This document shows positions 1-38,980 of a stretch of DNA of 38,980 nucleotides, piece by piece. Made by a program: the position numbers and the translations under genes. This DNA is from Prolixibacteraceae bacterium (GTDB lineage Bacteria; Bacteroidota; Bacteroidia; Bacteroidales; Prolixibacteraceae), in NCBI GenBank assembly GCA_019459525.1, contig JAIBEY010000012.1, positions 1-38,980 of the forward strand. Reading direction: 5' to 3'. The notes beneath the pieces are model-generated. The model saw nothing but the letters and a program-made list of their open reading frames with translations, was not told the DNA's origin and did no database searches. Within the stretch, counting starts at the first letter, position 1; the number at the start of each line of letters is the position of its first letter.

Positions 1-201
1 CAACGAGGGGTAAATATTTTTTGTGTTTACAACTCATTATTTAACTCATTACAAAATGGGTTGAACATTAATCCATCCTTTTTCTCCTGCGTAATAGCGG
101 ACTGAGCCGTAAAAATAATGTCCTGGGACTGTATTTTGAAACCCGCTGTAAAAATATGCCTCAATTGGCGTTACAAACGCAAAACCAACAACCCCCGCGT
201 T

Positions 202-243
202 CCCGCTACGCTCAAACGAGGGGCAGTGGCGGGCAGCTTTTTT
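202..243 (+). terminator. Hairpin followed by a six-T run
   Basis: An 8-bp stem (202-209 with 226-233, one G-T pair) contains a CTC/GAG inner stem and is followed by six Ts at 238-243. It could end a plus-strand transcript entering from the left, facing the convergent gene that ends at 245. A partial copy of its loop (AACGAGGGG) recurs at positions 2-10, so it may instead belong to a dispersed palindromic repeat. Apart from this I see nothing codable in 1-244. Confidence 0.35.
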
Positions 244-244
244 G

Positions 245-1420
245 TTAGTCGATGGTCATATTTTTAAGTAGTTTTTCAATCGTCATTTTCCCAACTCCAG
301 GAATCTCAGAGAGAGTCTTTACTGTTAGTTTCCCATTTTTCACTCTACATTTTATAATTTCTTTTGCAATGCTTCGAGAAACTTCTCCAAATGCTTCAAT
401 CTCATCCATAGTAGCTAAATGAAGGCTTGGTTTATTATTTAGCTTTTGTCTATCTAAATAACCTAACAAATCAACACACGTCATATAAATATGAAAAACA
501 GTTTTTACAGCTTCAATACGGGTAATTTTAGCATGAACTCCTTTATTGGTTAGTTTATAGCTACTTTGTAAATAATTACCAAGAAGGTCCACGTGCATTT
601 TTGCTAATTCTTTATTTGATTGGCTTAAAATAGATTTGTCCATAAATGCCCAAATTCTATTTATATAGTTTTCTTGGTTAAGTTTCCTTCCCTGAATTGG
701 TTGTTCAATTGGAGGGAATAACTTATCTGCGAGTTGTTCCAAGAATCGTCTACAGGTTATAAGTGCTTGCGACCACTCTTCCTCACTATTTGATGAAACA
801 GCTTTAAAAGCAAGCATTAGCATTTCTGCAAGTTCAGGGTCAAGTTCAAATAAAACGTCCTCGACTTTATCTTTTAAAAATTCAAAATTAGTCTGAGGCA
901 AACTTTCATAAGCGTATTTCGAGTGTAGAGAACTTGCTTTTTTAAAGGTGAGTGATTTTACAATTGTAAGAGTATTCAATAAATTAGATTGATAGTATGT
1001 CCCATCATTACCTTTCTTAAATTTTGCTATATCTGCATGTTTTTCTTCTACAAATCCAATATTCTTAAAACCTCCACCTGATTCTATTGATTTAGCTGAA
1101 AGTTCTTCACTCTCTATTATAATACCCAGTTCAATTTCAAGTTCATTTAACTTGTCTTCATGGGTTTTAAGTTTCTTTTCATTTTCCTTGGTTTTATTTT
1201 TGTCATTGGCTAAATAAGCTTTTATCCAATTAGTCAAAGGTAGTGTGTAGTAAATGTTACCAAGTTGAATTTCAGTCCATATTAGAATTTCTTTTTCATT
1301 AAGCAATTTGGATGCTCTATTTAGTTTATTAATACTACTTAATAATGATACTTTTGGATTATCAATATCAGATAATATTTCTTCGATTAATTCGATTCCT
1401 TTTTCTTTTTTTGATATCAT
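245..1420 (-). CDS. AbiTii-like protein with C-terminal helix-hairpin-helix
   Basis: 391 aa. The first 55 residues (pattern ELIEEILSD..VSLLSSINKL..ASKLLNEKEILIWTEIQLGN) resemble the AbiTii domain of abortive-infection proteins. Residues about 60-100 form a Lys/Glu-rich probable coiled coil. Residues about 195-330 are helical with a CRRFLEQLADKLFPP stretch and an NKGVHAKITR stretch, a pattern seen in other AbiTii-type proteins and reminiscent of HEPN folds (inference). The last 25 residues contain LSEIPGVGKMTIEKLL, a clear helix-hairpin-helix, which usually binds DNA non-specifically. The gene is visibly more AT-rich than the chromosomal genes to its right and stands alone, consistent with transfer as a defence cassette. 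Function unproven; the AbiTii call is from remembered family pattern. Confidence 0.55.
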   Translation of the reverse strand: MISKKEKGIELIEEILSDIDNPKVSLLSSINKLNRASKLLNEKEILIWTEIQLGNIYYTLPLTNWIKAYLANDKNKTKENEKKLKTHEDKLNELEIELGIIIESEELSAKSIESGGGFKNIGFVEEKHADIAKFKKGNDGTYYQSNLLNTLTIVKSLTFKKASSLHSKYAYESLPQTNFEFLKDKVEDVLFELDPELAEMLMLAFKAVSSNSEEEWSQALITCRRFLEQLADKLFPPIEQPIQGRKLNQENYINRIWAFMDKSILSQSNKELAKMHVDLLGNYLQSSYKLTNKGVHAKITRIEAVKTVFHIYMTCVDLLGYLDRQKLNNKPSLHLATMDEIEAFGEVSRSIAKEIIKCRVKNGKLTVKTLSEIPGVGKMTIEKLLKNMTID

Positions 1421-1722
1421 GGTCTAATCTTGGTATTTTGTTGTTTTTAGCTTTCACATAACCAGTGAATCGCGGAGAGTTTACAATACTTTTTTGTATT
1501 TCACTTGTTCCACCCGCTATTGCCAATTGTTTGAAAATTAATTTTTAACGGTTTTAAAAGTAGGTGGTTAGGTTACCAAATCAAAACGATTGCCCGACTT
1601 TTTTCTTCCTTTTCCTGGTATTCGTAGTTTTCGTCGATCATGATTTCAATAAGTACCCTTGGTTAAACAAATTCCCGACAGGTTGCCCTGTCGGGAATTT
1701 CTAAAATAGCTTGGTTGCCGTG
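1421..1722. other. Intergenic, 302 bp
   Basis: Separates the AbiTii-like gene from the DUF6261 gene, both on the minus strand. Besides the perfect hairpin at 1669-1700 I see no gene. The left part should hold the promoter of the AbiTii-like gene, but I found no convincing TAnnTTTG element. Confidence 0.5.
1669..1700 (-). terminator. Terminator of the DUF6261 gene
   Basis: Perfect 14-bp stem (1669-1682 with 1687-1700) and a 4-base loop, 22 bp past the stop codon of the gene at 1723. Read on the minus strand the stem ends in ATTT followed by GTTT, so the U-tract is short; the AT ends also allow termination in the other direction. Confidence 0.75.
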
Positions 1723-2466
1723 TTATTCAGCTTCAACCGGGGCTGACTCTTCTTCCCCGTCTTTTTTGCGTGTCAGGCGGGCGTAGGTTTTACGCAATTC
1801 GTCCAGTTGATTAAACAGGGTGCTGAGAACATCTGAGGGCGTGTAATTGGCCGCTTGCTCCACGGCGGTGCAAAACTGTTCATAGCTTTTGGCGGTGGCC
1901 GATCTCAGGCTGCTGGCCGAAGGGCCATCAACGGCAGCGCTCTGCTCGTTGCGGGTTTGGTACAAGGTAGCCAGGGCCATATTCGCCGTTTCAAGCCCGA
2001 TCATCATATCGGCAACACCAACAGTTGCCGCGTGCGTTTTAAGCGTTTCACTGGCCTTAAACTTGCCAAACATCTCGGTTAAAAGGCTGGTCTGCGTGTT
2101 CAGGGGTTTGGTGTTGGTGTTCCAATACGGGTTAAGAAAAATTTTCAGTTCCTCAGCCGCTGCTTTCTTTTCGGGGTTACGGCCACGCAGGTTGGTGTTT
2201 ACGTTGCGTTTCACTTCAGCAAAACGGTCGTCGCAATCGAGATCCAGTTCGGTTACTTGTGCGGTCAGGGCGCTCTTCAATGCCTTGTTCATTTGCACCC
2301 CCATGGCATTGTTGTCGGTTTCGAGCTGATCCAGAATAACTTTGGGTATTCTGCCAATGCTATCCTTTACAGGGTTGGCATACTCAATGGTCGATTTACT
2401 GAGCGAAAACAGATTGTCGATGGTCAGGTTGTTTAAATGTACGGGTCTGAACTCTTTTGTTTGCAT
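1723..2466 (-). CDS. DUF6261 family protein
   Basis: 247 aa, mostly alpha-helical, no signal peptide or membrane segment. The N-terminal pattern (EFRPVHLNNLTIDNLFSLSKSTIEYAN) and overall length fit the uncharacterised Bacteroidota family DUF6261; the family call is from memory. The tail is acidic (KKDGEEESAPVEAE). No catalytic motif is visible. It is transcribed alone, is closed by a strong hairpin (1669-1700), and has a five-copy palindrome array 65-245 bp upstream of its start, which suggests tight regulation or a role connected with those sites. GC content is higher than in the AbiTii-like gene on its left. Confidence 0.65.
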   Translation of the reverse strand: MQTKEFRPVHLNNLTIDNLFSLSKSTIEYANPVKDSIGRIPKVILDQLETDNNAMGVQMNKALKSALTAQVTELDLDCDDRFAEVKRNVNTNLRGRNPEKKAAAEELKIFLNPYWNTNTKPLNTQTSLLTEMFGKFKASETLKTHAATVGVADMMIGLETANMALATLYQTRNEQSAAVDGPSASSLRSATAKSYEQFCTAVEQAANYTPSDVLSTLFNQLDELRKTYARLTRKKDGEEESAPVEAE

Positions 2467-2530
2467 ACTACTTGGTTTTTAGTTCAACACTATGGAGATT
2501 ATTCGACTTCGCTTTTGGTTCGTTTTAAGC

Positions 2531-2710
2531 TTCTACATTTTGTAGAAAGTCCCCCGTTCTGCCGTTAAAGGTTCTACATTTTGTAGAAGTTTCACCAGCC
2601 TCTGGTTGAAGGTTCTACATTTTGTAGAAGGCTCAACGGTCTCCGGTTGGTGCTTCCACATTTTGTGGAAGGTTCCCGGGGAATGATTTCAAGGTTCTAC
2701 AGTTTGTATG
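2531..2710. repeat. Five palindromes at an exact 41-bp period
   Basis: TTCTACATTTTGTAGAA occurs at 2531-2547, 2572-2588 and 2613-2629. The fourth copy, TTCCACATTTTGTGGAA (2654-2670), carries matching changes in both arms. The fifth (from 2695) keeps the left half only. Starts are exactly 41 bp apart, and the 24-bp spacers are diverged apart from a weak GGTT..AAGG pattern near their right ends. The rest of the interval 2467-2932 holds only the short DUF6261 leader and the upstream region of IS110. Dimeric operator sites or RNA hairpins in the leader of the minus-strand DUF6261 gene are the two simplest readings. Confidence 0.9.
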
Positions 2711-2834
2711 CGCTTTTTTCGCCCCTGAAACAACGGTGGTATTCTGCCCGCTGTACGTTTCTGTTGAATAATAAAAAAAGGCATGCACTAATTTAACAAA
2801 TAATTAGCAAAAATTAATACCAAACCGAAAAATA

Positions 2835-2913
2835 GTTAGTCCCTATGTTTGTAATTGAGCTATGCTAAAGAAGCATAAGTCAAAAGAGTATTATTTTTGA
2901 TTACGTGACTAAC
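2835..2913 (+). ncRNA. Possible bridge-RNA segment of IS110 left end
   Basis: Directly upstream of the transposase lies a nested fold: outer arms GTTAGTC (2835-2841) and GACTAAC (2907-2913), inner hairpin TATGCT-AAAGA-AGCATA (2861-2877). IS110-group elements encode their bridge RNA between the left end and the transposase. The position fits, but no target-binding or donor-binding loops were matched to flanking DNA, so this is a candidate only. Confidence 0.3.
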
Positions 2914-2932
2914 CAATAAAACTCAAAGACTT

Positions 2933-4012
2933 ATGCAAACACAAAAGACGGGATTAGATTTTAAAGGACAAAATATTTTTGTCGGAATTGATGTTCATTT
3001 GAAAAGCTGGGCAGTAACGATTTTAACCGAGAATCTGGTTCACAAGACATTTACCCAACCGGCCTGTGCAGATACGTTATCAAACTATTTGAACCGTAAT
3101 TTTCCTTGTGGCGATTACTACTCGGTATATGAAGCTGGCTTTAGTGGTTTTTGGACACATTACAAATTGAAGGAAATGGGAATAACCAACATTGTTATTA
3201 ATCCGGCAGATGTCCCCACCACACAGAAGGAACACTTACAAAAGGATGATCCGACCGACAGTCGCAAGCTTGCCCGGTCATTGCGAGCCGGGGATTTAAA
3301 GGCCATTTATATTCCAGAGCCATCAACATTGGAAGATAGGTCACTGATCCGGCTGCGGGCAACTTTGGTAAAAGATATGGTTCGTTTCAAGCAGCGGATA
3401 AAATCGTTCTTACACTTTTATGGGATATTTATTCCTGCGGAATTTGAGAAATCAGGGACTCATTGGTCCAAACGGTTTATGAAATGGCTCAATCAAGTTT
3501 CTCTTCAGCATGAATCAGGGACTCAAACGTTAAAAATATTGATACAAGAAGCCGAACAGCAAAGAAAGCTTCTTTTGGAAGTCCTTCGTAAAATCATGAC
3601 TTTATCCCGCAGCGAGAAATATGCAACCAATATGGAATTATTGCGAACCATTCCAGGAGTTGGATTTATCACAGCGATCACTTTCTTGACCGAAATAGAG
3701 AATATAGAACGATTTGAAAATACAGATCATTTTGCCGGGTTTGTAGGCTTGATTCCCAATCGACATTCTAGCGGGAACAAGGAAAATAATGGGGATATGA
3801 CCTTTCGCGGACAAACGGCCTTGCGCAAATCCTTAATCGAGAGTTCCTGGTTTGCAGCCCGACTTGATCCGGCTCTTGCAATGAGCTTTAACGGTTATGT
3901 CAGGCGGATGGAATCAAACAAGGCAATTATCCGAATTGCAAGAAAGGTTTTGAACCGGATGTATTACGTACTTAAAAACAAAAGCGAATATGTATCTGGA
4001 GTTGTCAAATGA
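2933..4012 (+). CDS. IS110-family transposase (DEDD recombinase)
   Basis: 359 aa, full length for the family. The N-terminal RuvC-like domain shows D20 (FVGIDVH), E67 (YEAGF), D106 and D109 (KDDPTDSRKLA). A central helical region (about 130-230) follows, then the C-terminal Transposase_20 domain (LLRTIPGVGFITAITFLTEI; AGFVGLIP; SSGNKENNG), where the SSG serine is the probable nucleophile. The frame is uninterrupted, so the element looks intact. Such enzymes use a structured RNA from the element's non-coding end to choose target and donor. Exact ends are not visible because the family lacks classical terminal inverted repeats; structured DNA lies on both sides (2835-2913 and 4227-4331). Confidence 0.93.
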   Translation: MQTQKTGLDFKGQNIFVGIDVHLKSWAVTILTENLVHKTFTQPACADTLSNYLNRNFPCGDYYSVYEAGFSGFWTHYKLKEMGITNIVINPADVPTTQKEHLQKDDPTDSRKLARSLRAGDLKAIYIPEPSTLEDRSLIRLRATLVKDMVRFKQRIKSFLHFYGIFIPAEFEKSGTHWSKRFMKWLNQVSLQHESGTQTLKILIQEAEQQRKLLLEVLRKIMTLSRSEKYATNMELLRTIPGVGFITAITFLTEIENIERFENTDHFAGFVGLIPNRHSSGNKENNGDMTFRGQTALRKSLIESSWFAARLDPALAMSFNGYVRRMESNKAIIRIARKVLNRMYYVLKNKSEYVSGVVK

Positions 4013-4226
4013 ATCCTTAAAAACAATCAGTATATCAAGGTGACCGCTGACAGTTTCTTGCAGCCAGTCTGCTTTCTTAGAATGCGGCACTTTACTTATA
4101 AAAACTGAAACAGGGAAATGTGGCATTTTGTCCACTGATAGAAGATTGTTTTTATAGGACTTTTCGGCATTGGAGAAGAACACAACATGGGGTTTTTCTT
4201 AGCCATAATTGGATTCCTGTATAAGT

Positions 4227-4331
4227 AAAAGGAAGGCCAGAAAGCCTCCCCCTATACAGTGTATCCGCAAAGAGTATTGCTGACAGGTTGCTCCCCAGCA
4301 GAGCCTGTTTACTCTTCCTCTTTGCTAATTG
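4227..4331 (-). ncRNA. Candidate small structured RNA, about 100 nt
   Basis: Read on the minus strand: a TAACTTTG box (4332-4339), then GCAAAGAG right after the expected start, a helix ACAGG..TGCT-GGGG-AGCA..CCTGT, and CTCTTTGC, which can close an 8-bp outer stem. It then ends in GGAGGC-TTTCTG-GCCTTCC followed by TTTT, a factor-independent terminator. Promoter, fold and terminator all agree on one strand. No protein fits: a 60-codon frame covers the region but contradicts the fold. It lies about 220 bp past the IS110 transposase, so it may be an IS110 guide-type RNA on the unexpected strand, or an independent small RNA. Confidence 0.45.
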
Positions 4332-4339
4332 CAAAGTTA
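4332..4339 (-). promoter_or_regulatory. TAACTTTG -7 element for the candidate small RNA
   Basis: An exact match to the Bacteroidota TAnnTTTG box on the minus strand. No TTG is found at the usual -33 distance, so the match could be chance; its value comes from the fold and terminator that follow. Confidence 0.4.
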
Positions 4340-4427
4340 ATATTCTGTAAACTAAACATTTGAGAAATAAACAAAAATTAAATAGTCAAAAAATAATGCT
4401 CTCAGAATTTGGATTACAACATAGAAG

Positions 4428-4486
4428 AAACTGTTTAAATTTCATTCATTTTGATTTTGGGCATATTTTCAAATTTTAAACAGTTT
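4428..4486. repeat. 15-bp inverted repeat with 28-base centre
   Basis: AAACTGTTTAAATTT (4428-4442) is mirrored by AAATTTTAAACAGTTT (4471-4486), one extra T in the right arm, followed by a T run. It looks like a miniature or solo transposon end, but could act as a plus-strand terminator. The remainder of 4340-4626 is AT-rich with no gene. Confidence 0.6.
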
Positions 4487-4626
4487 TTTAGCATACGTTA
4501 AACTCACCAAAATAAAAGAGAAAGGTGTAATCTTCTTTTCTCCAGCAATCGGATAAATTCAGGCTGAAAACATTTTAGGTTATAAATGGTTTTAATATCA
4601 ATTTCTACTCATTTACGCCAGAAGTT

Positions 4627-5061
4627 ATGTCAGCTAGTTCAGTACAAATAGAACAACTTTACGCTTCACCAATCGAAAAGGTATGGAGAGCCATCACCGA
4701 TAAAGATGCCATGAAACAATGGTATTTCGACTTTCAGGAGTTCCGTGCTGAAAGTGGATTTGAATTTCGATTTTGGGGTGGCCCGGCTGAAGATCGCCAA
4801 TATCTTCACATTTGCAGGATTACTGAAGTTCTGCCAGGCAAAAAACTGGCCTACAGTTGGCGGTACGACGGGTACATTGGAACTACACTGGTTACCTTCG
4901 AGTTGTTTGAGGAGGGAGAACAAACCCGCATAAGGCTTACGCACGAAGGACTGGAGACATTTCCGGCTAACGTACCCGATTTGGCTCGCGAAAACTTCGA
5001 AGAAGGCTGGAACTCGATTATTTGCTACTCATTAAAAGAATACCTGGAACAAAAAAGTTAA
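4627..5061 (+). CDS. SRPBCC / AHSA1-family protein
   Basis: 144 aa. The start-to-end pattern is that of the Activator-of-Hsp90-ATPase-like (AHSA1) branch of the START/SRPBCC fold: IEQLYASPIEKVWRAITD at the N terminus, PGKKLAYSWRY in the middle, and a C-terminal helix GWNSIICYSLKEYLEQ. Members are small hydrophobic-ligand-binding proteins of mostly unknown ligand. No signal peptide, so cytoplasmic. It is 19 bp ahead of a DoxX-like membrane gene and probably cotranscribed with it. Specific function not determinable. Confidence 0.85.
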   Translation: MSASSVQIEQLYASPIEKVWRAITDKDAMKQWYFDFQEFRAESGFEFRFWGGPAEDRQYLHICRITEVLPGKKLAYSWRYDGYIGTTLVTFELFEEGEQTRIRLTHEGLETFPANVPDLARENFEEGWNSIICYSLKEYLEQKS

Positions 5062-5080
5062 CCTCAAAATTAAAAAACAG

Positions 5081-5458
5081 ATGAAAATTGCAGTTATCAT
5101 TGTCCGCGTATTGATGGGGCTGATGTTTGCTTTTGCCTCAATCGTTGTGCTTTTTAAGCTCGTTCCCCAACCCGAACAAACCGGGAATGTTAAAATATTT
5201 ATGGATGGCATGGCTGCTTCCGTTTATATGATGACTACCATTAAAGTGATTGAACTTATCTGTGCAGTGGCATTTCTCACCGGAAAATTTGTTCCGCTTG
5301 CAACTGTCGTAATTTTCCCGATTACCGTAAACATTTTGCTATTTCACGTTTTCGTAGAACCGGAAGGACTTTTAGTAGCCATTTTGCTTATGATCGGGAA
5401 CCTGTTTTTGGCCTGGCATTACAGAAACAAATACAAGCCTTTATTTAAAGCGGCATAA
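5081..5458 (+). CDS. DoxX-like four-helix membrane protein
   Basis: 125 aa with four hydrophobic segments (about 3-27, 45-68, 70-92, 97-113) and the RVLMGLMFAFASIVVLF start typical of small DoxX-like proteins. DoxX homologues are linked to quinone or thiosulfate oxidation and redox stress, but this short form has no assigned reaction. Second gene of a two-gene unit with the AHSA1 protein; closed by the hairpin at 5467-5499. Confidence 0.75.
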   Translation: MKIAVIIVRVLMGLMFAFASIVVLFKLVPQPEQTGNVKIFMDGMAASVYMMTTIKVIELICAVAFLTGKFVPLATVVIFPITVNILLFHVFVEPEGLLVAILLMIGNLFLAWHYRNKYKPLFKAA

Positions 5459-5466
5459 AGAAACCA

Positions 5467-5499
5467 GAAAGGCTGCCCGGAAAATCCTGACAGCCTTTC
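5467..5499. terminator. Bidirectional terminator between convergent genes
   Basis: A 9-bp stem GAAAGGCTG / CAGCCTTTC lies between the DoxX gene and the convergent DUF4097 gene. Both flanks are T-rich in their own direction of reading, more so on the minus strand (TGGTTTCTTT). Confidence 0.6.
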
Positions 5500-5532
5500 A
5501 TCTATTTCAAAATAAGACTTAAAAACTTGGTT

Positions 5533-6180
5533 CTATCGCCCCTTCCGGAGGTAAATATCTCCGCTAACGGTTTTGAGTGCAATATCCTGGGTCCCTCCAT
5601 TTAAGGAGAGTTTTCGTTTTGTTCCTACCCATGAAATCTCTTTCGCTGGCTTTTCATCAAATTTCAGGTTCGAATATACATTGCCGGTAACTGTCGATAA
5701 ATCGATTTGTGCTTTACAGCTCTGCGGCACCGCGTAATCGATAAATCCGCTGATGGAATTGACAGCCATTTTGCCAAGGGTTCCTTTCATCTCAACCTGT
5801 CCGGAAATGGTATTCAGGCTAAACTCCAGGTTCGATGGCACTTTCAGCTTGTATATAATCTCGTTCTGATAGTTGTGATTATCACCTCTTTTCTTCTGAA
5901 TCGCCTCAAAGTTGACCACTTCTTCCAAAACCAGGCTACCCCCCAGATTATTCACTTTCAGCTCGTAATAGTCGTTGTAACGGTTTCCGTCGATGTTAAC
6001 CGACACCTGTAATTCAACAGTATTTTTGTCCCAGGCTTCAATGGCAATGGTATCAGCAAATTTGAATTTCATTTCCACTTTTTTCCCTTGCACATCCAGA
6101 TTTTTCTGCACCAGCTTCTGCGACTGGGCATAGAAAGTCAGGCCCAGCAAAATGGGCAGCATTACAATTAATCGTTTCAT
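5533..6180 (-). CDS. Exported DUF4097 beta-repeat protein (second copy)
   Basis: 215 aa. Begins with a signal peptide (MKRLIVMLPILLGLTFYAQS). The body is built of short beta repeats of the DUF4097 type, e.g. SGQVEMKGTLGKMAVNSISG, VTGNVYSNL, TVSGDIYLRKGR, expected to form a right-handed beta solenoid. Such proteins sit at the cell envelope; no enzyme activity is known. It lies 11 bp after the larger homologue (6192-6983) and shares its closing SG.IYLRK motif, so the two are tandem duplicates at the end of the ECF sigma operon. Confidence 0.8.
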   Translation of the reverse strand: MKRLIVMLPILLGLTFYAQSQKLVQKNLDVQGKKVEMKFKFADTIAIEAWDKNTVELQVSVNIDGNRYNDYYELKVNNLGGSLVLEEVVNFEAIQKKRGDNHNYQNEIIYKLKVPSNLEFSLNTISGQVEMKGTLGKMAVNSISGFIDYAVPQSCKAQIDLSTVTGNVYSNLKFDEKPAKEISWVGTKRKLSLNGGTQDIALKTVSGDIYLRKGR

Positions 6181-6191
6181 GGCTTCGGGGA

Positions 6192-6983
6192 TTAACGTTT
6201 GCGGAGGTAAATATTTCCGGAGATGGATTTCAGATATACTTTTTGACCGCCACCATTCAGGGTAAACTCACCGGTGTCGCGCCTTATCGCTTTCATGCCA
6301 TCGGCCCGTTTGTCTGGATCAGTTTCTTTTGAGCTTTTCAGATCAAGATTATTATACACATTCCCGTTGATGGTATTAATTGCAAAGGTTGCTTTTTCGG
6401 TTGAAGGAATAGTCACATCAACCAAACCGCTAACCGAGGCGAGTGAAGTTGGAGCTTCCTGATTGATGCTGCTGAAAACAACTTCCAAATCGCCACTTAT
6501 CGTATTTACGGCAAATGGCCCGGTTGAATTGGTGATTTTCACATTGGCATTGAGCGTATGGATTTCCAGGCTTCCCTTGAACGAATCAATGGTCAGGTCG
6601 CCTTGTGCAAAAGGGCTGTTGTAGTCGAGATTGACAGCCATTCCCACTGGAACTGAAATTTTGTACTTGTATTCGCGTACCTGCTTAACGGCTCCCTGAA
6701 TGGAAACAATACCATTCTCTTCGTTCACGTTAACACCTATTTCAGTATTATCTTCCATCGATCCGAGCAATTTGAGTCCTTCTGCCCGATCTGGCCGTTC
6801 CATTTTAAAATCCGACTCAATAACAATGGCATTTCCCGAGGTATTTTGCAGGGAGATTTCGCCCAACAGATTTTTGATTTCAATTTTGTTTTTCACTTTT
6901 GGGGTATATTCAAACTTTTTCATTTGCCCGAGTGCTATCATCGGAAAAACAAAGGCTGCTATAACAATGACTATACGTTTCAT
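6192..6983 (-). CDS. Exported DUF4097 beta-repeat protein (first copy)
   Basis: 263 aa with an N-terminal signal peptide ending near AFVFPMIALGQ. The repeated turns (SLEIHTLNANVKITNSTG, VNTISGDLEVVFSS, INTINGNVYNNL, LKSISGNIYLRKR) define a DUF4097 beta solenoid. It is the third gene behind an ECF sigma factor and its anti-sigma factor, the standard arrangement in Bacteroidota where DUF4097 proteins are probable envelope targets or sensors of the sigma regulon. The 67-bp gap to the anti-sigma gene is still compatible with one transcript. Confidence 0.82.
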   Translation of the reverse strand: MKRIVIVIAAFVFPMIALGQMKKFEYTPKVKNKIEIKNLLGEISLQNTSGNAIVIESDFKMERPDRAEGLKLLGSMEDNTEIGVNVNEENGIVSIQGAVKQVREYKYKISVPVGMAVNLDYNSPFAQGDLTIDSFKGSLEIHTLNANVKITNSTGPFAVNTISGDLEVVFSSINQEAPTSLASVSGLVDVTIPSTEKATFAINTINGNVYNNLDLKSSKETDPDKRADGMKAIRRDTGEFTLNGGGQKVYLKSISGNIYLRKR

Positions 6984-7050
6984 TTTTTTGCTTTTTTAAT
7001 TGTTAATTGTTTCAGGAACCAGATTTAGCCGGCGTTAAACCGATTCCTGT

Positions 7051-7827
7051 TTATATGATAATTTTGATCATATCCTTGGCAAAGGCTTTTACATTTTCAT
7101 CGGTATCTTCACTTCTGGCAATCGACTCTATTTCTGTTTTGGCCTCTGTAACACCCGATTCGGTTAAAACCTGTATCAGCGAAATCTGGAGCAACGAATT
7201 ATCCTGAAGCGAAAGGGAGCGGATCAATTCCTTTTTTACCCGTGGATTTTTGTCCATCATACCTGTTAACGCGTTGATGGCTGCCAACCGCACATTTATG
7301 TTTTTATCGCTGTTCATGGTGGCTACAAGGGCATCAATCAACGCATCGCCCGATTGCCCCGATTGGCTGATTGAATAAACCGCTTCGATCTTTTGCGGTC
7401 CGGTAAAGTCCTGCAAACTGGCCAGTAAAACCTGCTGTTTGGTCTGATTCAGGGCCACTTCCAGTTGCTGTTGTTGCATTCGTCCCTTTTCGGAACCAAA
7501 GTAGTATCCTCCGGAATAGGTAATCAGGGCAATGGCTAAAACCGCAGCGACTTTCAGCCAGGCCGGAATCAACACAATCCGGTTCTGCTTTTGTGGCATT
7601 TCGGCTTCCAGCATTTCCATAAATTCGGCTTTCATTCCTCGTGGAGGTTCCATTTCTGGGAACGAATCAGTAAAATTCAGGAACGAATTCAATTCGGAAT
7701 GGAGATCACTGCAAGCAACACAGTTCTCCAGATGGCTCCTGACAATTCCTGAAGTTTTTTCATCCAACTTCCCGTCGATGTATTCGGGCAGATTTATTTT
7801 TATTTCTTCGCAATTCATATCACTCAA
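7051..7827 (-). CDS. Zinc anti-sigma factor with periplasmic HEAT-like repeats
   Basis: 258 aa. The N terminus is a zf-HC2 anti-sigma domain with C6, H32, C36 and C39 (HLENCVAC), which would bind the sigma factor encoded just upstream. One membrane segment follows (about 89-110, LKVAAVLAIALITYSGGYYF). Residues about 135-258 are HEAT-like helical repeats (ALVATMNSDKNINVRLAAINALTGM; SLLQISLIQVLTESG), predicted outside the membrane and probably the sensing part. The gene overlaps the sigma gene by 8 bp, indicating translational coupling. Confidence 0.85.
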   Translation of the reverse strand: MSDMNCEEIKINLPEYIDGKLDEKTSGIVRSHLENCVACSDLHSELNSFLNFTDSFPEMEPPRGMKAEFMEMLEAEMPQKQNRIVLIPAWLKVAAVLAIALITYSGGYYFGSEKGRMQQQQLEVALNQTKQQVLLASLQDFTGPQKIEAVYSISQSGQSGDALIDALVATMNSDKNINVRLAAINALTGMMDKNPRVKKELIRSLSLQDNSLLQISLIQVLTESGVTEAKTEIESIARSEDTDENVKAFAKDMIKIII

Positions 7828-8371
7828 TTATTATTTTTTCATAAATCTCTTTCAGTTTCTGTATCGCCCTGAACGTTTTCACTTTCACGGCATTTTCGGT
7901 TGAATCAACCGTAACAGCAATTTCCTTGTAGGAAAATCCCTGAAACCGGTTCATTTCAATCAACTCGCGGTAGCCTGGCGGAAGTTTCGCCATAGCATCC
8001 AACAGCAGATCGTACGATTCACGTGCTTCGCTGCTCCGGATGGATTGTTCCATATCTCGTACCGCCAATTCAGGCTCTTCGTCGAGCTCGTAAAATCGTT
8101 TGGCCCCACGGTGAAAATCGACCAGCAGGTTCCGGGCAATGCGAAACAACCAGTAAGCAAAAACTTTATCCTCTTTCCAGCTATGACTGTATTTGATCAC
8201 TTTCAGAAAAACATTCTGGGTAAGGTCGCGACTAGTCTCCTGATTGCGGGTCATGCGTACAAAGTAGCCGAAAAGCTTCGGGTGGTACCTGTCGTAAAGG
8301 ATGCCTGCTGCCTGTTTCTCGCCCTGCGCCAGGTGCCTCATCAGTTGTTCGTCGCTTAATTGATTCATCAT
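7820..8371 (-). CDS. ECF RNA polymerase sigma factor
   Basis: 183 aa with both ECF regions. Region 2 runs from about 24 to 92 (YDRYHPKLFGYFVRMTRN..DLTQNVFLKVIKY..FAYWLFRIARNLLVDFHR), and region 4 from about 125 to 175 (LPPGYRELIEMNRFQGFSYKEIAV..VKVKTFRAIQKLKEIY). It should direct RNA polymerase to the regulon held off by the adjacent membrane anti-sigma factor. First gene of a four-gene unit with the anti-sigma factor and two DUF4097 proteins; autoregulation is usual for this arrangement but no ECF promoter was identified. Confidence 0.9.
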   Translation of the reverse strand: MMNQLSDEQLMRHLAQGEKQAAGILYDRYHPKLFGYFVRMTRNQETSRDLTQNVFLKVIKYSHSWKEDKVFAYWLFRIARNLLVDFHRGAKRFYELDEEPELAVRDMEQSIRSSEARESYDLLLDAMAKLPPGYRELIEMNRFQGFSYKEIAVTVDSTENAVKVKTFRAIQKLKEIYEKIIIE

Positions 8372-8682
8372 ACACTACCTGATCAAATTCTGCTTTAAAG
8401 ATTGTCATTTCTGAAAACAATACTATCAAAGTGCCTCATTCGTTACACCGGCTTAAAAATATTTTCGATTTTTTATCATTTACTCCATAAAACAGAAATC
8501 ACATGGACTGCAACACATGAAATGGGAAAATTGTAGATTTATTAGCCGGAAAAAATTAAGGAGTGAGCTTGACAACCTGGAGTTCTAAAGAATTAAAATG
8601 AAGAGTAATAAAGCTAAAAGGTGCGGAAAATTTCGGTTTTTGTTTTTCCTGAAATTGAAAAAATGCGAACAACACTTCTTCT
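8372..8682. other. Intergenic, 311 bp
   Basis: Lies upstream of the sigma factor and downstream of the cyclase-like gene, both on the minus strand. It should contain the promoter of the sigma operon. I found no hairpin terminator and no believable gene; short frames here lack family features. Confidence 0.5.
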
Positions 8683-9555
8683 TCACAAACCCATCTTTTG
8701 ATAAAATTCCAAAACTTCAACTGCCCGTTTAGTAATGTATTCATTGGGTTTATTTTCGGCGCCAACACTTGCGACCATATTACTGATTTTTTTCTCTAGG
8801 TTCCAATTTCCTTCGGGTTGCTGTTTCGATTTCAGTAATTGTAAGGCCGATAGAATGTTTTCAGAACGTATATTCTCCCGCTTAAGCAGCCAAAGAATCT
8901 CCAAAAAATTGCTCCGGTACATGCACGGAAATCCAAATTTATCAATGTCTCTGGATAAAAATCGGCCATCGTGGCGCGAGCTGAAACAAACATGGTGAAG
9001 CAATACAAACTCGATGCAACGATTGAGCAATTTTTGGGCGGCTTCATTTCTTTTTTCTTTCGGAATAAATGAAAGGCCTTTCAGCAATTTTACGACTCCC
9101 CAGTAACAGGTATGCTTGCCAAAACAACTGGTATTGCTGCAAAACGGATTGCGTGGCTCCAGATAGGCGCCATCGTCGAACCGCTGAAATTCGCTAAAAA
9201 AATTGACGGTTGAAACGCTTTTTTTTGAAAGTGAACGATTGAAATAAGCATCGACATAAATCAGGTTGCCGTTTAGGCAGGGAATAGGAAAATGATCTTT
9301 CCCCAGCGAATAAATGCCGTAATTGGGATCGTAAAAATGCTCCTGGATTGTATTCAAAGGTTGTTTAATCCGCCAGTCATCCGAATCATGCTCCAGATCA
9401 GCCAGAAGTATGAGTGTCCACAAGGTAGATTTAAACGTAGGCGAATAGTGCAAACACACCGGATAATTTCGGTTACTTTCTTCCAGCATTTTCCAGCAAC
9501 CATTTGGTCCTTGCGATGCAAATATGGTTTCTATAACTTTTTTGTATTGGCTCAT
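8683..9555 (-). CDS. Prenyltransferase / squalene-cyclase-like toroid protein
   Basis: 290 aa, no signal peptide. Repeated helical pairs with Gln-x-x-Gly-x-Trp type turns (FASQGPNGCWKML near the N terminus, KSKQQPEGNWNLEKK near 260) are the signature of alpha/alpha toroids shared by terpene cyclases and protein prenyltransferases. The catalytic DxDD of squalene-hopene cyclases is not visible. Cysteine-rich positions (NPFCSNTSCFGKHTC at about 137-151; LLHHVCFSSRHDGRF) could bind a metal. Homologues are sometimes misnamed NifH in databases. It stands alone; substrate unknown. Confidence 0.6.
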   Translation of the reverse strand: MSQYKKVIETIFASQGPNGCWKMLEESNRNYPVCLHYSPTFKSTLWTLILLADLEHDSDDWRIKQPLNTIQEHFYDPNYGIYSLGKDHFPIPCLNGNLIYVDAYFNRSLSKKSVSTVNFFSEFQRFDDGAYLEPRNPFCSNTSCFGKHTCYWGVVKLLKGLSFIPKEKRNEAAQKLLNRCIEFVLLHHVCFSSRHDGRFLSRDIDKFGFPCMYRSNFLEILWLLKRENIRSENILSALQLLKSKQQPEGNWNLEKKISNMVASVGAENKPNEYITKRAVEVLEFYQKMGL

Positions 9556-9695
9556 TGTACGTTTCTTTCCTCAAATTTAAGGAATGAAAGTGACAACCAT
9601 ATGTCAGCAGAAGTTGATTTTAGCTTATCACTTCGAAAGAAACCCTGAATAACGAGATAAATCATGGATGAGCTGATAGCAAGACACCAAAGTTT

Positions 9696-10832
9696 TCAAT
9701 ATTCATTTTCGAGCCAGCGAGATAAAAAGACATCATAAACCCGGTACGAAGTTTCTTTTTTGCGGGAAATTTCAAGTAATAATTCTTTGTCGAGCAACGA
9801 CCTGCTAATACGTCGGGCATTTGCCGGTGTGCCAATTTCATACCGAGAAATGAATTTTTGGGCGGTAAGCTGTTTTACCTCCCCTTCTTTGGCAATGGCA
9901 ATGAGAAAATTCCATTGCGCAGAGGTTAACAACTGTCGGTATTGGTAAAAGACCGGTTCATTCCGTTTCAGCAACTCCACGCAGGCCAATTTGACCAAAT
10001 CGATCGTAATCGTATGGTCGGCCATGTAATACAGCATGTTACATAGACTCTGGGTATAAAAGGTATGCACAAGGCTCCAATCCAGCACCATAGTCAACGC
10101 TTCATCGGATATTTCAATGCCTGATTCTGCAAATTTATTGCGGATAAACAACGAATAAGCTTCGGTATCAATCTTTTCAAGCAAAAGGAATTGTGTGGCA
10201 GAAAAAAATGGTCGCTTTACATTCGAGAAAATGTTGATCATCATAGCTTTCCGGCTCCCGCAAAAGATGAAACGGATGTTCTTCAAATTCTGGGTGTAAG
10301 TTCGCAAAAGTGCTTCGATGTTTTTTTCGGGATAATCGGAAATCTGCTGGAATTCATCAATCGCAATAACAACAGGCCCGCCCTGATTGTCGAGAAAGCT
10401 AAAAAGTCCCTGCAACGTATATTCCTTTTCCTGAGCTGATTGATAGTTGATTTGTATTTGAGGTTGTCCGCTCAATGGATCATAACCCATCAAGGGGCGA
10501 AATCCTTTGATAAACTCCAGAAACTGTTTTCCCAGCGGCGTTTTTTCCGGAAATTCAAGCAAAATAGCTTCAGCCAATAGTTTGATGAACTCATCCAGGT
10601 TCCGTGATGAAAAGATATCGACATAAATGGATTTAATGTCATCATGCTCGCGCAAATGATCAAAAAAACGAAAAATAAGCCCGGTTTTTCCCATCCTGCG
10701 AGCCGAAATCAAGGTGGTATCAATGCCATTAAGCACATTGGTATATAACTGTTCCACTTCTTTCTCCCGGTCACAAAAGAGTTCTCTCGATACATATCCC
10801 TTAAGCAGGAATGGATTGTTTTTCTTCTTCAT
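9696..10832 (-). CDS. AAA+ ATPase of the archaeal-ATPase type
   Basis: 378 aa. Walker A at 43-50 (SARRMGKT, with the first Gly replaced as often in this family), Walker B at 153-160 (PVVIAIDE, catalytic E160), and a probable sensor 1 in FIFCGSRKAMM. The C-terminal third is a winged-helix-like region (TSAQWNFLIAIAKEG..TPANARRISRSLLDKELL) ending in YRVYDVFLSRWLENEY. These proteins are cytoplasmic P-loop NTPases of unknown substrate, probably binding DNA or protein. The start is fixed by a perfect Shine-Dalgarno sequence at 10836-10846, exceptional for this phylum. Tandem dyads (10874-10915) lie upstream. Monocistronic. Confidence 0.85.
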   Translation of the reverse strand: MKKKNNPFLLKGYVSRELFCDREKEVEQLYTNVLNGIDTTLISARRMGKTGLIFRFFDHLREHDDIKSIYVDIFSSRNLDEFIKLLAEAILLEFPEKTPLGKQFLEFIKGFRPLMGYDPLSGQPQIQINYQSAQEKEYTLQGLFSFLDNQGGPVVIAIDEFQQISDYPEKNIEALLRTYTQNLKNIRFIFCGSRKAMMINIFSNVKRPFFSATQFLLLEKIDTEAYSLFIRNKFAESGIEISDEALTMVLDWSLVHTFYTQSLCNMLYYMADHTITIDLVKLACVELLKRNEPVFYQYRQLLTSAQWNFLIAIAKEGEVKQLTAQKFISRYEIGTPANARRISRSLLDKELLLEISRKKETSYRVYDVFLSRWLENEY

Positions 10833-10835
10833 TTT

Positions 10836-10857
10836 TCACCTCCTTTGCGCAAATATA
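10836..10857 (-). promoter_or_regulatory. TATATTTG box plus perfect Shine-Dalgarno sequence
   Basis: On the minus strand TATATTTG (10850-10857) matches TAnnTTTG exactly. It is followed at once by AAAGGAGGTGA (10836-10846), an uninterrupted anti-16S match six bases before the ATG of the AAA+ ATPase. The leader would be only about 15 bases. Bacteroidota genes normally lack such a site; no other gene in this window has one. Confidence 0.7.
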
Positions 10858-10873
10858 AAGAATAAATTCGAGA

Positions 10874-10915
10874 CTATCTGTTTTAGATTATCTATTTTAG
10901 ATTATCTATTTTAGA
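10874..10915. repeat. 14-bp tandem repeat x3 with dyad symmetry
   Basis: TTATCTATTTTAGA at 10888-10901 and 10902-10915 and a diverged copy at 10874-10887. Each copy contains TCTA-TTT-TAGA, a small palindrome, so three operator-like sites lie end to end just upstream of the ATPase promoter, where the -33 region would be expected. Confidence 0.85.
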
Positions 10916-11023
10916 TATCAATATACATACATCATAATCAATAACTTACGAATGATATATAGTACAAAAAAAACATAAACACAGAAACACATCAAGTAAT
11001 ATAAAATGTTAAATTCAAATTAC

Positions 11024-11710
11024 TTAACCACCAATCCGTTTATAAAAACTTTCCCGGTAACTTTCGCTTACAGGCAGTAATTCGGATCCAATTTTAACCC
11101 TGTGTTTCTCAATTGACTCGATTTTTGCAACCGAAATCATGTAGGATTTATGAATGCGGGCAAAAGCACTTGACGGAAGCTGCTCTTCGAACGAGCCAAA
11201 CGTTTGTTGGGTAAGTATTTTGCCTGAAGTAGTTACAATACACCGAAAATCGCGCATTCCTTCAATATAAAGAATATCGTTCAGCCTGATTTTCACCAGC
11301 CGGTAATCAGTTTTTACGAAGATAAAATCGGCCGATGGCGTGCTTGTTTTTTCTTCCAGGCGCTTGATGGCCAGATTTGCCGAACGGGCAAACCGCTCAA
11401 AAGAATAGGGTTTCAGGATATAATCGGTTACTTCCAATTCGTAACCTTTCAGGGCATATTCGCTGTAAGCCGTGGTTAAAATCACCTGAGGTTTTTCGGG
11501 CAAGGCAGCCAGCAAATCCAATCCAGTCATTTGTTCCATCTGAATGTCGAGAAACAAAATATCAGCCGGAAGCTTCACCAGATGAGCCAGCGCCTCGCGG
11601 GCATTGCCGAACTGGGCTTCTAGTTTCATCTGGGGCATTTGTTCTACAAAACCACTAATTTTGTCCAGGGCCAGCGGTTCATCGTCAACGGTAATGCAGC
11701 GGTAAATCAT
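11024..11710 (-). CDS. LytTR-type response regulator
   Basis: 228 aa. Receiver domain at 1-120 with acidic pocket D9/D10 (VDDEP), phosphoacceptor D55 (ILFLDIQM) and conserved Thr-Thr and Lys (ILTTAY; YILKPY). LytTR DNA-binding domain at about 125-228 (FVKTDYRLVKIRLNDILYIEGMRDF; FARIHKSYMISVAKIESIEKHRVKIG). It is activated by the kinase whose gene overlaps its start by 4 bp. Targets unknown; it closes a long co-directional gene series whose membrane proteins are obvious candidates. Confidence 0.93.
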   Translation of the reverse strand: MIYRCITVDDEPLALDKISGFVEQMPQMKLEAQFGNAREALAHLVKLPADILFLDIQMEQMTGLDLLAALPEKPQVILTTAYSEYALKGYELEVTDYILKPYSFERFARSANLAIKRLEEKTSTPSADFIFVKTDYRLVKIRLNDILYIEGMRDFRCIVTTSGKILTQQTFGSFEEQLPSSAFARIHKSYMISVAKIESIEKHRVKIGSELLPVSESYRESFYKRIGG

Positions 11711-12711
11711 AGATGTAGTTTTAATTCAGCAAAAAATTCGTTTCCAGTTATCTCAGTTTTCAACGAATATCGTTCCGGATAGAGCAATTCGAGCCGCCGT
11801 TTCAGGTTCGATAAGCCGATGCCTCCTGTTTTTTGACTCACCGACGTGTCAACCGGTAAGAACGAATTGCGGCTGGTCCAGCAAATTTCGTTTTCGGTAC
11901 AGTTCAGCTTAAAATCGATCATCGGCAAAACTCCTGTATTTACTGCATATTTAAACGCATTTTCGATAAACGGAAGAAACAGCAATGGCGCAACTTCCTG
12001 ATTTCCAAAACCGGTTTCGGCTTCAAACCGAATGGTTTCCGGAGATGAAAACCGTAAGCCCTGCAACCGGATGATGTTTCGGTAATGGACAATTTCCTGA
12101 TTGATCGAAACCTTCGGCTGGCGAGCCTCATAGAGCATATAGCGCATAATTTCAGACAAGGTGATAAGCGATTCAGAAGCCTTTTGAGGTTGACGAAAAA
12201 TCAGCGAATCAATATTATTCAGCGTATTAAACAGGAAATGTGGGTTTAGCTGGGAGTTCAGCATGTCGAGCTCGTTCCGGATAATCATTTTTTCCATTTC
12301 CTGTTTGCGCTGTATATCCTCGAACCAACCGATGAACCCGCGCAACAAACTACCGCTATTGCCAATTATGAACGTACCAACAATGGGAGGAATGATACTG
12401 CGCATCTCATTCAGCGCCGGAAAATCGAACAGAAGATTAAAGAAGAAAAACATAACCAACGACAACCCTATGGAAACAGCCACAGAATAAATGAAATAAC
12501 GGATGTATTTCTGTCGCTCAATAAACTGGTAAAACAAAAAATAAAACAGGTAAAACTGAATGACTGCCCACAAGCTATTGTAAAGGTATATGTCCAAATG
12601 CTCCAACACGAAATCGAATCCTTTGGCAAACTGAAAGCTCACCAATCCCGAGAACAGGGAAAAAACCATCCAGTAAAACAGGTGCAGGATTATTTTGATG
12701 ATTCTGTTCAT
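11707..12711 (-). CDS. LytS/YehU-type sensor histidine kinase
   Basis: 334 aa. Four hydrophobic segments in the first 125 residues (about 8-28, 45-63, 72-95, 105-122) with no extracytoplasmic domain, then a short coiled coil and the His_kinase domain LNSQLNPHFLFNTLNNIDSL with H158. The ATPase part carries the N box (FIENAFKYAVN) and G box (GGIGLSNLKRRL). Partner of the LytTR regulator, with overlapping stop and start. Its ligand must act within the membrane or be relayed by other proteins such as the small membrane proteins encoded upstream (inference). Confidence 0.93.
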   Translation of the reverse strand: MNRIIKIILHLFYWMVFSLFSGLVSFQFAKGFDFVLEHLDIYLYNSLWAVIQFYLFYFLFYQFIERQKYIRYFIYSVAVSIGLSLVMFFFFNLLFDFPALNEMRSIIPPIVGTFIIGNSGSLLRGFIGWFEDIQRKQEMEKMIIRNELDMLNSQLNPHFLFNTLNNIDSLIFRQPQKASESLITLSEIMRYMLYEARQPKVSINQEIVHYRNIIRLQGLRFSSPETIRFEAETGFGNQEVAPLLFLPFIENAFKYAVNTGVLPMIDFKLNCTENEICWTSRNSFLPVDTSVSQKTGGIGLSNLKRRLELLYPERYSLKTEITGNEFFAELKLHL

Positions 12712-12727
12712 GCCCGATTCTATGGTT

Positions 12728-13087
12728 TTATTTGGTTAAGGCTTGCAAAGCTTCCTCTGGTGTTGCTACAAAGTTGATTCTTCCAACTTTATTACTTTCA
12801 AAAATAAAATCTTTCAGACTTTTCCCCGGATATTTGGAAAAATCGACTACAATTGCCAAATAGGCCTGGTAAGTAGAAAACTTCTGAAGTATTTCGCCGG
12901 CAAGCCCGGTTTTCAAATCAAAAAAATCAGGATGGAGATTTTCAGCGCTAACAATCAATCCATCCGCACCCTGATATCGGGATTCCATCATGATATCGAG
13001 CGCATCCTGCTGATCCTTGATTTCAACCTGTTTAGAAATTAGTTGGGCGATACACTTTTTGCCTGAATTAAAAATCTTTATTTCCAT
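12728..13087 (-). CDS. DUF4180 protein
   Basis: 119 aa from the ATG at 13085-13087 (MEIKIFNSG). A longer frame starts 12 codons earlier but adds an atypical KPARKNQ leader. The body (DALDIMMESRYQGADGLIVSAENLHPDFFDLKTGLAGEILQKFSTY..LAIVVDFSKY) matches DUF4180, a small soluble family with an STAS-like alpha/beta pattern and no known function. It lies 16 bp upstream of the kinase gene, so it is probably cotranscribed with the two-component system. Confidence 0.8.
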   Translation of the reverse strand: MEIKIFNSGKKCIAQLISKQVEIKDQQDALDIMMESRYQGADGLIVSAENLHPDFFDLKTGLAGEILQKFSTYQAYLAIVVDFSKYPGKSLKDFIFESNKVGRINFVATPEEALQALTK

Positions 13088-13128
13088 AATATACAAAAGT
13101 TGGTTTTTCCTGGCAGGTTTCAAAATAG

Positions 13129-13542
13129 TTATTGGTCAATGGCATATTTGGGCACGGAAATGACGGAATGACGGTAACGAAGTATGGCCACTGCTACTGC
13201 AAAAACTCCTACTGCCAGCGAAATGTATCCAAACGGATTGAAGCTCATGGCAATGGGCGCTCCAATTCCCAACAACAGCATAAAAATAGCAGAAATCAAA
13301 TAGATATGATGCGCAATAATTGTTTTATGAATGGCATCGGCTGTTGACAGCAACATTCCGCCACCGGCAAGCAAACAACCCAGTCCCGCAGCAACATACA
13401 TAAAAAGGATAGTTCCGCGCCACATGGCATCGAAAATGGCGACGTCGCGAATTACAAAAAAGGTGTTTGCTGAATGAATCGCTCCAAGTAAAATGACAAT
13501 CCAGCCAGCGATTCTCGAAAGTTTTATTAATTGTGTTGACAT
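13129..13542 (-). CDS. Small four-helix membrane protein
   Basis: 137 aa with four hydrophobic helices (about 10-32, 42-63, 75-95, 100-122) and short polar loops. No family motif recognised. It is part of the tightly packed series between the VOC genes and the two-component system, 20 bp after the DUF2867-like gene. Could be a DoxX/DUF6463-like small envelope protein. Confidence 0.65.
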   Translation of the reverse strand: MSTQLIKLSRIAGWIVILLGAIHSANTFFVIRDVAIFDAMWRGTILFMYVAAGLGCLLAGGGMLLSTADAIHKTIIAHHIYLISAIFMLLLGIGAPIAMSFNPFGYISLAVGVFAVAVAILRYRHSVISVPKYAIDQ

Positions 13543-13562
13543 TTGATTTACTATTGAATATT

Positions 13563-14045
13563 TTACAATCTCTTAAGCATCGTGCGAACTATCAGTCCGT
13601 GAAATATGCGGATAACAGCAAAATAGACTCTGCCACCCCAATTGTTAAACCGAACAACTGTTGTAAGAAATATCTGGGTATTTTCCTGCCCGGTAACTTT
13701 TAATACAGAAAGGCGGAAATAAAGGTGTTTATCGTTCATTCCCATAATGATCTCGTTGTCGTTGCTAAAAAGGATCGGCGCAAAATCAAATTCGGAGTTA
13801 GAGTCCAATTGCACTTTTTTAATTTTATCTTCTGTTTTTAACCCGAATGGCCGAACAACAAAATCTCTTAATTGCATCAGATAACCAACCCAGGCTGGGC
13901 CTTTCAGTATTTTATGTGTGATTTCTTTCACTGTTTCGGTTGTTTTCCGGGCAATCCCATACGAATCGAAATAATCCACACGGTCCATATCCGAGAGAAT
14001 CATCGTATTTTTAGGATATGTTTTGAGTTTGAAAACTTTGTTCAT
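13563..14045 (-). CDS. DUF2867-like protein
   Basis: 160 aa, soluble except for an amphipathic C terminus (VYFAVIRIFHGLIVRTMLKRL). The layout (YFDSYGIARKTTETVKEITHKIL..PAWVGYLMQLRDFVVRPFGLKT..LYFRLSV..TVVRFNNWGGRVYFAVIRIFHGLIV) fits DUF2867, whose fold resembles SRPBCC proteins; function unknown. Its start overlaps the stop of the upstream DUF6463-like gene by 4 bp, indicating translational coupling and possibly a joint complex at the membrane. Confidence 0.75.
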   Translation of the reverse strand: MNKVFKLKTYPKNTMILSDMDRVDYFDSYGIARKTTETVKEITHKILKGPAWVGYLMQLRDFVVRPFGLKTEDKIKKVQLDSNSEFDFAPILFSNDNEIIMGMNDKHLYFRLSVLKVTGQENTQIFLTTVVRFNNWGGRVYFAVIRIFHGLIVRTMLKRL

Positions 14046-14482
14046 TTTGCGGGTTGTAAAGTAATTTTCCGGGATTTAAAATAGTTGATCACCAGCATAT
14101 AAATGGCATGTGGCAGCATAATGTAAGTCATTCCCGATGCCGAAATCATGTAACTGCCAATGACCACCACGATAAGGTAGGATATGGTAAAACTGTGAGG
14201 CAATACGTTATACCTTTTTTCGATGGCGTGCACCAGCAATCCGAGAGGAAGAATTAAAATTCCGAAGTAGAAAAACCAGAAAGCTGCAAAAGTTTCAAAA
14301 TTTGTTTTGCCAGCCGTTGCCGGTAATTCGTTCAGTCCGCCACTTATCCTGTAAAAATTAGTTTCTGCAAAATTTGCAAATTGTTTTCCATACCCATCGG
14401 CCGATACAACCAATTGGGTGTGCAATATTCCAATGACAATAAGTAAAATGCCGTTTGTGATTTTATTCAAAAACTTCTTCAT
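14042..14482 (-). CDS. DUF6463-like membrane protein
   Basis: 146 aa with about four membrane segments (7-28, 68-88, 98-118, 120-137). The first loop (GYGKQFANFAETNFYRISGGLNELPA) and the following FAAFWFFYFGILILPLGLLVH stretch resemble the DUF6463 family of small Bacteroidota membrane proteins (from memory). Coupled by a 4-bp overlap to the DUF2867-like gene, 8 bp after another membrane gene. Confidence 0.65.
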   Translation of the reverse strand: MKKFLNKITNGILLIVIGILHTQLVVSADGYGKQFANFAETNFYRISGGLNELPATAGKTNFETFAAFWFFYFGILILPLGLLVHAIEKRYNVLPHSFTISYLIVVVIGSYMISASGMTYIMLPHAIYMLVINYFKSRKITLQPAK

Positions 14483-14490
14483 ATGGCAAT

Positions 14491-14889
14491 CTATTTAGTC
14501 GGTTTTAATAATGCTGCCAACCCGTAGCAAACGGCAGGTATCAGGCAAAGCAATACTGCAAAGATGGATTTTGGCACAACAAACCCGAAAAAGAGAAATT
14601 CGGCAACCATACGGAGCAGGTAAAAAGAAGCGAAGAATAGCAAAACACTTCGTCCGGCGGAGGATTGTGGCAACTGTTTGGTTAACAGGAAAGATACGCC
14701 GGTGGAGTAAATCAGGAACAGGATTCCGACCAGGTTCAGTGTGAGCATGATGGCTTTGTCGGTTGGGTTCATCACCAGTAGGGTTTGCTCCCACCTGAAA
14801 ATCCAGTAAAAGCTGATGTGTAGCATCAGGAAAAGGCCGGAAAAAACTCCGCCGGTACGGATGAATTGGTTTCTGTTTTCTGTTTTCAT
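14491..14889 (-). CDS. Small four-helix membrane protein
   Basis: 132 aa from the ATG at 14887-14889 (MKTENRNQFIRTGGVFSGLF). The frame is open 30 codons further but that extension is Arg/Lys-rich and unlike the family's usual start. Four helices (about 12-32, 48-68, 78-98, 105-125). No recognised family. Follows the VOC genes after 123 bp, the largest gap in the series, which is where an internal promoter could sit. Confidence 0.6.
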   Translation of the reverse strand: MKTENRNQFIRTGGVFSGLFLMLHISFYWIFRWEQTLLVMNPTDKAIMLTLNLVGILFLIYSTGVSFLLTKQLPQSSAGRSVLLFFASFYLLRMVAEFLFFGFVVPKSIFAVLLCLIPAVCYGLAALLKPTK

Positions 14890-15012
14890 TGACTTTAAGG
14901 CTTTTTGTGGGAGCAAAGTTGCTCTGGCCTTTTTAGTCCTGAAAATAAAATCTGCAACAGACCGGAAAAATCCTGTCAAAGGACCAATAGGAACTGCAAG
15001 CGCGAAGCACGT

Positions 15013-15495
15013 TTATTGGAGGTATTTTTCAATCCCTGCCTTCACAAAAGGTTCTGGCATCATGGTTGTTTGCGAAATAACTTTGGGTGATAGACCCTCG
15101 CGATGCAACCTGTAACAAAGGAATTCCATCGATTCACCGATTTCGATAATATGCCGATCAGGATCGTAGAAACGGACTACGCGTTGCCGCCAGGGCTGTT
15201 CGCGCATCGGATGCACCAGCTCCACCTGGTTGTTATTTAAATGGATATTAATATCATCCATATCATCGTAATCAAAGTACAGCTCAAAATCATTTCCTCC
15301 TGATTTGATTTCTTTGCCATCAATGAGCGACTGAAAATGAGTTTGCTGGTGCAAGGCAAAATTTCCTTCGAAGGTGATGTTCTCGCCAAAATCAACAATC
15401 ACGTTTAGCCCCAGAACTGTTTCGTAAAAACGGCGTGCACGCTGCATATCTGCAACAACCAGCAACGGGCTTATAAATTTCACTTTGGTTTCCAT
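15013..15495 (-). CDS. VOC (glyoxalase/bleomycin-resistance fold) protein
   Basis: 160 aa from METKVKFISPLLVV. Choosing this ATG (15493-15495) leaves a 16-bp gap to the preceding gene; the longer frame would overlap it by 20 bp. The VOC pattern is clear: DMQRARRFYETVLGLNVIVDFG at the start, FELYFDYDDMDDINIHL, and RFYDPDRHIIEIGESM, containing the usual metal-ligand positions. Cytoplasmic; substrate unknown. Paired with a second VOC gene and an AraC regulator immediately upstream. Confidence 0.85.
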   Translation of the reverse strand: METKVKFISPLLVVADMQRARRFYETVLGLNVIVDFGENITFEGNFALHQQTHFQSLIDGKEIKSGGNDFELYFDYDDMDDINIHLNNNQVELVHPMREQPWRQRVVRFYDPDRHIIEIGESMEFLCYRLHREGLSPKVISQTTMMPEPFVKAGIEKYLQ

Positions 15496-15511
15496 GGCTC
15501 GCTTTTTAGTT

Positions 15512-15928
15512 CTATTGTTCGGCAAAAGCAAGGATGTACCCGTTCACATCTTTCATGTAAAACTCTTTCATACCATACCAGGTGGTTTTCACTTCGGTTA
15601 TCTCCGAAACCTGATCTTTTAGTTGGGCATAAAATTCTTCTAAACCAACAACTTCCATGTAAAACGAAACAGAAGCTCCCATGGAGTCACCGGATGCCAG
15701 CTCTACATCGTGCTTAAAACTATCCGAACGCTGGAACATCAGCTCCACCTCGCCGTTTTTCATCAAAGCATACACGTATTCAAGGCCTTCAGTCAGGGTT
15801 TCATGTACACCATCCTGAGTTTCGGGAACAGCCATTGCCAGCGAGAAACCTAAAGCTGACTCGTAAAACTGAACGGTTTCCCGAATATCGTTAACTTCAA
15901 AATTGGGAGTTAATTTAGTAATCTTCAT
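15512..15928 (-). CDS. VOC (glyoxalase-fold) protein
   Basis: 138 aa from MKITKLTPNFEVNDI (ATG at 15926-15928; the frame is open 9 codons further upstream). VOC signature DIRETVQFYESALGFSLAMA, a VELMFQR strand and the closing FYMKDVNGYILAFAE. One VOC repeat, so presumably a homodimer, or a heterodimer with the neighbouring VOC protein. It lies 31 bp after the AraC regulator, which probably controls it. Confidence 0.85.
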   Translation of the reverse strand: MKITKLTPNFEVNDIRETVQFYESALGFSLAMAVPETQDGVHETLTEGLEYVYALMKNGEVELMFQRSDSFKHDVELASGDSMGASVSFYMEVVGLEEFYAQLKDQVSEITEVKTTWYGMKEFYMKDVNGYILAFAEQ

Positions 15929-15959
15929 CTTGACATTTTTTTTGTGAATAAGCACAAAA

Positions 15960-16700
15960 CTACTTCTTTGGCAGGGTTGATAATTGTAAAAATCGGTCGT
16001 TTTGGTTCTGATGCAGTTTTTTCGGAGTGACTCCGGTATAACGTTTCACTTCCTTAATGAAATGTGCCTGATCGTAATACGCCTTTGCCGGTTGCAGTTG
16101 CCCTTTGGCTATTTGCCGGTAAGCAGCATGACATTTCAGGATGTTGGCAAATGTTTTAAGCGAAAGCCCAAACTGGTTATTGAACCAGCGATTGATTTGC
16201 CTGCTGCTCCACCCTATCCGATCAGCCAGTACGCTAACCGGAATATCACCTTTTTGCTCATACAAAATCTGGAACAGTCTGAATTTACGGCTATCAATTT
16301 CATTCTTTTCAGGCAAAAACCGGATCAGTATCTGGCTCATCAGCTCTTCAAACTGCGCCAGGTCATCGAACGGGAGCGCCCCCCAATAATCAACAGGCAG
16401 GTTGGTTGAGGTATCAACAATGGTTTGAATGGATTCGCGAAAAATGTATTCGGTAGCAATCAACCGAAACCGCACACCAAACATGCGGGTATGTTTTTCC
16501 ATGCGCACGTCAATCGCCTTCGTCCAGATACCTGTCAGGAAAACACTGAATAATTCGCTATTCCTGATTTCGAAAATAAGGTCGAAATAGCCATCGGGCA
16601 GAATGGTGTTTACCACGTCTTCTTCCTGACTGTCGAACATCCAGAAACACTTCACAAAGTCCGACAGTTCTCCGGATATTTCGTTTTCGGTGTAAATCAT
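15960..16700 (-). CDS. AraC-family regulator with DUF6597-like N domain
   Basis: 246 aa from MIYTENEISGELSDFVKCFW (ATG 16698-16700); the open frame 13 codons longer lacks similarity. The N-terminal half (ILPDGYFDLIFEI..FGVRFRLIATEYIFRESI) is the DUF6597-type cupin-like domain; the C-terminal 90 residues are the AraC double helix-turn-helix (VSVLADRIGWSSRQINRWFNNQFGLS..YDQAHFIKEVKRYTGVTPKKL). First gene of the co-directional series down to 11024, probably regulating the adjacent VOC genes. Confidence 0.88.
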   Translation of the reverse strand: MIYTENEISGELSDFVKCFWMFDSQEEDVVNTILPDGYFDLIFEIRNSELFSVFLTGIWTKAIDVRMEKHTRMFGVRFRLIATEYIFRESIQTIVDTSTNLPVDYWGALPFDDLAQFEELMSQILIRFLPEKNEIDSRKFRLFQILYEQKGDIPVSVLADRIGWSSRQINRWFNNQFGLSLKTFANILKCHAAYRQIAKGQLQPAKAYYDQAHFIKEVKRYTGVTPKKLHQNQNDRFLQLSTLPKK

Positions 16701-16835
16701 TTCAAATGTAAGTTCAGTTGTCCATACACAAAAATGCAAGTTTTTTGAAATATACCGTTACATCAACAGGCACTATTAAACCAGCATTCCTTTTGTTTTC
16801 ATGGGTAATTTCTCTTTCGCCCTGTACAGGCAAAA

Positions 16836-16870
16836 AAAACGGGAAAGGCGTCCTTTTCCTTTCCCGTTTT
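16836..16870 (-). terminator. Terminator of the aldo/keto reductase gene
   Basis: A 13-bp perfect stem AAAACGGGAAAGG (16836-16848) with CCTTTCCCGTTTT (16858-16870) and an eight-T run on the minus strand. It lies 20 bp after the stop at 16891 and shields the AraC-led unit from read-through. Confidence 0.9.
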
Positions 16871-16890
16871 CACAACACTTTAATAAACGA

Positions 16891-17907
16891 TTATTTTTTT
16901 CGGTCAGCACTCTGTCGGTCAATCATCCAGCCAGGGTATTCAGGCGTAGGTTTGCTGACTTCATCGAGCTTAGCTATCTCTTCAGCAGACAATTTCACTT
17001 CGGCAGCTTTTAGGTTGTCGAGCAACTGTTCCTGTCTTTTCGCACCAATAATAACCGTTGTAACCACAGGCTGATGAAGCAACCAGGCCAGCGCAATCTG
17101 AGCAACAGTTACACCTTTAGCCGAAGCAATTTCCTGCATTACATCAATAATGTCGAACGCTTTGTCCTTGTTGATCGGCGGAAAGTCGAAATTCACTCGC
17201 CGACCTTCTTCGGTGGTGGCGTTGCGGCTGTATTTTCCGCTCAGAAATCCACCAGCGAGCGGACTCCAAACCATCAGTCCCAATTTTTGGTCGAGTAACA
17301 TTGGTACCAATTCGCGTTCCAGATCGCGACCGGCAATGGTGTAATAGGCCTGAAGTGAGACGAATTTAGCCAGGTGTTGCTGTGCCGAAACTCCCAGCGC
17401 TTTCATGATGTGCCAGGCAGCCAGATTGGAACAGCCAATGTACCGCACTTTTCCACTTTTCACCAGCGAATCCAAAGCTTCCAGAGTCTCTTCCATTGGC
17501 GTAAGTGGGTCAAAACCATGAATCTGGTACAAATCGATGTAATCCATATTCAAACGGGTCAGGCTCTCATCGGCCTGCTGCAAAATATGCTTGCGGCTTA
17601 AGCCCGAATTATTCGGTCCATCGCCCATCATACCGCGCACTTTGGTGGCAATCACCAAATCATCGCGTTTCAACCCAAGGTCACGAATGGCCTGACCAGT
17701 CATTTTTTCGCTTAATCCTTCACTGTAAATGTTGGCGGTATCGATGAAATTGATTCCGGCATCAACCGATGTTTTTACCAGTTGGTTTACTTCATCCTGA
17801 GGCATGGTGCCAATGGCCGTCCACATTCCACGTCCGCCAAATGTCATGGTTCCGAGGCAAAGCTCCGAAACTTTTAACCCTGTGTTTCCTAATAAATTGT
17901 AATTCAT
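16891..17907 (-). CDS. Aldo/keto reductase
   Basis: 338 aa from MNYNLLGNTGLKVSELCLGT (ATG 17905-17907); the frame is open another 24 codons, but a TAATTTTG promoter box lies inside that extension. The (beta/alpha)8 NADPH-dependent family is plain: FIDTANIYSEG with the tetrad Asp and Tyr, VIATKV with Lys, DLYQIHGFDP with His, and the cofactor end QIALAWLLHQPVVTTVIIGAK. It would reduce an aldehyde or ketone in the cytoplasm; substrate unknown. Divided from its neighbours by its own promoter and terminator. Confidence 0.93.
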   Translation of the reverse strand: MNYNLLGNTGLKVSELCLGTMTFGGRGMWTAIGTMPQDEVNQLVKTSVDAGINFIDTANIYSEGLSEKMTGQAIRDLGLKRDDLVIATKVRGMMGDGPNNSGLSRKHILQQADESLTRLNMDYIDLYQIHGFDPLTPMEETLEALDSLVKSGKVRYIGCSNLAAWHIMKALGVSAQQHLAKFVSLQAYYTIAGRDLERELVPMLLDQKLGLMVWSPLAGGFLSGKYSRNATTEEGRRVNFDFPPINKDKAFDIIDVMQEIASAKGVTVAQIALAWLLHQPVVTTVIIGAKRQEQLLDNLKAAEVKLSAEEIAKLDEVSKPTPEYPGWMIDRQSADRKK

Positions 17908-17940
17908 AGCTTCTTTTTGTTTAATGAATATTGATACGAA

Positions 17941-17948
17941 CAAAATTA
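17941..17948 (-). promoter_or_regulatory. TAATTTTG -7 element of the aldo/keto reductase
   Basis: Exact TAnnTTTG match on the minus strand, 34 bp upstream of the chosen ATG. A TTG lies 16 bases further up, shorter than the usual 19-21, so strength is uncertain. It argues against the longer start at 17979. Confidence 0.5.
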
Positions 17949-18000
17949 CTTCAGCCGAATAAACCAATACATGCGACAATCAAACAAAAAACTGCATAAA

Positions 18001-18909
18001 TCAAACAACTGGTGCAACCCTGTAACTTTTGGGAGTCTGATTAAAATTTTTCCGGAAAAAGTTTATAAAATGAGGCAACTCTTCAAATCCGAGTGAATAC
18101 GAGATTTCAGAGATATTCCAGTTGGTGTGCCTTAGCAGGGCTCCTGCTTCCTGCGAAATCCGTTCGGCAATCAATTGCGAAGTTGTTTTTCCTGTTGATT
18201 CTTTCAGGCTCCGGTTCAGGTGATTAACGTGTACCGAAAGGTGTTCGGCAAAATCGACCGGCGCACGCAAAATCATCCGCTGGGCAGGTGACTCTATCGG
18301 GAATTGTCGTTCTAGTAGTTCGGCAAACAGCGCTGCGATGCGTGCCGAAGCATTTGAGGTAGCGTAAGAACTGGCTTCGGCTGGTTGCATCCGAATGGCG
18401 CTATGAATCAGGTTAAACACCAGCCCCCTGATCACATCGTATTTATAGACGTAATCGGAATTGATTTCTTCGAACATTTTTTCGTAGATAGCGGCAATCT
18501 CGTCACAGGTTTCGGCTGAAAGCAAATACACCAGGTTTCCACCGGGTTTAAACATGGGGTATTCCTTCAAAACTCCGTATTGGGTAAAAAATGCTTCAGT
18601 AAAAATGCAGAAGACTCCAGAATAATCATCGCTAAGCCGCTCAAAGTTATAAGGAATCATCGGGTTGGAAAACATGATGGCGAAGTGGTCGCTAACCACC
18701 GTTTTGTCGGCATAATGGATTTTGTGCCGACCTTTTAACAGACTAATTTTGTAATAATCTTTCCGGCTATATGGAATTGACCGTGTGTGTGTTCCCAAAA
18801 ATTCCTGCATCCGGAATACGTTAAAATTTCCGATTTCCCTTTTCAGGTTATCGGGTATGCAACAGAATTTCGACTGATAAAGGTCCTCGATGCTTTGTGT
18901 CTTTTCCAT
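18001..18909 (-). CDS. AraC-family transcriptional regulator
   Basis: 302 aa. The N-terminal half is a cupin-type sensing domain (TRSIPYSRKDYYKISLLKGRHKIHYADKTVV..VFCIFTEAFF). The C-terminal 100 residues hold the two helix-turn-helix motifs (FAEHLSVHVNHLNRSLKESTGKTTSQLI and NISEISYSLGFEELPHFINFFRKNFNQTPKSYR). It lies 94 bp upstream of the aldo/keto reductase on the same strand and is its likely regulator. Confidence 0.9.
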   Translation of the reverse strand: MEKTQSIEDLYQSKFCCIPDNLKREIGNFNVFRMQEFLGTHTRSIPYSRKDYYKISLLKGRHKIHYADKTVVSDHFAIMFSNPMIPYNFERLSDDYSGVFCIFTEAFFTQYGVLKEYPMFKPGGNLVYLLSAETCDEIAAIYEKMFEEINSDYVYKYDVIRGLVFNLIHSAIRMQPAEASSYATSNASARIAALFAELLERQFPIESPAQRMILRAPVDFAEHLSVHVNHLNRSLKESTGKTTSQLIAERISQEAGALLRHTNWNISEISYSLGFEELPHFINFFRKNFNQTPKSYRVAPVV

Positions 18910-18976
18910 ACCTCAAAGTTGCAAAAATCAAACGAAAGAAAAAACAATCGGAATAGGAACATCCGTATCTGCCGAA

Positions 18977-20215
18977 TTATTTACCTTTTATGTCGTAAAC
19001 CATCAACGCATTGTTGTGCCTGATATACAATTTCCCATCGGCAATTACCTGATGTGCCCAATGCTGAGCAGTTCCGAGCAGAACTTTGAATTTACTGATG
19101 ACACGAAATTGTTCCGGAGTTCCTTCCGCCAGAGCCATTTCCCCATCCTTTTCGGCATAGCAATAAAACAGTCCGTCGGCATAAATTACCGGACCACCAC
19201 CCAATTCTTTGGCAATGTATTTGGTTTGCCCGGTTTGTGCATCAATGCAAAACCATTTGGGCTGAATGTGTGCTGATCCGTAAACGTAACCATCCTTTAG
19301 AACAAAACCACTCTGAAGATTAATGAATTCCTTGTTCCGCCAGGCAATTTCGGCTCTTTTACCATCGGGTGAGAGCTTGAGCGCAACCAAACCCGAGCTG
19401 TCTTTGCGCGAAGCACTCGAAACAATCAGATTCCCATTGAAATAAACGGGTGTGTTGGCGTGTATTTTATTGTCCTGAAACTGGTGAATCCGCCAGTGCA
19501 TTTGACCGGTATTGGCATCCAACCCGACAATTGATGTCGAAGTCAGGTTAGCCAGAATTCGGTTGCCGTTGTGGTTAAAAACAATTGGGGAAGAATAAGT
19601 TGCTTTTTCGCCATAAGCCGGGCTCGACCATATTTTCGCGCCGGTAAAGCGATTCAGAGCCACTACATTGTTCTCTTTTCCGCCAGGTGTACAAAACAGT
19701 TTGTCTCCGTCAATCAAGATCGACTCAGAAAAACCAAATTGCACCGAATCTGCTTTCAGGTCTTTGAAAAAATCGACACTCCAAACGGGTTCGCCAGTTT
19801 CGGATTTTAAGCAATATACGGCCCCATTACCACTTTCCACATAAACCAAATCGCCCGCAACCGTTGGCGTTGAGCGCGCTCCGGGGAAAATGCCAGTCCA
19901 GTCTTTTCCGTAGTTCTTTTTCCAGAGAAACTTGCCTTTGGTGTCGAAAGCAAAAAGATAACCGTCCGAATTCAGTGTATCCGGAATGCCGGTAACAAAC
20001 ACTTTTTCGTTGGCCACCACAACGCTTCCCTGACCAGTACCCAGCCCTTCGTAAGACCAGAGCATTTGGGGGCCATTGACAGGCCATTCTTTCAGCAGAT
20101 TGGTTTCGGGGTAAATTCCATCGCGGTTAGGTCCGCGCCATTGCGATTGTGCGGTGGCAACTCCTGAAACGATTGTTACCAAAACAATCAGGCAGATTAA
20201 ATTCTTCAAGTTCAT
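18977..20215 (-). CDS. Exported PQQ-type beta-propeller protein
   Basis: 412 aa with a signal peptide (MNLKNLICLIVLVTIVSGVATAQ). The mature part is a series of PQQ-like blades, each with an Ala-x-Asp..Thr-Gly-x-x-x-Trp turn: SGNGAVYCLKSETGEPVWSV, VVALNRFTGAKIWSS, IVGLDANTGQMHWRI, CIDAQTGQTKYIAKE. It starts with SQWRGPNRDGIYPE, typical of periplasmic WD/PQQ-like proteins of Bacteroidota and Planctomycetota. Usually a protein-interaction scaffold rather than a PQQ enzyme; no dehydrogenase residues seen. Confidence 0.85.
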   Translation of the reverse strand: MNLKNLICLIVLVTIVSGVATAQSQWRGPNRDGIYPETNLLKEWPVNGPQMLWSYEGLGTGQGSVVVANEKVFVTGIPDTLNSDGYLFAFDTKGKFLWKKNYGKDWTGIFPGARSTPTVAGDLVYVESGNGAVYCLKSETGEPVWSVDFFKDLKADSVQFGFSESILIDGDKLFCTPGGKENNVVALNRFTGAKIWSSPAYGEKATYSSPIVFNHNGNRILANLTSTSIVGLDANTGQMHWRIHQFQDNKIHANTPVYFNGNLIVSSASRKDSSGLVALKLSPDGKRAEIAWRNKEFINLQSGFVLKDGYVYGSAHIQPKWFCIDAQTGQTKYIAKELGGGPVIYADGLFYCYAEKDGEMALAEGTPEQFRVISKFKVLLGTAQHWAHQVIADGKLYIRHNNALMVYDIKGK

Positions 20216-20313
20216 TTTATCCGGATTTAAGGTTTTACGAATGCGTAAGCAGAACCGTCAAATCATTACGGAGGAGCTTATATATAGTTGGACTATTTTC
20301 AGCAAACGAGTGA

Positions 20314-21270
20314 TTATTGCAAACCATCTCCATCCTGAAACAGCCTTCCCTGCCAGGTATTTCGGGCTTCGAGCAGTTTTTCGAGTTTGGCGGTAAATTC
20401 GAAGTTTTTAAGTCCCCAGCGCGGTGCAACAAGTAATTCGTCAGGGGCTTCGCTCACAAAGCGCTCAACCACAATTTTCGGATTCAGCAATTCCAGGTAA
20501 TTCACGACTAAATCCAGGTAGCCATCTACAGTAAACATCCGAAAGCTATCCGGATTCTGCCTGTATTCCTGAAACATGCGGGTTCCTTTATGAATTTGCA
20601 ACTGGTGAAGTTTTAAGTTTTCAACCGGGAGCTGCGAAATTACTCTTGCCTGATTGAGCCAATCCTGATCGGTTTCGCCTGGTAAACCTAAAATCAGGTG
20701 CGCACAATTGTGAATGTTTCGTTTAGCTGTCTCGCGTATCGCCCAAATAGATTCTTCAAAACCATGTCCACGATTCATCCGGTCAAGGCTTGAGTTCAGA
20801 TGCGACTCAACACCAAATTCAACCATAATGTAATAATTTTCAGCCAGATACTCAAGATAATCCAATATCTCAGTAGTAAGGCAATCGGGACGGGTTGCGA
20901 TTACCAACCCGATTACCTCGGGATGCTGTAAGGCTTCTTCGTACAACAACTTCAGAATCTCAATGGGCGCATAAGTATTACTGTACGATTGAAAATAAGC
21001 CAGATATTTCATCGAATTGTATTTCCTTGAAAAAAAACCGATACCCTCATTTAACTGCACAGTCACGCTTTTTTCCAGATTGCAATAAGCCGGAGAAAAG
21101 GTGAGATTGTTACAATACGAGCACCCGCCCGTTCCCCTGGAACCATCGCGGTTCGGGCAGGTAAATCCGGCATCAATCGAAATTTTCTGCACCCTGCCGT
21201 TAAACTTTTCACGGAAATAACCCGAAAAATCATTGTAACGTTTGTCGCCTCTCCACTGCAATTTATCCAT
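20314..21270 (-). CDS. TIGR01212-family (YhcC-like) radical SAM protein
   Basis: 318 aa from MDKLQWRGDKRYN (ATG 21268-21270); the open frame extends 34 codons further into hydrophobic, AT-rich sequence that also contains the promoter box at 21295-21302. Cluster cysteines C38, C50 and C53 (CPNRDGSRGTGGCSYC) are in the spacing typical of TIGR01212. Further family marks are SYSNTYAP, IATRPDCLT, EFGVESHLN and HLILGLPGE. The [4Fe-4S] cluster splits S-adenosylmethionine; the reaction of this family is not established. Monocistronic. Confidence 0.92.
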   Translation of the reverse strand: MDKLQWRGDKRYNDFSGYFREKFNGRVQKISIDAGFTCPNRDGSRGTGGCSYCNNLTFSPAYCNLEKSVTVQLNEGIGFFSRKYNSMKYLAYFQSYSNTYAPIEILKLLYEEALQHPEVIGLVIATRPDCLTTEILDYLEYLAENYYIMVEFGVESHLNSSLDRMNRGHGFEESIWAIRETAKRNIHNCAHLILGLPGETDQDWLNQARVISQLPVENLKLHQLQIHKGTRMFQEYRQNPDSFRMFTVDGYLDLVVNYLELLNPKIVVERFVSEAPDELLVAPRWGLKNFEFTAKLEKLLEARNTWQGRLFQDGDGLQ

Positions 21271-21583
21271 CAGCATTAATTTTAAGAACCGACACAAAAG
21301 TAGCCCAAATTCGAGTTCGGTTGCTACAAATAGTATAAGTTCTGACAGCAAATTAAAGCATCGAAAGAACATCCGATTTCCCGTCTTTTTCGGTCACACA
21401 TGCAAAATCAAGCATAACAACGAAAAACAAAATCGCACAAAACACTAAAAAACAGACACTAAACACGAATAAAACCGAATGACAATTGTTTAAAACTAGT
21501 TTAAAACTTTTCAGCAAGAAGCCCCAAATGGATTACTTTCTTAAGATCGAATTTATAAATTTAATGAACGATAAAACGCTGCT
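21271..21583. other. Divergent intergenic region, 313 bp
   Basis: Lies between the divergent radical SAM gene (minus) and DUF4301 gene (plus). It holds the minus-strand promoter box at 21295-21302 and A-rich DNA around 21385-21480. The start of DUF4301 is the ATG at 21584; a 68-codon frame from 21486 overlaps it out of phase and is not a gene. Confidence 0.55.
21295..21302 (-). promoter_or_regulatory. TACTTTTG -7 element of the radical SAM gene
   Basis: Exact TAnnTTTG match 25 bp upstream of the ATG at 21270. A TTTG at 21327-21330 is 24 bases away, slightly long. It supports the shorter start of the radical SAM gene. Confidence 0.5.
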
Positions 21584-23125
21584 ATGTTTGAACCAAAAGA
21601 TATCAGCCAGATTAAGGCTCGCGGTAGTCAAATGGATACCGTTATACAACAAATTAAAAATTTCAAATCAGGTTTCCCACTCCTCAGAATAATAGAAGCT
21701 GCCAGCATTTATCATGGGATAATACAATTGTCGGACAAAGAGAAACAGCAATACATAACTACTTATAACGATAAAGTTTCGGGCGGATTGACACTTCTGA
21801 AATTTGTTCCGGCTTCGGGTGCTGCCAGTAGAATGTTTCAATCTTTATTTCTGACTGTTGAAGAACTGCAAAACGGGAAAGCTATTTCGGAACTTCAGGG
21901 GCATACTGAAACCTTAACATTTTTGAGCAAACTTCAGAAATTTGCATTCTATCCCGACCTGAAAACGAAAGCTTTTGCTGAAAATACGGCAATAGATTCG
22001 CTACCGGCACAAACTCTTTTGGAATGGGTACTGTTCGATCAGGGTTTAAATTATGGAAATTTGCCCAAAGGACTTTTGAAATTTCACAGTTATCCGGAAG
22101 GAAACCGGACCTCGATGGAAGAACATTTTGTGGAAGGTGCCTGGTATGCGAAGGATAGCAGCAATGTGGTCAATCTCCATTTTACAGTTTCGCCCGAGCA
22201 CCAGCAAGCTTTTGAGAAACATGTGGATGAAATTAAACCCAAATACGAACAGTTATTTGATGTCAGCTATCGGGTTAGTTTCTCTCAGCAAAAACCTTCG
22301 ACCGATACGATTGCAGTTAATCCCGACAACGAACCGTTCCGGAATAACGACGGCAGCCTGCTTTTCAGACCCGCCGGTCATGGAGCATTGCTTGCAAACC
22401 TGAATGATTTGGATGCCGATATAATTTTTATTAAAAATATCGACAACGTGGTTCCCGATCAGTTGAAAACGCCAACCGTAAATTATAAAAAGGCGCTTGC
22501 CGGAGTCCTGCTTACCCTTCAGGAACAAATTTTTCACTATCAGAAAATGCTTGCAGAACACCATCCTGCATCGCTCGAAAGTGGTTTTTATGCCGAGGCC
22601 GCTAACTTTCTCGAAAATGTGATGAATATTACTCCTCCAAACAACCAGTATTATAGCGAAAAAGAGGAATTATACCATTATTTCAGTTCAAAATTTAATC
22701 GTCCAATCCGTGTTTGCGGAATGGTTAAAAACCAAGGTGAACCGGGAGGAGGGCCTTTCTTTGCAGTTAATAGCGACGGATCTGTTTCGCTACAGATTGC
22801 CGAAAGCTCTCAAATCAATTTTAACGATCCGGAACAGGCAGCTATTGCTAAAAATGCGACCCATTTTAATCCGGTTGACCTGATTTGTGCGGTTAAAGAT
22901 TATAAAGGTGAAAAATATAATCTTGCTGACTTTTCAGATCCTGAAACCGGTTTTATTTCGACCAAATCAAAGGATGGTAAAGTTCTTAAAGCCCAGGAAT
23001 TACCAGGTTTGTGGAACGGAGCCATGTCTGACTGGAATACACTTTTCGTAGAAGTTCCTGTCGAAACATTTAATCCGGTAAAAACAGTTACCGATCTGTT
23101 GAGAAATGAACATCAGACGAATTGA
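21584..23125 (+). CDS. DUF4301 protein, probable nucleotidyltransferase fold
   Basis: 513 aa, soluble; full length and motif pattern match DUF4301, a Bacteroidota family of unknown function. Three stretches recall UDP-sugar pyrophosphorylases: PASGAASRMF (76-85) like the Gly-rich NTP loop that ends in Arg-Met, RPAGHGALL (262-270) like the P.GHG uridine-binding loop, and IKNIDNVV (283-290) like the metal-binding NxDN strand. This fold reading is my inference, not a database result. A TPR gene follows after 48 bp but has its own promoter. Confidence 0.8.
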   Translation: MFEPKDISQIKARGSQMDTVIQQIKNFKSGFPLLRIIEAASIYHGIIQLSDKEKQQYITTYNDKVSGGLTLLKFVPASGAASRMFQSLFLTVEELQNGKAISELQGHTETLTFLSKLQKFAFYPDLKTKAFAENTAIDSLPAQTLLEWVLFDQGLNYGNLPKGLLKFHSYPEGNRTSMEEHFVEGAWYAKDSSNVVNLHFTVSPEHQQAFEKHVDEIKPKYEQLFDVSYRVSFSQQKPSTDTIAVNPDNEPFRNNDGSLLFRPAGHGALLANLNDLDADIIFIKNIDNVVPDQLKTPTVNYKKALAGVLLTLQEQIFHYQKMLAEHHPASLESGFYAEAANFLENVMNITPPNNQYYSEKEELYHYFSSKFNRPIRVCGMVKNQGEPGGGPFFAVNSDGSVSLQIAESSQINFNDPEQAAIAKNATHFNPVDLICAVKDYKGEKYNLADFSDPETGFISTKSKDGKVLKAQELPGLWNGAMSDWNTLFVEVPVETFNPVKTVTDLLRNEHQTN

Positions 23126-23153
23126 TACAAATCGAAAAGTATTCTTAAATTTG
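23122..23153 (+). promoter_or_regulatory. Promoter of the TPR gene
   Basis: TTG (23122-23124), a 21-base gap, then TAAATTTG (23146-23153): a full Bacteroidota promoter whose -33 element overlaps the end of DUF4301. The TPR start codon lies 20 bp beyond the box. Confidence 0.65.
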
Positions 23154-23173
23154 CAACCTTTTAATGAAAGTAT

Positions 23174-24592
23174 ATGAACGAGGACGCCAGGGATAGTTTT
23201 GAAGAAGATGATTTTGATGAGGCCGTAGCACGTTTCAAAACAATGGTGAAGACCAATACTTCAGAATACTTTGATGTATTTGAGGTAGAGGGTATCGTTG
23301 ACCATTTTTTAGAAGATGGCCGGTTAAATCTGGCAAAAAAAGCTGTTGAAACTGGTCTTCTTTTGCATCCATCTTCTGTTTCAATTAAAATTCGTGAGGC
23401 TCAGATTTTTATGCACGAAGGTAAACTCGAAGAATGTCTCGATTTATTAAGCATTGCCGAAAAAATTGAAGCCTACAATCCAGACTTATTTCTCACCAAA
23501 GGCGCTGCCTACAATCTCTTAGGCGACGTAAGCAAAGCCGTTGCAGCCTACGAATACGCCTTGAAACTCCCGGTCGATGAACTCGACGAAACGCTTTACA
23601 ACATTGGAATTTCATTCGGACAGGCCGGAGAAACCCATCTGGCCATAAAATATCTGGAAAAGGCGCATACTGAAAATCCAAAAAATGAAATTGTGCTGTA
23701 TGAATTGGGCTATTATTACGACAAAGATTCGCAATTCGAAAGCAGCATTGAGTATTACAACAAATACCTGGATATTGATCCGTTTAACCATTCGGTTTGG
23801 TACAACATCGGAATTACTTACAACCGGATGTCGATGTTCGATAAAGCCATTGAAGCCTATGATTACGCGCTGGTTTTAAACGACGAATTTCTTCATGCGC
23901 ATTTTAACAAAGCCAATGCACTGGCTAACAACAGTCAATTTGAACAGGCCATTGAATGCTATTTGGAATACCTTTTACTCGATGAAGGAAACGATGATGC
24001 CTATTGCTATCTGGCCGAATGCTATTTGAATACCGATCAGTACAGCGAAGCATTGGTCAACTACCAAAAAGCCATTAAAATAAATGATACGAACGCCAGT
24101 GCCTGGTATGGCTCCGGATTAATTATGTGGGCCGAAGGACAATTAGCCGAAGCTCAGACTTTTTTCAAAAAATCGATAAATCTGGAAGAGGACAATGCCG
24201 ACTTCTGGGCCATGAACGCCAAGGTACATGCTGAATTGAACGAACTAAAAGAAGCCATTGCTTCTTTCGAAATGGCCACCGTACTGGAGCCTGAAAATAT
24301 TGAAAACTGGCTCTCCTATTCCGAAATGTTTTACGATTTAAACGATACCGACCGCGCCATAGAAGTGCTTCGAACCGCAAATAAAATCAATAAATCCAAT
24401 GCTTTTATCAATTACCGATTAACGGCCTATTTACTCGATAAAAATGAGGAACTCGAAGCAGCCTGCCACTTCGAAAGGGCTTTGAAAATCGACTACAGCA
24501 AACAAAACGAATTATTTGAATTTTATCCGGAAGCATCTAAAATAGAATCAATAAGAAAACTTATTTCACAATACCAATCAACGAAATTTTAA
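23174..24592 (+). CDS. Tetratricopeptide-repeat protein
   Basis: 472 aa, acidic N terminus (MNEDARDSFEEDDFDEA), no signal peptide. At least nine 34-residue TPR units run from about residue 70 to 430, with the usual A/G-x-x-x-Y/F-x-x-x-A-x-x-x-Y/F pattern (e.g. WYNIGITYNRMSMFDKAIEAYDYAL; AYCYLAECYLNTDQYSEALVNYQKAI). A cytoplasmic protein-protein scaffold; partner unknown. It ends 4 bp before the phosphosulfolactate synthase-like gene, so they are cotranscribed. Confidence 0.88.
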   Translation: MNEDARDSFEEDDFDEAVARFKTMVKTNTSEYFDVFEVEGIVDHFLEDGRLNLAKKAVETGLLLHPSSVSIKIREAQIFMHEGKLEECLDLLSIAEKIEAYNPDLFLTKGAAYNLLGDVSKAVAAYEYALKLPVDELDETLYNIGISFGQAGETHLAIKYLEKAHTENPKNEIVLYELGYYYDKDSQFESSIEYYNKYLDIDPFNHSVWYNIGITYNRMSMFDKAIEAYDYALVLNDEFLHAHFNKANALANNSQFEQAIECYLEYLLLDEGNDDAYCYLAECYLNTDQYSEALVNYQKAIKINDTNASAWYGSGLIMWAEGQLAEAQTFFKKSINLEEDNADFWAMNAKVHAELNELKEAIASFEMATVLEPENIENWLSYSEMFYDLNDTDRAIEVLRTANKINKSNAFINYRLTAYLLDKNEELEAACHFERALKIDYSKQNELFEFYPEASKIESIRKLISQYQSTKF

Positions 24593-24596
24593 ACCA

Positions 24597-25376
24597 ATGA
24601 ATTTTCGATTGCCACACATGCCTGAACGACCGGAACAACCCCGTGATAAAGGGCTTACCATGGTCATGGATAAAGGGCTGAGCCTGCGCGAAGCAGAAGA
24701 TTTATGCGACATTTCGGCTCCATACTGCGATTTAATTAAGCTGGGATTTGGAACCTCCGTAATTACCAGCCGGCTCCATGAAAAAATCAGGCTTTACAAA
24801 TCTGCCGGGCTGAAACCTTATTTTGGAGGAACGCTTTTCGAAGCATTTGCTGTTCGCAACATGATGGACGATTATCGCCGCTATCTGGATGAATTTGAAA
24901 TGGAAATGGTAGAGGTTTCTGACGGGGTTATGGAACTGGATCACGATCTGAAATGCGAGTATATTGCCACCCTGAGTAAAAACTATACGGTTTTATCTGA
25001 AGTGGGCAGTAAACTGAAAGGAAAGGAAATCTCGAACGAAAAGTGGATCGAGTTTATGCAAACTGAATTATCAGCCGGAGCCTGGAAAGTCATTGCCGAA
25101 GCCCGTGAGAGTGGCAATATGGGAATTTACAACGACGACGGATCGGCCAATTTCGAACTAATTCTGGCCATAAAAAAAGCGCTCAATCCCGACGATATAC
25201 TCTGGGAAGCTCCATTAAAAAACCAACAGGTTTGGTTCATTAAACTTTTAGGGCCAAATGTTAACCTAGGAAACATTGCAACTAACGAAATTATTCCGCT
25301 CGAAACGTTAAGACTCGGGCTGCGAGGCGATACGCTGCTTACATTTTTACCCTGTATTCACAACTGGGACATATAA
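24597..25376 (+). CDS. Phosphosulfolactate synthase (ComA) family protein
   Basis: 259 aa, length and pattern of the ComA TIM barrel: RPEQPRDKGLTMVMDKGL at the N terminus, DLIKLGFGTSVI, KPYFGGTLFEAF, VEVSDGVMEL, and the EAPLKNQQVWFIKLLGPNVNLGNI end. ComA adds sulfite to phosphoenolpyruvate to give phosphosulfolactate, the first step to coenzyme M in methanogens. Bacteria of this phylum do not make coenzyme M, and no ComB/ComC neighbours are present, so the product may feed another sulfonate or the activity may differ. Cotranscribed with the TPR gene; closed by the hairpin at 25381-25409. Confidence 0.85.
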   Translation: MNFRLPHMPERPEQPRDKGLTMVMDKGLSLREAEDLCDISAPYCDLIKLGFGTSVITSRLHEKIRLYKSAGLKPYFGGTLFEAFAVRNMMDDYRRYLDEFEMEMVEVSDGVMELDHDLKCEYIATLSKNYTVLSEVGSKLKGKEISNEKWIEFMQTELSAGAWKVIAEARESGNMGIYNDDGSANFELILAIKKALNPDDILWEAPLKNQQVWFIKLLGPNVNLGNIATNEIIPLETLRLGLRGDTLLTFLPCIHNWDI

Positions 25377-25380
25377 ACGC

Positions 25381-25409
25381 AAAGGTGGTCTGATAGATCA
25401 CCTTTTTTT
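25381..25409 (+). terminator. Terminator after the ComA-like gene
   Basis: Ten-bp stem (25381-25390 with 25396-25405, one G-T pair), 5-base loop and seven Ts (25403-25409), 5 bp past the stop codon. Confidence 0.9.
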
Positions 25410-25428
25410 CATCGGTAACATAGAAGCA

Positions 25429-25986
25429 ATGAAACCAACACTCTTACTGGTCGATATTCAGAACGATTATTTCCCCGGTGGAAAAATGGAACTGGTAAAC
25501 ATGGAACCGGCCACCAGACAGGCACAGCAACTACTATCCTACTTTAGGAGCAACCAATGGCCTGTTGTTTTTATTCAACATCTCGCTATAAAACCTCATG
25601 CGAGTTTTTTTATTCCGGGAACAACGGGAGCCGAAATACACGATTCCATACTCCCAATTGAAAATGAACCCGTTATCACAAAAAAATTTCCAAATAGCTT
25701 TCGGGATACAAGTCTTCATACCCATTTGCAGGCATCTAAGGTCACCCAATTAGTTATTTGCGGGGCAATGACTCACATGTGTATTGACACTACCACCCGC
25801 GCAGCTTCCGATTTGGGCTATTCGTGCACCCTCATTTCTGATGGATGCGCCACACGTGATCTGGTTTTTAACGAACAGAAAGTAAAAGCCGCCGATGTTC
25901 AATTGGCTTACATGGCTGCCTTAAACGGAAGTTTTGCCCAGGTTATTTCAACACAGCAATTCATTGACATGCAAAAAACGGAGTAA
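25429..25986 (+). CDS. Isochorismatase-family cysteine hydrolase
   Basis: 185 aa. Catalytic triad visible: D9 (LLLVDIQNDYF), K86 (TKKFPNSF) and C118 (GAMTHMCIDTTTRAA), with the cis-peptide region ahead of the nucleophile. Nicotinamidases and diverse amidases share this fold; the metal-site histidines of true nicotinamidases are not evident, so the substrate is open. Cytoplasmic, monocistronic, 20 bp after the terminator of the preceding gene. Confidence 0.9.
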   Translation: MKPTLLLVDIQNDYFPGGKMELVNMEPATRQAQQLLSYFRSNQWPVVFIQHLAIKPHASFFIPGTTGAEIHDSILPIENEPVITKKFPNSFRDTSLHTHLQASKVTQLVICGAMTHMCIDTTTRAASDLGYSCTLISDGCATRDLVFNEQKVKAADVQLAYMAALNGSFAQVISTQQFIDMQKTE

Positions 25987-26001
25987 CAAAAAGGCATAAA
26001 A

Positions 26002-26043
26002 AACCCGCCGGGTAAGGTGTGAGGTAATTTTCCGGCGGGGGTT
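26002..26043 (-). terminator. Terminator of the metal-handling operon
   Basis: Ten-bp GC-rich stem AACCCGCCGG (26002-26011) with CCGGCGGG plus GTT (26032-26043), 20-base loop. On the minus strand the stem is followed by a T-rich stretch (GGGTTTTTTATG). It is about 150 bp past the HMA gene and also ends the convergent hydrolase gene. Confidence 0.7.
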
Positions 26044-26188
26044 AATAAATAAATTGCAATTATCTGTAATTCAGAATTTATTCAACAGCAAGTCTGGCTT
26101 ACAATCCATATTATTCAGCCGGAACTATTCAAAAATAAAGAAAAATTCCTGAAAGTTTAACCAACCCTTCAGATTTCAGCAACAAGAT

Positions 26189-26527
26189 TTACTTTTTAGG
26201 TGTTTCGCCAACTAAGTTCTTATATTCTGTTTCCGTAATTGGATTTGCTTCATATCCCTGTTTTTTAATGCCTTGTGCCAGATTTTCAGCAGTATTTTTC
26301 CCTGATTTGTACACCACTTTGATGGTATTCGTTTTCAGGTCAACTTTCAGATCCTTCACTCCTTTTTCAAACTTCAGAAAATTGGTCAACGTTAATTCAC
26401 AGTTATGGCAATCCATACTCGTCTTATAACAAACAGTAACCAGATCATTTTTAGGGTCTTGTGCACTTACAGCGATAGCAAAAACGAACACCAAAAAGCT
26501 AAATAAAATCGTTTGAATTGTTTTCAT
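26189..26527 (-). CDS. Secreted heavy-metal-associated (HMA) domain protein
   Basis: 112 aa with a signal peptide (MKTIQTILFSFLVFVFAIAVSAQ) and one HMA domain (about 30-95) carrying the metal-binding pair C40 and C43 (MDCHNCELTL) and the ferredoxin-like beta-alpha-beta pattern. A periplasmic metallochaperone, most probably for copper. It lies 1 bp after the TonB receptor gene, so the receptor probably hands metal to it, or the reverse. Overall layout recurs in Bacteroidota next to receptors of this type. Confidence 0.88.
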   Translation of the reverse strand: MKTIQTILFSFLVFVFAIAVSAQDPKNDLVTVCYKTSMDCHNCELTLTNFLKFEKGVKDLKVDLKTNTIKVVYKSGKNTAENLAQGIKKQGYEANPITETEYKNLVGETPKK

Positions 26528-26528
26528 A

Positions 26529-28736
26529 TTATTTCGATTTATGGTTTAAAGTTATCCTAATTCCTGCGTAAAATTTACGTCCCATTACCGGGCCCCAGAT
26601 TCGGGTAGCATCAAAAGTAGTTCCAAACGGGTTGTCGGCTCCAATCACCGGATGATCCTGAGTATAATCCAGCAAATTTTCGGCTCCGGCATAGAGATTC
26701 CAGTAACGGAAATATTTAGTTACCTGAGCATTCATCACGACAAATGAAGGGAATTCGGTTGGTGAATTGACCGGGCTTCCGGCAACAACAGGCAAACGCC
26801 CTTCTCCATTAAACTGAGCATTATAATCGAACATCCACTTTTTCAGGCGGTCAGTATAATTTACCGTTATCAACCCTTTGTATTTGCCCGATAATGGTTT
26901 ACGAACCAACTGATGATTGATGGTTTGTTTTACATCAGTTACCCGGTACGCTGCGGTAACATCAAGTCGCGGCAAAACTTCGTACCTGAGTTCCAACTGA
27001 TAACTGTTTGCAAACGACTTACCATCTAAAGATGTCAGCAGTATTTGACTGTCCGAACTTTCGCGATCGACGACCAACTGGTTAATAAAATCGGTTCGGT
27101 AATATTCAAGACCAATATGAAAAGGCCGTTCTGCAAAATGAATTTCCTGATTGATACTTGCACCATAATTCCAGGCTTCCTCCAAAATCTCATCTTCTAC
27201 AAAACTTAACGAGCGCGAATTGGCCAGCAGAAAACTGTTTTCGGCTAAAATCCGTGGAGTACGGTAACCTTTTCCGGCAGAAGCGCGCAAATTCAGGCGT
27301 TCGCCGGGCGCATATTTTACATGAAAGCGCGGAGTTATGAACGTACCCATCGTGTTGTGAAAATCAGCACGCAAGCCCGCCATCAGGGTAAACTTCAAAC
27401 TGGGTTTATACGTGTATTCACTAAACACACCGGGAACAACTTCATCGGTGTTAATCGAACTTTGATTCAAAATTTCATCAGCCTGATCCACAATTAAGCT
27501 AACGCCTGAGTTTAACGTATGTACATTCAGCTTATCAATCGAAAACGTATGAACCAGGTTTCCATACAGGGTATATTCGTTTCCGGAATAGCCATTCAGG
27601 CCATAATACGAATCCATTTCGTGGTAAGTAAAATTCGAAATAAGCGCTAAACTGTGGCGCAAACTTAAATCATAGCCAGCTTTTACATAGCCTTCAAACC
27701 GTTCATTACTTACGTTCACACCGTATGGATTGGAAACATTACGTTGCATATTTTTCCTAAAATCGGTTTGACCGCCAACACGGTCTTCATTCAAATAGTG
27801 GGCTCCGGCATGAAACATAAAACCAGTACCTGAAGTATATTTCCATTGATTGAACAAATGAATCTGTTTCATCAGAGGTTCGTCAAGAAACCCATCCATG
27901 TTGTGATCAATCCGGTTCTGAAAATTTTCGCCATGAACAAAAAATGCCGTGGATGTCTTTTCCGAAAGTTTTACCGAAAAGTTTGAATTCACCTCTGTTT
28001 TGCCTTCAGCAGAACCAAAAAGATTAAAATGAAACAGTTCAACAGCATCAGGCTTTTTAAAGTTGGCATTAATCTGCCCGGTAATCGACTCATAACCATT
28101 CACAACCGAAGCAGCTCCTTTTGAAACCTGGATCGATTCGAGCCATGGGCCGGGAATATAAGTCAACCCGTAATTGGTTGCCAGACCCCGCAAATTCGGA
28201 AAGTTCTCGGTTTGCAATTGCGAATAAGTGCCGTCGAGCCCCAATAATTTGATCTGTTTGGCGCCGGTAATGGCATCGTTATACGAAACATCAACCGAAG
28301 GATTGGTCATAAAACTCTCAGACAGGTTGCAACAGGCCGCCTTCTGCAACTCGGCACCATTGATATGTTGCGTATAAATGGGATTTATCTGCGAAATGTA
28401 TGTGCCCTTATTTTTCTGAACAACAGTAACTTCATCCAGTTCCAGATTTTTATCCAGAACAACATTCACCTCCTGTTCTCCATTCCATTTCACGGTATCT
28501 GTTGAAAAACCAACAAAACTAAAAACCAACAAATGACTCGTTTTATTGGGTTTGATTGTAAACACGCCATTTTCATCGGCCATTGTTCCCACAGATGTTC
28601 CGGCCCATGAAACACCCGCCCCAGGTAAAACAACCTTTTGATTGTTCTCCATACCAAAAACTTTACCTTTAATTGGATTGGAAAAACCAGAAAACGGGAA
28701 GCACATCACTAGTAAAATAATGACTCTTTTCATCAT
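26529..28736 (-). CDS. TonB-dependent outer-membrane receptor, metal-associated type
   Basis: 735 aa from the ATG at 28734-28736; the adjacent ATG (28731-28733) gives MKRVIILLVMCFPFSGFSN, an equally good signal-peptide start, and the open frame begins 7 codons further up. Order: signal peptide, CarboxypepD_reg-like domain (about 20-105), plug (about 115-225, with a double cysteine in KAACCNLSESF and LLGLDGTYSQLQTENFPNLRG), then a 22-strand barrel ending in AGIRITLNHKSK. The CC-containing plug is the kind found beside HMA and HYC_CC_PP proteins, so a transition metal or its chelate is the likely cargo (inference). Uptake needs TonB/ExbBD encoded elsewhere. Confidence 0.9.
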   Translation of the reverse strand: MMKRVIILLVMCFPFSGFSNPIKGKVFGMENNQKVVLPGAGVSWAGTSVGTMADENGVFTIKPNKTSHLLVFSFVGFSTDTVKWNGEQEVNVVLDKNLELDEVTVVQKNKGTYISQINPIYTQHINGAELQKAACCNLSESFMTNPSVDVSYNDAITGAKQIKLLGLDGTYSQLQTENFPNLRGLATNYGLTYIPGPWLESIQVSKGAASVVNGYESITGQINANFKKPDAVELFHFNLFGSAEGKTEVNSNFSVKLSEKTSTAFFVHGENFQNRIDHNMDGFLDEPLMKQIHLFNQWKYTSGTGFMFHAGAHYLNEDRVGGQTDFRKNMQRNVSNPYGVNVSNERFEGYVKAGYDLSLRHSLALISNFTYHEMDSYYGLNGYSGNEYTLYGNLVHTFSIDKLNVHTLNSGVSLIVDQADEILNQSSINTDEVVPGVFSEYTYKPSLKFTLMAGLRADFHNTMGTFITPRFHVKYAPGERLNLRASAGKGYRTPRILAENSFLLANSRSLSFVEDEILEEAWNYGASINQEIHFAERPFHIGLEYYRTDFINQLVVDRESSDSQILLTSLDGKSFANSYQLELRYEVLPRLDVTAAYRVTDVKQTINHQLVRKPLSGKYKGLITVNYTDRLKKWMFDYNAQFNGEGRLPVVAGSPVNSPTEFPSFVVMNAQVTKYFRYWNLYAGAENLLDYTQDHPVIGADNPFGTTFDATRIWGPVMGRKFYAGIRITLNHKSK

Positions 28737-28790
28737 AAAAATATTACGAAGATTCATAATCGGATTAAAAAACTCAACTAATTAATCGGA

Positions 28791-29279
28791 CTATGCTAAA
28801 AGGTCAATTTTACGCTGATTGATGAAATTAAGAAGAACCCGCCCATGTGGATAATTTTGTGGCGGCGAATAATCCGGAAAGACTTTAGGACTGTTAGATG
28901 TGTCAATGATCTGACACAAAACGGCCTCTGGAAAATTAACCAGGAATAACTGTTGGGCAAATGGGTATTCCAAACCGGAATCTGCGCCAGAATGATCAGT
29001 CAATTTCAGGTATGTAACTGTCGGAGTATCGCAGTTACACGACTTGCAGGTTTGAATATCGTCTGTGTTATCACCCGATTCGGCACGTGAACAACAAGAC
29101 CCCACAGCAATAACATTGTCAATACAAACTTCAGGTTCGGTGTACATGGAGATGCTGGTACTGTCAGAACACGCACAATGTGTCTGGAACAGCACCACTC
29201 CGGTCGATAAAAACAAGTAAAACACTGCGAGCAGAAACACCAATATTTGCCTGAAATAATTCACAGCACAAAAGTACAA
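28791..29279 (-). CDS. HYC_CC_PP-like small cysteine-rich envelope protein
   Basis: Up to 162 aa. A hydrophobic signal segment (QILVFLLAVFYLFLSTGVVLF) is followed by QTHCAC, GSCCS, SCNCD and a C-terminal YSPPQNYP, the order of marks that names the HYC_CC_PP family. The cysteines suggest metal binding in the envelope. First gene of the unit with the TonB receptor (54 bp to its chosen ATG) and HMA protein. A TACTTTTG promoter box overlaps the first codons, so translation may start downstream, for example at the GTG at 29262-29264; the 5' end is uncertain. Confidence 0.65.
   Translation of the reverse strand: MYFCAVNYFRQILVFLLAVFYLFLSTGVVLFQTHCACSDSTSISMYTEPEVCIDNVIAVGSCCSRAESGDNTDDIQTCKSCNCDTPTVTYLKLTDHSGADSGLEYPFAQQLFLVNFPEAVLCQIIDTSNSPKVFPDYSPPQNYPHGRVLLNFINQRKIDLLA
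29269..29276 (-). promoter_or_regulatory. TACTTTTG -7 element of the metal-handling operon
   Basis: Exact TAnnTTTG match on the minus strand that falls inside the longest reading of the first gene. If used, the mRNA would be almost leaderless at the GTG near 29264. Confidence 0.4.
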
Positions 29280-29377
29280 TTCATAGAACTATAAAAAAAC
29301 GAATTTAAATACATTAACAAAAGCAACTCTGTCTCAATTCTTGAAAACAATTAACTTTATGCATTAAATTTTAAGAC

Positions 29378-29899
29378 ATGAAACGAAATTACAAGTATCT
29401 TATCCTGTTCATTTTTATTTTTTCGTACTTCATTGGTTTTACCCAGGAAGAAACAACGCTGGTAAAAAAGATGGAACCTGTTCCTGAATTTAGTTTTGAA
29501 AAGAGCCCGGGGAAAAATCAAAATATAAGCGAACTGAAAGGAAAAACTGTTCTGATTACATTTTTTGCGACCTGGTGCGGCCCTTGCAGACAGGAATTAC
29601 CACATATCCAATCGGAAATTTTTAATAAATATAAAAACGACTCAAATTTCGAAATTCTTATTTTTGGCCGTGAGCACAACTGGGAAGAAGTAAATAAATT
29701 TAAAGCTGACAACAAATTCTCAATGCCCTTTTATCCTGATCCGGAGCGTAAAATATACGCGAAATTTGCAGGGCAATACATTCCCAGAAACTTTTTGATT
29801 TCGCCCGAAGGAAAAGTAATTTACAGCTCAATCGGATTCAATGAAAAAGACTTCAAAGAATTAAAGGAGTTAATTGAGTCACAAACTAAAAACAAATAA
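29378..29899 (+). CDS. TlpA-like periplasmic thiol-disulfide oxidoreductase
   Basis: 173 aa. Signal peptide or membrane anchor (YLILFIFIFSYFIGFTQ), then a thioredoxin-fold domain with the active site FATWCGPCRQELP and the cis-proline region QYIPRNFLISPEGKVIY. TlpA/ResA-type proteins reduce disulfides in envelope proteins such as cytochromes or copper-site proteins. It is divergent from the cysteine-rich metal-handling operon, so it may keep those cysteines reduced (inference). Followed by a strong terminator. Confidence 0.92.
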   Translation: MKRNYKYLILFIFIFSYFIGFTQEETTLVKKMEPVPEFSFEKSPGKNQNISELKGKTVLITFFATWCGPCRQELPHIQSEIFNKYKNDSNFEILIFGREHNWEEVNKFKADNKFSMPFYPDPERKIYAKFAGQYIPRNFLISPEGKVIYSSIGFNEKDFKELKELIESQTKNK

Positions 29900-29937
29900 C
29901 CCAGACCGCTTTTACGGCCTGGGTCTCCTATTTTTTT
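29899..29937 (+). terminator. Terminator after the TlpA-like gene
   Basis: Stem ACCCAGACCG (29899-29908) with CGGCCTGGGT (29915-29924), one mismatch, followed by seven Ts (29931-29937). It overlaps the stop codon. Confidence 0.88.
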
Positions 29938-29959
29938 ACCGGGTTTGCCTTCCTTTAAA

Positions 29960-30337
29960 TTATTTGGCAGCTATCGTTTCAATTTCAACCAGAACTCCTA
30001 ACGGAAGATCTTTTACTGCAAAGGCGGCACGGGCCGGGGCTTCGTGCGCATAGTATTTCGCGTAAACTTCATTCATTGCCTTAAAATTGGCAATATCGCT
30101 AAGCAGACAAGTTGATTTTACCACATCGCTGTAAGTATAGCCGGCTTCGGTTAATATAGCGCCTATGTTTTTTAAAACCTGTTCGGTTTGCTCCTGAATT
30201 CCACCTTCCACAATTTTCATTGTTTGAGGATCGAGCGGAATCTGTCCCGATACATAAAGGGTTCCGTTTACTTCAACGGCCTGACTGTATGGCCCTACTG
30301 CCGCAGGTGCCAGATTGGTTTCTATAATACGTTTCAT
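29960..30337 (-). CDS. ridA: RidA-family reactive-imine deaminase
   Basis: 125 aa, the standard length of RidA (YjgF/YER057c/UK114). Marks: NLAPAAVGPYSQAVEVNGTLYVSGQIPLD at the N terminus, and the active-site arginine in APARAAFAVKDLPLGVLVEIE. The trimer hydrolyses 2-aminoacrylate and other enamines or imines formed by PLP enzymes, in the cytoplasm. It lies downstream of thioredoxin reductase but beyond a terminator, so it is probably transcribed separately. Confidence 0.95.
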   Translation of the reverse strand: MKRIIETNLAPAAVGPYSQAVEVNGTLYVSGQIPLDPQTMKIVEGGIQEQTEQVLKNIGAILTEAGYTYSDVVKSTCLLSDIANFKAMNEVYAKYYAHEAPARAAFAVKDLPLGVLVEIETIAAK

Positions 30338-30373
30338 AATTTATTGAGATTTAAAGATTCAAAAATAAGCAAA

Positions 30374-30408
30374 AACCCGGAATGAATATGGTAATATCAT
30401 TCCGGGTT
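30374..30408 (-). terminator. Terminator of thioredoxin reductase
   Basis: About 15-bp stem AACCCGGAATGA..TAT with ATA..TCATTCCGGGTT, a 4-base loop and a TTTTT run on the minus strand, 24 bp past the stop of the gene at 30432. Confidence 0.9.
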
Positions 30409-30431
30409 CTACTATAGTATTGTCATTCAGC

Positions 30432-31430
30432 TTAACCGTGTTTTTCAGAAAGATACCTTTCTGCATCAATAGCAGCCATACAACCCGAACCGGCGGCGGT
30501 AACAGCCTGACGATAAATTGAATCCTGCACATCGCCACAGGCAAATACTCCGGGAACATTGGTTTTAGAACTACCCGGAATTGTTTTTATGTATCCGACT
30601 TCATCCGTATCAATAAAATCTTTGACAAAGTCAGAATTTGGGGTATGTCCAATGGCCAGGAAGAATCCGTCAATTTTAATCGTTACCTCTTCTTCTTCCG
30701 GAGTACCTTTCTTTTTCCATAAAATTGCACCTTCCACAACACCGTCACCGGTCAAACCTTTAGTTTGATGTTCCCACAGCACTTCGATGTTCTTTGTTTT
30801 CAATACACGGTCCTGCATCACTTTCGACGCGCGAAGTTCGTTCCGTCGAACAATGAGATATACTTTATTAACAATCCCTGCCAGATAAATAGCCTCTTCA
30901 GCGGCAGTGTCGCCACCACCCACTACAGCCACATCTTTCCCGCGGTAGAAAAACCCATCGCAGGTTGCACAAGCAGAAACTCCGCCACCGGCGTACTTTT
31001 TCTCATCTTCTAAACCCAGATATTTGGCTGTGGCACCGGTTGCAATAATCACCACCTCCGATTCTATCAGCTTCTTCTCGTCAATCCAAACCTTGTGAAC
31101 AGCTCCTGAGAAATCGACTTTAGTTGCCAATCCCCAGCGAATATCAGTTCCAAAACGAACGGCCTGTGCTTTTAAGTCGTCCATCAAAACAGGGCCTGTT
31201 ACCCCTTCCGGATAACCTGGAAAGTTTTCGACCTCGGTAGTTGTTGTCAATTGCCCTCCCGGCTGAAGACCTTCGAACATCACCGGATTCATATTCGCAC
31301 GCGCTGCATAAATAGCAGCTGTGTAGCCGGCAGGTCCAGAACCAATAATCAGGCATTTCACTTTTTCAGTTTCAACCGGTTGATTGGTATTTTCACTCTT
31401 TATATCGTCAAGATTCATAGATTTAAACAT
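30432..31430 (-). CDS. trxB: Thioredoxin-disulfide reductase
   Basis: 332 aa, with an N-terminal extension of about 20 residues over the usual start; MNLDDIK at residue 6 is an alternative. FAD site IIGSGPAGYTAAIYAARA (29-46), redox pair C154 and C157 in ACATCDG, NADPH site VVGGGDTAAEEA, and the closing FAD stretch GVFACGDVQD. It transfers electrons from NADPH to thioredoxin in the cytoplasm. Monocistronic, with an own promoter and terminator. Confidence 0.96.
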   Translation of the reverse strand: MFKSMNLDDIKSENTNQPVETEKVKCLIIGSGPAGYTAAIYAARANMNPVMFEGLQPGGQLTTTTEVENFPGYPEGVTGPVLMDDLKAQAVRFGTDIRWGLATKVDFSGAVHKVWIDEKKLIESEVVIIATGATAKYLGLEDEKKYAGGGVSACATCDGFFYRGKDVAVVGGGDTAAEEAIYLAGIVNKVYLIVRRNELRASKVMQDRVLKTKNIEVLWEHQTKGLTGDGVVEGAILWKKKGTPEEEEVTIKIDGFFLAIGHTPNSDFVKDFIDTDEVGYIKTIPGSSKTNVPGVFACGDVQDSIYRQAVTAAGSGCMAAIDAERYLSEKHG

Positions 31431-31732
31431 GCTATTATTTTTTTTAATTTGATTTCAAAGTTACAAAACAAGAATTAACGAACAACATTCACAATATCAA
31501 TAATAGTTATCCCGTTATAGAATAAACCAAAGGACTCATTTATCTCCTTCCCTAATCAGTTATACCTATCGGTTCAGCATGAGAAATTCCTATTCTCAGA
31601 TTTAAATTAAGAATAAATATCATATGTTATTAATTATTAATAAATTACAAAATAATTTACTAAAAATTTAACATCTTTTAAGAAACATTTATTCAATTTT
31701 AGTGTATCAACAAATACGAAAAACGATAAGTC
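31431..31732. other. Divergent intergenic region, 302 bp
   Basis: Carries the trxB promoter (31456-31485) on the minus strand; the rest, about 31600-31730, is very AT-rich and should hold the plus-strand promoter of the small ORF and glycosyltransferase. No gene or hairpin recognised. Confidence 0.55.
31456..31485 (-). promoter_or_regulatory. Promoter of trxB
   Basis: On the minus strand TTG (31483-31485), 19 bases, TAACTTTG (31456-31463), ending 25 bp before the ATG. Spacing and both boxes match the Bacteroidota sigma-ABfr consensus. Confidence 0.75.
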
Positions 31733-31984
31733 ATGAAAGCAAAAGAAAGGAATACTGGCTTCCGGAAACACTCAGATGAAAACATTCCGATTAGTGATTT
31801 GTGGTATTTCAGTGATCCCACAGAACAACATTCGCCAGCTCAGAAAAAAGAATCGGAAACGTATGATCCCTCCAGAAAAGTGATCAGAGGAAGAACCGAT
31901 CACTTAATTTCCAGAACTCCCGAAAGAAAAACGTTTAAGCGGGAGTGTACTTTTGTAGTTGACTGGCAATTAACCGATGGTTAA
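31733..31984 (+). CDS. Hypothetical 83-aa protein
   Basis: 83 aa, strongly polar and basic in the second half (SRKVIRGRTDHLISRTPERKTFKREC), no membrane segment, no recognised domain. It lies alone on the plus strand ahead of the glycosyltransferase (134-bp gap) and within AT-rich DNA, and no overlapping frame competes with it. A small regulatory or leader protein is possible; it may also be chance. Confidence 0.45.
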   Translation: MKAKERNTGFRKHSDENIPISDLWYFSDPTEQHSPAQKKESETYDPSRKVIRGRTDHLISRTPERKTFKRECTFVVDWQLTDG

Positions 31985-32118
31985 CCACGCTCGCTTGTAT
32001 TTTAAACCATTTATGCAACTAATTAACCTTTATTTCACCCAAAACCATTTTTTCAGGGCATTCGATTGTCGTGATAGTAAGAATTATTCATTAACCCCAA
32101 TAATAATTCAAAAAGATC

Positions 32119-33399
32119 ATGAATGTGCTAATGTTCGGGTGGGAATTTCCTCCAAATATTTCGGGTGGTTTAGGTACTGCCTGTAAGGGAATTGTAAATG
32201 GACTCTCCGCCTTTGATGACATTCATGTGCTTTTTGTAGTCCCAAAATTGTTGGGGAACGAAAAAACCTCCCGATTTGAGTTGATTGACGCTGAAAAAGT
32301 TGCCTCAACGGAAAAAATAGTATTAACAGAATATAGCCATGCCCAAACAACCTTAGAAGTTTCTTCCAGGCTACTTCCGTATGACAATCCTGAAGAATTT
32401 AGCAAACAAAAACATTTCTCTACCGGGGAAATGAAGCAATCCGTTTCTGAGCATAACCCTCACAAATTCCATTTTTCGGGAAAATACGGACCTGATCTTT
32501 TTGATGAAATCAATAACTATGCTTTGGTTGCGCAGACTATCGCAGAAAAGCACCAATTCGACCTCATTCATGTACACGACTGGCTAACTTTTCCCGCCGG
32601 TATTTCTGCGAGGCAAATATCAGGAAAACCACTCGTAGCTCATGTACATTCAACCGATTTTGACCGTAGCGGAGGAAAAATAAATCCCAGGATTTACAAC
32701 ATCGAAAAGCAAGGATTTGAACAGGCTGACAGCATTATTACGGTGAGTAACCGGATAAAACAAAGGCTCGTTGACGATTATGGAATTCAGGCAAACAAAA
32801 TCACTACCGTGTATAATGCAATCGACCCGCAACTTCAGACAAACACCACTAAAAAACGCAAAAAAAGTGAGGATAAAATAGTAACGTTTTTGGGACGAAT
32901 AACCATACAAAAAGGACCTGAGTACTTTATGGAAGTGGCCAGGTTAGTACTGCAACGGATGAAAAATGTTCGGTTTATCATGGCCGGGAACGGTGATATG
33001 ATGGCGCATATGGTTGAGTTGTGTGCCCGGTATGGGATAAGCGATAAATTCAGATTTGCGGGTTTTCTGAAAGGAAATGAGATAAATGAAGTACTGCAAA
33101 TGAGCGATATTTTTATTATGCCTTCCGTTTCAGAACCTTTTGGTATTGTTCCGCTGGAAGCGATGCAAGCCAAAGTGCCGGTCATTATTTCGCGTCAATC
33201 CGGGGTATCCGAATTAATCCGGAATGTTATAAAAACAGATTTCTGGGATATTCAGGCCATGGCCGATGCCATTCATGGAATAATTGGACATCGGTCTCTG
33301 TCAAAAACCATGGCCTTTGAAGGAAACCAGGAAGTAAACCGCCTGAACTGGAATATGGCAGCAGGTAATATCCGGGATGTTTATTTTAACACAATTTAA
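32119..33399 (+). CDS. GT-B glycosyltransferase, GT4/GT5 type
   Basis: 426 aa. N-terminal Rossmann half begins MNVLMFGWEFPPNISGGLGT with the glycine loop of glycogen-synthase-like enzymes; HVHDWLT (151-157) and PLVAHVHSTD mark the acceptor side. The C-terminal half has FLGRITIQKGPEYF and the E-x7-E nucleotide-sugar motif with E339 and E347 (SEPFGIVPLEAM). In Bacteroidota this protein normally sits between a glycogen debranching enzyme and a GH57 protein and is taken as a glycogen synthase. Here a GH57-like gene follows after 15 bp, but no debranching enzyme precedes it. Active-site motifs look intact. Confidence 0.88.
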   Translation: MNVLMFGWEFPPNISGGLGTACKGIVNGLSAFDDIHVLFVVPKLLGNEKTSRFELIDAEKVASTEKIVLTEYSHAQTTLEVSSRLLPYDNPEEFSKQKHFSTGEMKQSVSEHNPHKFHFSGKYGPDLFDEINNYALVAQTIAEKHQFDLIHVHDWLTFPAGISARQISGKPLVAHVHSTDFDRSGGKINPRIYNIEKQGFEQADSIITVSNRIKQRLVDDYGIQANKITTVYNAIDPQLQTNTTKKRKKSEDKIVTFLGRITIQKGPEYFMEVARLVLQRMKNVRFIMAGNGDMMAHMVELCARYGISDKFRFAGFLKGNEINEVLQMSDIFIMPSVSEPFGIVPLEAMQAKVPVIISRQSGVSELIRNVIKTDFWDIQAMADAIHGIIGHRSLSKTMAFEGNQEVNRLNWNMAAGNIRDVYFNTI

Positions 33400-33414
33400 T
33401 CGAATTTTATAGCA

Positions 33415-34683
33415 ATGAAAAGCATTTGCCTTTGTTTTCAAATTCACCATTCCTTTCACCTTCAAACATTTCGCTTTTTAGACATCGGTGGAAATAAATC
33501 CTATTACAATCTGCCACGAATAGAAAAGGAAATTACTGAATCAGCGGCTACATGCTATTTGCCGTCAAACGATTTTATCCTGTCGCTGATCCATAAATAC
33601 AAGGAAAAATTCAAGTTTACATTTTACATTTCGGGTTCGGCTATCGAACTGTTTTTGATGTATGCGCCTGAAGTTCTATCCAGTTTCAGAGCGTTGGCAG
33701 ATACCGGTCAAGTTGAATTTTTGGGAGGGACATCCTGTCATTCACTGGTATCATTGACCAATCAAAAAGGTGAATTTTACAGTCAAGTCAAAGCGCATCA
33801 ATTGCAGATTGAAAACTTATTCGGTAAAAAACCACTTGTATTTGCAAATTCAGATCTGATTTATTCCAACCAGATTGGAAAAGATATTTCAGATTTTGGT
33901 TATCGTTCTATACTAACAAATAGCTCCAGAAAAACGTTGATTTGGAGGAGCCCCAACTATGTTTATTCCAATTGCATCAAGCCCCAATTGCAGGTCTATT
34001 TTCGCAACGAACTAATCAGTAACGAACTGGAATCAGCACTTAATAATTTGAAACAAAAAAAAGCAGCAAACTTTTTGTCATTACTCAACGACCTGAAACC
34101 TGAAGAACCACTGTTGAATATCTATCTGGATTATTTGGCCCTGGGGGGACCTGAAATTTCGAAAAAGCAACAATACCTGCGAAAGGTACTTGCTAAACTT
34201 AGCACCAGCCATCAGCTTGAATTTATCTTTCCATCAGAAATTAAAGAACGTTATGAATCGGTTGGCAACATTTCTTCCACCGAACCTATTTGTTATGTGA
34301 AAGATTTCCATCCGTTGTATTACCCCGGAAATGAACTTCAGCGTGAAGCCATTACTCAGCTTTATAAGTTAAAACCCTTGATCGACCAGATTAACGATCC
34401 CATGCTGACCAAAGACTGGCAATGTCTGCAAACAAGCAACCACATTCACACTATGGATCATCAACATCCTAATTATCAAAGCGATAATCCATTCACCAAT
34501 GGGTACGGTTCTAAGTACGAAGCATTTATAAACTACATGAATGTTCTCGATGACTTTAAAATAAAAGTAAAGTCAAGTTTGACACGAAAAGTAAAAAAGT
34601 CAATCCTAAATCCTGAAAAGAATAAAAGTACGGCACGCTCTGGCACTCCATTCAGAACCATCAACTTGCAATATAAAGGCTAA
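33415..34683 (+). CDS. GH57-fold protein lacking the catalytic glutamate
   Basis: 422 aa. Overall pattern is that of the Bacteroidota GH57 alpha-amylase-like family: MKSICLCFQIHHSFHLQTFRFLDIG, ISGSAIELFLMYAPEVL, ANSDLIYSNQIG and, near the C terminus, YEAFINYMNVLDDF. The segment that normally reads F-L-A-E-T-x-x-H-S-L reads FLGGTSCHSL (102-111), so the nucleophile Glu is replaced by Gly105. The D-Y-E-T-F-G-E segment reads DYLALGG (239-245), keeping Asp239 only, and HQP near residue 12 reads HHS. Probably a non-catalytic glucan-binding partner of the glycosyltransferase 15 bp upstream. Family residue assignments are from memory. Confidence 0.8.
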   Translation: MKSICLCFQIHHSFHLQTFRFLDIGGNKSYYNLPRIEKEITESAATCYLPSNDFILSLIHKYKEKFKFTFYISGSAIELFLMYAPEVLSSFRALADTGQVEFLGGTSCHSLVSLTNQKGEFYSQVKAHQLQIENLFGKKPLVFANSDLIYSNQIGKDISDFGYRSILTNSSRKTLIWRSPNYVYSNCIKPQLQVYFRNELISNELESALNNLKQKKAANFLSLLNDLKPEEPLLNIYLDYLALGGPEISKKQQYLRKVLAKLSTSHQLEFIFPSEIKERYESVGNISSTEPICYVKDFHPLYYPGNELQREAITQLYKLKPLIDQINDPMLTKDWQCLQTSNHIHTMDHQHPNYQSDNPFTNGYGSKYEAFINYMNVLDDFKIKVKSSLTRKVKKSILNPEKNKSTARSGTPFRTINLQYKG

Positions 34684-34699
34684 AAAACCATCATTTTTT

Positions 34700-34730
34700 T
34701 TTGCATAAGTAAAGAAGATGGCTACTTTTG
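34700..34730 (+). promoter_or_regulatory. Promoter of tRNA-Pro
   Basis: TTTG (34700-34703), 19 bases, TACTTTTG (34723-34730): a consensus Bacteroidota promoter ending 13 bp before the tRNA. Confidence 0.85.
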
Positions 34731-34743
34731 CAACCACAAAGTT

Positions 34744-34817
34744 CGGGGTGTAGCGCAGCCTGGTAGCGTATCCGTCTGGGGGGCGGGGGGTCGCAAGTTC
34801 AAATCTTGTCACCCCGA
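34744..34817 (+). tRNA. tRNA-Pro (anticodon GGG)
   Basis: A complete cloverleaf: 7-bp acceptor stem CGGGGTG/CACCCCG, D arm GCGC..GCGT with GG, anticodon arm TCCGT-CTGGGGG-GCGGG (closed by G-U pairs) with anticodon GGG, a GGGTC variable loop and T arm GCAAG-TTCAAAT-CTTGT. Discriminator A; CCA not encoded. It reads CCC and CCU. Its 3' half is the probable attachment site of the element that begins immediately downstream, since an integrase gene starts 290 bp away and reads outward. Confidence 0.95.
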
Positions 34818-34842
34818 CAAAATGGGGTTCCAAACCCAATCA

Positions 34843-34882
34843 AAAAGCCACAAATCATTGATTTCGTGGCTTTTCTGTTTTT
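34843..34882 (+). terminator. Terminator after tRNA-Pro
   Basis: Stem AAAAGCCAC-AAATCA with TGATTT-C-GTGGCTTTT (34843-34874, one bulge), then a tail containing TTTTTT. Confidence 0.85.
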
Positions 34883-34896
34883 TATCATATCAAAAT

Positions 34897-34920
34897 ATAC
34901 CAACTTAAATCAGTTGGTAT
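34897..34920. repeat. 8-bp inverted repeat
   Basis: ATACCAAC (34897-34904) and GTTGGTAT (34913-34920) around an 8-base centre, between the tRNA and the integrase gene. A candidate recombination or regulator binding site of the element. Confidence 0.6.
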
Positions 34921-35020
34921 GTGAACTATCCGGTGACCTTTTTTAGTTTTTATATTTGGTTCACGAATGTCGATTTAAATATTTGTAATTCAACACTTTA
35001 CAGACATTTAGTTTGATCAA

Positions 35021-35050
35021 ATTTGACTCGTTTTGACTCATTTTGAGACC
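35021..35050. repeat. 10-bp tandem repeats ahead of the integrase gene
   Basis: ATTTGACTCG, TTTTGACTCA and TTTTGAGACC lie end to end, one helical turn apart, 58 bp before the integrase start. They could be integrase arm sites or operators for its regulation. The rest of the 290-bp gap holds only the hairpins listed separately. Confidence 0.65.
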
Positions 35051-35107
35051 AAAACAATTCAAAATAGGTGAACCTTTTTGAGTATAAAAATTTAAAATTA
35101 AATCATC

Positions 35108-36340
35108 ATGGAAAAAGTAACATTAGGAATTCATTTTGTTCTTCGTATGAACAAGATTATGAATGGATTAGCACCAATCTATGCACGTATTACTGTAAAT
35201 TCAAAACGATGCGAAGTCTCAATTAAGCGAAAAATTTCTGTCGATAGCTGGAACTCCGGGAAAGGGATGGCTAAATCGTCAACAATAGAGAATAAGCAAC
35301 TAAACTCTTACTTGGAACAAATTCGAAAGATGATGGTCGAATCTTACCAGGACCTTGTGTTGAGCAAGCAAGTTGTCACAACGGAAGCTATAAAAAATAA
35401 GTTTCTAGGTCTAGATATTTCTGACATGACCCTATGTAAACTGATCGACTATCACAACACAAACGGTAAAGAAACCCTAAGGTGGGGAACGCTAAAAAAT
35501 TATTTTACAACTCAGAAATATATAATACTTTTCCTAAAAGAAAAGTACAAGACTTCCGACATTTATCTTAAAAGTCTGAATTACAAATTTCTGGTTGATT
35601 TTGAATATTTTCTTAGAAAACATTCGCCAGTTGACCATCAACGGCCTATGGAGAACAATACTGTAATGAAACACATTGAACGTCTTAGAAAGATGATCAA
35701 ATTGGCTATAAGATATGAATGGTTGGAGAAGGATCCATTCATCGCATTCAAACAAAAGTTTCATCGTTTTGAAAGAGGTTATCTGTCTGAAGGAGAGCTA
35801 AAAATTATTGAAGAAAAGGAATTCTCGATTGCCAGACTACAACATGTTAAAGATTTATTTATTTTTAGCTGCTACACAGGATTATCATACATTGATTTGA
35901 TACATTTATCACCAGAAAACATCCAAATTGGTATTGATAAGAAATATTGGTTATTTACAAGCAGGGAAAAAACTGATAATCCAGTTCGAATTCCCATTCT
36001 GCCAATTGCAATGGATATTATCAATAAATACAAAGCTGATCCGAAAGCCTTAGTTTATAATCGGCTTTTACCCCCTATCTCAAACCAGAGGCTAAACAGT
36101 TATCTTAAAGAGATTGCCGACCTATGTCAAATCAACAAAAATTTTACGTTTCATTTAGCCCGCCATACATTTGCCACAACTGTTACTCTAGCCAATGGTG
36201 TCCCGATTGAGTCAGTCAGCAAAATGCTAGGTCATTCAAAAATATCGACAACTCAAATCTATGCAAAAGTAGTTGAGAAAAAACTTGGTGAGGATATGGA
36301 TAATTTAAAACAAAGATTGAATGAAAAACGAGTGAGTTGA
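35108..36340 (+). CDS. Tyrosine integrase, IntDOT-like
   Basis: 410 aa. N-terminal arm-binding domain (about 1-100), SAM-like core-binding domain (about 105-205), catalytic domain (about 220-400). Catalytic residues K288, H349-x-x-R352 (HLARHTFA), H376 (GHSKISTTQ) and nucleophile Y385 (IYAKV) are present. The first conserved arginine is replaced by S260 (CYTGLSYIDL), as known for the CTnDOT integrase. It lies 290 bp from tRNA-Pro and reads away from it, as expected for an integrative element inserted in the tRNA 3' end. Confidence 0.93.
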   Translation: MEKVTLGIHFVLRMNKIMNGLAPIYARITVNSKRCEVSIKRKISVDSWNSGKGMAKSSTIENKQLNSYLEQIRKMMVESYQDLVLSKQVVTTEAIKNKFLGLDISDMTLCKLIDYHNTNGKETLRWGTLKNYFTTQKYIILFLKEKYKTSDIYLKSLNYKFLVDFEYFLRKHSPVDHQRPMENNTVMKHIERLRKMIKLAIRYEWLEKDPFIAFKQKFHRFERGYLSEGELKIIEEKEFSIARLQHVKDLFIFSCYTGLSYIDLIHLSPENIQIGIDKKYWLFTSREKTDNPVRIPILPIAMDIINKYKADPKALVYNRLLPPISNQRLNSYLKEIADLCQINKNFTFHLARHTFATTVTLANGVPIESVSKMLGHSKISTTQIYAKVVEKKLGEDMDNLKQRLNEKRVS

Positions 36341-36847
36341 TTTGAATAGTATCTGAATATTATTAGTAGGTCTCGATTTAGTCCCTTTGTGTTCTCGTAT
36401 GTTTGTATAATTCGGTTTCGCTCTTATAATATTCAAATACCACCTTTATAATAAAATTTAGGTGGTATTGATTTGATTTTGGTTCTTAATCACTGATCCC
36501 AGCTGGGATTCGAACTTGTCCTTATTCCGGGCTGATTATCAATGGTTTACTAAGTACTTATCTCAATAAGTTTCGATACAATATCGACTAATAATCAATA
36601 CATTACATCACTAATGCATGCAAAAGATATTAAAAATTATCAAAACGGAACTCTATTTTATGCAGCGTAAGATGATTTTCTTTTTTGATTTAGAATTTCC
36701 ATTGCTAATTCAGTATTAATTTTTTACACTTCAGAATATATTCATTTTTATGTGACATATTTTGATATATTTCTAAAATGCACTATTTTTACTGCAAAAC
36801 AGAAACAAAACAGCAAGCCAGTGGTTTTTATTCTTAGTGCCTGAACG
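36341..36847. other. Intergenic, 507 bp
   Basis: Contains the integrase terminator (36436-36469), a perfect 14-bp palindrome ATCCCAGCTGGGAT (36496-36509) joined to GGATTCGAAC, which resembles the reverse complement of a tRNA 3' end, and AT-rich DNA ahead of the AbiE genes with two AAAACAG copies around 36797-36819. No gene seen. Confidence 0.5.
36436..36469 (+). terminator. Terminator after the integrase gene
   Basis: Perfect 10-bp stem AATACCACCT (36436-36445) and AGGTGGTATT (36460-36469), 14-base loop, followed by a T-rich stretch, about 95 bp past the stop codon. Confidence 0.65.
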
Positions 36848-37465
36848 ATGAATTACCTGGAATTTAAAAATAAGATGTTTGACCTGGGATGTTTCAACAT
36901 TCATCAGGTTTATGCGTGGGAGCCTGGCTTTGACCGGAACAACTTTGTCCGATGGGTAAATAAAGGATTGCTGATTCGTCTTCGGCAAGGATACTATACA
37001 TTCCAGGAATACAAGAGTAAGCCAGACTTTGGACTTTACTTTGCCAACCGTATTTATCGCCCCTCATACGTGAGCCTCCATACCGCACTGGCATTTTATG
37101 GAATAATCCCAGAAGCTGTGGTTCAGATAACAAGCGTAACCACCCTGAAAACCGTAAGTTTCAACAATGAGTTTGGAGAGTATAGTTACAAAAGTGTAAA
37201 AGAAAATCTCATGTTTGGATATGATCTAAAGCCCATTTCTGACGGGCGGACATTTCAACTTGCCAAGCCTGAAAAGGCCCTGCTAGACTTACTCTATCTT
37301 TATCCATTCTACAACACCGCGCAAGATTTTGACGATCTACGCCTGGATGAAGATTTTATACAGGATGACCTCGACCGCAAACTATTGGAGGAATATACGT
37401 TAAAATTCGAAAACAAAGCCCTTGAACGTAGGGTTCAACTTTTGATTAATACATACGGTTTATGA
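36848..37465 (+). CDS. AbiEi-type antitoxin
   Basis: 205 aa. N-terminal winged-helix-like region (about 1-55, FDRNNFVRWVNKGLLIRLRQGYYTF) and an AbiEi body with SLHTALAFYGIIPEAV and LAKPEKALLDLLYLYP. AbiEi proteins of type IV toxin-antitoxin systems neutralise the nucleotidyltransferase AbiEii without stable binding and repress their own promoter by binding repeats. Its stop overlaps the start of the AbiEii gene by 4 bp. Located on the element next to the integrase, consistent with stabilisation or phage defence. Confidence 0.88.
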   Translation: MNYLEFKNKMFDLGCFNIHQVYAWEPGFDRNNFVRWVNKGLLIRLRQGYYTFQEYKSKPDFGLYFANRIYRPSYVSLHTALAFYGIIPEAVVQITSVTTLKTVSFNNEFGEYSYKSVKENLMFGYDLKPISDGRTFQLAKPEKALLDLLYLYPFYNTAQDFDDLRLDEDFIQDDLDRKLLEEYTLKFENKALERRVQLLINTYGL

Positions 37466-38253
37466 TACAACTGGAACTAATAAAAAATTATTTTCCCGCA
37501 GAATTAAGCAATAATGCTTCTTTTCAAAAACACATGCTGAAAGAATATCTCCAGTTACTAATCCTCGATTTTCTTTCTGCTACGCCATACATTGAAAAAA
37601 TCGTCTTTATCGGAGGAACAAACCTACGACTTGTTAAGGGTATAGATCGTTTTTCCGAAGATTTGGATTTTGATTGCAAGGAGCTTTCAAAGAAAGAATT
37701 TATGGAGATGACTGATGCCGTCTTGCAGTTTTTGAAGCGAAGTGGACTTCGTGCCGAAGTGCGTGACCGTGAGAACGAACGGTTAAAAGCTTTTCGAAGA
37801 AACATTCATTTTCCGGAATTGCTGTTTGATTTGAGGCTGACCGGTCATCGGGATGAACGCTTTTTGATCAAAATTGAAAGTCAGGATCAACAAATTTTAT
37901 ATGAAAGGATAATGGTCAATATTAAGGGATGTGGGTTTTATTTCCCTTTTCCAGTACCATCTGACGGGGTATTGTGCTCGATGAAACTTTCTGCCATGCT
38001 TGACCGTCAGAAAGGACGCGATTTTTATGATGCCATGTTCTTGCTTGCCCAAACTAAACCTGACTATTCTTTTCTTTCAGCAAAACATGGTATCCAAAAT
38101 CTTGATGAACTGAAAGCTGCAACTCTTGAAATGTTAAAAGCAGTGGATCTAAATATGAAAAAGAGAGACTTTGAACACTTGTTATTCAACAAAAAAAATA
38201 GCGAACGCATTCTTTCGGTCGGAGAATTCTTCCAGGAGTTAAAATTAAAATAA
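37462..38253 (+). CDS. AbiEii/AbiGii-type nucleotidyltransferase toxin
   Basis: 263 aa. DNA-polymerase-beta-like nucleotidyltransferase core: FIGGTNLRLVKGIDRFSEDLDFDC carries the G-G-T loop and the acidic pair D-x-D (residues about 68-72). Further family marks are FELLFDLRLTG-like LLFDLRLTGHRDERFLIKIE and the C-terminal SMKLSAMLDRQKGRDFYDAMFLL. Homologues transfer nucleotides to tRNA acceptor ends and stop growth. Coupled to AbiEi by a 4-bp overlap. All key residues are present, so an active toxin is expected. Confidence 0.9.
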   Translation: MIQLELIKNYFPAELSNNASFQKHMLKEYLQLLILDFLSATPYIEKIVFIGGTNLRLVKGIDRFSEDLDFDCKELSKKEFMEMTDAVLQFLKRSGLRAEVRDRENERLKAFRRNIHFPELLFDLRLTGHRDERFLIKIESQDQQILYERIMVNIKGCGFYFPFPVPSDGVLCSMKLSAMLDRQKGRDFYDAMFLLAQTKPDYSFLSAKHGIQNLDELKAATLEMLKAVDLNMKKRDFEHLLFNKKNSERILSVGEFFQELKLK

Positions 38254-38276
38254 TACGTCCATTAATCCTTTCTTTG

Positions 38277-38323
38277 GAGTAAGGAGAACTAAAGGCCCCA
38301 ATTTTTAGGTCTTTTAGTTACTC
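38277..38323. repeat. Imperfect inverted repeat
   Basis: GAGT (38277-38280) and AACTAAA (38287-38293) pair with TTTAGTT-ACTC (38313-38323) around a GGCCCC-containing loop, 24 bp after the AbiEii stop. Possible terminator or structured site. Confidence 0.5.
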
Positions 38324-38351
38324 AAAATATAATCCAACTTTTACCAATCCA

Positions 38352-38402
38352 TATTTCATTTGCGATTTACTTCGTTATTCGTAGCAAATCGCAAATGAAA
38401 TA
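38352..38402. repeat. Perfect 17-bp inverted repeat with 17-base loop
   Basis: TATTTCATTTGCGATTT (38352-38368) is exactly mirrored by AAATCGCAAATGAAATA (38386-38402). It has no U-run and lies 50 bp before the convergent terminator at 38464, so it is unlikely to be a simple terminator. A cruciform, replication/transfer site or transposon remnant are all possible. Confidence 0.85.
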
Positions 38403-38463
38403 AATCGTTAATTGTCTATCACATCCGACAAAACAACAATAAGTAAGCGCTATAATTCACGAC

Positions 38464-38490
38464 AAAAAAAAATAGGAGGCTTTGCCTCCC
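38464..38490 (-). terminator. Terminator of the 119-aa gene
   Basis: On the minus strand GGAGGC-AAA-GCCTCC followed by TA and nine Ts. It lies 6 bp past the stop codon of the gene at 38496. Confidence 0.92.
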
Positions 38491-38495
38491 ATTTT

Positions 38496-38855
38496 TCAGA
38501 ACTTGATCTGGGTTTCAACTTCCTTGATTCGTTCGTCCAGAGTCGTCTTGATTTCTTCCATCACAGCCGATACTACCGGAGTGTTGGAGGTTTTAAACTC
38601 TTTTCCGGAAGCATCGCGGAGAAATACTGTTGCTCCCAACCCGTCAGCTCCCAGGGAGAAGGGTTGCAGGTTCCTACGGGTTTCGGTGAGCTTGCGCCAC
38701 TTTTCAATCAGCATACTCAAATCTTCCACTTTCTGGATGCGCTTTTCCAACGAAGGGACTTCGACAGTTGCGCTTTCATCTTTCTTTACAACTTCCAAAG
38801 AAGTTTTAGGTTGTTCTACACTCTCAGCATCGAGTTTTTTAGCTGCATTATTCAT
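38496..38855 (-). CDS. Hypothetical element protein, coiled-coil
   Basis: 119 aa, acidic and mostly helical: a disordered N terminus, a coiled-coil stretch (about 36-62, SLEKRIQKVEDLSMLIEKWRKLTETRRNL) and a C-terminal helix (VMEEIKTTLDERIKEVETQIKF). No recognised domain. Strong terminator directly after it and a partial gene 48 bp upstream on the same strand, so it is the last gene of a minus-strand unit of the integrative element. Possibly a component of the element's replication or transfer module; function unknown. Confidence 0.75.
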   Translation of the reverse strand: MNNAAKKLDAESVEQPKTSLEVVKKDESATVEVPSLEKRIQKVEDLSMLIEKWRKLTETRRNLQPFSLGADGLGATVFLRDASGKEFKTSNTPVVSAVMEEIKTTLDERIKEVETQIKF

Positions 38856-38903
38856 ATTCGAACTCCTGCCCTGGAGATTTGTATTGGCACCCTTCGATGT
38901 AAC

Positions 38904-38980
38904 TCAGGGTATATCTGGCACGCCGGTTAAAATTTCGGCGTAACCGGACATTGAGCTGTCACGGATAAGGTCAACGGGGT
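38904..38980 (-). CDS. C-terminal end of a gene cut by the window edge
   Basis: An open minus-strand frame runs from the window edge to a TGA at 38904-38906 and ends SSMSGYAEILTGVPDIP. At least 24 codons are visible. It is 48 bp upstream of the 119-aa gene and probably cotranscribed. Not recognised; short, so the frame itself is only moderately supported. Confidence 0.45.
   Translation of the reverse strand, partial: PVDLIRDSSMSGYAEILTGVPDIP

What the first reader, a model, noticed from the sequence alone, without database searches (positions are those of the whole stretch)
2531..2710. Five palindromes at an exact 41-bp period with a compensatory double change
The starts 2531, 2572, 2613, 2654 and 2695 are all 41 bp apart, close to four helical turns. 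The 17-bp palindrome is conserved in four copies while the 24-bp spacers have diverged, and copy 4 changes both arms together (TTCCACA/TGTGGAA), which implies selection on symmetry: either dimeric protein sites on one face of the helix or RNA hairpins. The array sits upstream of a single-gene DUF6261 transcript and next to IS110. On the DUF6261 sense strand each repeat also contains ATGTAG, a start-stop pair.
Basis: partly seen in the sequence, partly recalled or inferred. Interest (0 to 1): 0.75.

Follow-up and report, generated by a model that had tools for sequence, protein, structure and literature searches.

The report
Phased DNA repeat array before DUF6261
A gene of unknown function in a Bacteroidota genome is preceded by a repeat array whose units are about four turns of the DNA helix long; most of its relatives carry such arrays with quite different sequences, and so do several other genes, which points to an undescribed kind of protein-on-DNA system.

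Summary
In detail: five 41-bp units (window 2527-2731), four good palindromes and one decayed, between a DUF6261 gene and an IS110 transposase. IS110 is coincidental (1 of 152 loci).

DUF6261 is not. A tandem array with best period 41 or 42 lies within 800 bp upstream in 120 of 151 DUF6261 loci, against 2 of 149 downstream, 3 of 500 control tiles and 15 of 1174 upstream regions of sampled genes. Palindromes differ between subfamilies; the period does not: 612 of 623 spacings are 41 or 42. In 20 of 77 palindromic arrays the best second dyad is exactly half a period away. Arrays with 21/42/63-bp periods also precede other protein families. Array and gene recur together at different sites (8 of 20 close pairs).

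One-sided changes (416) far exceed compensated ones (45) and G.U-type mismatches are not favoured, so RNA hairpins are unlikely. Best reading: a phased lattice of DNA sites for an oligomerising protein, probably the adjacent gene's product, resembling a plasmid centromere or iteron array. Binding is not shown; DUF6261 is acidic, without a recognised DNA-binding fold.

The parts
2527..2731 (-). array of five 41-bp units, upstream of DUF6261
2531..2547 (.). palindrome copy, TTCTACA-N3-TGTAGAA
   Evidence: exact match
2572..2588 (.). palindrome copy, exact
2613..2629 (.). palindrome copy, exact
2654..2670 (.). palindrome copy with both arms changed (TTCCACA/TGTGGAA)
   Evidence: 2 mismatches, symmetric
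2695..2711 (.). decayed distal copy, palindrome broken
   Evidence: 3 mismatches
2593..2608 (.). second-dyad palindrome in the spacer, centre 2600.5, half-way between dyads 2580 and 2621
   Evidence: read by eye; half-period rule
2634..2649 (.). second-dyad palindrome in the spacer, centre 2641.5, half-way between dyads 2621 and 2662
   Evidence: read by eye; half-period rule
1723..2466 (-). DUF6261 gene (247 aa, all-helical model)
   Evidence: PF19775 E 1.3e-24; AlphaFold2 mean pLDDT 94.8
2788..2800 (-). TTTGTTAAATTAG box, promoter -7-like (inferred), upstream of the array; also in L020, L024 and L090
1671..1698 (-). terminator-like hairpin after the DUF6261 stop (inferred)
   Evidence: read by eye; inside the stretch shared with L020
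1659..2838 (-). stretch shared with L020 (81% over 1205 bp); beyond it the flanks match only in one 157-bp piece at 76%

Best explanation
The array is a DNA-level lattice of protein-binding sites on one face of the helix. Each unit carries a main dyad, in a part of the arrays with a second dyad two helical turns away, so a symmetric protein can tile the array, as a dimer on each palindrome or as a continuous filament. The assembly then controls the gene's own promoter or acts as a segrosome- or iteron-like platform. Array and gene are inherited, and sometimes dispersed, as one cassette, and the site sequence drifts with the protein while the geometry is held. Shown: geometry, association, co-divergence, shared dispersal, lack of RNA signatures. 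Inferred: that a protein binds, that it is the cognate one, and what the assembly does.
For: Association: 120 of 151 upstream, 2 of 149 downstream, 3 of 500 tiles; 61 of 82 in a set under 62% identity; 15 of 1174 upstream regions of all ORFs of at least 150 aa in the sampled stretches, DUF6261 genes not removed. Geometry: 612 of 623 spacings are 41 or 42, although the fit allowed shifts of up to 3 bp. In 77 palindromic arrays the best second palindrome is exactly at half a period in 20 (commonest other offset 5), and in 10 of the 12 strong ones. Odd-centred palindromes go with 41 and even-centred with 42 (22/6/4/17, Fisher 4.5e-5; non-redundant 15/3/3/10, p 0.0012), so the spacer side seems fixed and the centre gains one base pair. 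DNA rather than RNA: 92 G.U-type against 117 A.C-type mismatches, 416 one-sided changes; promoter-like sequences lie between array and ATG in several subfamilies. Cognate reading: unit similarity tracks protein identity, median 0.86 at 80% or more (n=50), 0.50 below 50%. PQLLE arrays are strand-oriented: AGGAA, the best of all 5-mers and so chosen after the fact, occurs at least 3 times in 14 of 24, its reverse complement in 0 of 24.
Against: No binding data. DUF6261 and PQLLE proteins are acidic (median pI 5.1 and 5.2) and neither model has a Foldseek PDB match at E 0.001 or better. Co-divergence also follows from common descent alone. Chains of three or more strict palindromes are found in only 29 of 152 upstream regions (2 of 148 downstream, 1 of 400 tiles), so many arrays are periodic but only weakly palindromic. 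Orphan arrays exist: C31 of the own genome has a related array without DUF6261, and 6 of 20 lattice arrays in 800 kb of G140 lie between convergent genes. L157, L158 and L163 have the array downstream. 31 of 151 DUF6261 loci show no 41/42 array at this threshold. FamE has arrays downstream in 8 of 27.
Confidence: 0.45

Rival explanations
1. The array is transcribed and its repeats act as RNA, as hairpins of a 5' leader or as a repeat RNA that holds the protein, in the manner of type III toxin-antitoxin loci.
For: In the window clade a promoter-like box lies upstream of the array. As RNA the stretch folds far better than 200 shuffles (z -6.3). Compensated changes slightly exceed permutation (45 against 28.9). 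Tandem repeats upstream of one small gene resemble type III loci (recalled).
Against: The predicted fold pairs largely between copies rather than within each. No G.U excess (92 against 117). In several subfamilies a promoter-like sequence lies between array and ATG. Strict 41/42 spacing and the half-period dyad have no clear RNA reason. PQLLE and FamE arrays are direct 21-bp repeats.
Confidence: 0.17
2. The arrays are bound by one general host factor, such as a nucleoid or silencing protein that reads dispersed cassettes, and the adjacent proteins do not touch them.
For: The same two-turn lattice precedes protein families without confident homology. The DUF6261 and PQLLE proteins are acidic. 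Orphan arrays exist.
Against: One factor would have to read unrelated sequences; palindromic 41/42 arrays go with DUF6261 and direct 21-bp ones with PQLLE and FamE.
Confidence: 0.22
3. The arrays have no sequence-specific function: they are minisatellites whose unit length is set by the duplication mechanism, or curved DNA in which only phasing matters.
For: Many arrays share the ~21-bp lattice (20 of 25 noncoding arrays in 800 kb of G140), also between convergent genes (6 of 20).
Against: Upstream bias with DUF6261 (120 of 151 against 2 of 149); palindromy beyond the mirror control (68 against 8 of 120 at score 5); dyad-specific conservation; no A/T harmonic at 10.4 bp; arrays at 0 of 23 FamC core orthologues. 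G033, without DUF6261, has scattered periods.
Confidence: 0.13

Closest known systems
F-plasmid sopC/parS centromere bound by SopB/ParB (PMC6238139 and PMC9178275, passages seen)
   Same: tandem 43-bp units with 16-bp inverted repeats bound by a dimer; period close to four helical turns
   Different: the F array lies downstream of sopAB; here it is upstream of one gene, on chromosomal contigs, with no ParA or ParB match among the six neighbouring proteins scanned; tblastn of the window protein found nothing in 72,556 plasmid records at E 0.01
parC of ParMRC plasmid partition (PMC9426499, passages seen)
   Same: repeats upstream of the operon; repeat sequence and spacing differ between families with cognate specificity; 20-bp repeats in pSK41
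   Different: no actin-like ParM and no ribbon-helix-helix ParR among the neighbours scanned
Type III toxin-antitoxin loci such as ToxIN (PMC8860590, start of abstract seen)
   Same: an RNA of several repeats pairs with one small protein; repeats upstream of its gene (recalled)
   Different: no G.U excess, DNA-like phasing, all-helical protein unlike the ToxN barrel (recalled)
Plasmid iterons (recalled)
   Same: direct repeats of about two helical turns, as in PQLLE and FamE arrays
   Different: no replication initiator recognised, several arrays per chromosome

Membership tests
DUF6261 (PF19775) | Pfam match above the gathering score | tested here: met
   87.3 bits against cut-off 27
ParABS/sopC partition | tandem ~43-bp units with an inverted repeat | tested here: met
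   41/42-bp units with odd- or even-centred palindromes; geometry only
ParABS/sopC partition | ParB-family binder and ParA ATPase beside the array | tested here: not met
   six neighbouring proteins scanned with Pfam, none ParA or ParB; DUF6261 all-helical without a Foldseek PDB hit at E 0.001
ParABS/sopC partition | stabilises a replicon | not testable with these tools
   needs an assay
Type III toxin-antitoxin | ToxN-like protein | tested here: not met
   only DUF6261 in Pfam; all-helical model without a Foldseek PDB hit at E 0.001
Type III toxin-antitoxin | repeats act as structured RNA | tested here: inconclusive
   no G.U excess, few compensated changes; foldable but largely across copies; no transcript data
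CRISPR | identical repeats with unique spacers and cas genes | tested here: not met
   spacers resemble each other; no cas gene among six neighbours
REP/RAYT | Y1 tyrosine transposase tied to the palindromes | tested here: inconclusive
   DUF6261 itself has no transposase match; neighbours of the other loci were not scanned
IS110 element part | array travels with IS110 | tested here: not met
   IS110 homologue in 1 of 152 DUF6261 loci with 1.5-kb flanks, the window

The most novel reading that the evidence does not exclude
An undescribed class of mobile chromosomal gene cassettes in Bacteroidia: small helical proteins of about four families without confident homology, each with its own array of sites on a two-helical-turn lattice (inverted half-units for DUF6261, direct ones for PQLLE and FamE), forming self-recognising nucleoprotein filaments whose specificity diverges from copy to copy, so that up to 14 DUF6261 modules can coexist in one genome.
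Probability: 0.3. Interest if true: 0.9.

Novelty: new variant of a known kind. Interest (0 to 1): 0.75.

Why it matters
It gives several uncharacterised protein families (DUF6261, NCBIfam PQLLE and unnamed ones) a shared and testable lead: each may work with the phased array in front of its gene. The sequence changes completely while the helical geometry stays, so the loci form a natural series for studying how a protein-DNA lattice keeps its symmetry while changing specificity. DUF6261 matches number up to 14 per genome and some disperse with their arrays, which raises the question of what they do for the cell or for themselves.

Tried and rejected
IS110 as owner of the array: rejected (1 of 152). 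RNA hairpins: no wobble bias, few compensated changes. Rfam: 7 matches at E up to 5, all below their gathering scores and none overlapping the array. Curved DNA by A-tract phasing: the 10.4-bp harmonic is not raised in 61 non-redundant arrays, though some other harmonics are. Coding repeats: 41 is not a multiple of three (21, 42 and 63 are). CRISPR: the real CRISPR in G140 (346-352 kb, 63-68 bp) was set apart. Plasmid or phage origin: no tblastn match for the window protein at E 0.01. Common ancestry of the array-bearing proteins: hhalign probability at most 21.8%, but the FamE-PQLLE pair has E 0.00098 over 90 columns and one FamB protein matches the PQLLE model at E 2e-9, below its cut-off, so distant kinship among these three is open. 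Sequence profile of DUF6261 against the PDB: two designed helical bundles (Tet4 variants, E 1.7e-8 and 2.7e-8), the rest E 0.009 or worse, mostly cytochrome b562; I take these as helical-composition matches, not tested. Foldseek for DUF6261 (PDB, BFVD) and PQLLE (PDB): nothing at E 0.001. Cassette ends: no common terminal repeat seen by eye. The promoter scan is a crude consensus count with a recalled consensus; mean scores barely exceed shuffles (7.43 against 6.98 near the ATG, 7.37 against 7.13 upstream of the array), so promoter positions rest on recurring TTGAC-N20-TAATTTTA-type sequences read by eye. The E. coli control (50 kb, 0 arrays) is too small to weigh.

Full report
Observation. 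Three palindromes are exact, one has a symmetric double change and the fifth is decayed. The array is upstream of a DUF6261 gene on the minus strand and an IS110 transposase lies on its far side. The spacers are not featureless: two of four carry a second palindrome centred exactly half-way between the main dyads (2600.5 and 2641.5; read by eye).

Host. Relatives of the DUF6261 protein at 50-86% identity lie in two Prolixibacteraceae MAGs, two Bacteroidetes MAGs and Prolixibacter denitrificans DSM 27267 (5 loci). G028 holds a contig of the same length as the P. denitrificans one. I take the family of the window genome to be Prolixibacteraceae (taxonomy); the genome itself is unnamed.

Distribution of DUF6261. 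PF19775 is found in 75 of 140 genomes of the family, up to 14 matches in one genome, and in 7 of 395 genomes drawn from the class, the own genome included. I fetched 154 loci from the matches listed (74 given as loci plus 80 more); not every match was listed or fetched. L032 and L055 were dropped by my reading-frame rule and L052 for short upstream sequence, leaving 151.

Association test. An 80-bp self-match scan (lags 20-80, at least 46 of 80) found an array in 121 of 151 upstream regions of 800 bp. The best lag was 41 in 60, 42 in 60 and 54 in one. Downstream there were 7 of 149 (41/42 in 2; also one each of 43 and 44), and in 800-bp tiles of 20 control stretches 13 of 500 (41/42 in 3). At the stricter cut of 60 of 80 the counts are 68 of 151 (all 41/42), 2 of 149 and 5 of 500. 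For all ORFs of at least 150 aa in sampled stretches, DUF6261 genes not removed, 41/42 was best in 4 of 238, 2 of 214, 0 of 228 and 9 of 494, together 15 of 1174. In a set under 62% identity 61 of 82 DUF6261 loci have one. Of the 16 loci brought in by the class search, from other families, 12 pass with lag 41 or 42 (read from the listing; that listing was cut in the middle, but all 16 rows are in view). A stricter test that asks for chains of three or more good palindromes is met by 29 of 152 upstream regions, 2 of 148 downstream and 1 of 400 tiles: the period is more general than strong palindromy.

Geometry. Growing 120 arrays while allowing shifts of up to 3 bp gave 623 spacings: 288 of 41 and 297 of 42 equal to the main period, 27 of the other of the two values, 11 of 40 or 43. 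Palindromy at score 5 of 7 or more is seen in 68 of 120, against 8 of 120 for mirror symmetry. In 77 palindromic arrays the strongest second palindrome was at exactly half a period in 20; the next offset had 5; among 12 strong ones 10. Direct similarity at lag 21 in DUF6261 arrays is at background, 0.249, so the half-units are not direct repeats. Odd-centred palindromes go with period 41 and even-centred ones with 42 (22, 6, 4, 17; Fisher 4.5e-5; 15, 3, 3, 10 in the non-redundant set, p 0.0012). The sequences are related, so these p-values are optimistic. The simplest reading is a constant distance across the spacer and a centre that may gain one base pair.

DNA or RNA. Over 77 palindromic arrays, 2333 of 2825 cells are unchanged, 416 changed on one side, 45 on both with pairing kept, 31 on both without; pairs without a paired consensus were set aside. 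Permuting the arms gave 28.9 compensated on average (sd 4.3, maximum 43 of 300). G.U-type mismatches number 92 and A.C-type 117 (binomial p 0.097). The symmetry is real, but single changes are tolerated and wobble pairs are not preferred. As RNA the window array folds well (z -6.3), but largely by pairing between copies. A promoter-like sequence of the TTGAC-N20-TAATTTTA type lies between array and ATG in several subfamilies and upstream of the array in others (by eye; weak as a scan). A/T phasing at 10.4 bp is absent.

Co-divergence and dispersal. Repeat-unit similarity (32 bp, best register) has a median of 0.86 where proteins are at least 80% identical (n=50), 0.61 at 65-80% (n=60), 0.53 at 50-65% (n=189) and 0.50 in the lower classes (567 pairs at 35-50%, samples of 200 and 250 below that); the period agrees in 47 of 50 pairs at 80% or more and 1970 of 4879 pairs below 25%. 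Twenty close pairs were compared over their 1.5-kb flanks (pieces of at least 60 bp near the diagonal). In 8 of 20 only array plus gene is shared: L154/L160, L067/L102, L057/L056, L108/L103, L064/L059, L095/L059, L119/L124, L062/L064. L154 and L160, in one genome, are 98% identical over 1242 bp that begin ~124 bp before the array and end about 20 bp after the stop. The window and L020 share window 1659-2838 and one further 157-bp piece at 76%. The other pairs share more or less of a flank, L058/L054, L116/L117 and L127/L129 much of it.

Beyond DUF6261. In 800 kb of G140, 25 noncoding arrays remained after the CRISPR was removed; 20 have best lags of 21, 22, 41, 42, 44 or 63. Three of them lie upstream of DUF6261, and these are the three DUF6261 genes listed for that stretch. 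Further protein groups of about 220-250 aa have such arrays in front; 30 loci of each of three were examined out of longer match lists. PQLLE (NF052641): 24 of 29 loci (21:9, 42:9, 63:3, 62:2, 41:1), downstream 1 of 29 (lag 51). FamE, met in the own genome at C21: 16 of 27 (42:11, 21:4, 63:1), downstream 8 of 27. FamC: 5 of 5 extra paralogues and 0 of 23 of the other, presumably core, orthologues (1, 3 and 2 loci were dropped for want of an ORF or of upstream sequence). FamB: two copies, each with an array. hhalign gives no confident homology between these groups, with hints for FamE, FamB and PQLLE. Six of the 20 lattice arrays lie between convergent genes, which tells against a purely promoter-linked role. 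In a sample of the own genome (394 kb with the window) three of four noncoding arrays have lag 41 or 42; one, on C31, is related to the window array (73% over 140 bp) but has no DUF6261 beside it, only a small reversed gene pair on one side. G033, without DUF6261, has 14 arrays of scattered period, one of them 41.

Proteins. DUF6261 is predicted all-helical with high confidence (pLDDT 94.8) and so is PQLLE, with two helices of 56 residues (pLDDT 92.4). Neither has a Foldseek PDB match at E 0.001; a sequence profile of DUF6261 meets two designed helical bundles at E 1.7e-8 and 2.7e-8, which I read as composition. Both families are acidic (median pI 5.1 and 5.2; FamE 6.8, FamC 9.3). This is the main weakness of the cognate-binder reading.

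Literature. Nine full-text searches found one paper holding DUF6261, on streptococci (listing and start of abstract), and none holding PQLLE. Comparisons with sopC and parC rest on passages seen; iterons, ToxN structure, RAYT and the promoter consensus are recalled.

Verdict. The finding is real and larger than reported. The window array is one case of a phased array that accompanies most of the DUF6261 genes examined and several other gene families. It works most like iterated protein sites of plasmid centromeres but does not pass the tests for membership in such a system.

Noticed in passing
window 245-1420 minus: 391-aa protein with a C-terminal helix-hairpin-helix motif (ComEA-like, below cut-off) downstream of DUF6261.
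   Followed up: no
window 10871-10916: 14-bp tandem repeat AGATTATCTATTTT, 3.3 copies.
   Followed up: no
L004 1310-1530 (own genome C31:11535-11755): orphan 41-bp array related to the window array, no DUF6261 beside it; 71-aa and 89-aa ORFs to the left look like a toxin-antitoxin pair (by eye, not tested).
   Followed up: partly
L243 1738-2839 (own genome C21): 42-bp array followed by a 229-aa protein without Pfam match above cut-off (FamE), a second array-gene unit of the own genome.
   Followed up: partly
L157, L158, L163: DUF6261 subfamily (225 aa in L157) with a 42-bp array downstream of the gene; L157 also has ORFs resembling a REP-associated transposase upstream (by eye, recalled).
   Followed up: no
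L102: array of 19 units before DUF6261, against 9 in its 97%-identical relative L067.
   Followed up: no
G140:C1 12908-14887: a 21/42-bp array apparently split by an IS3-like insertion (IS3 by eye).
   Followed up: no
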